NCBI GenBank assembly: GCA_028533045.1
Contig: JAQQAP010000019.1
Location: 1-64,000, forward strand
DNA length: 64,000 nt
Source of the DNA: Spirochaetales bacterium
GTDB taxonomy: Bacteria > Spirochaetota > Spirochaetia > DSM-2461
Direction: 5' to 3'
Below are positions 1-64,000 of this stretch, in pieces (positions within the stretch are counted from its first letter, which is position 1; each line of letters begins with the position of its first letter). The notes beneath the pieces were generated by a model. The model worked only from the letters and a program-made list of their open reading frames with translations, was not told the origin of the DNA and made no database searches. The position numbers were made by a program, and so were the translations under genes.

Positions 1-45
1 TTTGAAAAAATCATCAATAATCGTGTATAATCCTACTATATTCAT
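1..45 (-). CDS. Start of a probable transposase (5' part only, runs off the left edge)
   Basis: An ATG at 45-43 on the minus strand is preceded by a good ribosome site (GGGAGGAAGT) and opens a frame of 15 codons that reaches the window edge, reading MNIVGLYTIIDDFFK. A short N-terminus ending in a D-D-F-x-K motif resembles the first residues of IS982/IS4-type transposases; that comparison is from memory and not aligned. A TATAAT-like box lies about 35 bases upstream (near 87-92). The next gene inward ends abruptly at 115, which fits an insertion sequence having landed there. The catalytic DDE residues would lie outside the window, so the family call is weak. Confidence 0.35.
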   Translation of the reverse strand, partial: MNIVGLYTIIDDFFK

Positions 46-114
46 ACTTCCTCCCATCGTATGTTTTTGTCCATAAACAAATTATACAATGAGAGGAAGT
101 TTTATAATAGTCCA

Positions 115-1122
115 TTAAAACTCGAATTTCGGCCTAAATAGATTGATGGTGTTCTTAAGGCGATTTACCTGTTCCTTGAGATGGTCGTTTCTCTGCTCCT
201 GGATTTGACTGTCTCCGGAGGATTGATCCCTTTCTACCTGAGCGTCCTTTACTCCCCGGCAGCCACAGGAGCGGCGACGGATAAAACGGGTTTCCACAAC
301 GGTTTTGGAACTAACTTTTTGTCCCGCCATAAGGGAATCAAGAACGTTGAGCGCTCTGTAACCAAGCTCCTGAGTCACTTCATCCATTGTACTGAGCGAA
401 GGGGCACTGAATTCTCCATCCGCGATTCCTTGAAAACCGACGACGGAAATATCATTGGGCACAGAGTATCCCATATTTCCCAGAAGGCCGATGATCCGAA
501 TTGCTGAATTGTCATTGACAGCAACCAGTGCATCAAAAAAGATCCCCTTTTCCGTTAAGAATTGAGCAAGCTGCTCCGAGTCCTCATCCCATACAAGGGT
601 TCCCTTGAATACATACTTTTCATCAAACTTTATCCCATTTCGCGCCAGTCCCATTTTATATCCCGCTTCCCTCTCGATGGAGGACCGATGACTTTCCTTT
701 CCTCGAAAAAGCAGGATTTTTTTTCTTCCGTGTACCTGAACCAGATGATCCACAATCCGGGCCATTCCTTCCAGATAATCGGGCTTTACTGTGGGATAAT
801 CCTTAAAAGGGGTTCCCAGACTAACGATGGGCACCCCGTGAAAGACTTCGCAGAAAGCGGAAAATTCCTCTTCGCTGACAAAGCGGGACATGGAGCTGAC
901 CGGAAGGATTACCCCGTCCACCGTCTCCGGATCAAAGGCGGAATAGATGGCGGTGCGCATATTGAGAGATTTGATCCCCGCTTTAATAGGGCCGCCGGTG
1001 TAGGCCAGGAGGGTTATATTGTTCTCTTTGGCATAACGGGACGCCCCAACAAGGATGTCCTTATGATAGGCTCCGATAAGGGAACTGGAAAATAGAATAA
1101 CTCTTTTTGAAATGGAACTCAC
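115..1122 (-). CDS. LacI/PBP1-like sensor protein, probably truncated
   Basis: The 335-residue product is a periplasmic-binding-protein type I fold of the kind that binds small ligands in LacI regulators, but it has no N-terminal DNA-binding helix-turn-helix and no signal peptide. It opens directly with the first strand (VILFSSSLIGAYHKDILVGA). Near residue 285 it carries RRRSCGC, a motif I associate with sensor halves of spirochaetal GGDEF or histidine-kinase proteins, followed by about 45 residues of charged coiled coil (KEQVNRLKNTINLF) that ends at once in a stop. In full-length relatives an output domain would follow the coil. The start is GTG at 1122 behind AAGGGAG; a plausible promoter is GTGCAA/GTATTA on the plus strand (1166-1171 and 1144-1149). 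A putative transposase begins 70 bases past its stop, so loss of an output domain by insertion is likely but unproven. Confidence 0.7.
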   Translation of the reverse strand: MSSISKRVILFSSSLIGAYHKDILVGASRYAKENNITLLAYTGGPIKAGIKSLNMRTAIYSAFDPETVDGVILPVSSMSRFVSEEEFSAFCEVFHGVPIVSLGTPFKDYPTVKPDYLEGMARIVDHLVQVHGRKKILLFRGKESHRSSIEREAGYKMGLARNGIKFDEKYVFKGTLVWDEDSEQLAQFLTEKGIFFDALVAVNDNSAIRIIGLLGNMGYSVPNDISVVGFQGIADGEFSAPSLSTMDEVTQELGYRALNVLDSLMAGQKVSSKTVVETRFIRRRSCGCRGVKDAQVERDQSSGDSQIQEQRNDHLKEQVNRLKNTINLFRPKFEF

Positions 1123-1199
1123 TTACATTCTCCCTTCAACTAAGTATTATCTATTTCTTGGGAAAGTGCAAAAGGCCTCAAAAATGAAGGGATTTTCTT

Positions 1200-2492
1200 T
1201 TAACCCAACATCTTTGAGAGGGAATCCTTTAACTTCTCCCAAATGGCAAGACGCCTGGCATCGTCATTTTCCAGCAGGGTGACGCGGAAACCGGGAAGAT
1301 CGGAGCAAAAACCGCTAAGAGGAACGGTACAGAGTCCGGCCCCGCCCAGGAGGTTATATACCAGCTGTTTGTCCCGGGGAGCTCCTTCCATAAAAGGCTT
1401 AAGATAGGCGGCAATTTCCGGCTTCATGGGAAGGGGGCGAAAATCGGCCACCCTGTCCTTATCCATTAGAACGGTAAGGTAAAAAGCTCCCTTGGGGAGG
1501 TTTACCTTTACTCCGGGGATGGTATTGAGTATATCCACCGCCTCCACAGCGCGCTTGCTGAACTTATCCGCCCGTCGGGCCAGGTGTTCCGGGTAACGGG
1601 GGTCGCCTATGACAAGGGGAATGGACATCTGGGGAAGACTGGTGGAACAGACTTCCAGACGTTTCGCATCTATGAGGGTTTTAATAAATCGGTCAAAGTT
1701 TTCGTCCCGCTGACGGTTGAAGATTTCTATCCAGCCGCAGCGGCCGCCGGGCCAGGGATACTCCTTGCTGATAGAGCGCATGGCTATTCCGGGAACCTCG
1801 CCGATGACTTCACTTAGGTGACAGGTTTCCGCACCGGGATAGACGATGCTGGCATAGGTTTCGTCGCTCAGAACAAAAAGGTCGTAACGGCGGGCGATGT
1901 CCACGATTTCAAGGAGAACTTCTTTGGGGTAGACGGCGCCGGTGGGATTGTCCGGATTGATGAGGAGAATGCCGGCAATGGCGTCGTTGTAGCGGACTTT
2001 GTTTTCCAGGTCTTCCAGGTCGGGCATCCAGTTATTGTCCGGATCCAATTTATAGGTAGTATGCTCGTAACCTGAATGGGCGGCTTCCGCGCTGGAAAGG
2101 GTGGAATAGGCCGGAGAGGGCCCTATGACCCGGGCTTCCCTTTTAAGGAAAGCAAAAAGGGTGGAAACCGCATCGCCCAGTCCGTTAAAGAATACCAGGT
2201 CGTCGCTGGTGATTTGACATCCCCCCCGACGGTTCACATGGTCTGCCAGGAAATCGCGGGTTTTGTAGTCCCCTTCGGTGGCGGTGTAGGCGTAACTTTT
2301 GCTTTGGGAGGCCAGATTGGTCACAATGTCGCGAATCCAGGGGGCCATTTCTTCCCCTTTCTGGATAGGATCGCCGATATTTTCATAGGTCATAGGAATG
2401 CCCATGGATTCAAGATGACGGGCTACCCCGACAATTTCACGGATTTCATAACGGAGCTGATCGGCCCCTTCCCATACAATATTACGTCTCAT
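1200..2492 (-). CDS. Class I/II pyridoxal-phosphate aminotransferase
   Basis: This 430-residue cytosolic enzyme should transfer an amino group between an amino acid and a 2-oxo acid using pyridoxal phosphate. Fold-type I motifs are visible in order: NPDNPTG around residues 179-185, the D-E-T-Y stretch at 210-213 that contacts the cofactor ring and phosphate, and the Schiff-base lysine K243 in SISKEYPWPGG, followed by the conserved R/G-rich GRCGW. The long N-terminal segment before the first motif, with IGDPIQKG, is typical of alanine- or aspartate-type subfamily members, but the substrate cannot be told. The ATG at 2492 has no Shine-Dalgarno; a promoter ends 6 bases upstream, inside the 3' end of the adjacent MATE gene, so it may be transcribed separately as a leaderless message. 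Confidence 0.85.
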   Translation of the reverse strand: MRRNIVWEGADQLRYEIREIVGVARHLESMGIPMTYENIGDPIQKGEEMAPWIRDIVTNLASQSKSYAYTATEGDYKTRDFLADHVNRRGGCQITSDDLVFFNGLGDAVSTLFAFLKREARVIGPSPAYSTLSSAEAAHSGYEHTTYKLDPDNNWMPDLEDLENKVRYNDAIAGILLINPDNPTGAVYPKEVLLEIVDIARRYDLFVLSDETYASIVYPGAETCHLSEVIGEVPGIAMRSISKEYPWPGGRCGWIEIFNRQRDENFDRFIKTLIDAKRLEVCSTSLPQMSIPLVIGDPRYPEHLARRADKFSKRAVEAVDILNTIPGVKVNLPKGAFYLTVLMDKDRVADFRPLPMKPEIAAYLKPFMEGAPRDKQLVYNLLGGAGLCTVPLSGFCSDLPGFRVTLLENDDARRLAIWEKLKDSLSKMLG

Positions 2493-2498
2493 GGGGCC

Positions 2499-2528
2499 AT
2501 ATTACTCCGTTGCGGGGAGGGGGGTCAA
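2499..2528 (-). promoter_or_regulatory. Promoter ending 6 bases before the aminotransferase ATG
   Basis: On the minus strand TTGACC (2528-2523) and TAATAT (2504-2499) are separated by 18 bases; six bases (GGCCCC) then lead into the ATG at 2492. There is no purine-rich ribosome site, so a transcript started here would be leaderless or nearly so. Confidence 0.55.
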
Positions 2529-3908
2529 GGAATCAATTGTGTCAGCTTTGCCTTCATTACCCAAAAGGGGCGGCACTTTTATGGCAAAGTAGACCACCGC
2601 AAAAACCAGGGTAAGTGAATTGGAGATAAACATGGTGTACCACACACCGTACTCTTCCAGGGAGGGGAGAAAATAACGAAAGAGAAGAATCCCGGGGATA
2701 CGAATCCCCCAAAGGCGGACCATATTGGATATGAGCGTAAAGGAGGTACGTTGAAAGCTGTTAAAAATAGCCTGGAGGGTGTGAAAAATGGCCCAGGCGA
2801 TAACGGTCCACCCCGCAATTCCCACATAATTCAGCACGTGCCTATAGGTAAGAGCGTCCCCTTTGGTGAGAAATCGCCCCAAAGGAAACTTAATAGCCTG
2901 GAGAACGAAGGCGGCCAAAACACCAAAGACAACGGAAAAAACAATCCCCCGCCGAATGGCTTCACGCACCCGGGCCATAGCGCGCTTCCCCCAGTTCTGG
3001 GCGATAAGAGGCACCAGAGCCTGCCCTATCTCCTTGGAAGGGAAGAACATGAGCGAGTTGATTCGATTCCCAATGGCAAAGGCGGCCACCACCTGATATC
3101 CGTAGGGCACAATTATCATATTAATGAGCAGGTTTCCAAAGTGAAGACTGGCCTGGGAGAAAGAGAGGGGTAAACCGACTTTAAAAAGCCTTATCCAGAT
3201 TTTCCTCTTGCTGAATTCGGAAGAACTACTCCACTTGATCTCAAAGTCCTGATGACTTTTATGAAAAAGGGTAACCACCACCAGGGCCTGAATAATTCGG
3301 GTAAGCACCGAAGCGTAGGCCAGACCGTCAATTCCCAATTTAAAGACAAAGAGAGCCAGAGTATTCAAAAGAGTATTTCCCACAACCCCCAAAAGGGTTA
3401 TGCGAGAGGTGATATTCATCTTCCCCTGTGACTTAAAGAGAGCCATGTAGAGCCGATTAGCCAGGGAGAAGGGAACGGAAAAGAAGAGGATTTGCGTATA
3501 AATCAGAGCCTGGGCATGAAGCTCGCCGTCAATCCCCAAAAGGGTGAGAAGAAAGGGGGTAACAAAAATTCCCGTTACAGAGAAGAAAAGGGCCAGGTAG
3601 AGCACAATCAGCCTTAACTGGGTCGCATAGGCGCAGGCCTCATCCTTTTTATCCTGACCGATGAGCTTAGCGATAATGCTGACTCCGCCCCGGGAAAGCC
3701 CTGTGGCCAGGGCCTGAAGCATAACGAAAATGGGGGTAACGAAGGCAATGGACGCCACCTGCACCCCGCCCAGACGGGAGGCAAAAAACATGTCGATAAA
3801 CATGTAGGAGGTGGAGAGCAGGCCTGCCAGCATGACCGGGATGGTCTGCTTGTAAATGAGTCGTTGTACCGGTTCGTTTAAAAGATCTGCCTGTGATTTC
3901 TGTCTCAT
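2502..3908 (-). CDS. MATE-family multidrug/metabolite exporter (copy 1)
   Basis: The 468-residue product is a 12-helix inner-membrane antiporter of the MATE/DinF type, exporting cationic or aromatic compounds in exchange for Na+ or H+. The two halves are evident: the first begins with NEPVQRLIYKQTIPVMLAGLLSTSYMFIDMFFASRLGG, and the second repeats the pattern near residue 235 (LFKVGLPLSFSQASLHFGNLLINM). Length matches the family. It is clearly paralogous to the next gene upstream (3956-5368), sharing most motifs in the same order, so the two arose by tandem duplication. The ATG at 3908 lacks a Shine-Dalgarno and a TATTAT box lies five bases upstream. Substrate is unknown. Confidence 0.88.
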   Translation of the reverse strand: MRQKSQADLLNEPVQRLIYKQTIPVMLAGLLSTSYMFIDMFFASRLGGVQVASIAFVTPIFVMLQALATGLSRGGVSIIAKLIGQDKKDEACAYATQLRLIVLYLALFFSVTGIFVTPFLLTLLGIDGELHAQALIYTQILFFSVPFSLANRLYMALFKSQGKMNITSRITLLGVVGNTLLNTLALFVFKLGIDGLAYASVLTRIIQALVVVTLFHKSHQDFEIKWSSSSEFSKRKIWIRLFKVGLPLSFSQASLHFGNLLINMIIVPYGYQVVAAFAIGNRINSLMFFPSKEIGQALVPLIAQNWGKRAMARVREAIRRGIVFSVVFGVLAAFVLQAIKFPLGRFLTKGDALTYRHVLNYVGIAGWTVIAWAIFHTLQAIFNSFQRTSFTLISNMVRLWGIRIPGILLFRYFLPSLEEYGVWYTMFISNSLTLVFAVVYFAIKVPPLLGNEGKADTIDSLTPLPATE

Positions 3909-3955
3909 GGGAAATAATACTAAATCACTTTTTATGAAAAGGACAGCTTTTTTTC

Positions 3956-5368
3956 CTATGTTGTAGCCGGAACGGGCCTGCCCCGCTTATCTTCTCTCTG
4001 GAGAAGAGGCGGTACTTTCATAGCAAAATACACAACCGCAAAGATGAGGGTGAGCACATTGGAGATAAACATGGTATACCACACACCGTATTCGGCCAGG
4101 GAGGGAAAAAAATACTGGCAGAGAATGATGCCGGGAATGCGTATTCCCCAGAGACGGAAGATGTTGATAATGAGAGAGAAAGAGGTTCGCTGGAAGCTGG
4201 TAAAGATCCCCTGGAGGGTGTGGAAGAGACACCAGGCGATAACGGTCCACCCCACCAGGCCCACATAATCCAGAACGTGGCTATAGGTCTCCAGGTCCCC
4301 CTTGGTTAAGAATCGGCCCAGAGGATACTTAATCATTTGAATGATCACCCCCCCGGCGATTCCCATAAACAGGGAGAAAATCAACCCGCCCCGTATGGCT
4401 TCCCGCACCCGGTCCATGGCCCCCTTGCCCCAGTTCTGGGCGATGAGGGGAATCAGCCCCTGGCCCAGCTCTTTGGAAGGGAAGAAGAGAAGGGAGTGAA
4501 TACGGTTTCCAATGGCAAAGGCCGCTACCGCCTGGTAACCGTATTTTACGATGAACATATTCAGAACAAGGAAGCCGAATTGTCCGCTGGCCTGGGTAAT
4601 GGAGAGGGGAAGGCCGACTTTAAGCAGATGAAGCCAGAGAGCCTTCACGTCGGTGGAATCTGCCACGGTCCATCCTATCCGGAAGTCCTGCTCCCCCCGG
4701 TTATAAACAATGATGATGACCAGAGCCTGGAGGGCCTTGGTCGCCAGAGTACCGTAGGCCAGTCCGTCGATCCCCAATTTCAAGACATAGATACAAAAAG
4801 CGTTAAGGACAACATTGGACACAACCCCAAAGATAGAGATGCGCGAGGCGATTTCCATTTTCCCTTGGGATTTAAAAAGGGTCATATAGAGGGAGAGGGC
4901 CAGAGTAAAGGGAATGGAAAAAAAGCGGATCCGACCATAGATGAGGGCTTGGTCATAGAGTTCGTCGGAAATGCGGATGAGTTTGAGAATTTGGGGCGTA
5001 AAGAGTATCCCCATGAGAGAAAAGACCGTGGCCAGAGTAAAAATCACTAGGCGGAGCTGGGTGGCATAGTCGGCGGCCAGGTCCTTTTTCCCCTGCCCCA
5101 GAAGCTTGGCGATAATGCTGATGCCCCCCCGGGAAACTCCCATAGCCAGAGCGCTAAGCATAATAAAAAGAGGCGTGATAAAAGCAATAGACGCCACCTG
5201 CACCACACCCAGCCGGGAAGCAAAAATCATATCGATAAAACCGTAAGAGGTAGTAAGCAAACCGGCGAGCATCACCGGAACGGTCACTTTGAAGATGAGA
5301 GGTCTTACGGGGTCTTTAAGAAGATCGGCTTTTACTTTCCCTTTCATCCTATCCATGATACCCCCCAT
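3956..5368 (-). CDS. MATE-family multidrug/metabolite exporter (copy 2)
   Basis: A second MATE antiporter of 470 residues, closely matching copy 1 throughout, for example KDPVRPLIFKVTVPVMLAGLLTTSYGFIDM at the N-terminus and LKVGLPLSITQASGQFG at the start of the second half. Twelve hydrophobic segments are visible. Three in-frame ATGs compete for the start: 5368, 5356 and 5347. The one at 5356 has a run of six G four bases upstream and may be the true start; 5368 is kept as the longest. The gene is divergent from the haemolysin-III gene with a 101-base spacer holding an inverted repeat. A tandem pair of near-identical exporters suggests either dosage or different substrates; nothing in the sequence decides this. 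Confidence 0.88.
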   Translation of the reverse strand: MGGIMDRMKGKVKADLLKDPVRPLIFKVTVPVMLAGLLTTSYGFIDMIFASRLGVVQVASIAFITPLFIMLSALAMGVSRGGISIIAKLLGQGKKDLAADYATQLRLVIFTLATVFSLMGILFTPQILKLIRISDELYDQALIYGRIRFFSIPFTLALSLYMTLFKSQGKMEIASRISIFGVVSNVVLNAFCIYVLKLGIDGLAYGTLATKALQALVIIIVYNRGEQDFRIGWTVADSTDVKALWLHLLKVGLPLSITQASGQFGFLVLNMFIVKYGYQAVAAFAIGNRIHSLLFFPSKELGQGLIPLIAQNWGKGAMDRVREAIRGGLIFSLFMGIAGGVIIQMIKYPLGRFLTKGDLETYSHVLDYVGLVGWTVIAWCLFHTLQGIFTSFQRTSFSLIINIFRLWGIRIPGIILCQYFFPSLAEYGVWYTMFISNVLTLIFAVVYFAMKVPPLLQREDKRGRPVPATT

Positions 5369-5404
5369 TGTGGGGATTTACAAGAAAAAGACACTTAGTG
5401 TACT

Positions 5405-5427
5405 TAGGCCCCCGTAATTAGGGCCTA
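5405..5427. promoter_or_regulatory. Inverted repeat between divergent MATE and haemolysin-III genes
   Basis: TAGGCCC (5405-5411) and GGGCCTA (5421-5427) form perfect 7-base arms around a 9-base spacer, midway in the divergent intergenic region. Its position suits a shared operator; no T-run follows, so it is not an obvious terminator. Confidence 0.35.
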
Positions 5428-5469
5428 TTAGTCATAGTAATTGGTTTGTAAAAAAGTTATAGTGGTGAT

Positions 5470-6105
5470 ATGCAAGATGTCCATACAACTGAAGAAAAGC
5501 TAAATGCCTTTACCCATAACGTGGGAGCCGGGATGAGTATCGCCGGAATGATCTTTCTCCTCTATTTGACCGGCCAGCGGGGCGGCACGGGAATTCACTA
5601 CGTCTCCTTTTCCCTTTACGGGGCCTTCCAGATACTCCTTTACCTCTCCTCCGGGCTTACCCACTCTTTTACGGACAAGCCAAAGATACACGAAGTTCTC
5701 CGGGTTCTTGACCAGGCCTCGGTTTACCTCCTCATAGCGGGAACCTATACCCCCATTGCCCTGGTAACCCTGGGCGGCGCCTGGGGCTGGACCATTTTTG
5801 GGATTATCTGGGCCATGGCGATTTCCGGAATTATCGTTAAGCTGATTTTAGGTCCCAGGAAACACATTATTTCCGACCTTTTCTATGTTCCCATGGGCTG
5901 GACGATCGTTATAGCCATCAAACCCCTTTTGGAAGTGGCCCCCCGGGGGCTTCTCATGTGGGTTTTGATCGGCGGACTCTGTTACACGGTGGGGGTTATC
6001 TTTTACGTAATGAAAAAAATGCCCTTCAGCCACGTGCTCTGGCACCTTTTTGTCCTGGGCGGAAGCATCTCCTTCTTCCTGGGATTTGCCAAGTTCCTCA
6101 TTTAA
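5470..6105 (+). CDS. Haemolysin III / PAQR-family membrane protein
   Basis: The 211-residue product has seven predicted membrane segments and the PAQR/haemolysin-III signature: SSGLTHSF after helix 2, DQASVYLLIAGTYTP at helix 3, and HVLWHLFVLGGS in the last helix. The first His and the last two (H-x3-H) are the expected zinc ligands; the third-helix motif usually reads D-H, here D-Q, a small departure. Bacterial members have been linked to membrane fluidity control and possible ceramidase-like hydrolysis, not to proven haemolysis. A TATAGT box at 5458-5463 ends six bases before the ATG, with only GGTGAT as a possible weak ribosome site. It is followed by tetR 59 bases downstream on the same strand. 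Confidence 0.88.
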   Translation: MQDVHTTEEKLNAFTHNVGAGMSIAGMIFLLYLTGQRGGTGIHYVSFSLYGAFQILLYLSSGLTHSFTDKPKIHEVLRVLDQASVYLLIAGTYTPIALVTLGGAWGWTIFGIIWAMAISGIIVKLILGPRKHIISDLFYVPMGWTIVIAIKPLLEVAPRGLLMWVLIGGLCYTVGVIFYVMKKMPFSHVLWHLFVLGGSISFFLGFAKFLI

Positions 6106-6128
6106 TAGCAACTTTCCCTAGAGAGGCC

Positions 6129-6157
6129 TTGATTTTAGCCGAATGATCATTTACTTT
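6129..6157 (+). promoter_or_regulatory. tetR promoter with palindromic operator in its spacer
   Basis: TTGATT (6129-6134), 17 bases, TACTTT (6152-6157), then seven bases to the ATG at 6165. The spacer holds the perfect 10-base palindrome AATGATCATT (6142-6151), a good place for self-repression by the TetR protein. No Shine-Dalgarno is present. Confidence 0.55.
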
Positions 6158-6164
6158 AAAAGTA

Positions 6165-6737
6165 ATGAGACAGAAGGATGAGAATAAAAGAGAGGCCATC
6201 TACCAAAGCGCTCTGGAATTAATTACCACCGAAGGCCTGACCGGGGCTTCCATGGCAAAAATTGCGAAAAAAGCCCATGTCTCCCCTGCTACCATCTACA
6301 TCTACTTTGAAAATAAAGAGGATATGCTGAATAAGCTCTACCTGATGATCAAGGGTGAACTGAGCGATTATATTTTCAGAGACTATCATAATGATTTGTC
6401 CATAACGGAAGGAATGAAGCTCTATATGAAGAGCCTCTTCCACTTTATGGTCTCCCATCCTTTCCACCTCTCCTTCCATGAACAGTTTTACAACTCCCCT
6501 GTCATTAAGCAAGAGGTCAAAGAGGAAGCTATGGCCGGTTACACTCCCCTTTTTAACCTGTACGAGCAGAGTTACCGGGAAGGGTTGGTTAAGATTCCCC
6601 TCCTGGAGCTGGCGGGAGTCTACCTCACCTCTCCCATAATGGACCTGGCCAAACTGCATAGAAGCGGGGCTATAGAAGTAAATGAGGAAGTTCTGAACGA
6701 AGCGCTAGAGATGTCCCTGCGGGCGATAATGGGCTAA
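6165..6737 (+). CDS. TetR/AcrR-family transcriptional regulator
   Basis: This 190-residue DNA-binding repressor has the TetR helix-turn-helix near residues 25-50 (GASMAKIAKKAHVSPATIYIYFENKEDML), with the diagnostic TIYxYF, followed by an all-helical ligand and dimerisation domain. It precedes the aldo/keto reductase gene by 63 bases, on the same strand. Inverted AATGA half-sites appear both in its own promoter (6142-6151) and upstream of the reductase (6757-6772), so autoregulation plus control of that neighbour is a reasonable inference. The ligand is unknown. Its start lacks a Shine-Dalgarno; the ATG lies seven bases after a -10 box. Confidence 0.9.
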   Translation: MRQKDENKREAIYQSALELITTEGLTGASMAKIAKKAHVSPATIYIYFENKEDMLNKLYLMIKGELSDYIFRDYHNDLSITEGMKLYMKSLFHFMVSHPFHLSFHEQFYNSPVIKQEVKEEAMAGYTPLFNLYEQSYREGLVKIPLLELAGVYLTSPIMDLAKLHRSGAIEVNEEVLNEALEMSLRAIMG

Positions 6738-6756
6738 TTTATTTTACGAATTTAAC

Positions 6757-6772
6757 TGAATGATTATTCATT
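6757..6772. promoter_or_regulatory. Probable TetR operator upstream of the aldo/keto reductase
   Basis: TGAATGATTATTCATT contains AATGA and TCATT arms separated by four bases, the same half-site as the palindrome in the tetR promoter. It sits about 30 bases before the reductase ATG, next to an AT-rich region (TTATTATAAA) that could be the -10. Confidence 0.5.
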
Positions 6773-6800
6773 TTGTTATTATAAATGGAGGAAGCAAGAT

Positions 6801-8030
6801 ATGAAATATCAGACAATGCCAAAAACAAAGGACGACCTATCCCTGCTGGGATTCGGCTGTATGAGACTGCCCTCTTCGGGAACGAGAGTTAAAGAGGACG
6901 AGGCGATTAAACAGATTCGTTATGCCGTGGACAAAGGAATCAACTACTTTGATACGGCCTGGCCCTACCATAACGGCGCCAGCGAAGTGATTCTGGGCAA
7001 GGCTTTGAAGGAGGGCTACCGGGAGAAGGTTAAGATTGCCGACAAACTGCCCCACTGGCTCTGCAAAAGCCGGGAGGATATGGACGACTACCTGGACGAG
7101 CAGCTCAAACGGCTCGATGTGGAGGCAATTGATTACTACCTGATTCACATGATCGACGGGTCTTCCTGGGAACGGGCCAAAGAACTGGGTGTTATAGACT
7201 TCATGAATAAAGCGAAGAGTTCCGGTAAGGTCATTAACCTTGGGTTCTCCTTCCACGGGGCGGGAAAGGATTTTAACCCCATCATAGACGATTACGACTG
7301 GGCCTTTTGCCAGATCCAGTACAATATTCTGGACGAAACGGCCCAAGCCGGGATAGACGGGCTGAATTATGCCTGGTCCAAGGGGATTGGGGTGGTGATT
7401 ATGGAGCCTTTGCGGGGCGGAGTTCTGGCGAATAAGCTTCCCAAAGAGGTGGAAGGGGTCTACCGGAAGGCGGATAAGAACCGGAGTAATGTGGACTGGG
7501 CCCTCCGCTGGATATGGAACCACCCGGGAGTTATTACCATTCTCTCCGGCATGAACACCATTGAGATGATTGACGAAAACATGGCTATTGCAGACTCTTC
7601 CGGCTGGGAAACCATGGGCGAAGAGGAACTGGCCACGGTAAAGGCGGCGGCGGACAAGTTTCGCAGCCTCCAAAAGGTGCCCTGTACGGCCTGTCAGTAC
7701 TGTATGCCCTGCCCCCGGGGGGTAAATATTCCCATGGCCTTTAGTTTTTACAACGACAAGTATCTCTTTAAAACCGGCCTCTGGAGCCGGGCGATGTACC
7801 TGCTCCAGTTAAGCGGCCAGGTTACGGAAGGACGGAAACCGGAACTGGCCAGCCAGTGTGTGGACTGCGGCCTCTGCATGAAGCACTGCCCCCAGCATAT
7901 CCAAATACCGACGGAGCTAAAAAAGGTGGAGAAGGAGTACGAAGGGCTGTTTACCAAGCCTATACTTGGACTATTTAAGCTGGGATTTAATCAGTCTAAA
8001 AAGAAGAAAAAGAAGAAAAAGAAAGACTAA
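6801..8030 (+). CDS. Aldo/keto reductase with C-terminal 4Fe-4S ferredoxin domain
   Basis: The 409-residue enzyme has an AKR barrel (residues about 10-290: LGFGCMRLPS, the D-T-A-W-P-Y segment carrying catalytic Asp/Tyr, and DYYLIHMIDG with the catalytic His), followed by a dicluster region with CTACQYCMPCPRG and CVDCGLCMKHCP. These fusions are common in anaerobes and are thought to use ferredoxin or NAD(P)H to reduce carbonyls, but no substrate is established here. ATG at 6801 follows a strong GGAGG. An odd feature is the C-terminus: nine consecutive lysines then Asp, encoded by an A/G-only tract. Likely regulated by the TetR protein next door. Confidence 0.9.
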   Translation: MKYQTMPKTKDDLSLLGFGCMRLPSSGTRVKEDEAIKQIRYAVDKGINYFDTAWPYHNGASEVILGKALKEGYREKVKIADKLPHWLCKSREDMDDYLDEQLKRLDVEAIDYYLIHMIDGSSWERAKELGVIDFMNKAKSSGKVINLGFSFHGAGKDFNPIIDDYDWAFCQIQYNILDETAQAGIDGLNYAWSKGIGVVIMEPLRGGVLANKLPKEVEGVYRKADKNRSNVDWALRWIWNHPGVITILSGMNTIEMIDENMAIADSSGWETMGEEELATVKAAADKFRSLQKVPCTACQYCMPCPRGVNIPMAFSFYNDKYLFKTGLWSRAMYLLQLSGQVTEGRKPELASQCVDCGLCMKHCPQHIQIPTELKKVEKEYEGLFTKPILGLFKLGFNQSKKKKKKKKKD

Positions 8031-8040
8031 AGAGCAGGTA

Positions 8041-8180
8041 GTTTTTTGCGGAAGGGACGGGAGGGGAGCCGCAGGCTGACCCCGCAGACGGGGCGGCGAA
8101 GCCGTTCTGGTGAGGAGGCCGGAGCGAAGAGCGGAGCCCCGGACGGCCCGGTTCCGGCCGGAGGCCGGAAGCCGCCCTGA
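8041..8180. repeat. GC-rich structured spacer with several hairpins
   Basis: This spacer is strikingly GC-rich. It holds CCCCG-CAGA-CGGGG (about 8078-8091) and the perfect 8-base stem TTCCGGCC/GGCCGGAA with a three-base loop (8152-8170), plus repeated GGAGC and CGGAGC words. It lies between convergent genes, so it may terminate both, though it lacks a T-run; an interspersed palindromic repeat family is an alternative. Confidence 0.35.
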
Positions 8181-8187
8181 ATAGTTA

Positions 8188-8910
8188 CTAAAAGTGCAGA
8201 AATTTCCTGAGTCGGGAGTGGCTGAACCGGGGGGACTGGACGTAGAAGAGAAGCAGGGCGGTGGGGATTAGGACGCTAAGGACGATGAGGGACCAGCCCA
8301 GGCGGTGTGAACTGTGGTAGTGGGCCTGAAGTATGAAGTCGATGACGGCGCAGAGGAAGGCGATGGCCAGTAGAATGATTCCCGCCACGTTGGCTCCTTT
8401 GTCTTTGAGGCTGCGGATGCGGTTGACGGCGGCGCTGACGATGAGGGTGGAGCCGGTGAGGATGGGCAGGGCGACGGGGATGGCCCAGCTGTGGTTGCCG
8501 GCGATGAGGCCTATGATGTAGATGAGTGCGAGTATGTCCAGATGAACCAGGGCGGTAAAGACGTAGGGCCGCTTCCAGGAGAAGAGGCTGATGAGGGTGA
8601 TGAACCAGGCTCCTGTGAGGGAGGCGATGACGTAGGAGGACCAGGTGATCCGCCGGTTGATGAAGTAGTCGATGGCGGCTATAAGCAGCAGGGGAATGAG
8701 GATGCCGATGGTTGTGATGGTCCGAGCTATGGCCATTTTCTCGCCCATTGTGAGGGGCGGGACGGGGGGTGAGCCGGCGGCTTCTGACGGATAGGGACCG
8801 GAGGGGCCGACCTGTCCGTCGGGGAGAATCTTCTGAATGGGGGTTTGGCAGAGGGGGCATTTTTTTACGTCCTCTTCTACTTCCACTCCGCACTGGGAAC
8901 AATAGGGCAT
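8188..8910 (-). CDS. Zinc-ribbon membrane protein (DUF6320-like)
   Basis: The 240-residue product starts with a zinc ribbon, MPYCSQCGVEVEEDVKKCPLCQTPI, whose two CxxC pairs at residues 4-7 and 18-21 would bind one Zn, followed by a Pro/Gly linker and six membrane helices (residues about 65-225). I associate this layout with DUF6320 proteins that sit beside condensation-fold acyltransferases, as here: the acyltransferase gene lies immediately upstream (16-base gap), so the two probably form an operon. Function unknown; an acceptor or anchoring role for the acyltransferase is a guess. Codons are very rich in G and C, giving long open frames in other phases. ATG at 8910 follows AAGGAGAG. Confidence 0.75.
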   Translation of the reverse strand: MPYCSQCGVEVEEDVKKCPLCQTPIQKILPDGQVGPSGPYPSEAAGSPPVPPLTMGEKMAIARTITTIGILIPLLLIAAIDYFINRRITWSSYVIASLTGAWFITLISLFSWKRPYVFTALVHLDILALIYIIGLIAGNHSWAIPVALPILTGSTLIVSAAVNRIRSLKDKGANVAGIILLAIAFLCAVIDFILQAHYHSSHRLGWSLIVLSVLIPTALLLFYVQSPRFSHSRLRKFLHF

Positions 8911-8926
8911 CTTTCTCTCCTTCCTT

Positions 8927-10222
8927 CTATGATATATTGCTTTCCACTTTTACGGGAATTCCCAGGCGCCGGATTTTCCTAAAAAACTCCCGCTCCACCC
9001 GGGACGAGGGTGTGACCCGCCCGAAGGTGATGTTAACCCGGTTGCCGTAGCCGCAGACGCCTACTTTTATTTTTGTTTTCCCCGAGGGCGGATTGGGGGT
9101 AAAATGGATGCTCTTCACATGGGCCGCCACTTCCGGAGGCAGTGTGATCTGTCCCATATTGGAGAGAGTGGTGGTGTAGGTCGACTTCCCGAAGGTCCGG
9201 TAGACGATGGGGAGAAACAGATCCTTTAGGTGAACCGGAAGCAGCCGGGCGAGAAGGTTCATCTCCCCTTTGACATTTCTTGTGATCTGCTGGCTCAGGA
9301 ACTTCCTGTCCATATCGGTTCTCATAAAGTGCATTACCTTATCGCAAATTTCTTCAAAGCTGTAGCGGCCCAGGCGCGGGTCGATATAGGGTGTGACGCT
9401 TAAGAAGAAGTTTCTCATGGTGCGGGAGGGGAAGATTCGCCGCAGGTTCACGGGGATGCAAATGGCAATGGGGGCGGCTTTCCTTTTTCTTTCTCCCTCC
9501 TCCAGATCAAAAAGGTAATCCTGAAAGACTTCCATGAGAAGGGCGGTGAGGAATTCGGTGATGGTGAGGCTGCGCGATTTGGCTTCACGGGCCAGGTCCT
9601 CATAGGGAAGGGAGCCGGTGGTAACCCAGTAGACGCCCCGCGCTTCTTTGGGCCCGGGATACTGGAAGGCTTTCTGCTCCCGCCGGGGCTGGGGTATATC
9701 CTTGTCCAGATAGCGAACAAAGGCGTCTTCGAACTCCTCTCTGTGGGGTGTCTCACTTTTATGGAGGATTCCTTCATAGGGTTCCTCCCTTCCCTCTCCC
9801 AGGGCAGTGTATTCTCCCAGAAGAGCGGTAAAGAAGGTGAATCCTCCGGTGCCGTCTGTGAGGATGTGGGAATACTCTATGGAGATGCGGTTGCGCCAGG
9901 CCCGGACACGAAAGGGGAAGCGGGTGCGCTTACGCACAGCCATCTTCATGCAAGGATAGCGTGAGTCCCGTTCCGCCCGGGGAAGACGGGGCGATTCGTC
10001 AAAGTAGTACCAAAAGGCGCCCCGCATGAGGTGGACATTGTAGTAGGGAAAGCGGACCATGATATTTTCCAGGGCCCGGTTCAAACGGGTGACGTTGACC
10101 GTATTATCCATTCGGGCGGTCATGCGAAAAAGAGTGGTGTCCCGTTGATTCAGGAGGGCCGGGTAGAGTTTTCCCGCATTATCCAGTTTATACCAGCTCC
10201 TGGGCTTTTCCGCTTCGGTCAT
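8927..10222 (-). CDS. Condensation-fold acyltransferase (alcohol acetyltransferase-like)
   Basis: The 431-residue protein has the catalytic H-x3-D-G motif (HILTDGTGG near residue 125) and the late SNMGQ segment (TTLSNMGQITLP near 355) of the chloramphenicol-acetyltransferase/condensation superfamily, with length matching alcohol acetyltransferases and PapA/WES-like enzymes. It should move an acyl group from CoA or a carrier protein to an alcohol or amine; the substrate is unknown. The start chosen is the ATG at 10222, because an upstream TTG at 10258 coincides with a -35 sequence. It is divergent from the moxR operon and upstream of the zinc-ribbon membrane protein. Confidence 0.78.
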   Translation of the reverse strand: MTEAEKPRSWYKLDNAGKLYPALLNQRDTTLFRMTARMDNTVNVTRLNRALENIMVRFPYYNVHLMRGAFWYYFDESPRLPRAERDSRYPCMKMAVRKRTRFPFRVRAWRNRISIEYSHILTDGTGGFTFFTALLGEYTALGEGREEPYEGILHKSETPHREEFEDAFVRYLDKDIPQPRREQKAFQYPGPKEARGVYWVTTGSLPYEDLAREAKSRSLTITEFLTALLMEVFQDYLFDLEEGERKRKAAPIAICIPVNLRRIFPSRTMRNFFLSVTPYIDPRLGRYSFEEICDKVMHFMRTDMDRKFLSQQITRNVKGEMNLLARLLPVHLKDLFLPIVYRTFGKSTYTTTLSNMGQITLPPEVAAHVKSIHFTPNPPSGKTKIKVGVCGYGNRVNITFGRVTPSSRVEREFFRKIRRLGIPVKVESNIS

Positions 10223-10229
10223 ATAGGCA

Positions 10230-10258
10230 AAGGTAACGGCCTGGACCGGTCCTGTCAA
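10230..10258 (-). promoter_or_regulatory. Promoter ending 7 bases before the acyltransferase ATG
   Basis: TTGACA (10258-10253), a 17-base spacer, and TACCTT (10235-10230), then seven bases to the ATG at 10222. The spacer contains the perfect palindrome GGACCGGTCC (10252-10243). No ribosome site is present, so a leaderless transcript is predicted. Confidence 0.5.
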
Positions 10259-10285
10259 GTTTTTCTGGCTTCCCTAGCAAAGTAA

Positions 10286-10294
10286 TGGTATAAT
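10286..10294 (+). promoter_or_regulatory. Extended -10 promoter of the moxR operon
   Basis: TGGTATAAT matches the extended -10 consensus (TGnTATAAT) exactly. It lies 36 bases before the moxR ATG, leaving room for a leader with the AAGGGG ribosome site at 10319-10324. No convincing -35 is seen, which such promoters tolerate. Confidence 0.6.
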
Positions 10295-10330
10295 TCTCCA
10301 ACCCTTTTTGTGGGGTCCAAGGGGTTTTTA

Positions 10331-11272
10331 ATGGATAATTCACAGGCTAAAGAGGTCATTCGCCATATAATCGGAGAAGTCAACAAGGGCTTCCTGGGGA
10401 AAACGGAACAGGTGAAGCTGGCGGTTACCGCTGTGTGCGCCGGCTTGCATATACTGATTGAAGACCGGCCTGGGGTGGGAAAGACCACTTTGGCTTCCGC
10501 CCTTTGCAAGGCTCTGGGGCTGGACTTCGGCCGGGTGCAGTTTACGCCGGACCTTTTGCCTGGGGATATTACGGGAATGACGGTCTGGGATGACAAAAAG
10601 CGGGAGTTCCTCTTCCATGAGGGGCCGATTTTTCACCAGGCAGTAATGGCGGACGAACTGAACCGGGCGGCGGCGCGAACCCAGTCGGCTCTGCTCGAAG
10701 CGATGCAGGAGGGAACGGTTACGGTGGACGGCACCCGCCATGAGCTCCCCCACCCTTTTATGGTCATTGCCACCCAAAACCCGTCCCATTTTTCCGGGAC
10801 CTTTACCCTCCCCGAATCCCAGCTGGACCGATTCGGTGTCAGTTTTACTCTGGGCTACCCCGAAGTGGCCTGGGAGAGCCGGATTCTCACGGAGTACCGC
10901 AATGCCGCCCCCCTGGACAGCATTGGGACCGCCACCACGGCGGAAGAACTTCTAGAACTCAGAAATTACATTAAAAACCTTCCCATTCAGGATGAAGTAA
11001 GGGATTATCTGGTAAATTTTGCCTATCGCACCCGGAACACCCACCAACTGACGGCGGGACTTACCACTCGCGGGCTGCAGCATCTTCTGGCTCTGGCCCA
11101 GGCCTTTGCGGCCTATGAGGGACGGGACTTTGTCATTCCCGAAGATATCCGCCTGGCCGCTCCTTCCGTGGCCCGGCACAAATTACTGCTCACCCCGGAA
11201 ATGAAAATTGAACACCGCACGGTGGACTTTGTTCTGGACCGGATTTTTGAGGAACTTCCCTCCCCCGTATGA
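10331..11272 (+). CDS. MoxR-family AAA+ ATPase
   Basis: This 313-residue ATPase has the Walker A motif in EDRPGVGKTT (residues 44-53), Walker B in VMADELNRA, and the family's conserved LLEAMQEGTV and FMVIATQNP segments. MoxR proteins act as chaperones that insert metals or load partner proteins bearing MIDAS domains. The gene is first in a tight operon with a DUF58 protein (overlapping ATGA) and a transglutaminase-like membrane protein, the standard MoxR-DUF58-TgpA module, whose exact function is unsettled but is linked to cell-envelope integrity. ATG at 10331 is preferred to an in-frame GTG at 10310 because AAGGGG sits six bases upstream of it. Confidence 0.9.
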   Translation: MDNSQAKEVIRHIIGEVNKGFLGKTEQVKLAVTAVCAGLHILIEDRPGVGKTTLASALCKALGLDFGRVQFTPDLLPGDITGMTVWDDKKREFLFHEGPIFHQAVMADELNRAAARTQSALLEAMQEGTVTVDGTRHELPHPFMVIATQNPSHFSGTFTLPESQLDRFGVSFTLGYPEVAWESRILTEYRNAAPLDSIGTATTAEELLELRNYIKNLPIQDEVRDYLVNFAYRTRNTHQLTAGLTTRGLQHLLALAQAFAAYEGRDFVIPEDIRLAAPSVARHKLLLTPEMKIEHRTVDFVLDRIFEELPSPV

Positions 11273-12417
11273 AAATTATCTGGGAAAGACTGATTCCGTC
11301 ACTTCTTATTCTTGCCGTCTCTTTCCTGGCCGCCCGTTACCTGGGAATGGCCTACTACGTTATATTCCGGGCCTTCGCGGTTCTTCTGGTTCTTAACGCA
11401 ACCATGTTCTTTTTCTCCTATCACGGGCTTCGTTACAATCAGCAGTTCTCTTCGGAACACCTGGTGAGGGGCGAGGAGATTCACTATGAATTCTACCTTT
11501 TCCAGTCCCGCCTTACCACTTCCAATATTTTCCATATTGAGTTCCACTCTTTTAACAACCCCGAACTGAGCGATTTGGAACCCCTGGAATTTTCCCTCAA
11601 ATCCCAGGAGAAGAGGCACTTCTCCTATACCATTCGCGGGGGGACCCGAGGGATTTACGAGGTGGGGATCAGCCGGATTTACATGGAAGACTTTTTGGGA
11701 CTGGTACGCCTGTCACTCCCCCGCCACGAACGGACCTTTTACATTTACCCCCGTCTTTTCCGGGGAAAAAACTACCCCCTCAAGCAGACTGCCGACGGGG
11801 GCGACCGGGTCTGGAAAAAAGGCCGGGGCGGCGACGAGACAGCCTTTAGCAATTTGCGGGAATACAGGCCCGGCCTCCCCCTGCGGGGAATCAGTTGGAA
11901 ACATTTCGCCCGTTACGGATACCCCCTTATCCGGGAAAACGAAAGCTCCCTTAGGCCGGGGCATATTCTTATGACAGATCTGCGCTCCCTCGATGAAAAT
12001 CGGACTCAAGAAGACGGGGTTCTGGAAACCACCCTGACTCTGACCCGGCGTCTTCTGGATATGGAAGAGCGGGTTATACTGGACGGATTTGACGCAGAAG
12101 GCCCTTTGGATGTGAGTTATGAATCGGCCTTTGAGTCGTTCTACCAGTCCACGCTCAGTCTCAAATTCGACCGGCCCTATCTCCCCCGTTACAGGGAACC
12201 GGGGGAAGCGGTAACCCTGATTTCCGCCCTGCCCGAATGGGACCTGCTGGAGGAAGCCTTCTGGCAGGCCCGGGAAAACTGGCAGCTTGTAGCGCTTCTT
12301 GAGGGAATGGATGAGATACGCCGAATCTCTGTAAAGGCGGCTCTGAATTCGCTTATCGACAGAGGAGTTAATGTGACCATAATCGAAAAGGGAGATGAGT
12401 TTTGGAAAGAAAACTAA
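11269..12417 (+). CDS. DUF58 domain protein
   Basis: The 382-residue product begins with two closely spaced membrane helices (residues about 8-50), then a beta-rich region and the DUF58 core, seen as LREYRPGLPLRGISWKHFAR near residue 205 with its conserved Arg, Trp and Lys. DUF58 proteins have a degenerate von Willebrand A-like fold and are expected clients of MoxR ATPases. Its start overlaps the moxR stop by four bases (ATGA), and its end overlaps the next gene by 16 bases, so the three are translationally coupled. No direct catalytic role is known. Confidence 0.88.
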   Translation: MKIIWERLIPSLLILAVSFLAARYLGMAYYVIFRAFAVLLVLNATMFFFSYHGLRYNQQFSSEHLVRGEEIHYEFYLFQSRLTTSNIFHIEFHSFNNPELSDLEPLEFSLKSQEKRHFSYTIRGGTRGIYEVGISRIYMEDFLGLVRLSLPRHERTFYIYPRLFRGKNYPLKQTADGGDRVWKKGRGGDETAFSNLREYRPGLPLRGISWKHFARYGYPLIRENESSLRPGHILMTDLRSLDENRTQEDGVLETTLTLTRRLLDMEERVILDGFDAEGPLDVSYESAFESFYQSTLSLKFDRPYLPRYREPGEAVTLISALPEWDLLEEAFWQARENWQLVALLEGMDEIRRISVKAALNSLIDRGVNVTIIEKGDEFWKEN

Positions 12418-14369
12418 AAGCCCTCCTCTCTCCGGCCCTCATTCCCTTAATTCTCGTTCCCCTGAGCTACACGGGGCTTCATTTTCTCCTGGATAGCTCC
12501 GGGGGATGGATTCTAATGGCGTTTTATGCCCTCATTCCCCTTTTTCATGTTCTTGAAGGGATCTTTCCTCTTTTCAAAAGAACCTTTCATGGTATGGCAG
12601 TGGGAATCCTGCTGATTTTAGGTGTCTTTCTGGTGGGAGAAATCGTCGTTCTCCCCTATCAGGCCTACGAACTGTGGTTTGAGCTGCTTCCCTCCGGTCT
12701 GGTCCAGGGAAGGGTATCCCATCTCTTTGTCAAATTGGGGACCCTTCTTATAATTATGGCTTGCCGGGTGGCCTTTCGCTATGACAATATCTATTCAGCC
12801 TTCAAAAACTTTCTTTATCTTCCTCTCTTCTTTTTGTTCATTCTCTTCCCCTCTCTTCCCACGGCCCTCCTGTTTTTAGCGTCCCTTCTTTTTAGCCGTA
12901 TAAGACGGGATAATTACCGGGGCGTTCTTGTACTTTTTATGATTCTGATTTCGGTGGGACTCACTGGGATTAATACGCCCAAAAAAGGAGTTCCCTTCAT
13001 AGATAACAGCCCGGACAGGATGGTAAACTGGATGATTGATACCTGGCCCTCCCTTCCCCTCCTTTATGACGTTCCCCTCTATGGAGAGTCCTTTGACCAC
13101 TCGGTGGAGACGGGAGGACGCCCCGCTCTGACAGATCATAGTATTCTTCAGATTGAAGGGCCGCCGGGAGAACAGCTCTACCTTAGGACGGGCGTTGCGG
13201 CCCAACCGGGCGAGGGGGGAGATTCGCTGCCCTTGCAAAACTTTGCTTCCATTGCAGACACCAACACGGCAAATATGTCCTTTTTCACTGTTCAGGTGGC
13301 TGCGGACTTTATTAACCTGATTCCCTACTCGGAAAACTCGGAAATAATGGAGTTGGACGGAAAAAAATACTCCCTTCCCACCAAGAGCTGGTCCCTGAAG
13401 CCGGACCCTCCCCTTTTCCACGGGGACATGTACACCCTCTATCAGGAGCGGGAAGAACAGGTGGAAATGGCCCGCCCAGGATTCGATTTTTCTCCTTATC
13501 TGAAGCAATTCCATGAGCCGACGGAGCAGTTTTTGACTCTGGCCGAGACTTTTAGCGGGACAGACCAATGGAAAACGGCGGAGATGATTCGGGACTATCT
13601 GGCGGAGAACTACCTTTACACCCTGGAAACAGAAGAGAGCGATACTTTTACGGAGGACTTTCTCTTCCTTACCGGCGAGGGCTACTGCCTCCATTTTGCC
13701 ACCGCCTTTGCCGCTCTGGCCCGAGCACAGGGGATTCCCTGCCGCTTTGCCGAAGGGTACCTTGTCATTTTCCCCGAGCAGGAAGGGGAAGAAGAGGAAT
13801 TCGGGATATTCGAGGAGCGTATTACGGTGAATGTAACCGGGCTCTCCTCCCATATCTGGCCGGAGATTTATTTAGAAGACAGGGGTTGGGTCTCCTTTGA
13901 AGCGACCGCCCCCTTCTACCTGCCGGAAAGCCAAATTTCTGCGGATGATCTAACGGCCCAGCAGCTTAACAGCATTCAGAATAGTAGTGAGGAGTCGGAA
14001 GAAAAAGCGGGCAATGGACTGCCCCCCCTCTCCTACGGGGCGATTCCTCTTGTCATAGGACTGATTTGGGGGATTATCAAGCTCCGGGACCTGATGAAAC
14101 TTTTTGGCAAACACACCCTTATCGTTATCCGCCGCTTTGTCCGACGGGCCTGGCGGTCCGGAGTGGAAAGGCCGAATGAGATTGGCTGGGTCGATTGGGG
14201 CCGGCGGGTGACCGAAGAGCTCCCCGAGACGGGGAGGACCATGGAAGCGGTTATGCCCCTGATTCTTAAGGCCCGTTATTCTCCGGAGCCCTTTGAGGAA
14301 AAGGAGAAGGATGAGCTTCACAGGCTTTACCATGAGTTCAAGGGGATTTCAAAAGGGTCCGGGAAGTAA
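12402..14369 (+). CDS. Transglutaminase-like membrane protein (TgpA/DUF3488 type)
   Basis: The 655-residue protein has about six N-terminal membrane helices (to residue 190), a large extracytoplasmic region with a transglutaminase core, one more membrane segment near 550, and a cytosolic tail ending in a short charged domain. Catalytic residues are visible: C429 in GEGYCLHFATAFAALARA, H484 in SHIWPEIY, and an acidic residue E500 in WVSFEATAPF where many members have Asp. This layout matches TgpA-like proteins, essential in some Gram-negatives but of unknown substrate. The start is a TTG at 12402 with GGAGATGAG upstream, inside the DUF58 gene. It completes the moxR operon. Confidence 0.87.
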   Translation: MERKLKALLSPALIPLILVPLSYTGLHFLLDSSGGWILMAFYALIPLFHVLEGIFPLFKRTFHGMAVGILLILGVFLVGEIVVLPYQAYELWFELLPSGLVQGRVSHLFVKLGTLLIIMACRVAFRYDNIYSAFKNFLYLPLFFLFILFPSLPTALLFLASLLFSRIRRDNYRGVLVLFMILISVGLTGINTPKKGVPFIDNSPDRMVNWMIDTWPSLPLLYDVPLYGESFDHSVETGGRPALTDHSILQIEGPPGEQLYLRTGVAAQPGEGGDSLPLQNFASIADTNTANMSFFTVQVAADFINLIPYSENSEIMELDGKKYSLPTKSWSLKPDPPLFHGDMYTLYQEREEQVEMARPGFDFSPYLKQFHEPTEQFLTLAETFSGTDQWKTAEMIRDYLAENYLYTLETEESDTFTEDFLFLTGEGYCLHFATAFAALARAQGIPCRFAEGYLVIFPEQEGEEEEFGIFEERITVNVTGLSSHIWPEIYLEDRGWVSFEATAPFYLPESQISADDLTAQQLNSIQNSSEESEEKAGNGLPPLSYGAIPLVIGLIWGIIKLRDLMKLFGKHTLIVIRRFVRRAWRSGVERPNEIGWVDWGRRVTEELPETGRTMEAVMPLILKARYSPEPFEEKEKDELHRLYHEFKGISKGSGK

Positions 14370-14411
14370 GTTTTTTTATTTGACAGGGGATTATGGGAAG
14401 GGGGAAGAAGA

Positions 14412-15386
14412 GTGGAAGGGCAGAAGAGAATTAATACTGTCGATAGAATCAGGGGGCTCTCTGTTCTGTTAATGATTATAGCCAACGTCCTAAAGCCTTT
14501 TGACGGAATACCTCCCTGGATGAAACACGCCCACCCCTATGGCTTAACCTTTGTAGACTTTATTGCCCCGGGCTTCTTTTTCATGATTGCCATAACTTAC
14601 TCACTCAGTTTCAATAAACGGGTAGAAGTCCATGAAAAACAAGCTGTTTACCGTCATTTTCGCATGAGAGCCTTGTATATATTTCTCATTGGTACAACTC
14701 TCATGTTCATAGAAATGGTAGCCCCCTTTTCTCATGGATTTGATGTTAATATCTTGCAGGCCATTTCTCTGGCTATTCTGGTCTCACTTCCTTTTATGGC
14801 ACTCAAAATTCCCGGAAAGATGATTATAGGATTTTCCATTGGTCTAGGTGAACATATTTTACTCCGGTATTTAAATGGCTCCGATTATATGCTTAAAGAG
14901 ACCAGAGCTATGGGAGTTATTGGTTGGGTGGGCTTACTTTTTTTGGGACTCGCCCTGGGAGAGTTATTTTTCTTATGTAGAGAAAAAAATAGTTATAGAC
15001 CATTCTGGCTATTCAGCATTATTTACATTTTATTGGGACTTTTCTTGAGCCGTTGGATACCTCTTTTCCACTCCGCCGCCACCTTAAGCTACAATCTTTT
15101 AACAACTGGAACTGTTTCGATCCTATTTATTATTACCTACTCCTTAACTGAAGACAAAATACCTCAAAGAGGATTCTTTTGCGTTTGGGGCTCCAATCCT
15201 TTGATAGCATTCATAAGCCATTTTCTCCTGATTATTCTATGTAGATCCTTAATATACCTTTTTGATATAAGTAGTAGCTTCTCTTTCGTTCACATTATCT
15301 TTTTCTTTTTATATTTAGGATTAATGCAAAGTCTCCTCTTATTGCTCTTTAGGAAACAAATATTGATTAAGGCTGGTGGCAAATAG
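14412..15386 (+). CDS. Multi-pass acetyltransferase (HGSNAT/DUF5009-like)
   Basis: The 324-residue product has about nine membrane helices. The opening RINTVDRIRGLSVLLMIIANVL and FVDFIAPGFFFMIAITYSLSF fit the heparan-alpha-glucosaminide N-acetyltransferase catalytic family, which transfers acetyl groups across membranes to sugar amines using a conserved N-terminal Asp-Arg-Arg/Gly region. The acceptor is unknown. The start is GTG at 14412 behind GGGGGAAGAAG. It is markedly richer in A and T than the upstream operon, as is the XRE regulator that follows, so the pair may be a later acquisition. A TTGACA lies just upstream but without a matching -10. Confidence 0.72.
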   Translation: MEGQKRINTVDRIRGLSVLLMIIANVLKPFDGIPPWMKHAHPYGLTFVDFIAPGFFFMIAITYSLSFNKRVEVHEKQAVYRHFRMRALYIFLIGTTLMFIEMVAPFSHGFDVNILQAISLAILVSLPFMALKIPGKMIIGFSIGLGEHILLRYLNGSDYMLKETRAMGVIGWVGLLFLGLALGELFFLCREKNSYRPFWLFSIIYILLGLFLSRWIPLFHSAATLSYNLLTTGTVSILFIITYSLTEDKIPQRGFFCVWGSNPLIAFISHFLLIILCRSLIYLFDISSSFSFVHIIFFFLYLGLMQSLLLLLFRKQILIKAGGK

Positions 15387-15446
15387 GCAACTCCCGGTTG
15401 ATGGTAAAACAAAAAAAAGAAGGTAAAATACTCATAAGGAGTAAAT

Positions 15447-16118
15447 ATGGATCTGGGAAATAGAATTAACGAACTACGAAATAATGCCTGTCTTACACAG
15501 GAGCAATTGGCAGAAAAGCTGGATGTGTCCAGACAGGCCGTTACAAAATGGGAAAAAAACGATTCTACTCCAGATATCAGTAAAATCATTGAACTAAGCA
15601 ATGTATTTGGAGTTTCAACAGATTACCTCATTAAGGGAAAGCAGAAGTACTGGAGTTCTGATAAGAACAAAAAGGATGATTTAGAACCAATAAAATCTTT
15701 TTTATGCGCTGCTAAAACAAATACTTATGCCGCTAAAGCAGCAGAGATAGAGTCCTCCCGATGGCATTCCCATGATTTATCCTATGAAGAAGGAAGATAC
15801 TCATACTTGGATTCCTATTTCGGCGGGGAAAAATTCGCCGGAGAAGAGGTCTTATATGTAGATAGAATTCCTTTTTGGTCTATGAATTATATCGGTAGAG
15901 TTTTGGACAGCGATTTCTCGAGCGATTTCCTCAAAGAGTGTTTACAGGCTGTAAATAAGGAAAAACCATTCAGAGGACCGGAGATATTCCAAAACGGGAA
16001 TTTTACCTATCACTGCAAAGTAAAGGGTGACTTTAACTGGTTTAACGGTGAGGAAGTGATTTTCTTTCAATCAAGAAAAGTATTTGAATGCCTTATCCAT
16101 GGGGGAATACTAAAATAG
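15447..16118 (+). CDS. XRE-family regulator with C-terminal DUF5680 domain
   Basis: The 223-residue protein starts with a clear Cro/CI-type helix-turn-helix (residues 5-60: LRNNACLTQEQLAEKLDVSRQAVTKWEKNDSTPDISKI), then a linker, then a domain starting near residue 80 with SSRWHSHDLSYEEGRYSYLDSYFGGEKFAGEE and later FRGPEIFQNGNFTYHCKVKGDFNWFNGEE. The latter matches my memory of DUF5680, found fused to XRE regulators in Firmicutes. The domain might sense a ligand. AAGGAG precedes the ATG by 7 bases. Low GC and the Firmicute-like architecture suggest transfer. Confidence 0.82.
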   Translation: MDLGNRINELRNNACLTQEQLAEKLDVSRQAVTKWEKNDSTPDISKIIELSNVFGVSTDYLIKGKQKYWSSDKNKKDDLEPIKSFLCAAKTNTYAAKAAEIESSRWHSHDLSYEEGRYSYLDSYFGGEKFAGEEVLYVDRIPFWSMNYIGRVLDSDFSSDFLKECLQAVNKEKPFRGPEIFQNGNFTYHCKVKGDFNWFNGEEVIFFQSRKVFECLIHGGILK

Positions 16119-16182
16119 CTCTCCCAATCCCATTAATCCCATAATTCCCTGTTCCACCCCTCTTACCCCTCCGGGCCGCAAA

Positions 16183-16920
16183 CTAATTGTACTTCAAAAC
16201 CTTGTTAAGGAAGCGGTTCACCCGGTCATCCCCCTGCCCCTCAAACAGCACGGCGGGAGGTCCCTGGGCGATGATTCCTCTGTCTCCCACAAAGAGCAGG
16301 TAATCCGACGCCTGCCGGGCAAAACCCATCTCGTGGGTGACCAAAATCAGCCTCATTCCCTCCTCCCGCAACTCTTCGATCAGATCGAGAACTTCCGAGG
16401 TGTATTCCGGATCAAGGGCCGATGTGGGCTCGTCAAGAAGAAGGAATTCAGGACGAAGGGCCACGGCGCGGCAAATGGCGATTCTTTGCTTCTGTCCGCC
16501 GGAGAGTTGGGCCGGGCGCTTGTGGGCCTGGTCGGCCAAGTGGAAGCGCTCCAGCAGAATAAGAGCCTCTTCCCTAGCCCGTTCCGGCTTGTATCCGTGT
16601 ACCTGCACTAGGGGCAGGGTGATATTATCCAGGGCCGTAAGGTGGGGAAAGAGATTGTACGCCTGGAAAACCATTCCCAGCCGCTTGCGGTACTCCCGCA
16701 AAGTCTCCTCACTTCCGTACTCCACCGGATGTCCATTAATGATAATCTCTCCCGAATCGGGTGTTTCCAGTCCGGCAATCAGCCTTAAAAGAGTGGTTTT
16801 TCCTCCCCCCGAAGGCCCGATAAAAACCAGGGAGTGGATGTCTTCCAATTTTAGGGACACATTTTCCAGTACCGTGAGGGAACCGTAGGTTTTGGTCAGA
16901 TTTTTAAGCTCAAGTGTCAT
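16183..16920 (-). CDS. Polar amino-acid ABC transporter, ATP-binding subunit
   Basis: The 245-residue ATPase has Walker A GPSGGGKTT near residue 34, the signature LSGGQKQRIA near 139, Walker B LLLDEPTSALDP near 160, and the H-loop THEMGF near 196. Sequence and neighbours place it with the polar amino-acid (PAAT/GlnQ-HisP) importers, energising uptake through the permease encoded just upstream, whose end overlaps this start by 11 bases. It is last in the marR-SBP-permease-ATPase operon. Confidence 0.92.
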   Translation of the reverse strand: MTLELKNLTKTYGSLTVLENVSLKLEDIHSLVFIGPSGGGKTTLLRLIAGLETPDSGEIIINGHPVEYGSEETLREYRKRLGMVFQAYNLFPHLTALDNITLPLVQVHGYKPERAREEALILLERFHLADQAHKRPAQLSGGQKQRIAICRAVALRPEFLLLDEPTSALDPEYTSEVLDLIEELREEGMRLILVTHEMGFARQASDYLLFVGDRGIIAQGPPAVLFEGQGDDRVNRFLNKVLKYN

Positions 16921-17686
16921 AGCTGAATCTCCTTTCCAGATAGCGGGTGAGGCGGGAGATGGGTAAGGTCAGAATGAGATAGCCTATGGCCAGAGGGATA
17001 TAGGCCTCCATAGTAGAGAAGGTGTTGGCGTTCATCTCCCGGGCAGCCATGGTGAATTCCTTAATGGCAATGACCGAAAGAAGGGAGGAATCCTTTATGA
17101 GAGAGGCTAACTGACCGGCCAGGGAAGGCAGGATGCGGGTAATAACCTGGGGAAAAATCACGTAGCGATAGGTCTGATAGGGAGAGAAGCCCAGGGAACG
17201 GGCGGTCTCTCTTTGGCTCTCGCCGATACTTTCTACCCCGCCCCGGATTATCTCGGCAATGTAGGCCCCGGAAAAAAGTGACATGATGAGCACCCCCACC
17301 ACAAAGCGGTTATTCAAACCGGCGGCGTTGGCAATCACATAGAAAAAGATAAGGATTTGTACTAAAAGGGGTGTTCCCCGTACCAACTCTACGTAAAAAC
17401 GGGAAAGATAACGAAAAGGGAGAATGTTGCTGCTCTGCCCCAGACCGAACAGGATTCCCAACAGAAGACTCAGTACAAGGGCAAAAAGAGAGATAAGCAG
17501 GGTCATTCCGTAGCCCCGGAGAAAATTTATACGATAGTTATAGATCGTATCCCAGGCAAAGCGGTACCCCAATTGGCTGAACCCGAACCAGAAGACCACG
17601 GCCAGAAGACAGGCGATGAGGGACCAGCTAAAGATATGGGCCGCCCGATTATCCCGGCCGGCCCTTTCCGTTATTAGATCTCGCAA
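16910..17686 (-). CDS. Polar amino-acid ABC transporter, permease subunit
   Basis: The 258-residue inner-membrane protein has five or six helices and the PAAT permease signature EIIRGGVESIGESQRETARSLGFSPYQ (EAA loop, residues about 150-175), which contacts the ATPase. The N-terminal 45 residues are longer than in GlnP-like relatives and contribute an extra helix. One type of permease gene suggests a homodimer. The gene lies 8 bases after the binding-protein gene and overlaps the ATPase gene. Confidence 0.92.
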   Translation of the reverse strand: MRDLITERAGRDNRAAHIFSWSLIACLLAVVFWFGFSQLGYRFAWDTIYNYRINFLRGYGMTLLISLFALVLSLLLGILFGLGQSSNILPFRYLSRFYVELVRGTPLLVQILIFFYVIANAAGLNNRFVVGVLIMSLFSGAYIAEIIRGGVESIGESQRETARSLGFSPYQTYRYVIFPQVITRILPSLAGQLASLIKDSSLLSVIAIKEFTMAAREMNANTFSTMEAYIPLAIGYLILTLPISRLTRYLERRFSYDT

Positions 17687-17694
17687 AACCGCCC

Positions 17695-18495
17695 CTAATC
17701 CAGAGCAAAAAAGGAGGGCAGACCGGCCTCGTCAAAAACGGATTTGATCTCTCCCAGGTACTTCTTTTCCAGCTCTTCAAAGCCGCCGTCTTCGCGGAAT
17801 TCCACAATAAAGGCGTCGATGTCGGCCTTGAGTTCGGTATTCCCCTTTTTCATAGCCACAGCCCAGCCCCCGAGAGTCCCGGGAAGGTTTTCCAGGTTCA
17901 CAAAGGTAGTTTCGGGGAACTTTTTCTGTAATTCAAAGGTGGTAAGCCCGTCATAGATAAAAGCGTCAACCTTACCCTGGGAAACTTCCAGAGCACAGGC
18001 GGCCACTTCGTCAAAAATCTGAATATTTTGTGCCGGGAGATTTTCCTGAGCCCAAATAGCCCCGATAGTTCCGGACTTTACCGCAACCTTTACCCCATCC
18101 GCTGAAAGATCCTCGTAACCTTTTACAGCAGAATCGGTATTGATAAGCAAAGTGACACCGGATGCGGCATAGGGAACGGAAAAATCGACAACCTTGGCCC
18201 GCTCTTCGGTAATGCTCATGGAAGAGAGGATGATATCGGCTTTGCCTGACTGAATGGAGGGAATGAGTCCCGTCCAGGCGGTATTTTCGATAACAACAGG
18301 ACGTCCCAGGTACTCACCCAGGGCGTAAGCCGTATCAACACTAATCCCCGTGGGAGTACCGTCGGCCTCGGCCATTTCAAAGGGAGGGAACTGAAGTTCC
18401 ATAGCCACAATCAGGGGCTCCACAGCTGTTTCCGCCTTCTTTTGGCATCCAAATAGTAACAGCCCACCCAAAATCAACAATATTACTCTCTTCAT
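17695..18495 (-). CDS. Amino-acid ABC transporter, substrate-binding lipoprotein
   Basis: The 266-residue product is a type II periplasmic binding protein (SBP family 3). It has a lipoprotein signal with lipobox LLFGC (Cys17), then the typical opening VAMELQFPPFEMAEADGTPTGISVDTAYALGEYLG and the ligand-binding region ADIILSSMSITEERAKVVDFSVPY. It captures an amino acid for the adjacent permease; the exact one is unclear. It starts three bases after the marR stop, so it is transcribed from the marR promoter. Confidence 0.92.
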   Translation of the reverse strand: MKRVILLILGGLLLFGCQKKAETAVEPLIVAMELQFPPFEMAEADGTPTGISVDTAYALGEYLGRPVVIENTAWTGLIPSIQSGKADIILSSMSITEERAKVVDFSVPYAASGVTLLINTDSAVKGYEDLSADGVKVAVKSGTIGAIWAQENLPAQNIQIFDEVAACALEVSQGKVDAFIYDGLTTFELQKKFPETTFVNLENLPGTLGGWAVAMKKGNTELKADIDAFIVEFREDGGFEELEKKYLGEIKSVFDEAGLPSFFALD

Positions 18496-18498
18496 TTC

Positions 18499-18960
18499 CT
18501 ACTCCTCTTTCCATTCCGACTTAAGATTATCCTCAACCCGGTACAGTAGTTTTATTAGTATTTCCTGTTCTTCCCGGCTCACATCCCGGTAGACCAGCTC
18601 CAAAAGATCTTTTGAAATTTCATGAAAGACAGTTTCCACCTCCGCCCCCTTCTCGGTCAGGGCCAGCACAACACTTCGCCTGTCCTCGGGAGAATCCAGC
18701 CGCTTCACATAGCCGTACTTCTCCAGGGTCTGTACCATACCCGTAACGGTGGACTTGGCCCGTCCGCTCAGGCGCACAATTTCTTTGAGATTAAGCGGAC
18801 CGCCCCGGGAAAAAAGGGGAAAGAAGACCTGCCCGTGGGCCGGTACAATACCTTCCAGATTCCTTTCTATCAGAGCCTTTTGCAAGTAGTCCCGGGACGC
18901 TTCATTCACCCGGGATACCAAATCGATAATCCCCTTGGGTGACGGATCTATATCTCTCAT
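18499..18960 (-). CDS. MarR-family transcriptional regulator
   Basis: The 153-residue regulator has the winged helix of MarR proteins (PLNLKEIVRLSGRAKSTVTGMVQTLEKYGYVKRLDSPEDRRSVVLALTEKG, residues about 55-105), with the D-x-R-D-R-R wing. The ATG at 18960 is chosen over a 41-codon-longer reading because that extension runs through the promoter and has no start signal. As first gene of an amino-acid transporter operon it likely controls it, with a GTTCG/CGAAC operator inside its own promoter. No Shine-Dalgarno is seen; the -10 ends seven bases before the ATG. Confidence 0.88.
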   Translation of the reverse strand: MRDIDPSPKGIIDLVSRVNEASRDYLQKALIERNLEGIVPAHGQVFFPLFSRGGPLNLKEIVRLSGRAKSTVTGMVQTLEKYGYVKRLDSPEDRRSVVLALTEKGAEVETVFHEISKDLLELVYRDVSREEQEILIKLLYRVEDNLKSEWKEE

Positions 18961-18967
18961 AGAGATC

Positions 18968-18996
18968 AATATAGTTCGTGGGCGAACATAAGTCAA
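18968..18996 (-). promoter_or_regulatory. marR operon promoter with inverted-repeat operator in spacer
   Basis: TTGACT (18996-18991), exactly 17 bases, TATATT (18973-18968), then seven bases to the marR ATG. The spacer contains GTTCG-N4-CGAAC (18974-18987 on the plus strand), ideally placed for repression by a MarR dimer. Confidence 0.65.
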
Positions 18997-19062
18997 ACAA
19001 AATCGCCCATTTCTTATATATTTTTTACAAAAGACGGTTATTATAGTAGGGAGGAGACTGTT

Positions 19063-19779
19063 ATGACGAAAATACTTGCCCACCGCGGAGCTTCAGGTTA
19101 CGCCCCGGAAAACACCATGGCCGCCTTTGAGCTGGCCGCAGAACAGGGGGCTCACGGAATAGAAACGGATATTCACCTCACGAAAGACGGCAAACTGGCG
19201 GTCACCCACGACCCTGTTCTAGGACGAACGGTAAAGGCCGAAGGAGCCCTCAAGGACTACACCCTGGCAGAGCTACAAAGCTTTGATTGCGGCTCCTGGT
19301 ACTCCCCGGACTTCTCAAAGGAGAGGGTTCCCGAACTCAAAGACCTTCTGTCCTTTATCAAAAAACAGGATATGTACCTTAATATAGAAATAAAAATGGG
19401 AATCGGATACTACCACGGGCTGGAAGAAGTCCTGGCCGAGGAATTAGGCCGATTTAATGAGGATGAGAGACTGATTATCTCCTCCTTTAACCACTACTCT
19501 CTTCTCGCCCTGGAAAAACTTCGCCCCTCCACTCCCCGTGGATTCCTAACGGGCTCTTTTCTGATTGACAGCTGGGACTACGTGAAAAAAAATCGGGGAC
19601 AGGCCCTCCATCCCCACTTCCACTGTGTAACAACAGAGATCGTAGAAGCCTGCCACAGGGAAGGGATTGCGGTGAACCCCTATACCATTAACGAACCGGT
19701 CGAAGGAAAAGAACTACTCAAGACCGGAGTAGACAGCCTCATAACCAACTACCCCGATCTTATGCTGAATCTCCTTTAG
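19063..19779 (+). CDS. Glycerophosphodiester phosphodiesterase
   Basis: The 238-residue enzyme hydrolyses glycerophosphodiesters to glycerol 3-phosphate and an alcohol, allowing recycling of phospholipid head groups. Signature residues are clear at the N-terminus: HRGASGYAPENTMAAFELA (H6, E15), GIETDIHLTKDG (E38, D40) and VTHD (H53), and IEIKMG near residue 111. There is no signal peptide, so it is cytosolic, like UgpQ. ATG at 19063 follows GGGAGGAG. It is divergent from the marR operon and ends 15 bases before the convergent M16 gene, with a tandem CTGACTAAAG repeat between them. Confidence 0.92.
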   Translation: MTKILAHRGASGYAPENTMAAFELAAEQGAHGIETDIHLTKDGKLAVTHDPVLGRTVKAEGALKDYTLAELQSFDCGSWYSPDFSKERVPELKDLLSFIKKQDMYLNIEIKMGIGYYHGLEEVLAEELGRFNEDERLIISSFNHYSLLALEKLRPSTPRGFLTGSFLIDSWDYVKKNRGQALHPHFHCVTTEIVEACHREGIAVNPYTINEPVEGKELLKTGVDSLITNYPDLMLNLL

Positions 19780-19794
19780 CTGACTAAAGACTGA

Positions 19795-22698
19795 CTAAAG
19801 GAGGTTTTTCCGGTTCTCCCTAAGCCCCGGCCATGGGGTAGAAGCCCCGTCCAACAGGGTTTCCCCGGATATGACCGTAAGGGTTAAGTCGTCCCAGCGG
19901 GCAGCCAGATCTTCCGCCACCCGTCGGATATCGCTCAGTTCTAGGGAAAGAAGGGTATCCCGCTTAGCCTGACGCAGTTCATCGCTAATGCCGTACATCT
20001 TCCGCCTCATGGCAATAAGCCCTTTTTCCAGAGGAGCAAGGGGCTTGAGGTCCTTACCAATCACTCCGATAAGAGCCCGTTCCAGATCTTCCTGAGTCAG
20101 ACGGGAGGGATATTCAGTCAGTCCCCGCTTAAAGGTTTCGATAGTCTTTTCTACCTGAGGGTCCCGGTAGGAGGAGAAGCTAAAGTAACTGTCCAGGCCG
20201 GAAATAGCCGCTGACGCCCCGTAGGCTCCCCCCTTCATCCGCACCTCTTCCCAAAGGAAACCGGACTTAAGCAGATGGGTCAGCACCAATTGGGCCGAGT
20301 AGTCCCGGGTACCCATCGGTGCCCCCGGGAGAGAAGCGCCTATGTAGGACACGTCGGCGGGGATTTTAAAGGCCTCGCAAAAGGGGCCTTCCACCGCAGG
20401 GGGCTCAATAAAGGCTCCCTTGGACTCACCGTCCAGACGATTAAGAATCCCCACAGCCTGTATTCGAAGAGCTTCCCCTTCTCCCGGATCTCCGGTCACA
20501 TTCACCGTACAGTTCTGGCCGCGAAGGATCTTTGTCTTCATGCCACGGAACATTTCGGCCAGACGGGGCATATCCTTCTCGTCGTAGGAACAGAGATGGA
20601 AGAACTGGTCCATCCCGTACCACAACTCTTCCATCGCCGTGGAGGGAGAATATTTCCGTACCGTATGGGACACGGCGTAGGAGGAACCGGAAGGGACAAA
20701 GGAGCTGCGGTAATCATTCTTGAGTTCCGAAAGGAGTTCACCCATTCGTCGGATATCGGAGAAGTCCACCCCCTGCAAAAATCGTTCTGTCAGTTCCAAC
20801 CCCTCTTCCAACTGGGACTTAAGCATCCTCACACGAATGGAAAGGTGGGCCTTAAGCTTCTCCTCGCCCAGGGGAAGCCCCGCATCGAGAGAAGCGGTAA
20901 TTCCTCCCAGTTTAAGAGAGATTTCCCGGGCCGCTTCGTGATAGCCCAGACCGGGAAGACCCACTTCAAAGAAGATCTGGCTAAAAAAGGGAAGCCATCG
21001 AATCTCTTCGTCGGTCAGGTTCTTAAGAGGAAAAAGGAGGTTCAGGTAAAGAATCCCGTTAGTAAAAAAGTCATGGCCAAAGAAGGTACGGCCTCCCACC
21101 TCGGTAGCCTGGGAGGGAATGGTAATTATCGTTTTGGGAATATCGTCCCTATGAAGACAGGGGACCACAGTGGGGTCGTCGGGGGCTTCCTGAAATTCGC
21201 GGAGCTTGATTTTATCTTTCTCAATGACACTCTTCTCATCCCCACTCAAACTCTTCTGGGTATCATCAAGTTTTTTACGGGCTTCCTCTTCCTTACGGGA
21301 AAGCAGCTCTCCGTCGGGATAGACGGTCACATGGCTGCGATGGGGATTATCCAAAAGATATTTCTGAATCAGCTTCTCAAAGTATCCCTTCTCACGGGCC
21401 TCCTCGCGAATCACATTAATCCACTTTTCAAAAAAGAGAGTGTCCGTAGGTCCCATGCCGTGGAGCCAGCCCCGGAAAGACTTGTGCATGAGACGGTAAC
21501 CAAAGGGAATACCTCCCCGAATCTCCCTCTCCCGGAATTCCTGGCGTCGAAAAGTCCCTTCGATAAGCTCTTCCGGGATTCCTTCCTTCACGACCTTTTC
21601 CAGAGTGGAGAACACAAGCTTTTCAAATTCGGCGGCACTCTCTTTGGCGGCCCCGCGAATTCCCACGGAAAAAAGGGTTTCGTACAGGGCTAAATCCAAA
21701 CCGGACACGGGAGAAAGATCATCCCCCAGGTCGGAGTGCTCAATGGCCATCTGCAAGGGTGTTCCCGAATTCCCCAAAAGGATGGAAGAGAGAACACGGA
21801 GGGCCGTAAGTTCCTTCACCTTCCCCACCGGTTCCAGAAGCCAGTTGATAGAATGGGTTGAACCGGAAGCCTCCTCCGAAGCAGGGGCGGGAACAGAAAG
21901 ATGGCGGGGCTCGGTCCAGCGCTTCTGCAGGGGAAAATCAATCTTAGTGTCTCTCTTTTCGAAACGGCTGAGGAAGTTTTTGTCTAGAAAATCCAGGGTC
22001 TTCTCTGAAGGGATATCGCCATAGAGAAAGATTCGGCAGTTGGAAGGGTGGTAGTAGGTGGCGTGAAAATCACGGAACTGCTCGTAGGTGAGCTCAGGGA
22101 TATGAACCGGATCGCCTCCCGCGTCATACTGCAGAGGGCCTTCCGTATAGAGAGAGCAGTAGGAGCTCTCGGACACCACCGAGTCATAGGAGGAGTAATC
22201 CCCCTTCATTTCATTGTAAACAATCCCCACTCGCTGAAGAACACCGTCATCGTCAAACTCCAGATGATGCCCTTCCTGCTCAAAGGCCTCTTTACGAAGA
22301 AGGGGGAAGAATACCGCATCCCCGTAGATCATCATAAGGTTAAAGAAGTCCTTCTCCACCACACTGGCCGCAGGAAAAATCGTATCGTCGCTGCCTGTTC
22401 CCGCGTTAAGATAGGTATTCATACTACCCCGGTAAAGGGTGATAAAGGGATCCTTAATATCAAAGCGCTCGGATCCGCAAAGGACCGTATGTTCCATAAT
22501 GTGGGCCACACCGGTACTATTCTCCGGAGGGGTACGAAAACCAAAACAAAAAAGGTTTTCCTTGTCTTCATTTTTAACGTGGTAGATTTCACAGCCGCTT
22601 TTGATATGTTCGAAATGAACACCCCCGCTGCGATATTCGGAAAGATCGTCCTCGCCCAGTATCTTATAGGCGGGGTGAACTGATTTCTGCTCCATCAT
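19795..22698 (-). CDS. M16C metalloprotease (presequence-protease/PreP-like)
   Basis: The 967-residue peptidase has the inverted zinc motif HIMEH at residues 66-70 with a distal Glu expected about 75 residues on, the M16C-associated VLCGSERFDIKDPF just after, and two pseudo-symmetric halves. PreP-like enzymes digest short unstructured peptides in a closed chamber; in bacteria they clear degraded peptides. Length fits the single-chain M16C group. The start is put at ATG 22698 (or 22695), behind AAGGAG, which lies within the 3' end of the rhodanese gene; a longer open frame upstream has no start signals. Coupled translation with the rhodanese gene is likely. Confidence 0.9.
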   Translation of the reverse strand: MMEQKSVHPAYKILGEDDLSEYRSGGVHFEHIKSGCEIYHVKNEDKENLFCFGFRTPPENSTGVAHIMEHTVLCGSERFDIKDPFITLYRGSMNTYLNAGTGSDDTIFPAASVVEKDFFNLMMIYGDAVFFPLLRKEAFEQEGHHLEFDDDGVLQRVGIVYNEMKGDYSSYDSVVSESSYCSLYTEGPLQYDAGGDPVHIPELTYEQFRDFHATYYHPSNCRIFLYGDIPSEKTLDFLDKNFLSRFEKRDTKIDFPLQKRWTEPRHLSVPAPASEEASGSTHSINWLLEPVGKVKELTALRVLSSILLGNSGTPLQMAIEHSDLGDDLSPVSGLDLALYETLFSVGIRGAAKESAAEFEKLVFSTLEKVVKEGIPEELIEGTFRRQEFREREIRGGIPFGYRLMHKSFRGWLHGMGPTDTLFFEKWINVIREEAREKGYFEKLIQKYLLDNPHRSHVTVYPDGELLSRKEEEARKKLDDTQKSLSGDEKSVIEKDKIKLREFQEAPDDPTVVPCLHRDDIPKTIITIPSQATEVGGRTFFGHDFFTNGILYLNLLFPLKNLTDEEIRWLPFFSQIFFEVGLPGLGYHEAAREISLKLGGITASLDAGLPLGEEKLKAHLSIRVRMLKSQLEEGLELTERFLQGVDFSDIRRMGELLSELKNDYRSSFVPSGSSYAVSHTVRKYSPSTAMEELWYGMDQFFHLCSYDEKDMPRLAEMFRGMKTKILRGQNCTVNVTGDPGEGEALRIQAVGILNRLDGESKGAFIEPPAVEGPFCEAFKIPADVSYIGASLPGAPMGTRDYSAQLVLTHLLKSGFLWEEVRMKGGAYGASAAISGLDSYFSFSSYRDPQVEKTIETFKRGLTEYPSRLTQEDLERALIGVIGKDLKPLAPLEKGLIAMRRKMYGISDELRQAKRDTLLSLELSDIRRVAEDLAARWDDLTLTVISGETLLDGASTPWPGLRENRKNLL

Positions 22699-23056
22699 GA
22701 GGCTCCTTGGTGGGCGGTATTTCAGAAATGTGCCGTCCCCGGCCCTCTTCGAGGGGGCCTTTCCAACGGTCAATTCCCCCAAAGGGAATTATATTAAAGT
22801 ATCCGTTCCGGCTTAGATACTCCGCCGCCCAGCGGGTATCCTTTCTATCGCTGCCGTAAACGACAATTGTCAAAAACATGTCTTCCACGGGCAGGTAATC
22901 CATCTCGACAAAAGGAAAGGATACCGCCCCGGGGATATGGCCCGCCTTGTACTCTTCATCGGTTCTCACATCGATAAGCAAATAATCGTACTGCTCTTTA
23001 TGAGTCATGAGGAGGGATATTTGTCTATTCAGTTTAATTCTTTTTTTAAAAAACAT
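22664..23056 (-). CDS. Rhodanese-like domain protein without catalytic cysteine
   Basis: The 130-residue product has the rhodanese fold markers LLIDVRTDEEYKAGHIPGAVSFPFVEMD and IPFGGIDRWKG. The active-site loop reads VVYGSDRKDT, with Gly68 where sulphurtransferases carry Cys, so it is probably non-catalytic. It overlaps the M16C protease gene by 35 bases and is upstream of it, which suggests a joint role, perhaps binding. The N-terminus is basic (FFKKRIKLN) and no signal peptide is present. Confidence 0.78.
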   Translation of the reverse strand: MFFKKRIKLNRQISLLMTHKEQYDYLLIDVRTDEEYKAGHIPGAVSFPFVEMDYLPVEDMFLTIVVYGSDRKDTRWAAEYLSRNGYFNIIPFGGIDRWKGPLEEGRGRHISEIPPTKEPHDGAEISSPRL

Positions 23057-23071
23057 GGCAAACCCATTTAT

Positions 23072-23096
23072 AAAAAAAACCCCGGGGACACCGGGG
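23072..23096 (-). terminator. Rho-independent terminator after rpsU
   Basis: On the minus strand CCCCGG-TGTCC-CCGGGG is followed directly by eight T. It lies 42 bases past the rpsU stop and just before the rhodanese gene. Confidence 0.75.
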
Positions 23097-23137
23097 ATTC
23101 AATAGATCAGGACGTAAGATATTCCTGAGTGCAAAGC

Positions 23138-23356
23138 CTAGTAGCCGCGGCCATTCTGTGCTTTACGTGTTTTTTTATCCTGTTTTCTCTTCAGGGCCTT
23201 GTTCTTACGATTTTTGATGGTAGAAGGCTTTTCGAAGTATTCTCTTTTTTTATACTCACGGATAATACCTTCCTTTTCTACCTGACGTTTGAACCGTTTG
23301 ATCGCTTTTTCCAGGATCTCGTCGTCCCCAACTTTTACGTAGGCGATATGAATCAC
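23138..23356 (-). CDS. rpsU: 30S ribosomal protein bS21
   Basis: This 72-residue basic protein matches bS21: [31 protein letters not shown] is the conserved core, followed by a long Lys/Arg tail. bS21 sits on the platform of the small subunit near the anti-Shine-Dalgarno end of 16S rRNA and helps initiation. The start is a GTG at 23356 with AAAGGGG immediately adjacent, a tight spacing. It lies 9 bases after the M23 peptidase gene and has its own terminator, so it may share the recJ-M23 transcript. Confidence 0.93.
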
Positions 23357-23365
23357 CCCCTTTTT

Positions 23366-24316
23366 TTATAGAGTATCGACTATTTTATCCATATAAAGAC
23401 TTTTGTCAATAAGATTACCCTCCAAAAAGGGAAGAGGATCAACGGCAACCCGGGAAATTCGCATTTCCCAGTGCAAATGGGGCCCTGTGGCCAGTCCGGT
23501 CATACCAACGGTACCTACAATATCGCCGGCCTCAACCAGGTCTCCCACCTCACAATTAAGCTCATCCAGATGGTAATAGAGGACAAATACACCGGGCAAA
23601 AGCTCAAGCATAACCGATTTCCCCGTTACGATACGGTCTTCGGCCATGACAATTCGCCCTTTGCCAACCGCTTTAAGAGGAGTCCCCGTAGGAGCCGCCC
23701 AATCCCATCCGTTATGAATAGTACCCGCTTCAGAGCCGTCCGCATATTCGTAAACCCGGCGGCAACCGTAATCGGTGGTCACCCGATATTCATCCATGGG
23801 AGGAACCAGAACACCCGAAGTATAACGCTCTTCATCATCAAAAGAGGCCAGAAGAGACCAGAGCCGCTGGGCCTGGGAGGTTTTCTCCGGATCTTCCTTA
23901 ACCCGAATATCGGTGAGACTGCCATTAAGAACCAGAACTTCCGAAGGAAATTCCCGCTCGGTCAGGGCAATACGCTTTTGCAGCACCTCCGTTCCCCCTT
24001 CCGTTTCCATGCGGCAGGTCAAAACATAGGTCCCCTTTTCCAGGTCCGAAGGGATTCCCATGAGGGCGCACCAGCTCTTATCGTCACCGGGATAGAGAAA
24101 GAACTGGCTGCGCGAATACACAGGGCTACCGCCCCGGGTCAGGGTAATTTCACCGCCCAGGTAGGCCTCTTCGCCTGCCCCGTCGGGAAGAGCAAAAACG
24201 GTAATTCCCTCACCTAACGCGGCATAGTCATGGGTGATTATTTCACCGGCAAAAAGGGAATAGGCAAGGCTTAAAAACAGCAATACCAAGAAAAAGCGTT
24301 CTCTATTCAGCCTCAC
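23366..24316 (-). CDS. M23-family peptidase (LytM-like), exported
   Basis: The 316-residue protein has a signal peptide (residues 1-23), a beta-rich N-terminal region, and a C-terminal M23 domain: HNGWDWAAPTGTPLKAVGKGRI (first zinc His, Asp) and GPHLHWEMRI (HxH). Intact ligands suggest real peptidoglycan endopeptidase activity in the periplasm. It overlaps the recJ stop by four bases (ATGA), thus is coupled to it, a housekeeping arrangement without an obvious functional link. Confidence 0.88.
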   Translation of the reverse strand: MRLNRERFFLVLLFLSLAYSLFAGEIITHDYAALGEGITVFALPDGAGEEAYLGGEITLTRGGSPVYSRSQFFLYPGDDKSWCALMGIPSDLEKGTYVLTCRMETEGGTEVLQKRIALTEREFPSEVLVLNGSLTDIRVKEDPEKTSQAQRLWSLLASFDDEERYTSGVLVPPMDEYRVTTDYGCRRVYEYADGSEAGTIHNGWDWAAPTGTPLKAVGKGRIVMAEDRIVTGKSVMLELLPGVFVLYYHLDELNCEVGDLVEAGDIVGTVGMTGLATGPHLHWEMRISRVAVDPLPFLEGNLIDKSLYMDKIVDTL

Positions 24317-26421
24317 GATTCACTCCTCTTTACATCCTGTATATTTAACTGCAGGGTTTGGCGGTTTCGAAAATAGTTTTTTTCCAGTTTAAAAAGAATA
24401 TCAATATTATCGTTCTTGTTAAAGTCTTTTTTGTAGCGCTCCACACTGTTCCAGAACAGGGCTGGCCACTTTTTTTCTTCCGTGGCCAGGAGCATTTTGA
24501 GGTGAACCCCCTCTTTACCCACCAGCTCAATATTCTCGATTCCCATCCGGTTACTTTGAAAGAGAAGGGAGGGAAAAGCTTCTCCATAGGGCTCAAGCTT
24601 CGCAATAATACGGTCCAAATCCTCATTCAGGTAGGCCCCGGGAAGCTCGGCGTCCACCCTAAGGACCTCCTCTTCAATTTCCGGCTCAAAGCTGTCCATA
24701 CGCTTAATCAATTCAGCCTTAAACTCACCCAATCGCTGTACGGGCAGGGAGAATCCTGCGGCAAATTCGTGGCCTCCCCAGTCGTCGAAGAGAAAGGCCA
24801 TGTCCTCCAGAAGGGGTTTTATACCGCCGCAGCCCATGGCACGAACGGAAGCGGAGATATTCTCCTCCGTCCGGGAAAGAATCATGGCGGGCACATGGTA
24901 ATACTGACTGAATCGGGCGGCCAAAATACCCGTAATTCCCCGGGGGATCTTTTCGGAAACAAGATAAACCAGCTTTTCCTGGCACTCTTCCAGACTTTTC
25001 TCCCCTTCCTGACGGAGTTCATCCCAGAGTGAATCGGCCACTTCCCGGCGCTTCCGGTAAAGTTCATCTATGCTGTTGGCCAGGTCGTAAATGGCCCGGT
25101 CATCGTCGGTAAGGAGAAATTCCACACCCAAGTGGGCCTGCTCCATACGTCCCGCCCCATTAAGCCAGGGAGAAACGTACCAACTCAGGTCCTCCGCCCG
25201 GATGGTCCGGTCCAGAAGCTTGCGCCGCAGAAGGATTTCCCGCAGGTTTTTTCGCATGGACCTGTTTAGAAGTGCCATGCCCCGCTTCACAAGGATTCGG
25301 TTTTCATCCACCAAAGGCATCATATCGGCCACCGTTCCCAGGGCAACCAAGTCAAGGGACTGGGCCCAAACCTGGAAACGGGCATTTTCCTTTTTAAGAA
25401 AGAGAGAGACAAAGAGGCTGGCCAGGACATCTACCAGATTACCCCCGTCCATACCGTAGAGGGCCATACGGCTCTTCTGCTGCAGTGCGGGAAGCCCCAA
25501 GCCTCGGAGGGAGGGAAAGTGGGAGGAGATCTCCTGCTGTAAATCCACCAGGTGAATATCAAAGCCCTGCCCCAGATAAAGGGAGAGACGCCGCTTCTCT
25601 TCCACCTCGGAAAAGACAAAGATGGGCTGGCCCCTTAGGAATTCCACCATCTTCATGGCCCCCTCTTCTCCCTCGCCGGATCGGACAGAAAGGCGATTCA
25701 CAACCCGCAGGTTAATCATCTTTACCATCTCGATAATCAGCTCCTCTTCTTCCTGACGGGTGGCCAGAAAAACCATGGACTGATTGTAGTAATTACTTCC
25801 CGACATAGCCAGAGCCCACACCACTTTGGAAACGACTCCGCAGCCCGCCAGCTCCCGGAAGGGATAGGCCGAATCGGGCCTCTTGGGATTGATGATGGCC
25901 AGGGCATCGGGCAGCTTGTCCCGGCACTCGTGGTGGTCAAAAATCATCACATCCACCCCCAGCTCGTTGGCCCGGTCCACCTCTTCAAAACAGGTAATGC
26001 CGTTGTCCACGGTAATTATGAGGGTTCCCCCCGCTTCGGCGAAGGTCTCAACCGCTTCCACCGTAAGGCCGTAGGCTTCGCTTCCCACGGGAACACGCCA
26101 CTCCGGTTCCAGGTCCAGGTCTTCCAGGGCCTTTACCATGAGAGTGGTGGAGGTCATTCCGTCCACATCGCGGTCCCCAAAGACAAGAACTTTTTCGCTC
26201 TCCTCCCGGGCGGCCAGCAGACGATCCACCACTGTTTCCATATCTTCAAAGAGAAAGGGATTGTGCAGATAACGGAGGTCCTCTTCCAGAAAATAGCAAA
26301 GCTGAGAGGGCTCCTTAATGCCCCGGCGAATCAGTATAGACGAGGTAAGCGTATCTATCCCAAAGGTACGGGACATTTCACGCACTTCCTCCGGAGCTAT
26401 GGCCGTTTTTTCCCAATTCAT
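24313..26421 (-). CDS. recJ: Single-stranded-DNA-specific exonuclease RecJ
   Basis: The 702-residue enzyme degrades single-stranded DNA 5' to 3' in recombination and mismatch repair. DHH-family motifs are present: motif I as DRDVDG (residues 83-88; usually DxDxDG), VDNGITC near 139, and DHH at 162-164, with a DHHA1 region near residue 560 (ASVRAMGCGGIKPLLEDM...GGHEFAAGFSL). It is longer than E. coli RecJ by over 120 residues, mostly inserted between residues 215 and 340, as often seen in spirochaetes. Its start overlaps the nucleoside phosphorylase stop by four bases. Confidence 0.9.
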   Translation of the reverse strand: MNWEKTAIAPEEVREMSRTFGIDTLTSSILIRRGIKEPSQLCYFLEEDLRYLHNPFLFEDMETVVDRLLAAREESEKVLVFGDRDVDGMTSTTLMVKALEDLDLEPEWRVPVGSEAYGLTVEAVETFAEAGGTLIITVDNGITCFEEVDRANELGVDVMIFDHHECRDKLPDALAIINPKRPDSAYPFRELAGCGVVSKVVWALAMSGSNYYNQSMVFLATRQEEEELIIEMVKMINLRVVNRLSVRSGEGEEGAMKMVEFLRGQPIFVFSEVEEKRRLSLYLGQGFDIHLVDLQQEISSHFPSLRGLGLPALQQKSRMALYGMDGGNLVDVLASLFVSLFLKKENARFQVWAQSLDLVALGTVADMMPLVDENRILVKRGMALLNRSMRKNLREILLRRKLLDRTIRAEDLSWYVSPWLNGAGRMEQAHLGVEFLLTDDDRAIYDLANSIDELYRKRREVADSLWDELRQEGEKSLEECQEKLVYLVSEKIPRGITGILAARFSQYYHVPAMILSRTEENISASVRAMGCGGIKPLLEDMAFLFDDWGGHEFAAGFSLPVQRLGEFKAELIKRMDSFEPEIEEEVLRVDAELPGAYLNEDLDRIIAKLEPYGEAFPSLLFQSNRMGIENIELVGKEGVHLKMLLATEEKKWPALFWNSVERYKKDFNKNDNIDILFKLEKNYFRNRQTLQLNIQDVKRSES

Positions 26422-27728
26422 AGGGCTTTAATTTCCTTTAGAATCATGGGGGTCGTCGTCGGTTTTTCCGCAGCAATAGAGTAGGCCCCTCGGACCTGGC
26501 CTTCAATGCTCTTCAAGGCTGATTCCGACTCGGCCCAAATTCTTACAAGGGTCTCACCCTTTAAGAGAGAGTCGCCCTTTTTCTTCATCAATTCATAGCC
26601 CACCAGGGGCTCAACACTGTCTTCTGTCTTGTTCCGGCCGACCCCTAAAGGAATCCCTGCCAGTCCCAGAGCGTAGGAATCAATAGACTGAACGTAGCCC
26701 TCTTCCCGCGCGGTAATATCTTTATAGAAGAGGGGACGGGCCTTGTTTTCCCGCTCCAGAAGGGCCTTCCGGTCCCCGCCCTGAAGTTCAACATTCTCAA
26801 GAAACTTTTCCATGGCCGAACCGTCGGCCAAACGAGCCTTGCACAGGTCCAGGGCCTCTTCTACGGTAGGGACAATTCCCCCGGCCACCACCATCCAGGC
26901 GGTCAGACGCAGAGTGACTTCCATGAGATCCTCCGGCCCCTCCCCTCTCAGACAGGCCAGAGACTCTTCCACTTCCAGGAAGTTTCCCACCTTACGCCCC
27001 AGAGGCTCGTCCATATTGGTTATGACAGCCACAATCTTCCGATCCAGGCTGCGGCCCGTTTCTACAAGACTCACCGCCAGCTCTTCCGCCGCCTCGGGGG
27101 TTTTCATAAAGGCCCCGGCCCCGCACTTCACGTCAAAAATAAGAGACTGGGCGCCCTCGGCAAATTTCTTACTCATAATACTGGCCGTAATCAGGGGTAC
27201 CGATTCCACCGTGCCCGTCACATCGCGCAGGGCGTACATAAGCCGGTCGGCGGGGACCACATCCTTACTCTGGCCGGTCATGGCAAAACCTATCTCTTTG
27301 AGACCCTTGCGAAAGAGCTCCTCCGAAATAACCGACTGGTAACCGGGGATGGAATCGAGCTTATCCAGGGTTCCACCGGTGTGCCCCAGGGCACGGCCGC
27401 TCATCATGGGGACCTGCACCCCGCAGGCAGCGGCCAGGGGAGCAAGAATAAGGGATACCTTGTCCCCCACCCCGCCGGTTGAGTGCTTGTCCACCAAAGG
27501 ACCGCCCAGAGAGGAGAGGTCAAAAACCTTCCCCGAGGCAATCATGGCGCGGGTCAAATAGCCGGTCTCTTCAAAGGACATGCCCTTAAAGAAAACCGCC
27601 ATAAGCCAGGCCGATATCTGATAGGGAGGTATCTCCTCCGCCACATAACCTTTAATAAGAAAGGAGATTTCCTCTTCCGTCAGATGGGCGCCGTTTCGCT
27701 TTTTCAAGATCAAATCGGTCATTCGCAT
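26418..27728 (-). CDS. deoA: Thymidine/pyrimidine-nucleoside phosphorylase
   Basis: The 436-residue enzyme cleaves thymidine or other pyrimidine nucleosides with phosphate, giving base and (deoxy)ribose 1-phosphate for salvage. The family signature SGRALGHTGGTLDKL is at residues about 110-124, and DKHSTGGVGDK (80-90) holds the phosphate-binding loop. It cannot be decided by eye whether it is DeoA or broad-specificity Pdp. ATG at 27728 follows AAGGAG; it is in the AraC-pdp-recJ-M23 run on the minus strand, 24 bases after the AraC gene. Confidence 0.92.
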   Translation of the reverse strand: MRMTDLILKKRNGAHLTEEEISFLIKGYVAEEIPPYQISAWLMAVFFKGMSFEETGYLTRAMIASGKVFDLSSLGGPLVDKHSTGGVGDKVSLILAPLAAACGVQVPMMSGRALGHTGGTLDKLDSIPGYQSVISEELFRKGLKEIGFAMTGQSKDVVPADRLMYALRDVTGTVESVPLITASIMSKKFAEGAQSLIFDVKCGAGAFMKTPEAAEELAVSLVETGRSLDRKIVAVITNMDEPLGRKVGNFLEVEESLACLRGEGPEDLMEVTLRLTAWMVVAGGIVPTVEEALDLCKARLADGSAMEKFLENVELQGGDRKALLERENKARPLFYKDITAREEGYVQSIDSYALGLAGIPLGVGRNKTEDSVEPLVGYELMKKKGDSLLKGETLVRIWAESESALKSIEGQVRGAYSIAAEKPTTTPMILKEIKAL

Positions 27729-27752
27729 AAAATACTCCTTCCCCGGGCGGCC

Positions 27753-28547
27753 CTAGAGGGCGTGTCCCGATAGTTGTTCGTAGTCGGCCACAGAGAAAAA
27801 CCGAATGAATGGCTTCTCCGTGAGCAATCGTTCCATATCCAGGCCGTACATGGTCCGAATATATTCCGTTACCGAGGAGGTCCCGGACAGACCGGCCTCA
27901 TTTATCGCCTCATCCAGGGACCACCCTTTTTTGATTTTGTCCGAGGCATGGGCCAGTTTGCGATTAAAGAGAAAGTGGGTCAGGGGAATACCGGCAATGC
28001 GGGAAAAGGTCTCTTCCAGCTCAAAAGTACTCACCCCCAGTTTCTCACTTATAGACTTGGCGTGTAATTCGGAAAAAGGGAGGGATTCCATGGCAACCAA
28101 CATCTTCTTGAGTTCCGAACTCCACCCCAGGGAGTAAGATTTTATCCCAAGGAGGCGGGAAAGAAGGTATTCCCACAATTCCCGCACACGGTAGGCAGAG
28201 GGTTCTTCCAAACCGCTGATAAACTCCTTCCGTTCCACCCCGTCCGCCCCTATATAGAGCCAACTTCGCCCGGAAGCGTTGATTTTATCCATAATGAGAC
28301 GGCCCAAACGCGATTCGGGGTGGAGATAGCCAAAAAACTGCCATCCCCCGTTCCCGTCAATACGGTGAGACACACCGGGTCCCAAAGCCAGAAGAGAACA
28401 CTCCCGACTTTCCCCGCCTACGCTTACCTTCATAGGTTTATTTAAAGAGACGGCCAGCTCAAGGGAACGGTGAGAGTCCTCCTCCCGCTCGTCCATGGTC
28501 CCCATGCCTAACAAATAGCCCAGGAACAGCCAAAAATCCTGTCTCAA
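27753..28547 (-). CDS. AraC-family transcriptional regulator
   Basis: The 264-residue regulator has a C-terminal pair of helix-turn-helix motifs (ISEKLGVSTFELEETFSRIAGIPLTHFLFNRKLAHASDKIK...LDEAINEAGLSGTSSVTEYIRTMYGL, residues about 165-245) and an N-terminal beta-rich sensing region. The start is a TTG at 28547 that uses GAGGAG inside the last codons of the SpiroCoCo gene, only three bases between stop and start. Ligand and targets are unknown; control of the nucleoside phosphorylase downstream is possible. Confidence 0.8.
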   Translation of the reverse strand: MRQDFWLFLGYLLGMGTMDEREEDSHRSLELAVSLNKPMKVSVGGESRECSLLALGPGVSHRIDGNGGWQFFGYLHPESRLGRLIMDKINASGRSWLYIGADGVERKEFISGLEEPSAYRVRELWEYLLSRLLGIKSYSLGWSSELKKMLVAMESLPFSELHAKSISEKLGVSTFELEETFSRIAGIPLTHFLFNRKLAHASDKIKKGWSLDEAINEAGLSGTSSVTEYIRTMYGLDMERLLTEKPFIRFFSVADYEQLSGHAL

Positions 28548-28550
28548 TCA

Positions 28551-31500
28551 CTACTCCTCTTTGCCGGCGGGGGACAATTCCAATATGAGTTCCACCTCGC
28601 CCCGGCTCAGCTTGACGCTCCGGGCGATCTCTTCCGAGTTCCAGCCCTGACGGGCCAGTTGAATCACCATCTCCCGGGTACTCATATCGGGGGAACCGGC
28701 AGATCGGGAGCCGCCGGTTTTTCCGTCCTTACTGGCCAGATTGCCCAACAGCTTAACCTTTTCCTGGGCTTCCCGGCTGATATTTTCCAGTCTCGTTTCC
28801 GTACCGGCCAGCCACTCGCGGGCCTTTTCCATCTTCTTCATCCGCCCTTCCAGATCGGCCACGACCGTATCCAGATTGGTCACGTTATTTACAATATAGT
28901 CGACCTGTTCCTTATTCTCAAGGAGAACGTCACTATTCCTCTTTACCTCATGAAGGGAGCTTCGCAGGGGCACAAGATCGTCATTAATACCGGAAAGACC
29001 CTCTTCAATCCGTCCCAGCATCTCAAAGTTCCGATCCACACTCTGTGTTGTGGCGTCTACCACGCTGCTCTTCTTTTCCACTTCCTTAAAACGCCGGGCG
29101 ATCTCCTTGTGCAGATCCTCCAGCTGATGAAGCTTAACCATATAACCTTGCATGGTTTCGTCCGTCTCGGCCACATGGTCCAGTTTCATATCTATCGCAT
29201 CGGAGAGGTTGATGATGCGGGCCACCTTGCCGTCGAGCAGGTCGATTTTCTGCTGTTCCGCCAGAAAGGTGGAGGTTTTTTCCGTAACGGAGTCGTAGAT
29301 CTTGAGAACCCGGTCACACTCTTCCCGCACGGGAATCATATCTTCCCGGGCCGCATCTACGGCGCGCACCTGATCCTGCAGGGCGGCAATGTCCCCTTCC
29401 AGATTCTTGCGAAGAATATCGGCCTGTTCGAAGATACGGGTCTGATTGATGAATTCCTGCTGCTTCTCTTCGATCTTCTCCACATTGGCCAGAAGATCCC
29501 GGTAGCTCTCTTCAATCCGATTATGGACTGACTGCTGATAACCGTCCATCTTCTCTTTCGTATCGCTTAAGGCGCTTCTCATCAGCTTGATCTTCTCGTC
29601 CGAGTCGTTCAAGGCTTCCCGGAAGCGCTGGTGGTAATCGATTAGATACTGCTCGGACTTCTCGTTGAATACATCCAGAGTCTGCTCCGACTTGTCGTGG
29701 AGGTCACTGTTCAGGCTGCTGATTCGTTCAAAGAGGTCGGAAATATCCTTGCGGACCTCCACCCTGTCCTTGTTGGAGGAGATAACCAACTCGTCCTTCT
29801 GGGCGGCAAAGGTATTCTTGAGGTCCGCCACAGATTCGGAAACGGACTGACGAAATTCGTCCATCTCCTGTTCCAGAGAAGATTCGTTCTCACTCAGCAT
29901 CTGGGCCAAACGCTTCTGCCACATCTCACCGTCGCTTCGGGCCTTCTCAATAAGGGCGGTAAGTTCGGAACGGCCCGCTTCGGCGGCGGTACCCATCTGC
30001 TCAAGCTGCAAATCCAGACTCTTTTGCAGGTCCTCCAGGCGCAGGTCGATACGGGAGGTAAAAGCCTCCGATTCGCCGCCCAGATATTCCATCGCTTCGG
30101 AGCGGTTCTTTTCCCACTCTTCCCGTACGGTCTGGCGGTAGTCGAGAATATTCTTCTCCCCCGCCTCTATCTGTTCGTTCACATTGGACTGGAAGTTGCG
30201 CACCTGCTCCTGGAATTTATCAAACTGGTCCACCACGCGGGTCTGCAGTTCGGACATTTTCCGGGTAATCTGGGCCATACCGTTCCGTTCCACCTCTTCC
30301 CGGTCCCGGAGGGCGTTATTACCCAAATCTTCCAGCTGGAGTTCCACGTTCTTGCGCCATTCAGTCAGGTTCTCCTGCATGGCCCCTTCCCGCTTCTTCA
30401 GGTCCGTAAAAAAATCGTCCTCGAAGAGCTGCAGTTTTTCCGAAACATTGTCGTAAGCCTGCTGCTTAAGCTGATTCAGCTCCTTCTCGATCTCCCCTAT
30501 CATCACGTGGATCTCGGTCAGACGGCTGTCATTCCGCTCCCGTTCCCGGTTCTGAAAATCGTCCATCTCATTGGAAAAACCGTCCATGGAACTGCGGAAA
30601 TCCGCTTCCTGAGACTTAAGGCTCTCCCTAAGAGACTCTTCCAGGGCATCCATATCCTTACTAAAGCCATCAAGACGCTCGTAGCGTTGACGGATAACTT
30701 CGTCGTACTCTTTGTAACGCTGCTCCACCGCCTTCATCGATTCCAGCTCGGCCGCCCCGGCCCGCTCTTCAATGTCGGCCCGAACCGCTTCCATACGGTT
30801 GTCAAGCTCGTTTCGTATATCGGAGAGGGCCTGGTCCATACGGCCCTGAGACTCTTCCTGTTCCCGGTTAAAGCTGGCCCGTTTCTCTTCCAAGAGAGCC
30901 TGATCCCGGTCTGTCTTCTCCCGGTAGTCATTCAGAACATTTTCCAGGTCCGCCATGGCGGCCTGCATATCCTCTTTTTGGAGGTTCATGCGACTGTTAA
31001 AGTCGTCGGAAAGTTGTTCCACATCGCCGTTGAACTTTCCAATCAGGTCTCGTCCGCTCTCCAGGTCACCCCGAATGCCTTCCACCTGATTAGCCACCTG
31101 TTCCTTCAGGTCATTCATACCGTCGAGCCAGTTCTTCTCCAGCCGGTCGGTCCGCTGGTTAATATCCTCTTCCAGGGTGCGAAAAACACTATCTTCCAAA
31201 AGGGAGGCCCGGTCGGCGGCCTTGTCCAGACTGGCCCGGTACTCCGCTTCCCGCTCCCCTACCCGGTCGGAAAATTCCTGAATGCGGGTCTCTTTTTCCG
31301 CTTCGTGGGTATCGATGATGTCTTTAAGTTCCCCGCGGAACCCATCTATGTCACTGTTGGATGATTTAATCTGATCGGAAATAAGATCCAGCCGAACCTG
31401 ATACTCCTCTATCACAGAGGACTTGGTCTCCTCCAGAGCTTCCCTGTTGGTGCGGGCAAAGTCAGCATGAACCCCTTCCAGACGCCGGTCGATCTCTTCC

Positions 31501-31928
31501 AGCTCCATCTGGGACTTGGTCAGCCGGGCTCCCACCGAGTCGACATAGGCCGATTCGTCGGCCACCTTCTTCATATTCTCGTCCACCAGGGCGGCGATGT
31601 TGTTAAGCTGATCCATCCGGTCCTGAAGATTGTCCACCAGGGCGAGCTTTTCCTTAACCTTCTCTTCGTAGGCGGCCAGTTCCTCATTGTTCGTGACAAT
31701 GCGCTTGAGCACTTCCCGTCCGGTCCTCTCCTGAACGTCCATATCGTCCACCAGGTCCCTGAGGCGGGCCTTCTTCTGCTCTACCAGCTCATCCAGCTCA
31801 CCGCTGGCTTTCTCGGCATAACGGCGCACATTTTCGAGAGTCTTGCTGTTTTTGTCCTGGCGTCTAAACATTGAAAGGATGAGGAAAACCGCACCCATAA
31901 CAATCAAATCGCCCCATGTAAAAATCAT
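28551..31928 (-). CDS. SpiroCoCo-family giant coiled-coil protein
   Basis: The 1,125-residue product has one N-terminal membrane helix (residues 5-20, FTWGDLIVMGAVFLILSMF), then about 1,000 residues of nearly unbroken heptad-type coiled coil rich in E, K, D, Q and L, and a C-terminal globular tail (STREMVIQLARQGWNSEEIARSVKLSRGEVELILEL) that looks like a helix-turn-helix. This matches the SpiroCoCo family known in spirochaetes, probably an inner-membrane-anchored cytoplasmic filament or scaffold of unknown role. ATG at 31928 follows GAGGGGTGG. It sits between a HAD hydrolase and an AraC gene in the same direction. Confidence 0.85.
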   Translation of the reverse strand: MIFTWGDLIVMGAVFLILSMFRRQDKNSKTLENVRRYAEKASGELDELVEQKKARLRDLVDDMDVQERTGREVLKRIVTNNEELAAYEEKVKEKLALVDNLQDRMDQLNNIAALVDENMKKVADESAYVDSVGARLTKSQMELEEIDRRLEGVHADFARTNREALEETKSSVIEEYQVRLDLISDQIKSSNSDIDGFRGELKDIIDTHEAEKETRIQEFSDRVGEREAEYRASLDKAADRASLLEDSVFRTLEEDINQRTDRLEKNWLDGMNDLKEQVANQVEGIRGDLESGRDLIGKFNGDVEQLSDDFNSRMNLQKEDMQAAMADLENVLNDYREKTDRDQALLEEKRASFNREQEESQGRMDQALSDIRNELDNRMEAVRADIEERAGAAELESMKAVEQRYKEYDEVIRQRYERLDGFSKDMDALEESLRESLKSQEADFRSSMDGFSNEMDDFQNRERERNDSRLTEIHVMIGEIEKELNQLKQQAYDNVSEKLQLFEDDFFTDLKKREGAMQENLTEWRKNVELQLEDLGNNALRDREEVERNGMAQITRKMSELQTRVVDQFDKFQEQVRNFQSNVNEQIEAGEKNILDYRQTVREEWEKNRSEAMEYLGGESEAFTSRIDLRLEDLQKSLDLQLEQMGTAAEAGRSELTALIEKARSDGEMWQKRLAQMLSENESSLEQEMDEFRQSVSESVADLKNTFAAQKDELVISSNKDRVEVRKDISDLFERISSLNSDLHDKSEQTLDVFNEKSEQYLIDYHQRFREALNDSDEKIKLMRSALSDTKEKMDGYQQSVHNRIEESYRDLLANVEKIEEKQQEFINQTRIFEQADILRKNLEGDIAALQDQVRAVDAAREDMIPVREECDRVLKIYDSVTEKTSTFLAEQQKIDLLDGKVARIINLSDAIDMKLDHVAETDETMQGYMVKLHQLEDLHKEIARRFKEVEKKSSVVDATTQSVDRNFEMLGRIEEGLSGINDDLVPLRSSLHEVKRNSDVLLENKEQVDYIVNNVTNLDTVVADLEGRMKKMEKAREWLAGTETRLENISREAQEKVKLLGNLASKDGKTGGSRSAGSPDMSTREMVIQLARQGWNSEEIARSVKLSRGEVELILELSPAGKEE

Positions 31929-31979
31929 ATTCCACCCCTCAGGTCCCCCGCTCCGGCGGCAGGACAGGAAACTGCGGCG

Positions 31980-32648
31980 CTACTCCCCCCGGAGCAGCCC
32001 GTCGATAAATTCGGATAACTGGGAATAGCGGGAAAAGCGGCAGTCCGCCTGGGGATTCCCCTTCTTCCAAAAAGGTTTGACGTGGGCGCTCATCATGCCC
32101 GCAGCACGGCTCCCCCCCACATCGTAAGCGGAGTTGTTCCCCACGTAGAGAACCTCCTCCGGTTTAACATCCAACCGTTTGGCCAACTCCAGAAAGGGTT
32201 CCCGGGAAGGCTTGAGATAGCCCGATTCGTCGGAAGACATAATCACATCCCAGCAATCGGCCAGATTAAAGTAATTCAGCTTGTTCCCCACGGGAAAATC
32301 GGAGAGGGCTGCCGTTTTGATACCCCTTTCCTGCAAGGACAGGAGGAGCTCACGGGCACCGGGAAAGATTCGGACCCTCTTAAAAATAAGTTCCCAGTCG
32401 GAAAAAAAGACTTTTTCAATGATTTGACCCGCCTCTTCCGGCTCAATGGAGAGCTCTTTGGCGAAAAGCTCCGCCTGGAGAGCGGGAAAATCGTCTACGG
32501 GAGTAATCTTGCGAATGTCCTTGCGGATCTTGCTAAAGGCGCTGATCAGCCTAAAATGGGACAGGTAAAACGGTATAGAATGAAAATACATGGACCTGTT
32601 CGGATACAGAGTCCCGTCGATATCGAAGGCTACAGCTTTCACGGACAT
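31980..32648 (-). CDS. HAD-superfamily hydrolase
   Basis: The 222-residue enzyme has HAD motif I DIDGTLYPN (D9, D11), motif II near ALSDFPVGNK, motif III lysine around KPSREPF, and motif IV GNNSAYDVGGSRAAGM. The helical cap between motifs I and II marks subclass I, such as phosphoglycolate-phosphatase-like or pyrimidine 5'-nucleotidases. Substrate unknown. The nearest purine-rich ribosome-site candidate (GGGAGGG) is 15 bases upstream of the ATG, unusually far. Confidence 0.85.
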   Translation of the reverse strand: MSVKAVAFDIDGTLYPNRSMYFHSIPFYLSHFRLISAFSKIRKDIRKITPVDDFPALQAELFAKELSIEPEEAGQIIEKVFFSDWELIFKRVRIFPGARELLLSLQERGIKTAALSDFPVGNKLNYFNLADCWDVIMSSDESGYLKPSREPFLELAKRLDVKPEEVLYVGNNSAYDVGGSRAAGMMSAHVKPFWKKGNPQADCRFSRYSQLSEFIDGLLRGE

Positions 32649-32745
32649 AGTAATGACTAATCCCTCCCGCCTATAGAGTATCGCAATTTTGGGGAATTGG
32701 CAAGTTTCAGAAGAAGGTGAAGAATAGTTAAAACTTTAGATCTTT

Positions 32746-32787
32746 AAAAATAAAAAGGCTATCGGAATAATTTAACATCCAATAGCC
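32746..32787 (-). terminator. Rho-independent terminator after the YD-repeat lipoprotein gene
   Basis: On the minus strand GGCTATTGG and CCGATAGCC pair fully (one G-U) across a 13-base loop, followed by TTTTTATTTTT. Confidence 0.75.
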
Positions 32788-32814
32788 CTTAATAAAAATA
32801 ATCCTGGTAAATGT

Positions 32815-33636
32815 CTAGTAATAATACTCTTCCCAGGTAGATATTCGGAAATCATCTAGAATAGCAGTGGTATTGTCATAAGTATTAGTATCGCTATCAA
32901 ACTCATAGTAATAATCATTACGGCCGATCAAATTATCATTACTATCGTATTCATATTCGTAATACTCAAACAGTCCGTACTCATCATAAAAGTATTGGTG
33001 TGATGTATTTCCATCGGTATCATAATCGTAAGTATAATATGTTCCTGTGGCAGTACCATCCTCGTCATACAAGGTAACTTGAGTAAGGTTATCACCGGTA
33101 TATTCATACTTATACGTGGTATAAGAAGAGAAAATACCCTCAGTATAACTATTATAGGTATATGTTGTTAATACGTCATTGGTATATTCATATTCATAGA
33201 GAGTCTCTATAACTCCATCCTGATCATACTTGCTATAGGACAGTCTATTATCATTCTCATCATATTCATAATCGGTATAGGTGCGGTAAGGAAGATAATC
33301 ACCATTATATCCGATTCTAGATTCAAGACGATTTTCTGAATCATAGGTATAGTCGTAATAATAGTTAAGGGTATCGTCAAACCCTCGCCCCTCATAGTAA
33401 ATCACCCTGTCACTGTCTTCTTCATATTCATAGTAGCTAATAGAACTAATATAAGCACTATCTTCGTCTTCTCCATCATCTATATAATAGTAAGTACGAG
33501 TCGCTTCCCTGTATCCGAGAGTCCCCGTCTCGTCGTCAGTATCAGAAGTGCAACAAGTAGTACTACTTCCGTCATCACAACCGGTAAATAGAAAAACTAA
33601 GGCTATAGCCATCAACAATATAATTATCCTCTTCAT
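32815..33636 (-). CDS. Tyr/Asp-rich repeat lipoprotein (YD/RHS-like repeats)
   Basis: The 273-residue protein has a lipoprotein signal with lipobox LFTGC (Cys19) and is then built almost wholly of short repeats rich in Tyr, Asp, Glu and Asn, such as DYEYDENDNRLSYSKYDQDG and YEYEYDSNDNLIGRNDYY, spaced at roughly 22-25 residues. These resemble the YD repeats of RHS proteins, which form a beta-cocoon and often bind carbohydrate, but without the RHS core or C-terminal toxin. It is strongly acidic, probably surface-exposed; function unknown. ATG at 33636 follows AAGGAGAG; a terminator lies 28 bases downstream. Confidence 0.7.
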   Translation of the reverse strand: MKRIIILLMAIALVFLFTGCDDGSSTTCCTSDTDDETGTLGYREATRTYYYIDDGEDEDSAYISSISYYEYEEDSDRVIYYEGRGFDDTLNYYYDYTYDSENRLESRIGYNGDYLPYRTYTDYEYDENDNRLSYSKYDQDGVIETLYEYEYTNDVLTTYTYNSYTEGIFSSYTTYKYEYTGDNLTQVTLYDEDGTATGTYYTYDYDTDGNTSHQYFYDEYGLFEYYEYEYDSNDNLIGRNDYYYEFDSDTNTYDNTTAILDDFRISTWEEYYY

Positions 33637-33840
33637 TCACTCTCTCCTTAAATTATATGTGAAGTTCTCGTGAAGAGTACTTTATGGGTAATAAACTGTC
33701 AACAATATTATTTCTGTTAAATTAGCATTTAACAATGAAGTCTATTCATTCAATGAGCAGTTCTTTTTATCCTCCAAAGCTGCGCTTGGTTTACCCCAAA
33801 ATGCAATTCACGACAATTTTCAAAATTTTCCCCATAAAAT

Positions 33841-33869
33841 TTGAATTTACATAGAGATTGTTCTATATT
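33841..33869 (+). promoter_or_regulatory. Promoter of the PL6 lyase gene
   Basis: TTGAAT (33841-33846), a 17-base spacer and TATATT (33864-33869). About 25 bases of leader would remain, including the GAGGT ribosome site before the TTG start. Confidence 0.6.
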
Positions 33870-33901
33870 TCACGTCATTACAAAATAACGAGGTAAAAAC
33901 A

Positions 33902-35359
33902 TTGAAAAAGATTCTCTTTTTACTGGCCCTTTTAACGGCCTTTTTCTTCGCGTCCTGCAATGACGGTTCGGGCAGCTCCAGTAGCGACTCGTTTGACACA
34001 ACCGATAATGAACCGGTAAGCACAGACACGACTTCCTACGACAAGCCCTCCAGCTACGATACAACGGTCTCTTCCATCTCCGATCTTGAGTCGGCCCTCA
34101 TTGACGCCTCCTCGGGAGACGTGATTGCCCTTGCCGACGGGACTTACAGTGACGTAGACCTGGACATCAGCCAGGATGGCGTTATTATCGTGGCCGAAAC
34201 GAGCGGTTCCGTTTTTATTGAAGGAACTTCGGCCATAGAGCTTTCCGGTGACGATATTATTCTTGAGGGTTTTACCTTCCAGAACGGTTATCCCGCCGAT
34301 ACGAAGGGGGCCATTATCATTAGCGGGAACAATAACCGAGTGACCAACTGTAAAATTGACTCCTTCAACGATGACGATGTGGACACCTCCTACAAGTGGG
34401 TTTCCTTTGATAACGACGCCACCTACGGGGAAGTGGATCACTGTACCTTCACCGGTAAAGCAACCGAAGGGGCTCTCATGGTTGTTTGGCGGGACAGCAC
34501 CTCCGCCCAGTATCACCATATTTACCGGAACATCTTCTCCGACCACCAGTATGTGGCAGCGGAAGATATAGACAGCGACAGCAACGGCTGGGAAGCGATC
34601 CGCATCGGCACCAGTACCTATTCCCAGTCCGACTCATACACCACGGTAGAGTACAACTACTTCTACGACTGTAACGGGGAGATCGAAATCATCTCCAACA
34701 AATCGGGAAACAACACCTACCAGTACAACACCTTCGAGTCCGGCTCGGGCCTTCTGACCCTGCGCCACGGAACCGACTGTACGGTGGACAGCAACTACTT
34801 CCTCATAGACAACACCTCCGGCGGAGGCATCCGCGTGATAGACGAAGGGCACACCATTACGAACAACTACATCGAGGGAGCCTACTCCACCAGCAACTCC
34901 CGGGGCGGCATCTGCCTAAGCTCCAGCCAGTCCGACCCGGCCCTTTCCGGCTACTGGGAAGTGAGCGACGTAACCGTCTCCAATAACACCATCATCAACT
35001 CCAAGCAGAGCCTCCACTACGGCTCCAGCGAGAAGGACAACCCGCCCGCCTCGGCCACCATCGAGAACAACCTGATTCGGAACAACATCGACGGCGACGG
35101 GGACTACGATTTTGTTCGGGTTTCCACCAATGATGATGGAGATGATCTTAACATCACCGACCCCACCTACTCGAACAACTACTTCTACGGCTCCTCCGAC
35201 CTGGGATTCTCCCCCACCCCCTCGGGAATCAACCTGACAGAAATCGACCTAACCCTAAACGGCAACGGCCAGTACTACGTTACGGACACCGACCTCAATG
35301 TAGGCGCTCCGGAACTGGAAAAGCTCGATGCCGACAGCGACGTGGGGTGTGATTTCTAG
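33902..35359 (+). CDS. Polysaccharide lyase family 6-like lipoprotein (alginate/chondroitin lyase)
   Basis: The 485-residue product is a lipoprotein (Cys19 in FFFASC) with a Ser/Asp/Thr-rich linker to residue 55, then a right-handed parallel beta-helix. PL6 features are visible: DVIALADGTYSDVDL, ALMVVWRDSTSAQYHHIYRNIFSDH, and the segment GEIEIISNKSGNNTYQYNTF...LLTLRHG, which supplies the family's catalytic Lys (K267) and Arg (R288). PL6 enzymes cleave alginate or chondroitin by beta-elimination, here at the cell surface or periplasm. Start is TTG at 33902 behind GAGGT. The linker resembles those of the metallophosphoesterase downstream. Confidence 0.85.
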   Translation: MKKILFLLALLTAFFFASCNDGSGSSSSDSFDTTDNEPVSTDTTSYDKPSSYDTTVSSISDLESALIDASSGDVIALADGTYSDVDLDISQDGVIIVAETSGSVFIEGTSAIELSGDDIILEGFTFQNGYPADTKGAIIISGNNNRVTNCKIDSFNDDDVDTSYKWVSFDNDATYGEVDHCTFTGKATEGALMVVWRDSTSAQYHHIYRNIFSDHQYVAAEDIDSDSNGWEAIRIGTSTYSQSDSYTTVEYNYFYDCNGEIEIISNKSGNNTYQYNTFESGSGLLTLRHGTDCTVDSNYFLIDNTSGGGIRVIDEGHTITNNYIEGAYSTSNSRGGICLSSSQSDPALSGYWEVSDVTVSNNTIINSKQSLHYGSSEKDNPPASATIENNLIRNNIDGDGDYDFVRVSTNDDGDDLNITDPTYSNNYFYGSSDLGFSPTPSGINLTEIDLTLNGNGQYYVTDTDLNVGAPELEKLDADSDVGCDF

Positions 35360-35371
35360 TCAGCCTCTCCT

Positions 35372-35413
35372 CATAAAGTCTTAACATTGCCTCGCCATAG
35401 TTAAGACTTTATG
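35372..35413 (+). promoter_or_regulatory. Perfect 14-base inverted repeat sequestering the yibE-like start codon
   Basis: CATAAAGTCTTAAC (35372-35385) and GTTAAGACTTTATG (35400-35413) are exact complements around a 14-base loop. The right arm ends with the ATG of the YibE/F gene, so the folded RNA would bury the start. No T-run follows, so it is not a simple terminator of the upstream lyase gene. Confidence 0.6.
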
Positions 35414-36586
35414 AATAGAACAAAACACCCCCTCCTTATAACAGCCCTTATTCTCCTTTTCACCACCGGCCTTATATTCCTGGCCAACAGCCTTCCCTAC
35501 AATCCCTACTCAACGGGAATGGTGGGGGCGGTACTCAATTACGAGCGGGCCCGAATTGTTCGGGTGGAAGAGGAGAAAATAAACCCAAGCAAGCAGGGGC
35601 AGGACCTTCTTGTGGGATCACAAAGTCTTGTAGTGGAACTGCTCAGCGGCGGGCACAAGGGCGAAGTGGTTGAGGCCAGTAACAAACTGACCCCCTACAA
35701 CAGTGTTCGCGGTAAGGAGGGACAGAGGCTCATCGTCATCGTAGACGAGATCACCAAAGGGAAAAACACAGGGCGCTTCAAAGTAAGGGTTTACAACTTT
35801 TACCGGAGCCCCTTTATTTACCTGATGGGCCTTCTTTTCTTTATCTCCCTAATTCTCGTGGGAGGAAAGAAGGGGTTCATGTCCGCCCTGGGGCTCATCT
35901 ATACCTTCCTTTGCGTCTTTACCATCTTTCTTCCCCTTGTTCTTAGGGGCTACTCTCCCGTCCTGGCGGCCATCCTTCTGGTCACCATAGTCTCCACAGT
36001 CAGCCTGATTCTTCTTAACGGAGTAAGCAGGAAAAGTCTCTGCTCCATCCTGGGAACCGTATCGGGTGTATGTCTATCCGGGGGAATTCTTAAACTATTC
36101 GGCTCGCTCATCCATGTTTCCGGTTACAATACGAACGATACGGAAGCCCTTCTGCTCATTAGCCAAAAAACCGGCCTGAACGTTAAGGAACTGGTTTTCT
36201 CAGGGATTCTGATTGCCTCACTGGGGGCAATTATGGATATAGCCATGTCTGTGGTCTCCTCCGTATACGAAGTAAAAAAACACAAACCCGAATCCACCGG
36301 GGCGGAACTGTTTAAAACGGGTATGAATGTGGGTAAGGATGTGATTGGTACCATGTCCAATACACTCATTCTGGTATTTACGGGAACCTCCCTCAACCTT
36401 CTTATAATTCTCTACTCCTACTCCATACAGTACAATCAGTATATGAACATGAACAGGACAGCCATAGAAATACTGCAGGCCCTCTCCGGTAGTCTGGCCC
36501 TGGTGCTCACCGTTCCCATTACAGCCCTCCTGGCATCGCGCTTACTAAAAGGAAACAGGGTTCACGAAACAGTCACCCGTTCATAA
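35411..36586 (+). CDS. YibE/F-like membrane protein
   Basis: The 391-residue protein has an N-terminal membrane helix, an extracytoplasmic beta-rich region of about 100 residues (EYNY..RIVRVEEEKINPSKQGQDLLVGSQSLVVELLSGGHKGEV), then seven helices with the family motif GAIMDIAMSVVSSVYEVKK (near residue 275). This is the YibE/F family, inner-membrane proteins of unknown transport role. ATG at 35411 is held within a perfect hairpin and has no clear ribosome site, so translation may depend on RNA unfolding or coupling. Confidence 0.82.
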   Translation: MNRTKHPLLITALILLFTTGLIFLANSLPYNPYSTGMVGAVLNYERARIVRVEEEKINPSKQGQDLLVGSQSLVVELLSGGHKGEVVEASNKLTPYNSVRGKEGQRLIVIVDEITKGKNTGRFKVRVYNFYRSPFIYLMGLLFFISLILVGGKKGFMSALGLIYTFLCVFTIFLPLVLRGYSPVLAAILLVTIVSTVSLILLNGVSRKSLCSILGTVSGVCLSGGILKLFGSLIHVSGYNTNDTEALLLISQKTGLNVKELVFSGILIASLGAIMDIAMSVVSSVYEVKKHKPESTGAELFKTGMNVGKDVIGTMSNTLILVFTGTSLNLLIILYSYSIQYNQYMNMNRTAIEILQALSGSLALVLTVPITALLASRLLKGNRVHETVTRS

Positions 36587-36653
36587 CTGATTATCAATCA
36601 TTTTTACACAAAAAGAACAAATCCCTTAAGCGGCCCTTACGGTCATCTCACAA

Positions 36654-36665
36654 TAATGATCATTA
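36654..36665. promoter_or_regulatory. 12-base perfect palindrome before the metallophosphoesterase gene
   Basis: TAATGATCATTA lies 22 bases before the ATG. Its core AATGATCATT is identical to the palindrome in the tetR promoter at 6142-6151, so a shared regulator is possible. Confidence 0.35.
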
Positions 36666-36687
36666 AATCAAGTTAAAGGGTTTCAAA

Positions 36688-38385
36688 ATGAAAAGTCTAA
36701 AAAAAATTATTCTCACCTTTTGCTGCTTAGCCTTAAGCGGCATCCTATTTTTTAGTTGCGACGACGCCTCGGGGAACAGCGGCGAAGACAGCCTGTCCAG
36801 CAGCAAGTCTATCACATCCTTCGGTTTTGCCAGCGAAGAGGCGGACGGAACGGTTAGCACCGCCGACCTTACCGTATGCGTAACCATTCCTTCCGATTCG
36901 GACAAAAGCCTCCTCACTCCTACCATTGTACACACCGGAGTCAGCATCAGTCCCGCATCGGGAACGGAGCAGGACTTTACCGAAAGCGTCACCTACACGG
37001 TTACCGCAGAAGACGGAACGACAGCGGAATACCTGGTCACCGTAGCTTTGGCCGACGAAGCGGATGAAGCGGACATCCTGGACCTGACCATGCAGCTGGG
37101 CGAAGACGAGTCTTCCATGAACTTCTGCTGGTTTTCAAACGATACGGACGCCACGAGCGCCGTCGTTCAGATTGCCCCCAAATCAGCTATGACCGGCTTT
37201 TCCTTCCCCTCAAGCACGGCGGACAGCTTTAGCGGTACAGTGGTAACCGTTGAAATCTCCGAAGAAGAGGAGAGCTCCGATCCCCCGCCCCGCTCCGATG
37301 ACACAACAGAGGAAACAACGGAAGAAACAGACGACACCTCTGACGATGATAGCGATGAAACGGAAACCTACCTCTCCTGCGAAGTCTCAGCGACCGGTCT
37401 TTCCGCCGGCACCGAGTACGTTTACCGCATAGGAGACGGAACGGTCTTTAGCGATATGTACAGCTTTACCACGGGAAATACGGACAGCTTTAGCTTCATC
37501 CTCGTGGGAGACCCCCAAATCGGCTCGGACGACGTAGATACGGACCAGGCCGGCTGGGAAGCCACTGTAACCGCAGCCGACACCAATACGGCCCCGGACT
37601 TTATCCTGAGCATGGGCGACCAGGTCAACACCTCCACCTCCGAAGAGGAGTACGCCGCCTTTTTCGCTGCGGAAGAACTCTCCTCCCTCCCCTTCGTCAG
37701 CTGCATTGGTAACCACGACACGGACGAACTCTACGACCACCACTTCAACACCCCCAACGAATCGGAAGATTACGGGGTGACCGAAGACGTGGGCGGAGAC
37801 TACTGGTTCACCTACGGAAACGCCCTGTTCATGGTACTTAACTCTAACAACACCAGCACGACGACCCACGACTACTTCATGGATGAAGCCATCACCGCCG
37901 CCGGAGACGATATTACCTGGAAGTTCGTTATCTTCCATCACTCCATCTACAGCACCGCCAGCCATGCGGAAGATACGGATATTCTGGAAAGAAGAGAGTA
38001 CCTGGGGGACAGCCTTGACACCTACGACATCGACGTAGCCTTCATGGGACACGATCACGTATACTGCCGGAGCTACCATATGATAAACGAAGAAGCCCAG
38101 GATACAACCACCACAACCATTGACGGCGTGGATTATGTAGAAGATCCTGAGGGAACACTCTACCTAACCCTCAACTCCTCCTCGGGCAGTAAATACTACG
38201 ACATCATGGACGACAGCGAATGGACCGGAGACTACACCTACCGGGCCTTCTACGACCAGTCCTACGAAGCCAACTACTCCCACGTAGAACTGACCGACAC
38301 CACCTTCACGGTGACCACCTACGCCTCCGACGACAACTCAGTAGTAGATACCTATTCCATCTACAAGTCGGGAAGCGATTCTTAA
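36688..38385 (+). CDS. Secreted metallophosphoesterase lipoprotein
   Basis: The 565-residue product has a lipoprotein signal (LFFSC, Cys20), a bacterial Ig-like domain (residues about 30-115), a fibronectin-like purple-acid-phosphatase N-domain (residues about 125-265) interrupted by an E/T/D-rich insert, and a calcineurin-like phosphoesterase domain. Metal-binding motifs in order: LVGDPQIG, SMGDQVN, CIGNHD, IFHHSI and MGHDHVY. It should hydrolyse phosphomono- or diesters outside the cytoplasm and may supply phosphate. AAAGGG precedes the ATG. Its position shortly after PL6 and YibE genes is not clearly functional. Confidence 0.88.
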   Translation: MKSLKKIILTFCCLALSGILFFSCDDASGNSGEDSLSSSKSITSFGFASEEADGTVSTADLTVCVTIPSDSDKSLLTPTIVHTGVSISPASGTEQDFTESVTYTVTAEDGTTAEYLVTVALADEADEADILDLTMQLGEDESSMNFCWFSNDTDATSAVVQIAPKSAMTGFSFPSSTADSFSGTVVTVEISEEEESSDPPPRSDDTTEETTEETDDTSDDDSDETETYLSCEVSATGLSAGTEYVYRIGDGTVFSDMYSFTTGNTDSFSFILVGDPQIGSDDVDTDQAGWEATVTAADTNTAPDFILSMGDQVNTSTSEEEYAAFFAAEELSSLPFVSCIGNHDTDELYDHHFNTPNESEDYGVTEDVGGDYWFTYGNALFMVLNSNNTSTTTHDYFMDEAITAAGDDITWKFVIFHHSIYSTASHAEDTDILERREYLGDSLDTYDIDVAFMGHDHVYCRSYHMINEEAQDTTTTTIDGVDYVEDPEGTLYLTLNSSSGSKYYDIMDDSEWTGDYTYRAFYDQSYEANYSHVELTDTTFTVTTYASDDNSVVDTYSIYKSGSDS

Positions 38386-38416
38386 GGATCGCCCCTGACA
38401 TCAAAGGAAAAAACGT

Positions 38417-38438
38417 CCGGCCCCGTCGCAGGGGCCGG
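38417..38438 (+). terminator. Strong hairpin after the metallophosphoesterase gene
   Basis: CCGGCCCC (38417-38424), loop GTCGCA, GGGGCCGG (38431-38438), then GCTTTCC. The stem is perfect over eight bases; the T-run is weak in this direction (a T6 run on the other strand). Confidence 0.5.
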
Positions 38439-38574
38439 GCTTTCCGCTCAAATGGCCTCTTCCCGGGGACTTTTCCGGCTCATTCCACTCCGCCGGGCCC
38501 CCGGGGGCCATAACCGCTCCAATCCCTTAGATAAGAAAATCCCCTTCAATCCCCCAATTCCCCGTCCCAAACTC

Positions 38575-38604
38575 TTGCATGTCCCCTCCCCCAGGGTTTA
38601 TCCT
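38575..38604 (+). promoter_or_regulatory. miaB promoter ending 8 bases before the ATG
   Basis: TTGCAT (38575-38580), an 18-base spacer, TATCCT (38599-38604), then eight bases to the ATG at 38613. No Shine-Dalgarno is present. Confidence 0.45.
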
Positions 38605-38612
38605 TGCACGTT

Positions 38613-39914
38613 ATGAAATTTTATATAGTTGTACTGGGATGCCAGATGAACCTTTCCGACGGGGAGAGGCTCAAATCGGTCCTTAAAGATATGGGAATGA
38701 CAGAGGCGGACCGGGAAGAGGACGCCAATCTTCTGGGAATGGTGGCCTGCTCGGTTCGGCAAAAGGCCATAGACAAGGTGCATACCCGCATTCACCTCTG
38801 GAAGAAGTGGCAGAAAGAAAAAAAGGTTATGACCTTCCTCACCGGCTGCGTCCTCCCCGAAGACAAGAAGAAATTCGTAAAGGATTTTGACCTGGTTTTT
38901 GACATCAAAGATGCGGGAACCCTGCCGGAACTGATAAGCGGCCACGGGGAAGTATCTCCCGCCACAGTCAACACCCGAGAACTCTGGCATGTGGACCCGG
39001 ACTACGCCTCCCGCTTTGAAGCGTTCATCCCCATCCAGAACGGCTGCAACAACTTTTGCACCTACTGCGCCGTCCCCTACACCCGGGGCCGGGAAGAGTC
39101 ACGCCCTTCCGCCGAGATAGAAGAGGAGTTTTCCGCCCTCGTAGAAAAAGGATACAAGGCGATTACCCTCCTGGGACAGAACGTCAACTCCTACGGTTCG
39201 GAACGGCGGAAAGAGGAGATCACCTTCCCCGAGCTAATGGACCGACTGGCCACAAAGGCTGACGAAGCGGAGGAGTCCCCCTGGATCTACTTTACGGCGC
39301 CCCACCCCAAGGATATGTCCGACGAATTGATTGAAGTCATGGCCCGGCACAAGTCGGCGGCCAAGCAAATCCACCTGCCCATCCAGTCCGGTGACGATAA
39401 AATCCTTAAGGAGATGAACCGCCGCTACACCGTAGACCACTACCGCCAGATAGTCACAAAAGTCCGCAAGGCCATGCCCGAAGCGACCTTGTTTACAGAT
39501 ATCATAGTCGGTTTCCCCGGCGAGACGGAGGAACAGTTCGAAAACACCGCCCGCATGATGGAGGAGTTCCAATTCAACATGGCCTTCATTGCCATGTACT
39601 CCCCCCGCCCCGGCGCGAAAAGTACCGAATGGCAGGACGATATACCCCAGGAAGTCAAAAAGGACCGCTTCCACCGGCTCTCGGAAATCATGCAAAAAAG
39701 CGCCGTGGCCTGGAATGAAGCCCTGGTGGGACAGGAAGTCACCGCCCTCGTCAGCGGCCGGTCCCGCAAGGGCGATAAATATGCCGGACGGACCGAAGGA
39801 ATGATAAGCATTCAGTTCGAATCGGAGCGGGAGGACCTAATCGGCCAATTCGTTAAGCTAAAAGTGACCGGAGTGCATGGGATTTCCTTGAGCGGAGAGA
39901 TAATAGAAAGCTGA
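38613..39914 (+). CDS. miaB: tRNA-2-methylthio-N6-dimethylallyladenosine synthase MiaB
   Basis: The 433-residue radical-SAM methylthiotransferase modifies isopentenyladenosine-37 of tRNAs reading UNN codons. It has the N-terminal domain opening VVLGCQMNLSDGERL (the CQMN form points to MiaB not RimO) with three further Cys for the auxiliary cluster (Cys in MVACSVR, LTGCVLP), the radical-SAM CNNFCTYC, and a C-terminal TRAM domain (SGRSRKGDKYAGRTEGMISI...GQFVKLKVTG). The ATG at 38613 is chosen; an upstream TTG is in the putative promoter. No ribosome site is visible. Confidence 0.93.
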   Translation: MKFYIVVLGCQMNLSDGERLKSVLKDMGMTEADREEDANLLGMVACSVRQKAIDKVHTRIHLWKKWQKEKKVMTFLTGCVLPEDKKKFVKDFDLVFDIKDAGTLPELISGHGEVSPATVNTRELWHVDPDYASRFEAFIPIQNGCNNFCTYCAVPYTRGREESRPSAEIEEEFSALVEKGYKAITLLGQNVNSYGSERRKEEITFPELMDRLATKADEAEESPWIYFTAPHPKDMSDELIEVMARHKSAAKQIHLPIQSGDDKILKEMNRRYTVDHYRQIVTKVRKAMPEATLFTDIIVGFPGETEEQFENTARMMEEFQFNMAFIAMYSPRPGAKSTEWQDDIPQEVKKDRFHRLSEIMQKSAVAWNEALVGQEVTALVSGRSRKGDKYAGRTEGMISIQFESEREDLIGQFVKLKVTGVHGISLSGEIIES

Positions 39915-39940
39915 AAGCGGAAAGGATAGGGTGGACATAA

Positions 39941-40888
39941 CTAGTAGGGTTGGAGTTCTATTCTCTCGTGGAATGTCCTGTACTCCTCCCCTACGGTGTA
40001 ATTTGTCTCTTTACCATTGCGAAAATCGATTATGCCGTAGATATTCAGCTTTTCATTTATCCGCTTAATACGCCTCTCCATCTCCTCCCTATCCATTTTC
40101 CAACCACTCGGATGAGCCCCGTCCAATACTTTGGCCGCAATATAAGGAGTCCAGGGAGACAGGATGTACTCCTGATAATCCCCTTCTTCAATAGCCCGGG
40201 GATTTCCCCTGTTCGGAACCAGGCAGTACCAGGCAAAATCTTGCCGGCCGTAGAAATAGTGCCCCTTGTCTGGTAACCAGACCGTGATAGGATCCCGCTC
40301 AAGAGTCACCTCCAGGATATATTCAAAATATTCTCTGGCCTGCTTTTGGGTAATGAGGGAAGCCCCCTGGGAGACAGGAGAACCAAAGGAGTATTCATAA
40401 ACACCCGGCGCATACCCACTCTCTTTCTCATAAAAGGAATAACGGCAAAGGCTGACTTTCCCATATACCGGGTGGGCTGCAATAATGAGATAGGAACAGG
40501 ACTTTTGAAAGAACTCATAATCAATATACTTAAAGAAGAGAAGGGGCTCTTCAATTCTTACCCTTTCAAGAAATTCTTTGCCAAACGCTTTATAGACCAT
40601 GCTTTCGGTGCAAAAAGGATTCTTTGTGTAATCTTCCAGCACATCAATGACAATATCCTTCAAAGCTTCCGCAGGAGATGGAACTCCCGGAACAGGCGCA
40701 TTCATACTTATTTGACTGTCCCGGGCCATATAGGGCTCCATAAGAACAGCAAATTCCTCCAAAGAAACCTCTTCCAGTCCATGAGAAATCGTAACCCCTT
40801 CCGGCTCCGACTCAACAGGGATGTCTCCTTCTTTTGTCATACAGCTAGACAGTAAGAATAGAATAAAAAGAAAGGGAACAATTTTCAT
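39941..40888 (-). CDS. Lipoprotein of unknown function
   Basis: The 315-residue product has a lipoprotein signal with lipobox LLSSC (Cys14) and a mature chain with no family I recognise. Visible features are a conserved-looking aromatic stretch (FFKYIDYEFFQKSCSYLIIAAHPVYGKVSLCRYSFYEK) and a C-terminal half rich in Tyr, Trp and Arg (LPDKGHYFYGRQDFAWYCLVPNRGNPRAIEEGDY). A consensus AAGGAGGTGTCC precedes the ATG at 40888, so the 18-codon upstream extension is discarded. A TATAAT lies about 30 bases upstream of the ATG. It is divergent from the DUF2202 gene. Confidence 0.75.
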   Translation of the reverse strand: MKIVPFLFILFLLSSCMTKEGDIPVESEPEGVTISHGLEEVSLEEFAVLMEPYMARDSQISMNAPVPGVPSPAEALKDIVIDVLEDYTKNPFCTESMVYKAFGKEFLERVRIEEPLLFFKYIDYEFFQKSCSYLIIAAHPVYGKVSLCRYSFYEKESGYAPGVYEYSFGSPVSQGASLITQKQAREYFEYILEVTLERDPITVWLPDKGHYFYGRQDFAWYCLVPNRGNPRAIEEGDYQEYILSPWTPYIAAKVLDGAHPSGWKMDREEMERRIKRINEKLNIYGIIDFRNGKETNYTVGEEYRTFHERIELQPY

Positions 40889-40923
40889 GGACACCTCCTT
40901 GGGAATATTTCTATTATACTCCC

Positions 40924-40973
40924 TATGGATTATTTTAAACACAAATCGTTCACATTTTGTTTATATGGATTAT
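40924..40973. repeat. Direct repeat TATGGATTAT in a divergent promoter region
   Basis: TATGGATTAT occurs at 40924-40933 and 40964-40973, exactly 40 bases apart (about four helical turns), between the lipoprotein and DUF2202 genes. A pair of regulator sites is possible. Confidence 0.3.
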
Positions 40974-41012
40974 CTAATATGAGAATATCTTAATTATCCG
41001 AGGAGATAAACC

Positions 41013-41591
41013 ATGAAGAAGACAATGATTTTAAGTGCGATTTTAATGATGACGGCTGCCGGACTTTTTGCCAATGACTATGGTGCCCGAGCGGCTCTGG
41101 AAGAAGAGACTTTTACCCTTGACGATATGCTCCTTTACGCTCTTCAGGATGAACATCTTGCCCTGGCCGAATACGAAGCGATTATGGCCGCCTACGATGT
41201 TACCCGCCCTTACAGCAATATAGCCAAGGCCGAAGAAACCCATATTGGCTATGTGGAAGAGCTGTATAAAGAACTGGACAAAAATATCCCTGCGGTTAGC
41301 ACGGAAGGTAAAACCATCCTGCCCGCTTCCCTTGAAGAAGCCGCCCGAATTGGGGTTCAAGCTGAACTGGATAACATAGCTATGTACGAAAAGTTTCTGG
41401 CCGGAGACCTGCCGGAAAACGTACGGGAAGTGTTTGTGGACCTGAAGGAATCTTCGGAAAAACACCTGAGTGCCTTTGAACGCCAGTTGGAACAGGGTTC
41501 CTTTGGCCAGGGAAAGGGCCGTGCCGAACTGGGCGAAGACTTTGAAGGAAGAGGCCGTAACCGAACCGACGACCATCACGATCACGAATAG
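41013..41591 (+). CDS. DUF2202 ferritin-like protein, exported
   Basis: The 192-residue product has a signal peptide (cleaved near residue 20, LFA-ND) and a four-helix ferritin-like bundle of the DUF2202 type, with repeated E/H segments: QDEHLALAEYEAIM, AEETHIGYVEELYKEL, QAELDNIAMYEKFL and SSEKHLSAFERQL. These resemble di-iron ligands. The C-terminus is a His/Asp tail (DDHHDHE), probably metal-binding. A periplasmic metal-handling or peroxide-related role is inferred, not shown. The ATG follows GAGGAGA. This is the second ferritin-like protein within 4 kb. Confidence 0.85.
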   Translation: MKKTMILSAILMMTAAGLFANDYGARAALEEETFTLDDMLLYALQDEHLALAEYEAIMAAYDVTRPYSNIAKAEETHIGYVEELYKELDKNIPAVSTEGKTILPASLEEAARIGVQAELDNIAMYEKFLAGDLPENVREVFVDLKESSEKHLSAFERQLEQGSFGQGKGRAELGEDFEGRGRNRTDDHHDHE

Positions 41592-41614
41592 TATTTTAGC
41601 AACATAACTAAAAG

Positions 41615-41644
41615 GGGGCTGTCCCGATTAACCGGGGCAGCCCC
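41615..41644 (-). terminator. Terminator of the solute-binding protein gene
   Basis: A 12-base-pair stem (one G-U) with a 6-base loop, between convergent genes. On the minus strand it is followed by CTTTTAG, a short T-run; on the plus strand TAAAAC follows, so the minus reading is better. Confidence 0.6.
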
Positions 41645-41665
41645 TAAAACTATTGAAGGACTCTA

Positions 41666-43603
41666 TTATTTCCCAAGGATCCTGTCATAGGCTCCCTGAT
41701 AAATACTTTCATAAAGGTCTATTCCGCCCTCTTCGTAGAGCTTGGCAATATCGTCTACACTCTTAATATTTTCATCACTACCGGTGATATATTTAAAAAG
41801 AGCATCGGTCTGATCATCTCCCACAGCGACGGTAGTAAGTTTAGCCAGGTCCTGTCCGGTAAGGGAAAAGACGGGAGGCATCATTCTTAGGTAGGCATTT
41901 TCCGAACTATAACTGGGGCTTAATACCTCGTTTTCGTTATAGAGCTTCCAGGTGGCCGTACCGTTTTCATTGGTGTACTGAAGCTCCATACCCATTTCCT
42001 TCTGGTATCCTACGGCCAGAAGGGAACCCATGAAATCCCTCATAAATCCGCCCAAGTCGTTATTTTTATACTCCCGAGCCGCGTCAAAGAGCCACTGGGA
42101 AAACTTGGGATAGGCCTGTCCGTCGGGGCCGATAAAAGACTCGCCCGCAACTCGTGTGGCAGGAATAGAGTAGATCTGAGCATGACGTCCCTCTTCGGTA
42201 AAAAGGTAGTTAAACAGTTTGAGGGCAGCATGGATTTCCTCTTCCGAAGCCTTGGCAGAAATTGACCAGCCGTCGGGCTTGATGGCTCTTGTATTCTCAA
42301 CGTAATGAACGAAATCATTAATGCCCGCCTGGGAAAGGGTGGTAAGAGGGGGGAGCATACCAATAATCTTGTTTGAACCGGAAGTGGTGGAAACAATCCA
42401 GTCGTAGGTCATAAACCCGAACTGCTTTACCCCGTCAATATCATCGGAAAAGAACATAGTCTTTCTAATAAGATCCTTATAGGAAGTATCGGTAAACTCG
42501 GAGTAGATAAGCCCTTCCGAATAGATCTGCTTAAGATAGTCAACTTTAGAAAGAAACTCTTCCGATGCGTAGGAATAGACGACATTATTCTGTCCGTCGT
42601 CATAGAATCTGGCTTTGTAGGAGTCGGACCCGTGAACTCTTACCCCGTCAAAATAGTTTGCCAGCTTAAAGATCTCATCCCGGTAGCTGGTCTTTCGGAA
42701 GAAGTAGGGAGAGATTTCGGTTCCCGGGATAACTTCGCCCGTGGAAACCTTAGATAAAGTGTTGGGAGAGAGCTTCATAACGCGCCAGAGGGCTATAAGT
42801 TCATCAATATCATAGAGAGCGCCCTCACCCAGGTAGAGTTCGGAAGGCTTGGCATAGTCGTAGGTATCGTTGATATATTTGATAAGAGTGGCAAGAGCCG
42901 TATCTCTGTCCAGTACGCCCCCTTTCGCTGCAGCGTTCTGAAGGTCGATGACGTTAGTAGCGCTTCTTTCCCAATAACCTTCATAGGCCACATTAAGAGT
43001 TCGGTCTTCTGCTTCCAGAGCGTCTGTAGAGTCCAGCATGGAAGTGACCCAGTCGCCGCGACAGAAGAACACTCGTGCGTAATTATCAATTTCCGCCACG
43101 TAGGGAAGGTGGTAGATTCCACCGTCATAGGCGGTAATCGCCTTGGCCACGTTGGGATTATCTTCGAGAAACTGTGCCACGTCGGGCATTTCGTCCAGGT
43201 GGTCCAAAAGATTAATAAAAAAACCTTCCGCCCCGTAATTCATCAGGTCTTCCGCAATGGAGTTCCCTCCAAAGATGACGGCGTTGTCAAAACCGGTGGA
43301 AGCACAGATATCAACCATTTCCGACGCTTTCTGGTCCTGAACGGCCACATCCTGAATCTCAAATCCCACCTGCCGGGAAATATACTGCCAAGTCGGCTTT
43401 AAGTCACCCTGGGAAACAGTTGTTCCGTCGGGCAGATTCAGGGGAACCGCCTTCTGGTAAGTCATGGTCCGGGAGTTGTTCCCGTGACAAAAGTTAATCT
43501 TAAGAGAGGATGCTGTCTTAAGGGCAGCATCATCCGATGTTCCGTTACAGGCGGTCATACACAGTATGGCCAGAACGGCGAGCAATAACCCGATTTTTTT
43601 CAT
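41666..43603 (-). CDS. Extracellular solute-binding lipoprotein (ABC importer type)
   Basis: The 645-residue product has a lipoprotein signal (lipobox CMTAC, Cys19) and an extended type II binding-protein fold of the SBP_bac_1/LplA type: FNHG..VSQGDLKPTWQYISRQVGFEIQD and DNAVIFGGNSIAEDLMNYGAEGFF. It is larger than sugar-binding proteins and resembles the LplA family that binds oligosaccharides. No ABC permeases are adjacent, so its transporter lies elsewhere. ATG at 43603 follows GGAGGAGATT; the longer TTG start is rejected. An inverted repeat overlaps the promoter. Confidence 0.82.
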   Translation of the reverse strand: MKKIGLLLAVLAILCMTACNGTSDDAALKTASSLKINFCHGNNSRTMTYQKAVPLNLPDGTTVSQGDLKPTWQYISRQVGFEIQDVAVQDQKASEMVDICASTGFDNAVIFGGNSIAEDLMNYGAEGFFINLLDHLDEMPDVAQFLEDNPNVAKAITAYDGGIYHLPYVAEIDNYARVFFCRGDWVTSMLDSTDALEAEDRTLNVAYEGYWERSATNVIDLQNAAAKGGVLDRDTALATLIKYINDTYDYAKPSELYLGEGALYDIDELIALWRVMKLSPNTLSKVSTGEVIPGTEISPYFFRKTSYRDEIFKLANYFDGVRVHGSDSYKARFYDDGQNNVVYSYASEEFLSKVDYLKQIYSEGLIYSEFTDTSYKDLIRKTMFFSDDIDGVKQFGFMTYDWIVSTTSGSNKIIGMLPPLTTLSQAGINDFVHYVENTRAIKPDGWSISAKASEEEIHAALKLFNYLFTEEGRHAQIYSIPATRVAGESFIGPDGQAYPKFSQWLFDAAREYKNNDLGGFMRDFMGSLLAVGYQKEMGMELQYTNENGTATWKLYNENEVLSPSYSSENAYLRMMPPVFSLTGQDLAKLTTVAVGDDQTDALFKYITGSDENIKSVDDIAKLYEEGGIDLYESIYQGAYDRILGK

Positions 43604-43617
43604 AATCTCCTCCAATC

Positions 43618-43642
43618 TCTGAAACCTTATTCACGTTTCAGA
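43618..43642. promoter_or_regulatory. Inverted repeat overlapping the solute-binding gene start region
   Basis: TCTGAAAC (43618-43625) and GTTTCAGA (43635-43642) are perfect 8-base arms around 9 bases. On the minus strand TTGTAT and TAGAAT with 16-base spacing lie just upstream, so the repeat would sit at the transcription start, suited to repression. Confidence 0.45.
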
Positions 43643-43710
43643 ATGATTCTAACCCTGAAATTCCTGTATACAAATGCAAAAAAAGAAGAGGAGTTTACCT
43701 TTTTGTAATA

Positions 43711-44247
43711 TCACATAAGGGTCTTGAGGTAGGTCTCTACATCAAAGATTTCCGCAGGGAGACCTTTTTTCAGGTAGAGGGGATGATGGGGATGGCCTTC
43801 CTTTGTCCTTTTACCAATGGAAAGCCATTTTATTCCAAAGGGCTTTAAGACCGAATGTATATCAAACAGGCAGTTAGGCAAATAGTCCCTCTTTTTAATT
43901 AACGCTCCCCAGGCAGCCCAAAGAGCCAATTCCTTTCCCGCCGTTCTCTGCTCATCGACAAAACGAACTATCTGAACAAGGTTTTCCTTATGAAGAGCTT
44001 CATTTCGCCTTCTATCCATCCCGTTCGGATCGGTAGAACGCTGGGGGTAGACGTTTATGGTACACCAGCCGTCGTAGCCCAGCTCGGCAGCGCGGTTCTT
44101 AACGGTTGTGACCGTAGGATCCAATTTTTCCGGGGAGGCGGTACTGGGATTAATACCCATGGTAAGAAGAAGGCCCTTCTCCCCTTCCCGGCCCAGGAGA
44201 AAACGGGCACTGTTGTCTTCATCGGTAGAATAAATCCAATTATTCAT
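43711..44247 (-). CDS. DUF1643 domain protein
   Basis: The 178-residue protein carries the DUF1643 pattern: LLTMGINPSTASPEKLDPTVTTVKNRAAELGYDGWCTINVYPQRSTDP and later ELALWAAWG and LGIKWLSIGKRTKEGHPHHPLYL. The fold is related to uracil-DNA-glycosylase-like proteins according to general descriptions, but no activity is established. The ATG at 44247 follows AGGAGGC; a 185-codon upstream open frame reads antisense through the next gene and is rejected. Confidence 0.85.
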   Translation of the reverse strand: MNNWIYSTDEDNSARFLLGREGEKGLLLTMGINPSTASPEKLDPTVTTVKNRAAELGYDGWCTINVYPQRSTDPNGMDRRRNEALHKENLVQIVRFVDEQRTAGKELALWAAWGALIKKRDYLPNCLFDIHSVLKPFGIKWLSIGKRTKEGHPHHPLYLKKGLPAEIFDVETYLKTLM

Positions 44248-44269
44248 GAATAAGCCTCCTTTAACTAAC

Positions 44270-44298
44270 TTCACAATACTAACTTTATAATCTATACT
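44270..44298 (+). promoter_or_regulatory. Promoter of the GDT1-ferritin gene, 6 bases before ATG
   Basis: TTCACA (44270-44275), exactly 17 bases, TATACT (44293-44298), then six bases to the ATG at 44305. No ribosome site; a leaderless transcript is predicted. Confidence 0.6.
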
Positions 44299-44304
44299 TG
44301 GCCT

Positions 44305-45003
44305 ATGGATTGGAAAATGTTTTTTAGTACTTTTGCGTTGATATTTCTTGCCGAACTGGGTGATAAAACCCAACTCACCGCTCTGGCTCGAAGCGCCTCC
44401 GGGGGAAAATGGGTGGTGTTCTTTGCTGCCTCCCTGGCTCTTGTCTGCTCTACCCTTGTGGCAGTCCTTTTTGGCTCGGTCATTCGAAAATATATACCGG
44501 AACAGTACATAAAGATAACGGCGGGCTCCCTTTTTCTTATTTTTGGAACCATAACACTCATATCCGCCTTCCGGGGAGAAGAAGCCACCCCCGCTCCCGT
44601 TGTGGAAGGAACCTGTGCGCCCTGGGTATTCCGACTGGCCGCCGGTTTTGAAGAAGCCGCCATCAAGGATTACGAAAAACTGGCCCAAAAGAGTAGCGGG
44701 ACGGCCCGGGAACTCTTCCTTACCCTGGCCCAGGAAGAGAAGGACCACCTGGTCCGACTGCGGGAAGGTAACTACTGCGACGAAGAGTCCTCCGTAGACC
44801 ACAGCAACTACTCCAAACTATTTCATGATGTCGCCGAAGAGGACAGGCCTCTCCTCACCCATGCGGCGGAACACGAAAGGGCCACCGCCGAATTCTACGA
44901 AGAACTGGCCCGTCAGGTTAATCTTCCCAGACTAAAAAGTCTTTTTGCCCAATTGGCTAAAGAGGAAAACTCCCACGCAGAACGTCTCCTGGCATTAGCA
45001 TAG
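44305..45003 (+). CDS. GDT1/UPF0016 half-transporter fused to a ferritin-like di-iron domain
   Basis: The 232-residue protein has two parts. Residues 1-90 form three membrane helices of the GDT1/TMEM165 (UPF0016) family with its ELGDKT ion-binding motif at 17-22; members export Mn2+ (or exchange Ca2+/Mn2+ for H+) and are normally two such repeats, so this is one half and would have to dimerise. Residues 105-232 are a four-helix rubrerythrin/ferritin-like domain with paired EE-x2-H ligands: FEEAAIKDYE, QEEKDH (144-148), EHERATAEFYE, and EENSH (220-224). By analogy with MbfA, where ferritin is fused to a VIT1 exporter, it may couple iron or manganese oxidation or sensing to export. The first residues lack an upstream Shine-Dalgarno. 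Confidence 0.85.
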   Translation: MDWKMFFSTFALIFLAELGDKTQLTALARSASGGKWVVFFAASLALVCSTLVAVLFGSVIRKYIPEQYIKITAGSLFLIFGTITLISAFRGEEATPAPVVEGTCAPWVFRLAAGFEEAAIKDYEKLAQKSSGTARELFLTLAQEEKDHLVRLREGNYCDEESSVDHSNYSKLFHDVAEEDRPLLTHAAEHERATAEFYEELARQVNLPRLKSLFAQLAKEENSHAERLLALA

Positions 45004-45023
45004 GTTATCCCTATTTGACTAAC

Positions 45024-47831
45024 TCACACTTTCAAAAGATCTAAAAAATCCTCATCCTTCCAGAAAAAGGAAAAGTCTTCATCATCCATAAATTCCTGAC
45101 TTGTTTTTCCCAGCTCCAAGGATCGTTTGATAAACTTGAGCATCATCCCCTTCTCTCCAAAGTGAGAATAGGCACAAGCCAGGTTAAACGCCAAAAGATC
45201 ATGAGTAATATCATGGGGTAGAAATGATTCCAACCATCTTAAAGCTCCTCTATCATCGATAAAACAGACACCGGCCGCGAGATAGTGAAGGGCATACATT
45301 CTTGAGACAACCTCTCTCTCCATAACTGAGAAGTAGGCTTTACAAATTTCAGTAAATTGAGCCCAACTCCTCTTGCTTCCATCAGAATCAACCAAGTCGA
45401 TAAGATCATAACCAAGATTCCCATTTGTAAAGGAGACGGGCTTCGCAATCTTTTGGGCAAGTTCTCTAAGCCGCTCAATTCTCCTGTCCCTCAAGTCATA
45501 ATCCATTCTGTAGTTCTTACATATTGACCTCATACGAGACATCTCTTCTGTATAGACCTCATTCAGTCCACCCATATACATTGCAGCGTACTCACGTAAG
45601 GGGTGAATTCTATCCATGGGTTCACATTTATAATCCATCTTCTCTATAAGGTTCATCACAATCTTTGATTTTGTATCGCAGGAAATATTTATCGAATCGA
45701 TATACTCAACAACACAACGTCCTTTTCCTGGCTTCCACTCTATGAAAAAACCGAGTCCCCTTTCCCAACTCTCTTCGGGCAGATCAAAATCATTCAAGGA
45801 TGTTATTACCTCGTAGTAGTTCTTCTTTAAGAAAGTCTCATCCATATTATCCAGCTCTTCAAGCAACCAGATCTTATCGTCCAAATCTCTGGACTCGACC
45901 ATCTGTACAAGCTCTGCTTCCGGCATCCTTCTGTCCACGTTATCTTTAAAACGACTCTTTTTTTTAGCAGGCAGAACCTTAAGAATTGACTTTTGAAGGG
46001 AAGAGAAATAGGGATTACCAAAATCTGAATAGTGTATATACTTATCCCTATAGGCAAAGAATAGCTCCAAAAGCTTCTCAAACTGCTCGCCACGCTTTAT
46101 TCTCTTAAAGGCCGGAACATAACAGCGGTCGCCCCCATCTCCCCCGTTACAGTTCAACATATCACCGTGCCCCTCATTTAAAAGACGGATTAGCGCTTCC
46201 GTCTCAAAGTCGGGAAAGAGGTCATCATAGAGCTGATCCAATACGGTATTTTCCCGATATCGGTATCCGTAGTAACGACAGGCTTTGCGAAATATCTCTA
46301 CAACCTTCACCTGAGCCAGTTCGTCCTTTCGACGGATAATTTCCCTAATCGCTAAGAGAGTTATTTCATAGTTATCCAACCCGGCAGAACGCAGGGAAAT
46401 GTCCACGAGGAGAACAAGACTTTCGCTTGAGAGTTCCTGTCTATGGAATTCAAACCCCTCGTCCAGGATTTTAAGGTGAACTATCTCGTATTCATCTTCC
46501 TCCTCTCCGAAGAAACCGGCAAGGGGATTAGTCTCATCGTGACAGTTAAGATCTACGTGCTTCTTTAGATGAACGAGAGCCTCTTCAAAGAGGACGAGAT
46601 CTTCGCTCTTTACCTTTTCCAGTACCGAGTCAAGAGTGGGAATATCTTTTAGATTTACCCTCATCTCCCACTTCTCAACATCATCATCAGCGTTTTCCCT
46701 TTCTAAGGTGGGATGAGCATAGAGAGGCTTAAGATCGTCCAGTTGGTCACAGCCGGAAATGTTAATTGACTCCAGATCATTAAGCTGTGAAATGACCTCT
46801 ATCGATTCAAGGCTAAAGCAACCTTCAAGATCCAGTTTCTTTAAAGGAAGCCCCGAGAGGCCATCTATACTTTCTAGAATATTGGCACTGGAAAGGTTAA
46901 GAGTCTCCAACTTCTTTAATTCAATAAACCCTTCACAATTTTCTAACCGTGAGTGATCACAACTGAACTCTTTAAGATTTCCAGCGTCCCTGAGAAATTC
47001 TATATTTTCAACACCGCAACTATTCAGGCTAAGAGATTCCAGAGAAGGTAGTTTTCCAATGAGATCAGTAAGAGGATGAAGGTAAAAACTGTTATGAGAA
47101 TTATGTAGGTCCCAGACGCCCTTATTGAAAGCTTTGTCCATATTCAGTTTTCTAAGAGACCGCAAATTGATAAAATTACCGGGTATTGTTTTAATTTCAC
47201 AATTGAAGTGAAGCTCTTCAAGCCATGAAAGTTCACCAAGGACAAGGGGAAACTCCCTCATCCGCTCTTCCATCACTCGCAAAGTTTTAAGAAGTTTTAA
47301 TTCTTTAAAGCTTCCCGGGAGAGTTGTTATCTTCGTTGAATAAAGAGCTAAATCTTCCAACTCTTGCAAAGCTCCTATATCTTCGGGAAGTTCACCTATA
47401 GAAAACGCCCCTTTTACTTCATCACTAAGACAATCAAAACCCTGTCCATGATACCCCCAAATCGTTAACTTTTTTAAATGGGGTACTTTCTGTAACAAAA
47501 TCTTAATATCCCGCTCAATATGACAAGCGACAAAGCTAAGCTCCTCCAAATGGGGAAGTTCCGGAAGTTTGGTCATATCACAAAAAGATCGAAGTGTGAG
47601 TTTGCGAAGATTCGTAAGTTTCTCAAGATTAGCGGGGGGCTCATAAAAACCTTCCCCACTCAAGCAGAGTTCTTCAAGTTTATCAGAATCGGCTAACTCT
47701 AAAGACAGATCGATAGAACCTGTAATTCCATTGATCTCGATCCTGTTTTTTTCGGGATGCTCTAAAAGTATGTCCTTATCATATGCCTCTTTTGAAACAT
47801 CTATTTTTAGACCATGCTCGTAGTATTCCAT
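45024..47831 (-). CDS. Large leucine-rich-repeat protein
   Basis: The 935-residue product has leucine-rich repeats over roughly residues 30-395 (typical LxxLxLxxCx, for example LEELCLSGEGF, LKKLDLEGCFSLESI, LESINISGCDQLDDL), then about 540 residues of predominantly helical, charged sequence with scattered motifs I do not recognise, ending in a TPR-like helix pair (LLAFNLACAYSHFGEKGMMLKFIKRSLELG). There is no signal peptide or membrane segment, so it is probably cytoplasmic and mediates protein contacts. ATG at 47831 follows AAAAGGA; the GTG nine codons earlier has no ribosome site. The gene is clearly AT-richer than its neighbours. Confidence 0.75.
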   Translation of the reverse strand: MEYYEHGLKIDVSKEAYDKDILLEHPEKNRIEINGITGSIDLSLELADSDKLEELCLSGEGFYEPPANLEKLTNLRKLTLRSFCDMTKLPELPHLEELSFVACHIERDIKILLQKVPHLKKLTIWGYHGQGFDCLSDEVKGAFSIGELPEDIGALQELEDLALYSTKITTLPGSFKELKLLKTLRVMEERMREFPLVLGELSWLEELHFNCEIKTIPGNFINLRSLRKLNMDKAFNKGVWDLHNSHNSFYLHPLTDLIGKLPSLESLSLNSCGVENIEFLRDAGNLKEFSCDHSRLENCEGFIELKKLETLNLSSANILESIDGLSGLPLKKLDLEGCFSLESIEVISQLNDLESINISGCDQLDDLKPLYAHPTLERENADDDVEKWEMRVNLKDIPTLDSVLEKVKSEDLVLFEEALVHLKKHVDLNCHDETNPLAGFFGEEEDEYEIVHLKILDEGFEFHRQELSSESLVLLVDISLRSAGLDNYEITLLAIREIIRRKDELAQVKVVEIFRKACRYYGYRYRENTVLDQLYDDLFPDFETEALIRLLNEGHGDMLNCNGGDGGDRCYVPAFKRIKRGEQFEKLLELFFAYRDKYIHYSDFGNPYFSSLQKSILKVLPAKKKSRFKDNVDRRMPEAELVQMVESRDLDDKIWLLEELDNMDETFLKKNYYEVITSLNDFDLPEESWERGLGFFIEWKPGKGRCVVEYIDSINISCDTKSKIVMNLIEKMDYKCEPMDRIHPLREYAAMYMGGLNEVYTEEMSRMRSICKNYRMDYDLRDRRIERLRELAQKIAKPVSFTNGNLGYDLIDLVDSDGSKRSWAQFTEICKAYFSVMEREVVSRMYALHYLAAGVCFIDDRGALRWLESFLPHDITHDLLAFNLACAYSHFGEKGMMLKFIKRSLELGKTSQEFMDDEDFSFFWKDEDFLDLLKV

Positions 47832-48119
47832 AATTGATCCTTTTATCTCTTTTTTCACTTTAACTCAAGGCGCTCATAACGCCTTATCCAGGCATTCAAA
47901 ACGGGGGAGTAATTCGCCCATATTCTCTCCCCGTTTTATATAACTATGCATATTTTATTGAGAGCAATCGTTATTTTACATAACCCAAAAGGGGAATTTA
48001 TCTACCCCCCCTTGGGGAGTTTTTAATAGTATTTCAGAAACGACTCACCATGAGCTCAACCCATACTAATTATCCGCTGTTAAATAGAGCGGTTGAACTC
48101 ATATAGTTACCCCTGTGCT
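47832..48119. other. Gene-free stretch upstream of the IS3 remnant
   Basis: Between the LRR gene and the transposase remnant there is AT-rich, stop-filled sequence with no coding frame, tRNA or clear repeat that I could see. Promoter signals for the LRR gene are presumably here, but none stood out. The remainder of the 534-base gap to 48365 is the IS3 relic. Confidence 0.5.
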
Positions 48120-48345
48120 ACCTGCCAGATGAGAACGCAGAAATACCATTAGACAGTGTAAATTGGGAGTTTGAGGCTAGCTGCCCCCATCCGTTGTGGG
48201 TTTCGGACTTCACCTATGTTGTCATTTGGACAGGGTTTGCCTATGCAGTTTCGTGATTGATGTCTTCTTAATAATGATTGTGGGATACGGCGTTTCTCGT
48301 TCTATGAATACAGAACTCACTTTATCGGGCTCAACGAAAACAGTC
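48120..48345 (+). pseudogene. Decayed IS3-family transposase (orfB) fragment
   Basis: From 48152 the frame reads DSVNWEFEASCPHPLWVSDFTY and on through VVIWTGFAYAVS to a TGA at 48254, and one base back, from 48250, the frame continues FVIDVFLIMIVGYGVSRSMNTELTL. Together these match the DDE core of IS3/IS911-type transposases (WVSDFTYV... FVIDVFxRxIVGWxVSxxMxTxLxL), broken by a frameshift at about 48250 and by missing ends. Upstream, 48120-48151 is open in the same frame but degenerate. It sits just before the 3' end of the chemoreceptor gene. Confidence 0.75.
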
Positions 48346-48365
48346 TCCGAGAAATCTGGCAAAGA

Positions 48366-49982
48366 TCAATTCTCGAATTCCCGATTCAGTTCCCGGCTCT
48401 GATTTTCCAGATCGTTAGCCAGAGTCAGAAGATCCGTCATAGACTGGCGGATCTGTTTGGAACCGCCGGTGATTTCAGCTGTTTCAGAAACAATTTCATC
48501 GGCCAGGGAGGCAATTTCCCCCACCGAGTCGGAAATGGTCGCTTCCGCCTCACTCACATCGCGGGACTGCTCATCCACACGAACAGTCGTGTCCCGGAGA
48601 GCTCCCGTGGCCGAAAGAATTTCCCGGCTTCCCGAATCAAGTTCATTCACATTCTGGCCAATCTCCATAATCGCCTGAACGAATTCCTCTATCCCTCCGC
48701 CAATATGATGAAAAGCCCCTTTGGTCTCTTCCAGAGAAGTCCCCGCCTCATCCATAGCCTTAACCAAATCTTCGATATTATTGGCTATGCTGGCAGCACT
48801 CAGGGAGGTAGATTCGGAAAGGCTCCGCACCTCACCGGCTACAACGGAAAAGCCCTTGCCCGCTTCTCCTGCGTGGGCGGCCTGAATGGAGGCATTCATA
48901 GCCAAAAGATTGGTCTGGCTGGCTATGTCCGTAATAAGAGTAGCCGTATGCTTAATCCCTTCTAGAAGAGCCTTTGCCTTTTCAAAGGCCACAAGCGATC
49001 CTCCTACCGTATCGATACCGGAGGAAGCCTTTGCTTTGAGTACTTGAGCCCCTTCTGTGCGGGAAGAAATAATCTGGGACACATTCTTTATGGAAGCGGC
49101 CATCTCCTCAATGGATGCACTCGATTCCTCTACCTGCACCGACTGATCATGGGAGAGATTCGCCATATCCCGGGCTGATTGCTTTACACGACTCAACGCC
49201 AAGACAGCATTGCTGACTTTCTGATTGAGAACCTTAAAGCGGTCGTCAATAGCAAGAACGTTTTTCTCTATCTCCTGAGACGCCTGAAAAGTCTCGTTTG
49301 CGTCATCGAGCAGTCGGCCCGACTGGGAAGTCTGTTTTGCCGATTTCATAGCTACCCCACGGGCCCAGGCTTCCCTCTCCTGTGACTCCTTTAACATATC
49401 CAGAGTCGATTTCATCACCCGGTCAAAAATAATACGAATAGAGACCATGGAGGAAAAAGTTGTGACCATAGCAATTACGGGATAGAGCATTTCCCGCACT
49501 GTCATGGGAGCTCCCATGGCTTTTGCCGTGGGAATAGCCCGTAAAAAGAGATACCCCAAGGAAGAGAGAACGTAAAAAAGACTCATAACAATCAATATCC
49601 GTCGGGAGCTGAGAAAAAGAGTGGCAAAAAGAATGGATGTACCCACAGTCAGTACGTAAAGACTGAATGAATTAGGACCGGTATAACCATTAAAAACAGC
49701 CCTCAAAAGGAAAAGAAGAAACTGAAAAACCACAAAAAGGGAGTTACTTGTTCTTAGGTAAAGCCCCTTATGCAGCCAGACCAGGCAAGTCATCATGAAG
49801 AAGAGAAATATCCCGTGGGCAAAGTAGTCCCCCAGGGAAGGATGGGTAATAAAATCGCTTACAAATACGGTGGCAACGGGGAAGGCCAAAACAACAATAA
49901 AGATACGTAAAAGAGGAGCTTTTAACTGAATATCCAGGGGTGAATCGGCATAAATATCTTTAAATGATTTTCTACTGGACAT
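48366..49982 (-). CDS. Methyl-accepting chemotaxis protein
   Basis: The 538-residue receptor has about six N-terminal membrane helices (residues 25-190), no large periplasmic sensor and no clear HAMP, then a long coiled-coil signalling domain with the hairpin tip [18 protein letters not shown] (near residue 368) that binds CheA/CheW. A polytopic membrane sensor suggests detection of a membrane state or small hydrophobic ligand. The last residues end in a non-pentapeptide, LNREFEN. ATG at 49982 follows AAGGAG. Next to an IS3 relic but itself intact. Confidence 0.88.
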
Positions 49983-50144
49983 AAGAATCTCCTTGAGGGG
50001 ACTGATAATATCTACATTTTAACTCTCTACTGAGTAAATAAGCAAGAACTATTTTAACTTGTATTCAATAGTTTTTTACCCTCAAAAGGTCTATACTTAT
50101 AAAGTAACACCGGCCTTTTTAGCGAATATTTTAGGAGTTATGCC

Positions 50145-50630
50145 ATGAAATGTAAGAAAAAATGGCTGACCGTCCTACTATTGCTTGTTTTCGTCTCTGC
50201 GGGACTCACGGCCATAGATATTGATTATCACACCGGCGTAGGGATTTCCATACCCTATGTTGAATCACAAGCTGTTTTCGCTTTTCCCTCCCTATACGGG
50301 GGTCTGGGAGCAAACCTTACCCCAAAATTAGCCCTGGGCATTGAGTATGAAGTATTCGGGATGTACCTGATGGGGTACGGATTCTTCGCCCACCTTCCCA
50401 AGGCCTATCTTAAATTCGACATGGCCCCTAGTTTTACCTTAACGGGAGTTGGGGGAGTCTTCTTTCCCACGGTCTTTTCTCCCGATGATTCGGAAACAAT
50501 CACAGAAGCAAACAGGGGATTTGTCGGAGCGAGAGCCACTCTGTTCTTCCTGTACGGAGAATACCTATTCCTTATTGACGATGAGGAGCCGGTCGGCTTG
50601 CTTTCTTTGGGCGCGGCGATAAAACGTTAG
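50145..50630 (+). CDS. Small exported beta-rich protein, possible outer-membrane barrel
   Basis: The 161-residue product has a signal peptide (cleaved near residue 22, LTA-ID) and alternating hydrophobic/aromatic strands (YHTGVGISIPYVESQAVFAFPSLYGGLGANLTPKLALGIEYEVFGMYL), typical of small outer-membrane beta barrels, though it has no family I recognise. The ATG at 50145 follows TTAGGAG. It is convergent with, and overlaps by four bases, the second CotH gene. Confidence 0.65.
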   Translation: MKCKKKWLTVLLLLVFVSAGLTAIDIDYHTGVGISIPYVESQAVFAFPSLYGGLGANLTPKLALGIEYEVFGMYLMGYGFFAHLPKAYLKFDMAPSFTLTGVGGVFFPTVFSPDDSETITEANRGFVGARATLFFLYGEYLFLIDDEEPVGLLSLGAAIKR

Positions 50631-51895
50631 TCGGAGACATAGCTTAGAGCCAGGCTGTGTACTTCGCTTATCCATTCCTTTATGTACGCCACTTCCTCTT
50701 CGGGAGTGGTGTAATCATCCCGGTCCCACTGGTCCATATACTTATCTTTCCATTCGGACCAATCCCTGTTGGCGGCGTCCTCTATCTCTTCCCAGATAGC
50801 ATCTATCTCGGCCAAAAGATCATCAATATCCCAGTTACCCCCATCGGCCAACAGGGTCGCATAAACCGCATTTTGTTCTTCCGAAAAGGAAGAAAGAGCC
50901 ACAAGCCGTTCTGAAATAGCATTTTCCGTAGTGTAGTAACTCTTGAAAAGGGCGGGCTCCCGATTTGTCTCCCCATCCTGTCCCAAACTCTCGTTAAAAT
51001 CCCAGGGGATATAATACCAGGGGCCGTTCGGGTCATTGTAATGATAGGCGTTCTTTGCCATGGCATCACCCGCATCGATGAGAGTCGTAAAAAACCACCA
51101 GCCGTAATAGCTGTCCAGACTAGCGGTGCTCTCAAAACCGCTTTCCGAATCTTCCAACTCAGAATCGCTGCTATCATTGATAAAATAGATAAAATCTATC
51201 AGGTCGTCATAGGCTCCTTCGGTCCCCATCTCCGGGTAACCGGATTTTTTTTCAAAGCCTGTATAGAGCTCATCGTGAATGTAAAAGTTGGCATCATGGG
51301 TAAGGGCCTTAAACAGATTTCCTCCGGTCGTCAGACCGTCAGCTAAAGGATTTACCTCACCGGAGGCACAGCGTTCAAGATAGTTCTCATCTATCGATTC
51401 AATAACCGTATACATCCCTTCGTACTCGCCATTTGTATAAACCACGGCACTGTCCGTTTGAACCACCGGGCTTTGATAGGTTCCGTCACCCCCGTCATGC
51501 ATGAGGGCCCACATTTTTTGGGCAATCCGGTTTCGTAAGTGAGAATTGTCGTCAAAGTCCGCAAGAAGGAGTATTTTCTCTCTATTATTAAAGCCTGAAT
51601 CCCCCAAAGAGGAATCGGAGAAGAGATCGTCCTCGGAGAAACGCAGGGTATAGCTCTTTTTAGGATAATAGGCCGTACTGGCCCCCCGGATTTTGCCCTC
51701 CCCCTCATATTCATGTCCTTTGTAAATTATTGTTACCGGAGAATAATAATCCTTGCTGACCGGTTTGGGATGAATATAGAAAATGGGCAAGCCCGACTCT
51801 TCCTGTTCCGTATAGGGGTTAACCGAATCGTCGTCCATAATAAAGGAGCAGCCAAATAGGGTTACAAGAATGGCTAAAAGCAAGATCTTTTTCAT
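50627..51895 (-). CDS. CotH-kinase-family lipoprotein (copy 2)
   Basis: The 422-residue protein has a lipoprotein signal (LFGC, Cys16) and the CotH kinase domain: GKIRGASTAYYPKKSYTLRFSEDD (nucleotide-binding Lys), DFDDNSHLRNRIAQKMWALM, YTNGEYEGMYTVIESIDENYLERC, and WYYIPWDFNESLGQ with the catalytic Asp. In Bacillus CotH phosphorylates spore-coat proteins; here the lipid anchor places it on the periplasmic or outer surface. It starts one base after the upstream CotH gene and is a tandem duplicate of it. It is last in the VTC operon. Confidence 0.88.
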   Translation of the reverse strand: MKKILLLAILVTLFGCSFIMDDDSVNPYTEQEESGLPIFYIHPKPVSKDYYSPVTIIYKGHEYEGEGKIRGASTAYYPKKSYTLRFSEDDLFSDSSLGDSGFNNREKILLLADFDDNSHLRNRIAQKMWALMHDGGDGTYQSPVVQTDSAVVYTNGEYEGMYTVIESIDENYLERCASGEVNPLADGLTTGGNLFKALTHDANFYIHDELYTGFEKKSGYPEMGTEGAYDDLIDFIYFINDSSDSELEDSESGFESTASLDSYYGWWFFTTLIDAGDAMAKNAYHYNDPNGPWYYIPWDFNESLGQDGETNREPALFKSYYTTENAISERLVALSSFSEEQNAVYATLLADGGNWDIDDLLAEIDAIWEEIEDAANRDWSEWKDKYMDQWDRDDYTTPEEEVAYIKEWISEVHSLALSYVSD

Positions 51896-51896
51896 A

Positions 51897-53168
51897 CTAC
51901 TCCGTAAAATAGGTTTGAGCCTGACTGTGGACCTCTTCTATCCACTCCTTGATATACTCAACCTCTTCCTGGGGTGTATTATAATTGTCCCGATTATCCC
52001 ATTCGTCGATAAAGGTATCGCCCCACTCAACCCAGTCATCATTGGCCGCATCTTCTATCTCTGCCCAGATCTCATCTACTTCGGCAAGCAGTGTATCCAA
52101 ATCCCAATTACCACCGTCGGCCAGTAAATCAGTATAAAGAGTGCTATACTCCTCTTCAAAGGTAGATAGTTCTACAATGCGATTAGCGATGCCATTACTG
52201 GATACGTACTCATCGCTGAATTCCGCATCGAGAAGCCCCGTATTGGCACTCTGGCCAAAGCTGGCATTAAAATCCCAGGGAAAATAGTACCAAAGTCCGT
52301 CCGATTCATAATAATGATAGGTATTCTTTGCCATCGAGTCGGTGGCCCGCAGAAAGGTCGTAAAAAACCACCAGCCATAATAACTATCCAGACTGGCCCG
52401 GGATTCAAAACCGCTTTCCGAATCGGTCAATTCGGAATCGCTGCTTTCATTTATATAATAAATGAAGTCGATTAAATCATCATAGGCACCTTCAACGCCC
52501 ATTTCGGGGTAACCGGATTTCTTCTCGAAGCCCGCCTCCATTTCATCACTAATGTAAAAATCAGCATCATGATCAACAGATTTGAAAAGGTCCCCTCCCG
52601 CAGACAGCCCGGAGGACAGAGGATTTACCTCACCTGAAGCACAGCGAGTAAGGTAGTTCTCATCAACCGATTCAATTATGGTATAAAGCCCCTCATAATC
52701 TCCATTCAGATAAACAACCGCACTGTCGGTCTGAATAACAGGGCTCTTATACGTCCCGTCACCCTCATCCTGCAGCATAGCCCACATATTCTGGGCAAGA
52801 CGGTTCCTCAAATGGGAATTATCATCAAAATCGGCAAGAAGCAGGATCTTGCTTCTATCACTAAAGCCTGCGTTTCCCAGGGTGGAATCATTAAAAAGGT
52901 CATCATCGGAAAAGCGAATAGTATATCCCTTTTTGGGTTTATAGGCAGAAGCATCCCCCCGGATCTTTCCCTCCGCCTCATATTCGTGCCCCCGGTAAAT
53001 TACCGTGACAGGCGTATAGAAGTCCTTGCTCACAGGCTTAGGATGAATATAGAAAACGGGCAAACCTGCCTCTTCCTGGTCCGCATAGGGATTTACCGAG
53101 TCGTCATCCAGAAGAAAAGAGCAGCCCGATATAATAAGGGCGAATAGAAGAAGTACTATCTTTCTCAT
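51897..53168 (-). CDS. CotH-kinase-family lipoprotein (copy 1)
   Basis: The 423-residue lipoprotein (LIISGC, Cys17) carries the same CotH kinase motifs as the next gene, nearly residue for residue (GKIRGDASAYKPKKGYTIRF, DFDDNSHLRNRLAQNMWAML, LNGDYEGLYTIIESVDENYL, WYYFPWDFNASFG). The two differ most in surface loops, so they may act on different targets. The start ATG at 53168 overlaps the porin stop (ATGA), a longer TTG frame being rejected. Extracellular protein kinase or phosphate-transfer activity is inferred from the family. Confidence 0.88.
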   Translation of the reverse strand: MRKIVLLLFALIISGCSFLLDDDSVNPYADQEEAGLPVFYIHPKPVSKDFYTPVTVIYRGHEYEAEGKIRGDASAYKPKKGYTIRFSDDDLFNDSTLGNAGFSDRSKILLLADFDDNSHLRNRLAQNMWAMLQDEGDGTYKSPVIQTDSAVVYLNGDYEGLYTIIESVDENYLTRCASGEVNPLSSGLSAGGDLFKSVDHDADFYISDEMEAGFEKKSGYPEMGVEGAYDDLIDFIYYINESSDSELTDSESGFESRASLDSYYGWWFFTTFLRATDSMAKNTYHYYESDGLWYYFPWDFNASFGQSANTGLLDAEFSDEYVSSNGIANRIVELSTFEEEYSTLYTDLLADGGNWDLDTLLAEVDEIWAEIEDAANDDWVEWGDTFIDEWDNRDNYNTPQEEVEYIKEWIEEVHSQAQTYFTE

Positions 53169-54163
53169 AAAATAACCACGCAATTTACAGACAGCTGAGT
53201 ATCGTAAAACTTATAGTTATTCAGTGTAGGATAGGAGTAGATATATTCAGAATGAAGCTCTGATCGGATCTGGAGCTTATCGTCAATAAGATAGGCATTA
53301 AATCCAAGACCGGGAATAATAATGTCATTTTCCCCATCCTCGTCAATATCCTCATTAAAATAATCAAAATAAATATAGGGTTCTATCCGCTTATGTCTAA
53401 AGGAGATGCAGCTATAAAGGGAGTTGTTCCAGTAATAGTTATAGTAACGCTGTTCCATCAGCTCCATAAAGATTGTCAGGCGGTTACGGGAGGAAAATTT
53501 ATGGTCCCATTTAACCCCGACTCCATGGGCAAAGGTCTCCGCCGTACTACCGGAAATCTCATAAGCAACTTCCCAATCCTCATAATCCCATTTGATCGTT
53601 CCGGCGGCTCGTATATGGCCCGAATCATTTTCGTAGGAATCATCTGAGGAGGTGAAATTATAGAGCCCCGCCTTATAGGAGAGGGTCTTCCAGATTTCCT
53701 TCCCCAAAAGGGTAAAGCCCAACGCCCGGCCTGGAGCAATAAGATCGCTTCCCTGGGAATGATAGAGCTGTGGACGTTCTGTGGAAGACATCTCGTACTC
53801 CATTCCAAAGGGAAGTTTGGCCTGCCCTACTCTGTAACGAAGAAGATCGGATTGGTTATACTGTATATAGGCATTCTTAAGAACCGCCCCTTCATCCTCC
53901 TCTGAAGAATTCAACTCGGAAAGATCCAGGGACAAATTGAATTCCAGATCCTCCTCATAGGTACCACTCATCTTTATATCCAAATCGGTTAAAGTAAAGC
54001 CTCCCCGCCCGGGGAAATCGGTGGCCTCATAGGTCAGGGATGTACCCAAAACCAATTCCTGGTCAAACTCAATGTGCTTTCCCGATTCGATTTCAAACGC
54101 GCCCAAGGGAAAAAGCATAAAAAGACATATCAATATTAGGGGTATTTTTTTTAAATTTTGCAT
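53165..54163 (-). CDS. OprP/OprO-like outer-membrane porin
   Basis: The 332-residue product has a signal peptide (GAF-EIESG near residue 23), an amphipathic beta-strand pattern throughout and segments typical of phosphate-selective porin O/P proteins (LKNAYIQYNQSDLLRYRVGQAKLPFGMEYEMSSTERPQLY, AGTIKWDYEDWEVAYEISGS). It would form a barrel in the outer membrane, possibly for phosphate or polyphosphate. It is third in the operon: 17 bases after DUF4956 and overlapping the CotH gene, so functional association with both is likely. Confidence 0.8.
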   Translation of the reverse strand: MQNLKKIPLILICLFMLFPLGAFEIESGKHIEFDQELVLGTSLTYEATDFPGRGGFTLTDLDIKMSGTYEEDLEFNLSLDLSELNSSEEDEGAVLKNAYIQYNQSDLLRYRVGQAKLPFGMEYEMSSTERPQLYHSQGSDLIAPGRALGFTLLGKEIWKTLSYKAGLYNFTSSDDSYENDSGHIRAAGTIKWDYEDWEVAYEISGSTAETFAHGVGVKWDHKFSSRNRLTIFMELMEQRYYNYYWNNSLYSCISFRHKRIEPYIYFDYFNEDIDEDGENDIIIPGLGFNAYLIDDKLQIRSELHSEYIYSYPTLNNYKFYDTQLSVNCVVIL

Positions 54164-54180
54164 TACTTACAACGCCTCTT

Positions 54181-54807
54181 TTAATTAAAAGGATTATCAC
54201 CCTTATAGAAAGCCTTAATCTTAAAGGCATCCTTGAGATAATCGATACTGGTAACTTCCGTAGAGAGAATATTCAGCCCGGTTCTCTCTTTGAGTTCCTT
54301 AATAAGGTCATCCTGCCTCTCCTTATGAACCAGCTGAATATCTTCCATATCGATAGTCAGCGATTCAACCTTGGTCATGGCATTTCTCATCTCCAGCAAA
54401 AAGAGGGAGATAAAGATGAACACATTCGTAAAGATAATGAAATAAATCGACAAATGAATGGTTACCAATGAGTTCACAACGGCAAGGACGATGAAAAGAA
54501 AAAGATAGGTCATATTTCTTATGCTAATCTCATCGGTCCTGTACTGAAAAATGGAAAAGACCGCAAAAAGGCCAAAGGCAAAACCGGTTTGAATATTGGC
54601 GCTAACCAATAAACTGGTTATGAAAAAGATAAGAATATTCACTACATAAAAGGACTGAATAAACTTATGCTTACCATTAAAGCGATAATAAATATGATGA
54701 ATAATAAGATAAAGAAAGCCCAGATTTAGGGCCAAACGAAAAAAAAGGGAATAAAGTGTTTCCCTATCGATAGTTGCTAAGCTGAATATTCCATGAATGT
54801 AGGACAT
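54181..54807 (-). CDS. DUF4956 inner-membrane protein
   Basis: The 208-residue protein has four closely spaced membrane helices (residues about 17-125), then a cytosolic helical/mixed C-terminal domain (TKVESLTIDMEDIQLVHKERQDDLIKELKERTGLNILSTEVTSIDYLKDAFKIKAFY), the layout of DUF4956. Such genes are known next to VTC polyphosphate polymerase genes in other bacteria, as here; the start overlaps the VTC gene by 31 bases, with AGGAGGT as ribosome site. It may be the membrane part of a polyphosphate synthase/translocase. Function not established. Confidence 0.85.
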   Translation of the reverse strand: MSYIHGIFSLATIDRETLYSLFFRLALNLGFLYLIIHHIYYRFNGKHKFIQSFYVVNILIFFITSLLVSANIQTGFAFGLFAVFSIFQYRTDEISIRNMTYLFLFIVLAVVNSLVTIHLSIYFIIFTNVFIFISLFLLEMRNAMTKVESLTIDMEDIQLVHKERQDDLIKELKERTGLNILSTEVTSIDYLKDAFKIKAFYKGDNPFN

Positions 54808-55592
54808 GGTTGTACCTCCTCAACCCTACTTATATAATTAATTTTTTCTAATTTGCGGATTAATGGCTTAAAACGGTTAATCTTGACATCTTCCCGGGTA
54901 CTGGCGATTCCCACGCAATATTTGCTAATTCCGGTTTGCATAATTTTATGGGTTCGGAGAGCATTCTCCATAATGGACTTCTCGCTTCCGTGATTTCTTT
55001 TTATTTCCATAATAAAAAGATTCCCGAGAATATCGTTCTTGGACTCATGATTGAATCGCAAGTTAAAATCCAGAGTAATGCGCTCGGTAAAATCCTTGTT
55101 TACAAAGGTAATTCTTCGATAGGAAACATCCAGCATGGGTACGAGCTGATCGGAGAAAGCTTCGAGACTTTTATCAAGGTTAATGAAATCCAGAAACTCC
55201 TTATCCAAAGGGGCATCCTTAGCTTCCCGGTTGATTCTCTTTTTTACGGTGGTACCCTTATTGTTTTTGAACTTTATCTCATCAAAGACAAGACCGGAGT
55301 CCCTATATTCCCGGGTTCGGATTTTGTAGCGATTGGTACGGCCATTCTGATGGGCTGTGTAAAGTTTGAAGTCAGGCGTATCCATATAGGTGGTCTCATA
55401 ACTGAAATTCCGAATACCCTGATGGGAGAGCACATAGTAATCATCACTGACAGACTGAAGAAGGAGCACAAGCTGGTCTAGAGAACCGACATACTTCGTA
55501 TCGGTTCTGGAAAGAAGGGATACCCGGGATAAATCTTTTAGGGAGACCGGCTCCATCCGTTCAATTCTATTGTTTATTACTGTCTTTAACAT
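54777..55592 (-). CDS. VTC-domain polyphosphate polymerase
   Basis: The 271-residue protein matches the VTC4 catalytic domain, a tunnel fold that makes polyphosphate from ATP: SRTDTKYVGS (basic start of the tunnel), YMDTPDFKLYTAH, NRYKIRTREYRDSGLVFDEIKFKNNKG (R-x-R and E-x-K), and late ITLDFNLRF and LFIMEIKRNHG with the metal-binding Glu. It is soluble itself and presumably docks on the DUF4956 protein encoded by the overlapping next gene. GAGGAGGGAG precedes the ATG. First gene of the VTC/DUF4956/porin/CotH/CotH operon. Confidence 0.88.
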   Translation of the reverse strand: MLKTVINNRIERMEPVSLKDLSRVSLLSRTDTKYVGSLDQLVLLLQSVSDDYYVLSHQGIRNFSYETTYMDTPDFKLYTAHQNGRTNRYKIRTREYRDSGLVFDEIKFKNNKGTTVKKRINREAKDAPLDKEFLDFINLDKSLEAFSDQLVPMLDVSYRRITFVNKDFTERITLDFNLRFNHESKNDILGNLFIMEIKRNHGSEKSIMENALRTHKIMQTGISKYCVGIASTREDVKINRFKPLIRKLEKINYISRVEEVQPCPTFMEYSA

Positions 55593-55715
55593 AGGGCAAC
55601 TCCCTCCTCTTTTTTACTGATTGTTTCTAAAGCAAGTTAAGAGTAAGAGAATTACACATATTTGAGAATGAATGGAAATCTAACTGAAGATTAACGAAAT
55701 ATAAACAACGGCAAC

Positions 55716-55736
55716 CCCCGCCCCAGCGGGACGGGG
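55716..55736 (-). terminator. Hairpin after ettA
   Basis: On the minus strand CCCCGTCCC and GGGGCGGGG pair over nine bases (one G-U) around GCT, 19 bases past the ettA stop. A weak T-rich stretch follows. Confidence 0.5.
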
Positions 55737-55754
55737 ATCCCTATGAAGGGAGAA

Positions 55755-57437
55755 TTAATCCCGCGTAAGCGAACGGTATTTAATTCGGTGGGGCTGATCT
55801 GCCTCAATCCCCAGACGACGCTTCTTGTCCTCTTCGTACTCGGAGAAGTTACCTTCGAACCAAAAGGCGTTGGACTCCCCTTCGAAGGCCAGAATATGGG
55901 TCGCCACCCTATCCAGGAACCAACGGTCATGGGAAATCACCACGGCGCAGCCGGCGAAATTCTCCAACCCCTCTTCCAGCGCCCGGATCGTATTAACGTC
56001 CAGGTCATTGGTGGGCTCATCAAGAAGCAGCACGTTGGCCCCCTCCTTGAGCATCATGGCCAGGTTAATGCGATTTCTCTCACCACCGGAGAGTACGCCC
56101 ACCTTCTTCTGCTGGTCCGCCCCGTTAAAGTTAAACTGGGATACGAAAGCCCGGGAGTTCATCTCCCGGCTGCCCAGCTTAATAAGGTCCTGACCGTCGG
56201 AAATCTGTTCCCACACGGACTTATCACCATCCAGTTTTTCCCGGGTCTGATCCACATAGGCCAGCTTGACCGTGTCGCCCAGGCGCAGGGAACCGGCGTC
56301 AGGCGTATCCTGCCCGGTAATCATCTTAAACAGGGTGGTCTTACCGGCACCGTTCGCCCCGATAATCCCCACAATGCCTCCGGGGGGCAGTTTAAAAGAG
56401 AGATTTTCATAAAGAAGTCGTTCTCCAAACCCCTTGGAAACATTATCCGCTTCTATAACCACATCGCCCAAACGGGGGCCGGGAGGAATAAAGAGCTGCA
56501 GGTCTTTCATGCGCTCTTCGTTCTGCTGACTTAATAAATTTTCGTAAGAGCTGATACGGGCCTTACCCTTGGCGTGGCGGCCTTTGGGAGTCATCTTGAT
56601 CCACTCCAGCTCCTGTTTCAGGGTTTTCTGGCGATTGGATTCGGCCTTTTCTTCCTGGGCCAGACGCTTCTGTTTCTGATCGAGCCAGCTGGAGTAGTTT
56701 CCCTTCCAGGGGATTCCTTCGCCCCGGTCGAGCTCCAGAATCCAGCCGGCCACATTATCCAGGAAGTAACGGTCATGGGTTACGGCGATAATGGTACCTT
56801 CATAACGCTGAAGGTGGTGCTCCAACCAGGCTACCGATTCGGCGTCCAGGTGGTTGGTCGGCTCATCCAAGAGGAGGATGTCCGGTTTTTTCAGCAGAAG
56901 GCGGCACAAAGCCACACGGCGCTTTTCTCCCCCGGAAAGAACGGCTACATTGGCATCCCCCGGAGGACAGCGCAAAGCATCCATAGCCAGTTCCAGGCGG
57001 GAGTCCAGCTCCCAGGCATCGAGAGCTTCCAATCGGTCCTGAACCACACCCTGCCGTTCCAGAAGGACGTTCATTTCGTCGTCGGTCATCTCCTCGCAGA
57101 ACTTCATGTTGATTTCGTCGTATTCCTTGAGCAGGTCCACCGTCTCCTGGGCGCCCTCCTCAACAATCTCGCGGACCGTCTTGGACTCGTCCAGCTGGGG
57201 CTCCTGCTCCAGATAACCGATGGTATACCCGTCGGAAAGCACCGTCTCGCCGGTAAATTCCTCATCCACCCCGGCCAAAATGCGCAAAAGGGTACTCTTA
57301 CCGGCCCCGTTCAGACCGAGCACCCCGATCTTCGCCCCGTAAAAATAGGAGAGGTAGATGTCCTTAAGGACCTGTTTCTGATTGTGGAACTTACTCACGC
57401 CCACCATGGAATAGATTACTTTCTTGTCGTCAGCCAT
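55755..57437 (-). CDS. ettA: Energy-dependent translational throttle protein EttA
   Basis: The 560-residue ABC-F ATPase binds the ribosomal E site and gates the first elongation step in response to ATP/ADP. Both nucleotide-binding domains are complete: GLNGAGKSTLLR and LSGGEKRRVALCRLLLKKPDILLLDEPTNHLDAESVAW, then GANGAGKTTL and LSGGERNRINLAMMLKEGANVLLLDEPTNDLD. The inter-domain linker and arm fit EttA in length. No Shine-Dalgarno precedes the ATG at 57437; a -10 box ends six bases upstream. Confidence 0.95.
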   Translation of the reverse strand: MADDKKVIYSMVGVSKFHNQKQVLKDIYLSYFYGAKIGVLGLNGAGKSTLLRILAGVDEEFTGETVLSDGYTIGYLEQEPQLDESKTVREIVEEGAQETVDLLKEYDEINMKFCEEMTDDEMNVLLERQGVVQDRLEALDAWELDSRLELAMDALRCPPGDANVAVLSGGEKRRVALCRLLLKKPDILLLDEPTNHLDAESVAWLEHHLQRYEGTIIAVTHDRYFLDNVAGWILELDRGEGIPWKGNYSSWLDQKQKRLAQEEKAESNRQKTLKQELEWIKMTPKGRHAKGKARISSYENLLSQQNEERMKDLQLFIPPGPRLGDVVIEADNVSKGFGERLLYENLSFKLPPGGIVGIIGANGAGKTTLFKMITGQDTPDAGSLRLGDTVKLAYVDQTREKLDGDKSVWEQISDGQDLIKLGSREMNSRAFVSQFNFNGADQQKKVGVLSGGERNRINLAMMLKEGANVLLLDEPTNDLDVNTIRALEEGLENFAGCAVVISHDRWFLDRVATHILAFEGESNAFWFEGNFSEYEEDKKRRLGIEADQPHRIKYRSLTRD

Positions 57438-57443
57438 GGTGAG

Positions 57444-57473
57444 AGTTTACATCCTGTAACAGGAATTGATCAA
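57444..57473 (-). promoter_or_regulatory. ettA promoter ending 6 bases before the ATG
   Basis: TTGATC (57473-57468), an 18-base spacer and TAAACT (57449-57444). The spacer contains CCTGT-T-ACAGG, a perfect inverted repeat. No ribosome site is seen. Confidence 0.5.
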
Positions 57474-57952
57474 GCAAGCTTTTGGGAAATATCTTCCATG
57501 ACACGATCCGTATTGTGCTTGGTCTGGAAATCCTTGGTAATAAAGGAAGTCACCGGAGCTTCGGATTTTTCGTTAAATACGATGTCATGGCCGACACACA
57601 AACCTACGGCCACATTCAACTCGGTTTTCGCTTCATTAAGAAAAGCCGCCTGACCCGCCGGATTACAAAGGATTTTTTCTCCCCCGCCGGAAAAAAGTTC
57701 CTCCCCTTTGAGGCTTCCATATTTACAATCTATAGCAAATACTTCAAAGTCCTCATCAAGAAACCGTTTGATCACGTCCGCTTCTTTCGTAAAAGTCTTA
57801 CAGTGGGCGATTCCAATTTTCTTAATTCCCTCAGACTTGGCAAAGTCCCGAATCTTTTCAATGCGATTAGTACCGATACCGCCTACCTGATCGGCGGATT
57901 CCATTATTTTTCTAAAGGGTGTTTCATATAAATTCTTCATGATTTGTATCAT
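57470..57952 (-). CDS. DUF1847-like metal-binding protein, short form
   Basis: The 160-residue protein matches the C-terminal part of DUF1847 proteins: EGIKKIGIAHCKTFTKEADVIKRFL, EVFAIDCKYGSLK, EKILCNPAGQAAFLNEAKTELNVAVGLCVGHDIVFNEKSEAPVTSFITKD. The four spaced Cys may bind metal. The N-terminal Cys-rich region that I associate with this family is missing, and the chain is about 50 residues shorter. The start is ATG 57952 or 57940; an AAAGGGG lies 12 bases before the first. It overlaps the ettA promoter region at its 3' end. Confidence 0.7.
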   Translation of the reverse strand: MIQIMKNLYETPFRKIMESADQVGGIGTNRIEKIRDFAKSEGIKKIGIAHCKTFTKEADVIKRFLDEDFEVFAIDCKYGSLKGEELFSGGGEKILCNPAGQAAFLNEAKTELNVAVGLCVGHDIVFNEKSEAPVTSFITKDFQTKHNTDRVMEDISQKLA

Positions 57953-58034
57953 AAAAAGAAATGTCCCCTTTGTTTAGTACGAAAGAAGCGATTTCATTAC
58001 ATTTTTACATTAAACAATTAGAATTAACCTTTCC

Positions 58035-59960
58035 CTAGTCCTTATCCCCCTCCAAAAGCGACTCAATAGTTTCTACAACCATTTGCGGCTGATGTCCAAA
58101 GAAAGCCTTAACAACGGTCCCCTCCCCGTCTATGATAAATCCCCGTCCAAAGGGCATGTTCCCCACATCGGGCTGGCCAAAAATCTCTCCTCCCACGGAA
58201 CCGTCCTCATCAAAAAGGAGAGGAGCTCTCTGGTAAAATCGATCTGACCAGAAATCGACCCACTCTTCTGTTTCCCCCTCCTTATCGGCCTGATTGATTA
58301 TCCAGGTTTCTACTTGGGGATTATCTTCAAAATACTTGATGATACTGCTCTGCATATCCGCTTCGGCGGAGGGACAGGCGGGGCACCAGGTGCCAAAAAC
58401 CTGAACCCATATGATTTTGCCGTTATAATCGGACAGAGTGATTTGTTCCCCTTCCGGCTCCCCTAACAAGGGCAGAGTGAAATCCGGTACAGTCTCGCCG
58501 GGATCCAGAGTCGACGTTTTGCCGAAAAGCTGAATAGGGATGATCGATTCATCGGGATCGTTGGAAGAAATCAGCATAATGCGGCTCTGATCCTCCTTCC
58601 CTCCTCTGTAGCGGACGGAAAAGGTAAGCGATTCTCCCGGAGCGAGAGAACAGGGGGCCAGATCGGTCGAAAAATCACCGAAAGGAAGGTCGACCCGGTC
58701 AATAAGCAGATCGGAGGCACCCGAGTTATTTACAGTCAGAGTCATTTCGCCCCCCTCTGCGGGAAAGCGAAGCCGTTGGGAACTAAGATTGATATCGGTC
58801 ACTGACGACTCTTCCCGGGGGACCAGTCGGAATACATCGGTACTGTTCCAGCTTGAAACCAAAAGCCTGTCGTCCCCGAGAGAACCGACACCAAAGGAAG
58901 TACGGATGGAAGCCCCGCTCCCGGTCCTCCCTAAATTTTCCCAGGCGGCCAGGCTAAGAGCTGTCCCCTCTCCCGGCGCCAGAACGGCCACACCGGAAAA
59001 TGTGGACACCACCAGATAGTCCCCGATCAGGCACATATCCTCAGCACACCCGTCGAGGGGAAAAATCTCCCGGCTCTCAATATCTCCCTCCAGATAAGCA
59101 CAGACTCCGGCTCCGCCCGATGCCAGATACACTATCCCGTTCTGCACTTCAACAGACTGGGCTGTCCCCGCAGCAGAATCACTTGTCTCACCGGCAATAA
59201 TCCCGGGGGATTCAACATCGGAAATATCGACAATTTTCAATCCCCCCGCCCCGTCGGCCACATAAAGAAGATCCCCGCTCACAGCTAAATCAAAGGCATC
59301 GGTAAACCCCTCTTCAAGGGAGCCGACAAGTTTAGGTTTTTCCGGATTTTCCAGGGAGTATATCCTGATTCCCTTGTCGTGGGCGGCCACATAGAGGCGG
59401 GAACCGGACAGTTCCATCTTCTCGTAAAAAGTATCCTCTTCCGCTATCCCGTTAAGAGTGACGATTTCATTGCCGTCGATCCGGGCCATGCCGAATCCCA
59501 GGGTGGAGGCCCTTTTACTTGACTGATGCTGATTCAGGTAGATATATTTATCCTGATAAACGACAAGATCCCGTCCGCCGCTGCGGGTATTCCTAAAGAG
59601 GTTATCCTTGGAACCTGCCAAACTCATGGTATCCAGGTCTATGAGAGTTAAGGCGGTAGAACTGTTCACAATCATCCGGTTGCCGGAAATCTCCGCCCCG
59701 TCCAGCAGATGGTCCACTTGGCGCTTACTGCTCTCGGCCGATTTCTCTTTCCAGGTTGATTTCGCTCCTGCTTGACCCCTTGATTCCCGCCTGGTCGAAG
59801 AATCACCCCGAGCGGCCTGCCTTCCGGAAGAAGATTCCTCCCGGGCGGCCTGATAAATATAACGGCCCTCCGGCTCAAGCACTAAGGGAGAAACATCCTC
59901 ACCCCATAACAGGGAAGAGAACAGAAGAAACAGTAGCGAAATAGAAAAATAGCCTTTCAT
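58035..59960 (-). CDS. LVIVD-repeat protein with C-terminal thioredoxin domain, exported
   Basis: The 641-residue product has a signal peptide (residues 1-20), a low-complexity Ser/Arg/Gln/Glu segment (residues about 38-75), a beta-propeller made of LVIVD-type repeats (LYVADGAGGLKIVDISDVESPG, LYVAAHDKGIRIYSLENPEKPKLVGSL), a beta-sandwich near residues 390-480 (ISSNDPDESIIPIQLFG, choice-of-anchor/Hydin-like), and a TlpA/AhpC-like thioredoxin domain with WCPAC near residue 535. The redox CxxC is intact. It likely acts outside the cytoplasm, with the propeller as binding platform. AAAGGGG precedes the ATG. Confidence 0.82.
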   Translation of the reverse strand: MKGYFSISLLFLLFSSLLWGEDVSPLVLEPEGRYIYQAAREESSSGRQAARGDSSTRRESRGQAGAKSTWKEKSAESSKRQVDHLLDGAEISGNRMIVNSSTALTLIDLDTMSLAGSKDNLFRNTRSGGRDLVVYQDKYIYLNQHQSSKRASTLGFGMARIDGNEIVTLNGIAEEDTFYEKMELSGSRLYVAAHDKGIRIYSLENPEKPKLVGSLEEGFTDAFDLAVSGDLLYVADGAGGLKIVDISDVESPGIIAGETSDSAAGTAQSVEVQNGIVYLASGGAGVCAYLEGDIESREIFPLDGCAEDMCLIGDYLVVSTFSGVAVLAPGEGTALSLAAWENLGRTGSGASIRTSFGVGSLGDDRLLVSSWNSTDVFRLVPREESSVTDINLSSQRLRFPAEGGEMTLTVNNSGASDLLIDRVDLPFGDFSTDLAPCSLAPGESLTFSVRYRGGKEDQSRIMLISSNDPDESIIPIQLFGKTSTLDPGETVPDFTLPLLGEPEGEQITLSDYNGKIIWVQVFGTWCPACPSAEADMQSSIIKYFEDNPQVETWIINQADKEGETEEWVDFWSDRFYQRAPLLFDEDGSVGGEIFGQPDVGNMPFGRGFIIDGEGTVVKAFFGHQPQMVVETIESLLEGDKD

Positions 59961-60023
59961 GACAACCCCTTTTACAATTGTTATGGGTTACACTGTATAG
60001 GCAAAATATGAAGGAAGTATGTA

Positions 60024-60638
60024 TCAACTCTCGCTCACGGCTAATTTGGCTGCAAAACCAATTAAAATCACACCAAAACTCTGCTGAATCCGCTGCATAA
60101 CCTTCTCCGAACCGAGAAGAAACTGCTTAAAGGAGTTGGCTAGCACACCGTAAAGAATAAAGACAACCAGAGTCATAACCATAAAGATCAGACTTAAACC
60201 GATCATCTGCACCGAATAGCTCAAAGGGGAATCGGTTAAAAATTGAGGCAAAAAGGAGAGAAAGAACAGAGTCAGCTTGGGGTTCAGCAAGTTCAGAAGA
60301 ATCCCTTTCCCGATGATTTTTAGGGCCTGCCCTTTTCCTTTCTCTTCATCCAGCTGAATTAGATTCCTGTTCCTGATCAAATCGACTCCCAGATAAACCA
60401 GGTAGAGGACACCAATGATTTTGACTATCTGGAAGATTCTTGCGCTTGTATGGAGCAGAGCGGAAATCCCCAAAATTCCGGCGGCCAGATGGGGTATAAT
60501 TCCTAAAGTACAGCCGAGCGCCGCAAGAAGGCTCTCCCGTTTCCCACCGGACAATCCGTTGGAAACCGTATAAATCACCCCCGTCCCCGGAATCAGTACC
60601 ACCACCAAAGCAGTAATCAAAAATGCACCACTGATCAT
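60024..60638 (-). CDS. LysE-family amino-acid/metabolite exporter
   Basis: The 204-residue inner-membrane protein has six helices and the family opening VVLIPGTGVIYTVSNGLSGGKRESLLAALGCTLGI plus NLLNPKLTLFFLSFLPQF. LysE/RhtB proteins export amino acids such as lysine, threonine or homoserine lactone-like compounds. The start lies three bases after the Ldh_2 stop, with AAAGG inside that gene, so it is cotranscribed with the dehydrogenase. The pairing suggests export or overflow of an amino-acid-derived metabolite under the MocR-type regulator. Confidence 0.88.
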   Translation of the reverse strand: MISGAFLITALVVVLIPGTGVIYTVSNGLSGGKRESLLAALGCTLGIIPHLAAGILGISALLHTSARIFQIVKIIGVLYLVYLGVDLIRNRNLIQLDEEKGKGQALKIIGKGILLNLLNPKLTLFFLSFLPQFLTDSPLSYSVQMIGLSLIFMVMTLVVFILYGVLANSFKQFLLGSEKVMQRIQQSFGVILIGFAAKLAVSES

Positions 60639-60641
60639 AAC

Positions 60642-61667
60642 TTAACCTTTAAACCCTTCCTTAAACACCAGGGCCTCCAACTCACCTTCGATCACAACCC
60701 CTTCGGCCCGTGACTTTTTCAACGCCGTCCAACCTCGCTGTCCGGGATAGCGCACCCCCGAACCGCCGGGAACCGGCTCAGTAGCCAGAATCCAGTCGCT
60801 AAGCTGGGTCATGAGAACGTCGTAGCCCTCCATACCGCCCAGGGCGTCGATTTTCAAAGCAAAAACATGCACATTTTGCCCCCCTTCGGAGTTCCGGTTG
60901 GCGGGCATGGCTCCGGCGGCGGCGGTCATCGCTTCAATAAGGTAGGCCAGAGCGGTTCCCCGGAAGCCGTAGTGTTCGCCGCCGAAGGGCATAATCGTCC
61001 CGCCCCGTTTTGTCACGCGGGCGTTGTCTGAGGGTATTCCGTCCCGGTCCAGGTATAGTTTCTCCGGCGTTTTCTCTCCGGAGCGTGCCAGACGCAGGGT
61101 CTTCCCATAGGAGATGGCGGCAGTGGAAAAATCGGCCACCAGAGGATTCTCTTTGTAGCCGCCCGTGCCCAGGGGGAAGGAGAAGGCCATGGGGTTTGTA
61201 TTAAACCGGGCCTCCTTTCCGCCAAAAGGTGGGGTAAGAGGAACGTCGGAAGACTGATTCCAGCTCATCATCAGGTAGCCTTTGCGGGCCCAGTAAGCCA
61301 GGTGGTACCCCATGGTTCCCACCCATCCCCCGTTGGTAAGGGACACAAATCCCAGGCCGTGAAGATCGGCAAGCCCGGCGGCTTTCTCCGACCCCCAGAG
61401 GATTGGTTCCACAGCGGGGGTACGGGAGCAATCGGCCACAAGAAGGGCGCCAAATTCGCTTTTTACGACGGGAGGGACAATATGCTCCGGCCTTTTTCTT
61501 ATGCTGTTGAGCATATTCTGCAAGGGGGGAAGACCGTGAGTGTCTGTGCCAAAAGCGTGTACTTCTACCTGGGCGCGGGCCATGGCGCGGGAGCGGGGCT
61601 CTTCTATTCCCAGAGTAACCAATCTATCCGTGTAAAAATCGATGAGGCGGTTGATGTCGACAATCAT
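60642..61667 (-). CDS. Malate/L-lactate dehydrogenase family (Ldh_2) oxidoreductase
   Basis: The 341-residue NAD(P)-dependent enzyme belongs to the type 2 malate/lactate dehydrogenase group, which also includes ureidoglycolate, sulfolactate and piperideine-2-carboxylate enzymes. Recognisable parts are EVHAFGTDTHGLPPLQ with the catalytic His (usually DSHG, here DTHG), FGGKEARFNTNPMAFSFPLG and LVADFSTAAISYGK. The ATG at 61667 has no ribosome site but lies six bases after a perfect TATAAT, so the 24-codon upstream extension is discarded. Sits between a MocR regulator and LysE exporter, consistent with amino-acid metabolism; substrate unclear. Confidence 0.85.
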   Translation of the reverse strand: MIVDINRLIDFYTDRLVTLGIEEPRSRAMARAQVEVHAFGTDTHGLPPLQNMLNSIRKRPEHIVPPVVKSEFGALLVADCSRTPAVEPILWGSEKAAGLADLHGLGFVSLTNGGWVGTMGYHLAYWARKGYLMMSWNQSSDVPLTPPFGGKEARFNTNPMAFSFPLGTGGYKENPLVADFSTAAISYGKTLRLARSGEKTPEKLYLDRDGIPSDNARVTKRGGTIMPFGGEHYGFRGTALAYLIEAMTAAAGAMPANRNSEGGQNVHVFALKIDALGGMEGYDVLMTQLSDWILATEPVPGGSGVRYPGQRGWTALKKSRAEGVVIEGELEALVFKEGFKG

Positions 61668-61673
61668 AGGCTC

Positions 61674-61702
61674 ATTATAACAGGAGCCCGCCCCATGGTC
61701 CA
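61674..61702 (-). promoter_or_regulatory. Ldh_2 promoter ending 6 bases before the ATG
   Basis: TGGACC (61702-61697), 17 bases, perfect TATAAT (61679-61674), then six bases to the ATG. Located just past the mocR stop region, it could drive the Ldh_2-lysE pair as a leaderless mRNA. Confidence 0.55.
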
Positions 61703-61723
61703 CCGGGCCACCCGTGGATTTAA

Positions 61724-63127
61724 TCAGCCTTGAAGACAATCGACTATGGCCTGGACAACAGCTTCCGGATCTTCCGGGAGATAACCTGTGTTTATGCGAA
61801 AGGAGTGGGAGTAATCCCGGCTTTGGGAAAAAAGGACGCCCGGGGCAATTAAAATTCCCTTTGCCTGGGCCTTTCGGTAGAGTTCCATCGTATCAAACTG
61901 GTTGGGAAGGGTAACCCAGAGGAACATTCCCCCCTCCGGCTGTGTCACCCGGCTTCCCCCGGGAAGGGCCTCCCTAAAAAGCCGCTCCAAAACTTGACTA
62001 TTCTCCTTAATAACCCGTCGGATCTTCCGCAGATGCTTGCTAAACAGCCCGCCCTTCAGGTAACGGGTCAGCATAATCTGCTCCATACTTGAGGCGCCCA
62101 GATTCATGATGGTTTTATGGTCGATAACCGCTTCCCGGTACTTCCCCGGCCACACCCAGCCAATCCGCAACCCAGGCCCCAGACTCTTGGAAAAGGAGGA
62201 GCAAAGATATACCTCCTGCTCCCCCTCGGCCAGGGCGCTGTAAGTCTCCCGATGCTTCCCGTTAAAATGCAATTCTCCATAGACATCGTCTTCAATCAGA
62301 GGAATCTTGCGCTTTTCCAATATCTCCAGGAGAGCCTTTTTCTTCTCCCGAGGATGGCTAAATCCCAAAGGATTGCTAAAGTTACTTGCCGTAATCATGG
62401 CCGCCACGGGATATCGATCCAGAATAAAGTCCAGAGTCTCAAGGGATATGCCCTCTTCCGTGGCAGGAATCTCTATAACATTCAGCTCCAATTTCTCCAG
62501 CATATTAAGGAAGTGAAAATAGAAAGGCGTCTCCAAAACCACCGTATCCCCCTTTTGGCAGAGGGCAGAAAGGATCAAGTATAAAGCTTCATGACAGCCG
62601 TTGGTAATAACAATATCGTTCGGGCTGATATCTACGCCGCACTCCTTGGCTCTCAAAGCCAGCTGCTCCCTAAGCGGCAGATAGCCCGGAGGAATCTGGT
62701 AGCCAAAAACTTGGCCGTTCCCCTCTCGGGCGATTTCTCCGGTAATACGCATAAGCTCTTTGGTAGGATACAGTTCGGGACTGAGCGCAGCTATTCCCAG
62801 GGTCGACTTGGCATCGAGCTCCCCCCTCTCCTGATACATGCTGAATATGCGGCACATCCCCACATCAAGGGGATTCATTTTGAGCGGGTCCCGGGCGGGA
62901 AGGGCCTGCAGTTCTCGTCCTAAAGAACGGACATAGTAGCCCGACTGGGGTACCGATTCAATAAGAAAATGCTGCTCCAGCCGGTCGTAGGCCTGGCGCA
63001 CCGTGTTGATACTCGTCCCGGTTTGATCGCTCATACTTCGCAACGAGGGAATCCGGTCTCCTTCCTTAAGAAGCCCCTGATAGATCATGGAACTAACGGT
63101 CTGTACGACTCTTTCATACTGCAGCAT
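61724..63127 (-). CDS. MocR-type GntR regulator with aminotransferase domain
   Basis: The 467-residue regulator has an N-terminal GntR winged helix (MIYQGLLKEGDRIPSLRSMSDQTGTSINTVRQAYDRLEQH, residues about 15-55) fused to a fold-type I aminotransferase-like domain with NFSNPLGF, DDVYGELHF and the PLP lysine in SSFSKSLGPGLRIGW (near residue 310). MocR proteins sense PLP adducts of amino compounds. It probably controls the downstream Ldh_2-lysE genes and itself through the inverted GGGTACA sites just upstream. A TACAAT box ends four bases before the ATG at 63127. Confidence 0.9.
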   Translation of the reverse strand: MLQYERVVQTVSSMIYQGLLKEGDRIPSLRSMSDQTGTSINTVRQAYDRLEQHFLIESVPQSGYYVRSLGRELQALPARDPLKMNPLDVGMCRIFSMYQERGELDAKSTLGIAALSPELYPTKELMRITGEIAREGNGQVFGYQIPPGYLPLREQLALRAKECGVDISPNDIVITNGCHEALYLILSALCQKGDTVVLETPFYFHFLNMLEKLELNVIEIPATEEGISLETLDFILDRYPVAAMITASNFSNPLGFSHPREKKKALLEILEKRKIPLIEDDVYGELHFNGKHRETYSALAEGEQEVYLCSSFSKSLGPGLRIGWVWPGKYREAVIDHKTIMNLGASSMEQIMLTRYLKGGLFSKHLRKIRRVIKENSQVLERLFREALPGGSRVTQPEGGMFLWVTLPNQFDTMELYRKAQAKGILIAPGVLFSQSRDYSHSFRINTGYLPEDPEAVVQAIVDCLQG

Positions 63128-63130
63128 AAC

Positions 63131-63199
63131 AATTGTACCCTAACAGATTCTCAAAATAAGAAAAAGACACAGTTTATACTCCAAACAGAGGGTACAGTT
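63131..63199. promoter_or_regulatory. Inverted pair of GGGTACA sites, likely MocR operator
   Basis: On the minus strand AGGGTACAATT (63141-63131) and on the plus strand AGGGTACAGTT (63189-63199) are near-identical 11-base sites facing each other, 47 bases apart, directly before the mocR gene. MocR dimers are known to bind paired sites. Confidence 0.5.
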
Positions 63200-63291
63200 C
63201 ACCCCCAAAACCGCTTTGCCGGGAAATTTTGTTCAAAACTGATGCTTATGGGTAGGAAAGATTTCCTTTAGGCTGAATTCAGGAGGCTCAC

Positions 63292-63687
63292 ATGGCTATC
63301 AAAACTTATTCTTTGGGAAGGGAACTCTTCCGAATCAGACAAAAGCGCGTTCGGGTGGAAGTGGAAATCGGGATTCTTTGGATTAGCGGTAGAAAAGGGG
63401 CCGACTATGTGCTCTGCGCCGGTGAGGAGAGGAGTTTTAACGAAAAGGACCTGGTAATCGAAGGACTGACGGAGTTAAACTTTTTCCGCCTTGTGGGAGA
63501 GAGCCGATTCAGCAGGACCAGGAGGGACAAAGGGGTGCCAGAGGACAATCGCAGCAGTCGGGCTTCCGGGCGTGGCAGTACTTGCGGCCGTGAAGATTCA
63601 GAGTCATGGATAAGTCGGACTGAATATCCTTGGGAAGGGCACGGACCAGCTGCTTCTCAATCTTCTCCGGCTCGGTATAGCGAGTAA
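63292..63687 (+). CDS. DUF2917-like protein, 3' half antisense to nth
   Basis: The 131-residue reading frame begins with a compact beta-rich domain, residues about 5-68 (FRIRQKRVRVEVEIGILWISGRKGADYVLCAGEERSFNEKDLVIEGLTELNFFRL), resembling DUF2917, and then continues into an Arg/Ser-rich tail with no domain character (residues about 75-131). That tail is exactly antisense to the 3' end of the convergent endonuclease III gene, so it is probably run-on after loss of the normal stop near 63505. ATG at 63292 follows AGGAGG. Confidence is good for the N-terminal part only. Confidence 0.6.
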   Translation: MAIKTYSLGRELFRIRQKRVRVEVEIGILWISGRKGADYVLCAGEERSFNEKDLVIEGLTELNFFRLVGESRFSRTRRDKGVPEDNRSSRASGRGSTCGREDSESWISRTEYPWEGHGPAASQSSPARYSE

Positions 63688-64000
63688 AGCCCAGCCTTTT
63701 ACTCACCCGTTTAAAGTGGGTATCCACAATAATGGCGGGCTTATCAAAGATGTGATAAAGAATAACGTTGGCCGTCTTTCGCCCCACTCCGGGAAGGGCG
63801 GTCAACTCTTTCATATTGTCCGGGAGGGTGTTGCCCGAGCGGTCGGGCAAAGCGGCGGCGGTCTTTATAATATTGGCCGCCTTCATACGGAAAAAACCGG
63901 TGGGCCGGACAATTTCCTCTACCTCCGACTGATCCGCCGAAGCCAGGTCGTCGGGACCGGGAAAGCGGCGGAACAGCTCGGGTGTAATTTTATTCACCCC
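63509..64000 (-). CDS. nth: Endonuclease III, 3' part (runs off the right edge)
   Basis: The visible 163 codons are the C-terminal three quarters of endonuclease III, the glycosylase/AP lyase that removes oxidised pyrimidines. The helix-hairpin-helix LPGVGRKTANVIL with its catalytic Lys, the catalytic Asp in IIVDTHFKRVSKRLGF, and the 4Fe-4S cluster CHARKPDCCDCPLAPLC (spacing 6, 2, 5) are all present. The frame remains open at the window edge, with a VNKITPELFRRFP start that is internal to the family. It overlaps the convergent DUF2917-like frame by 179 bases. Confidence 0.92.
   Translation of the reverse strand, partial: GVNKITPELFRRFPGPDDLASADQSEVEEIVRPTGFFRMKAANIIKTAAALPDRSGNTLPDNMKELTALPGVGRKTANVILYHIFDKPAIIVDTHFKRVSKRLGFTRYTEPEKIEKQLVRALPKDIQSDLSMTLNLHGRKYCHARKPDCCDCPLAPLCPSWSC

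Follow-up and report, generated by a model that had tools for sequence, protein, structure and literature searches.

A probable spirochaete operon joining VTC and DUF4956 genes to a predicted outer-membrane barrel and tandem CotH kinases

The window analysed here is a stretch of 64,000 nucleotides from contig JAQQAP010000019.1 of a Spirochaetales bacterium, whose 4.2-Mb assembly is 97% complete with 7% contamination. It carries five adjacent minus-strand genes, encoding a VTC-domain protein, a DUF4956 membrane protein, a Porin_O_P-like barrel and two CotH-kinase lipoproteins, and their overlaps and conservation indicate that they form an operon. Comparison with related loci suggests that the conserved part, in addition to VTC and DUF4956, is a predicted outer-membrane barrel with surface CotH kinases, rather than a phosphate-specific porin.

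The order of transcription is VTC (54777..55592; 271 aa; Pfam VTC), predicted to be a polyphosphate polymerase of the cytosol with a triphosphate-tunnel fold, DUF4956 (54181..54807; 208 aa; Pfam DUF4956), the Porin_O_P-like protein with a signal sequence (53165..54163; 332 aa; Pfam PF07396), the first CotH lipoprotein (51897..53168; 423 aa; Pfam CotH) and its tandem duplicate (50627..51895; 422 aa; Pfam CotH). VTC and DUF4956 overlap by 31 bases, a 17-base gap separates DUF4956 from the porin, the end of the porin gene overlaps the start of the first CotH gene by 4 bases (ATGA), and 1 base lies between the CotH genes. These positions and all four junctions reproduce those of the first-pass annotation, and its assignments to VTC, DUF4956 and twice to CotH are each supported by Pfam; its view of one coupled operon reaching from the cytoplasm to the outer membrane is supported as well, with VTC and both CotH proteins keeping their catalytic residues. 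For the first CotH gene the ORF list gives an upstream TTG as start codon, but the ATG at 53168 is the most likely one. An intrinsic-terminator-like hairpin on the minus strand (55713..55739; 12-pair stem, 8 G-C pairs; consensus match only) closes the ABC gene upstream and separates it from the operon, which therefore probably has its own promoter, although a single pattern match is weak evidence. No NCBIfam model matched any of the five proteins. On the plus strand, convergent to the operon, a gene at 50145-50630 encodes a secreted barrel-like protein of 161 aa that has no Pfam match; the stop of this gene and that of CotH share 4 bases.

The VTC protein matched PF09359 (E=1.3e-30, 107 bits, cut-off 23), and the profile of its family aligned with yeast Vtc4 (3g3q, E=9e-15). 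Residues K33, K90, R92, R94, R171, D175, E196, K198 and K224 are invariant in an alignment of 42 sequences, and K33, R92, R94, E196 and K224 correspond to the tunnel catalytic positions (Lys, Arg-x-Arg, Glu, Lys) of Vtc4. Judged from its sequence, the enzyme would produce polyphosphate; a literature search, with subscription papers outside its scope, found no report of a bacterial VTC-domain protein that makes polyphosphate. PPK1 is also encoded in the genome, so VTC is not required for bulk polyphosphate storage and a storage-only role is unlikely.

The DUF4956 protein matched PF16316 (E=4.7e-40, 137 bits). Its AlphaFold2 model (pLDDT 83.7) contains helices at residues 15-44, 50-69, 75-91, 96-113 and 121-145 and an alpha/beta C-terminal domain, pointing to about four transmembrane helices and an ACT-like C-terminal domain. 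The published description of SIR_1592 fits this layout of membrane helices and ACT domain (PMC12345266). A fold search against the PDB returned no significant match, the yeast VTC channel included, and matches to ACT domains were weak. By analogy, DUF4956 may export polyphosphate.

The third protein matched PF07396 (E=3.9e-8, 33.4 bits, cut-off 20.9) over profile positions 26-149 of 370 (about 124), and has 13 amphipathic strands against 9.0 in shuffled sequences (p=0.02). Together with the position of its gene, the Pfam match and this excess of strands predict an outer-membrane barrel. The AlphaFold2 model, from three sequences, gave no confident fold (pLDDT 28.5), and searches against PDB sequences returned chance-level matches only. 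By profile comparison the family showed weak similarity to the DUF2490 barrels (probability 81%, E=1e-5) and none to a 434-aa barrel described below. The initial description as a phosphate-type porin was not upheld: the PF07396 match is partial, the whole protein is net acidic (-27), and other barrel families occupy the slot elsewhere.

Both CotH copies matched PF08757 (E=4e-45, 155 bits each); they share 69% protein identity and start with lipobox-like signals, ISGC/SF in the first copy and LFGC/SF in the second. The first aligned with B. subtilis CotH (5jd9, E=1e-13), the D-N-D kinase residues included. D277, N282, W298 and D299 are present in the second, and the first shows the same D-N-D pattern; D277, W298 and D299 are near-invariant. 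In the CotH active site, D-N-D are the equivalents of PKA D166/N171/D184 (PMC12189002). Retention of both adenine-binding aromatics was considered and dropped, as only the Trp position aligns clearly (5jd9 alignment and PMC12189002 numbering). Catalytic residues are thus present in both copies, as expected of the two complete kinases first annotated, and both are predicted to be active protein kinases. Since the nucleotide-kinase and adenine-stacking residues are kept, the donor is probably a nucleotide, and polyphosphate and CotH stay unlinked; polyphosphate as the direct donor of CotH is a minority hypothesis. A T9SS type A sorting domain was present above the NCBIfam cut-off in all nine Fibrobacterota CotH proteins tested (9/9), which places their kinase domains outside the outer membrane. 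The lipid anchor of the window proteins would serve the same end.

Two further genomes of the family carry the gene set: locus L074 has VTC-DUF4956-porin-CotH in identical order with one CotH gene, and locus L078 has VTC-DUF4956-(LTD protein)-porin-CotH, with one extra gene; homologues of the window porin fill the same slot in both. The first-pass annotation had staked its reading on the porin and CotH genes accompanying VTC and DUF4956 in close relatives, and these two loci carry both. The gene inserted between DUF4956 and the porin of L078 (2160-2669) encodes a lamin-tail-domain lipoprotein. Occurrence across the family is patchy, with the gene set absent from two genomes of the same genus. 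VTC is rare in spirochaetes (21 above the cut-off in 296 genomes). Of 24 spirochaete VTC loci, 23 have DUF4956 no more than 3 kb away and 16 have CotH no more than 4 kb away, and several VTC-DUF4956 pairs are without CotH. A Porin_O_P match adjoining VTC was found, among the VTC-bearing genomes searched, in the genome of the window only; the remaining spirochaete VTC genomes mostly have VTC-DUF4956-CotH. What looked like a CotH-VTC fusion in L043 proved to be an ORF-calling overlap and was rejected.

The genome of the window contains a paralogous operon on contig C22, composed of CotH, VTC, DUF4956 and the 434-aa barrel-like protein. This type is also found in the relatives at L076 and L077, and one relative (G313) carries both types (L074 and L077), an observation noted against 7% assembly contamination. 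Sequence comparison thus indicates that the recurring pair is an outer-membrane barrel and a surface CotH kinase, usually joined to VTC-DUF4956.

Three further CotH loci of the same genome were recorded. On contig C8 (L036, 6099-8734), genes for a 333-aa barrel-like protein and CotH face one for a 152-aa DUF4956 protein without the ACT-like C-terminal domain. On contig C7 (L037, 6015-9231), overlapping genes form an operon that has neither VTC nor DUF4956, with a CotH lipoprotein encoded between two barrel-like secreted proteins that are homologous to each other; this is a minimal unit of barrel and CotH. On contig C42 (L035, 7068-8417), the CotH gene with the highest score in the genome (248 bits) is convergent to a polyketide/fatty-acid-synthase-like operon and lies beside a RelE-like gene.

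A scan of genome contigs located the arrangement Cthe_2159-VTC-DUF4956-Porin_O_P-CotH-CotH-CotH in a member of Candidatus Fibrimonadaceae (L155); because the gene order recurs in this second phylum, it is far beyond chance. With the L155 porin as query, homologues were detected in 25 of 168 Fibrobacterota genomes, and in most neighbourhoods the porin begins within a few bases of DUF4956. Because the twenty porin-type loci were picked via the porin, its presence in 20/20 reflects selection, and it is the other genes that test the arrangement: DUF4956 was present in 20/20, VTC in 19/20, Cthe_2159 in 18/20 and CotH in 17/20, absences falling mostly at contig ends. VTC and DUF4956 seemed to be missing from L193 and L198 and were recovered by a six-frame profile search, and in L200 and L201 VTC-DUF4956 is divergent from porin-CotH. 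One to four CotH copies follow 3' of the porin, which makes tandem duplication as in the window a recurrent habit. The porin and duplicated kinases, first regarded as new, are therefore not unique to this genome, being regular in Fibrobacterota operons. In a VTC+DUF4956 tree the porin-type loci fall close together, with the 434-aa-barrel loci nearby, though long branches make this grouping weak.

Among Bacteroidota loci selected for similarity to the window DUF4956, VTC adjoins DUF4956 in 66 of 74. The gene 3' of DUF4956 very often encodes a secreted protein of 210-240 aa; all 39 such proteins, picked by position and length, matched DUF2490, many also matching OMP beta-barrel or porin models. 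CotH then follows in a subset, and at 16 loci barrel and CotH are both within five genes. At these 39 loci, the slot of the porin is held by a DUF2490 barrel. At eight Bacteroidota loci (L083, L088, L090, L110, L125, L150, L152 and L156), a secreted protein of 130-160 aa ending in KVYEY or similar is encoded directly upstream of VTC.

We tentatively favour, with rather less than even confidence, the reading of the five genes as one trans-envelope module, in which VTC and DUF4956 make and pass polyphosphate, the barrel sits in the outer membrane and CotH phosphorylates surface proteins. On the cytosolic side of the inner membrane, VTC would use ATP to build the phosphate polymer, and DUF4956, with four helices and an ACT-like regulatory domain, would be its membrane partner, passing or gating the product as in the yeast VTC complex. 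In yeast, VTC couples synthesis with translocation (PMC9911596). The beta-barrel would be the outer-membrane part of the module, possibly allowing passage, and the lipid-anchored CotH proteins would be Ser/Thr-type kinases with envelope or surface proteins as substrates; together they may assemble or alter a phosphorylated surface layer or an adhesive matrix. Against the module stand the CotH and barrel genes without VTC or DUF4956 on contig C7 and the VTC-DUF4956 pairs without CotH.

The strongest rival, which overlaps with the trans-envelope reading and is itself unlikely though worth weighing, gives the module an accessory and regulatory role in a system for adhesion or exopolysaccharide. 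DUF4956, through its ACT domain, and VTC would sense or adjust the phosphate or energy state, CotH would phosphorylate matrix or secretion proteins, the barrel would export or anchor the polymer, and polyphosphate would be at most a signal. VTC, DUF4956 and CotH do adjoin pel genes in Gram-positive bacteria (PMC7112168), and deletion of the DUF4956 or CotH gene of S. intermedius alters Pel amount and aggregation (PMC12345266). Carbohydrate-binding Cthe_2159 proteins precede VTC in those 18 Fibrobacterota loci and in L053, and dTDP-rhamnose-type genes, read from the sequence, lie 3' of the operon in L074. However, PelG is absent from the genome of the window, polysaccharide genes are absent from the operon and its paralogue, and the cassette is found in many genomes without a common polysaccharide locus.

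A phosphate-acquisition operon, in which phosphate taken in through an outer-membrane phosphate porin would be stored by VTC as polyphosphate and the CotH proteins would be bystanders, is improbable. The Porin_O_P match speaks for it, as does the storage of phosphate by VTC in yeast, but the acidic charge of the porin, its replacement by other barrel families, the presence of PPK1 and an operon devoid of phosphate transporter or regulator genes all count against it, and CotH adjoins the barrel in all but a few of the porin-type loci uncut by contig ends. Equally little credence is given to an extension of the trans-envelope reading for diderms, in which the polyphosphate extruded by VTC and DUF4956 reaches the surface through the barrel and directly or indirectly powers CotH or is its substrate. 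ATP is scarce outside the cell, and this extension, if true, would solve the phosphate-donor problem of extracellular phosphorylation. Synthesis of another product by the VTC-fold (triphosphate-tunnel/CYTH-like) protein, such as short-chain phosphate or a nucleotide product used by DUF4956, is very doubtful, since there is no variation at the K, R-x-R, E and K positions that resemble those of Vtc4, even if related tunnel enzymes vary in activity (PMC8233210, PMC4641920) and the literature search found no bacterial VTC activity report.

Bacterial VTC-type polymerases, DUF4956 proteins and non-spore CotH kinases are common and their function is blank. Returning to the trans-envelope module, a conserved operon that adds a barrel and surface-sorted kinases fixes their compartments and offers a testable unit, relevant to possible polyphosphate export in bacteria and to kinase action outside the cell. 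The cassette is also far wider than the Pel loci of its first description.

Gram-positive pel loci are already known to combine VTC, DUF4956 and CotH, and in B. thetaiotaomicron DUF4956 has been recorded beside DUF2490 (PMC10434189). The literature search, with the same exclusion of subscription papers, found neither a conserved outer-membrane barrel in the cassette nor the cassette in a PelG-less genome. The Gram-positive pel cassette (PMC7112168; S. intermedius SIR_1592-1594, PMC12345266) resembles the window operon in its contiguous genes for CotH, polyphosphate polymerase and DUF4956; there CotH is secreted, DUF4956 has four transmembrane segments and an ACT domain, and the polymerase is of VTC type. 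Unlike it, the window operon includes a predicted outer-membrane barrel and has two lipid-anchored CotH copies, and no pel gene was seen beside it. The S. intermedius VTC deletion mutant still aggregated, with no changed Pel level reported, and the same 2025 paper states that its authors did not find CotH/VTC/DUF4956 synteny except at Pel loci (PMC12345266); by their predicted gene content, the loci described here contradict this as counter-examples.

The iron-responsive pair BT3498-99 of B. thetaiotaomicron likewise places DUF4956 beside a beta-barrel gene, but that barrel is DUF2490 and not Porin_O_P, and the available part of PMC10434189 gives the pair as a table entry without functional proposal. 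The yeast VTC complex (Vtc4 catalytic domain and transmembrane channel) shares the catalytic fold and residues and the setting of a polymerase beside a multi-helix membrane partner. The window system differs in having no SPX domain, in a membrane part that is a separate, unrelated-looking protein, and in its place in a bacterial envelope instead of a vacuole. The window's organism belongs to a group not known to form spores. With the spore-coat CotH kinases of Bacillus its CotH proteins share the kinase fold family, the D-N-D residues and the adenine-stacking Trp position; unlike them, they are lipid-anchored by prediction, arranged in tandem, and tied to a barrel and VTC.
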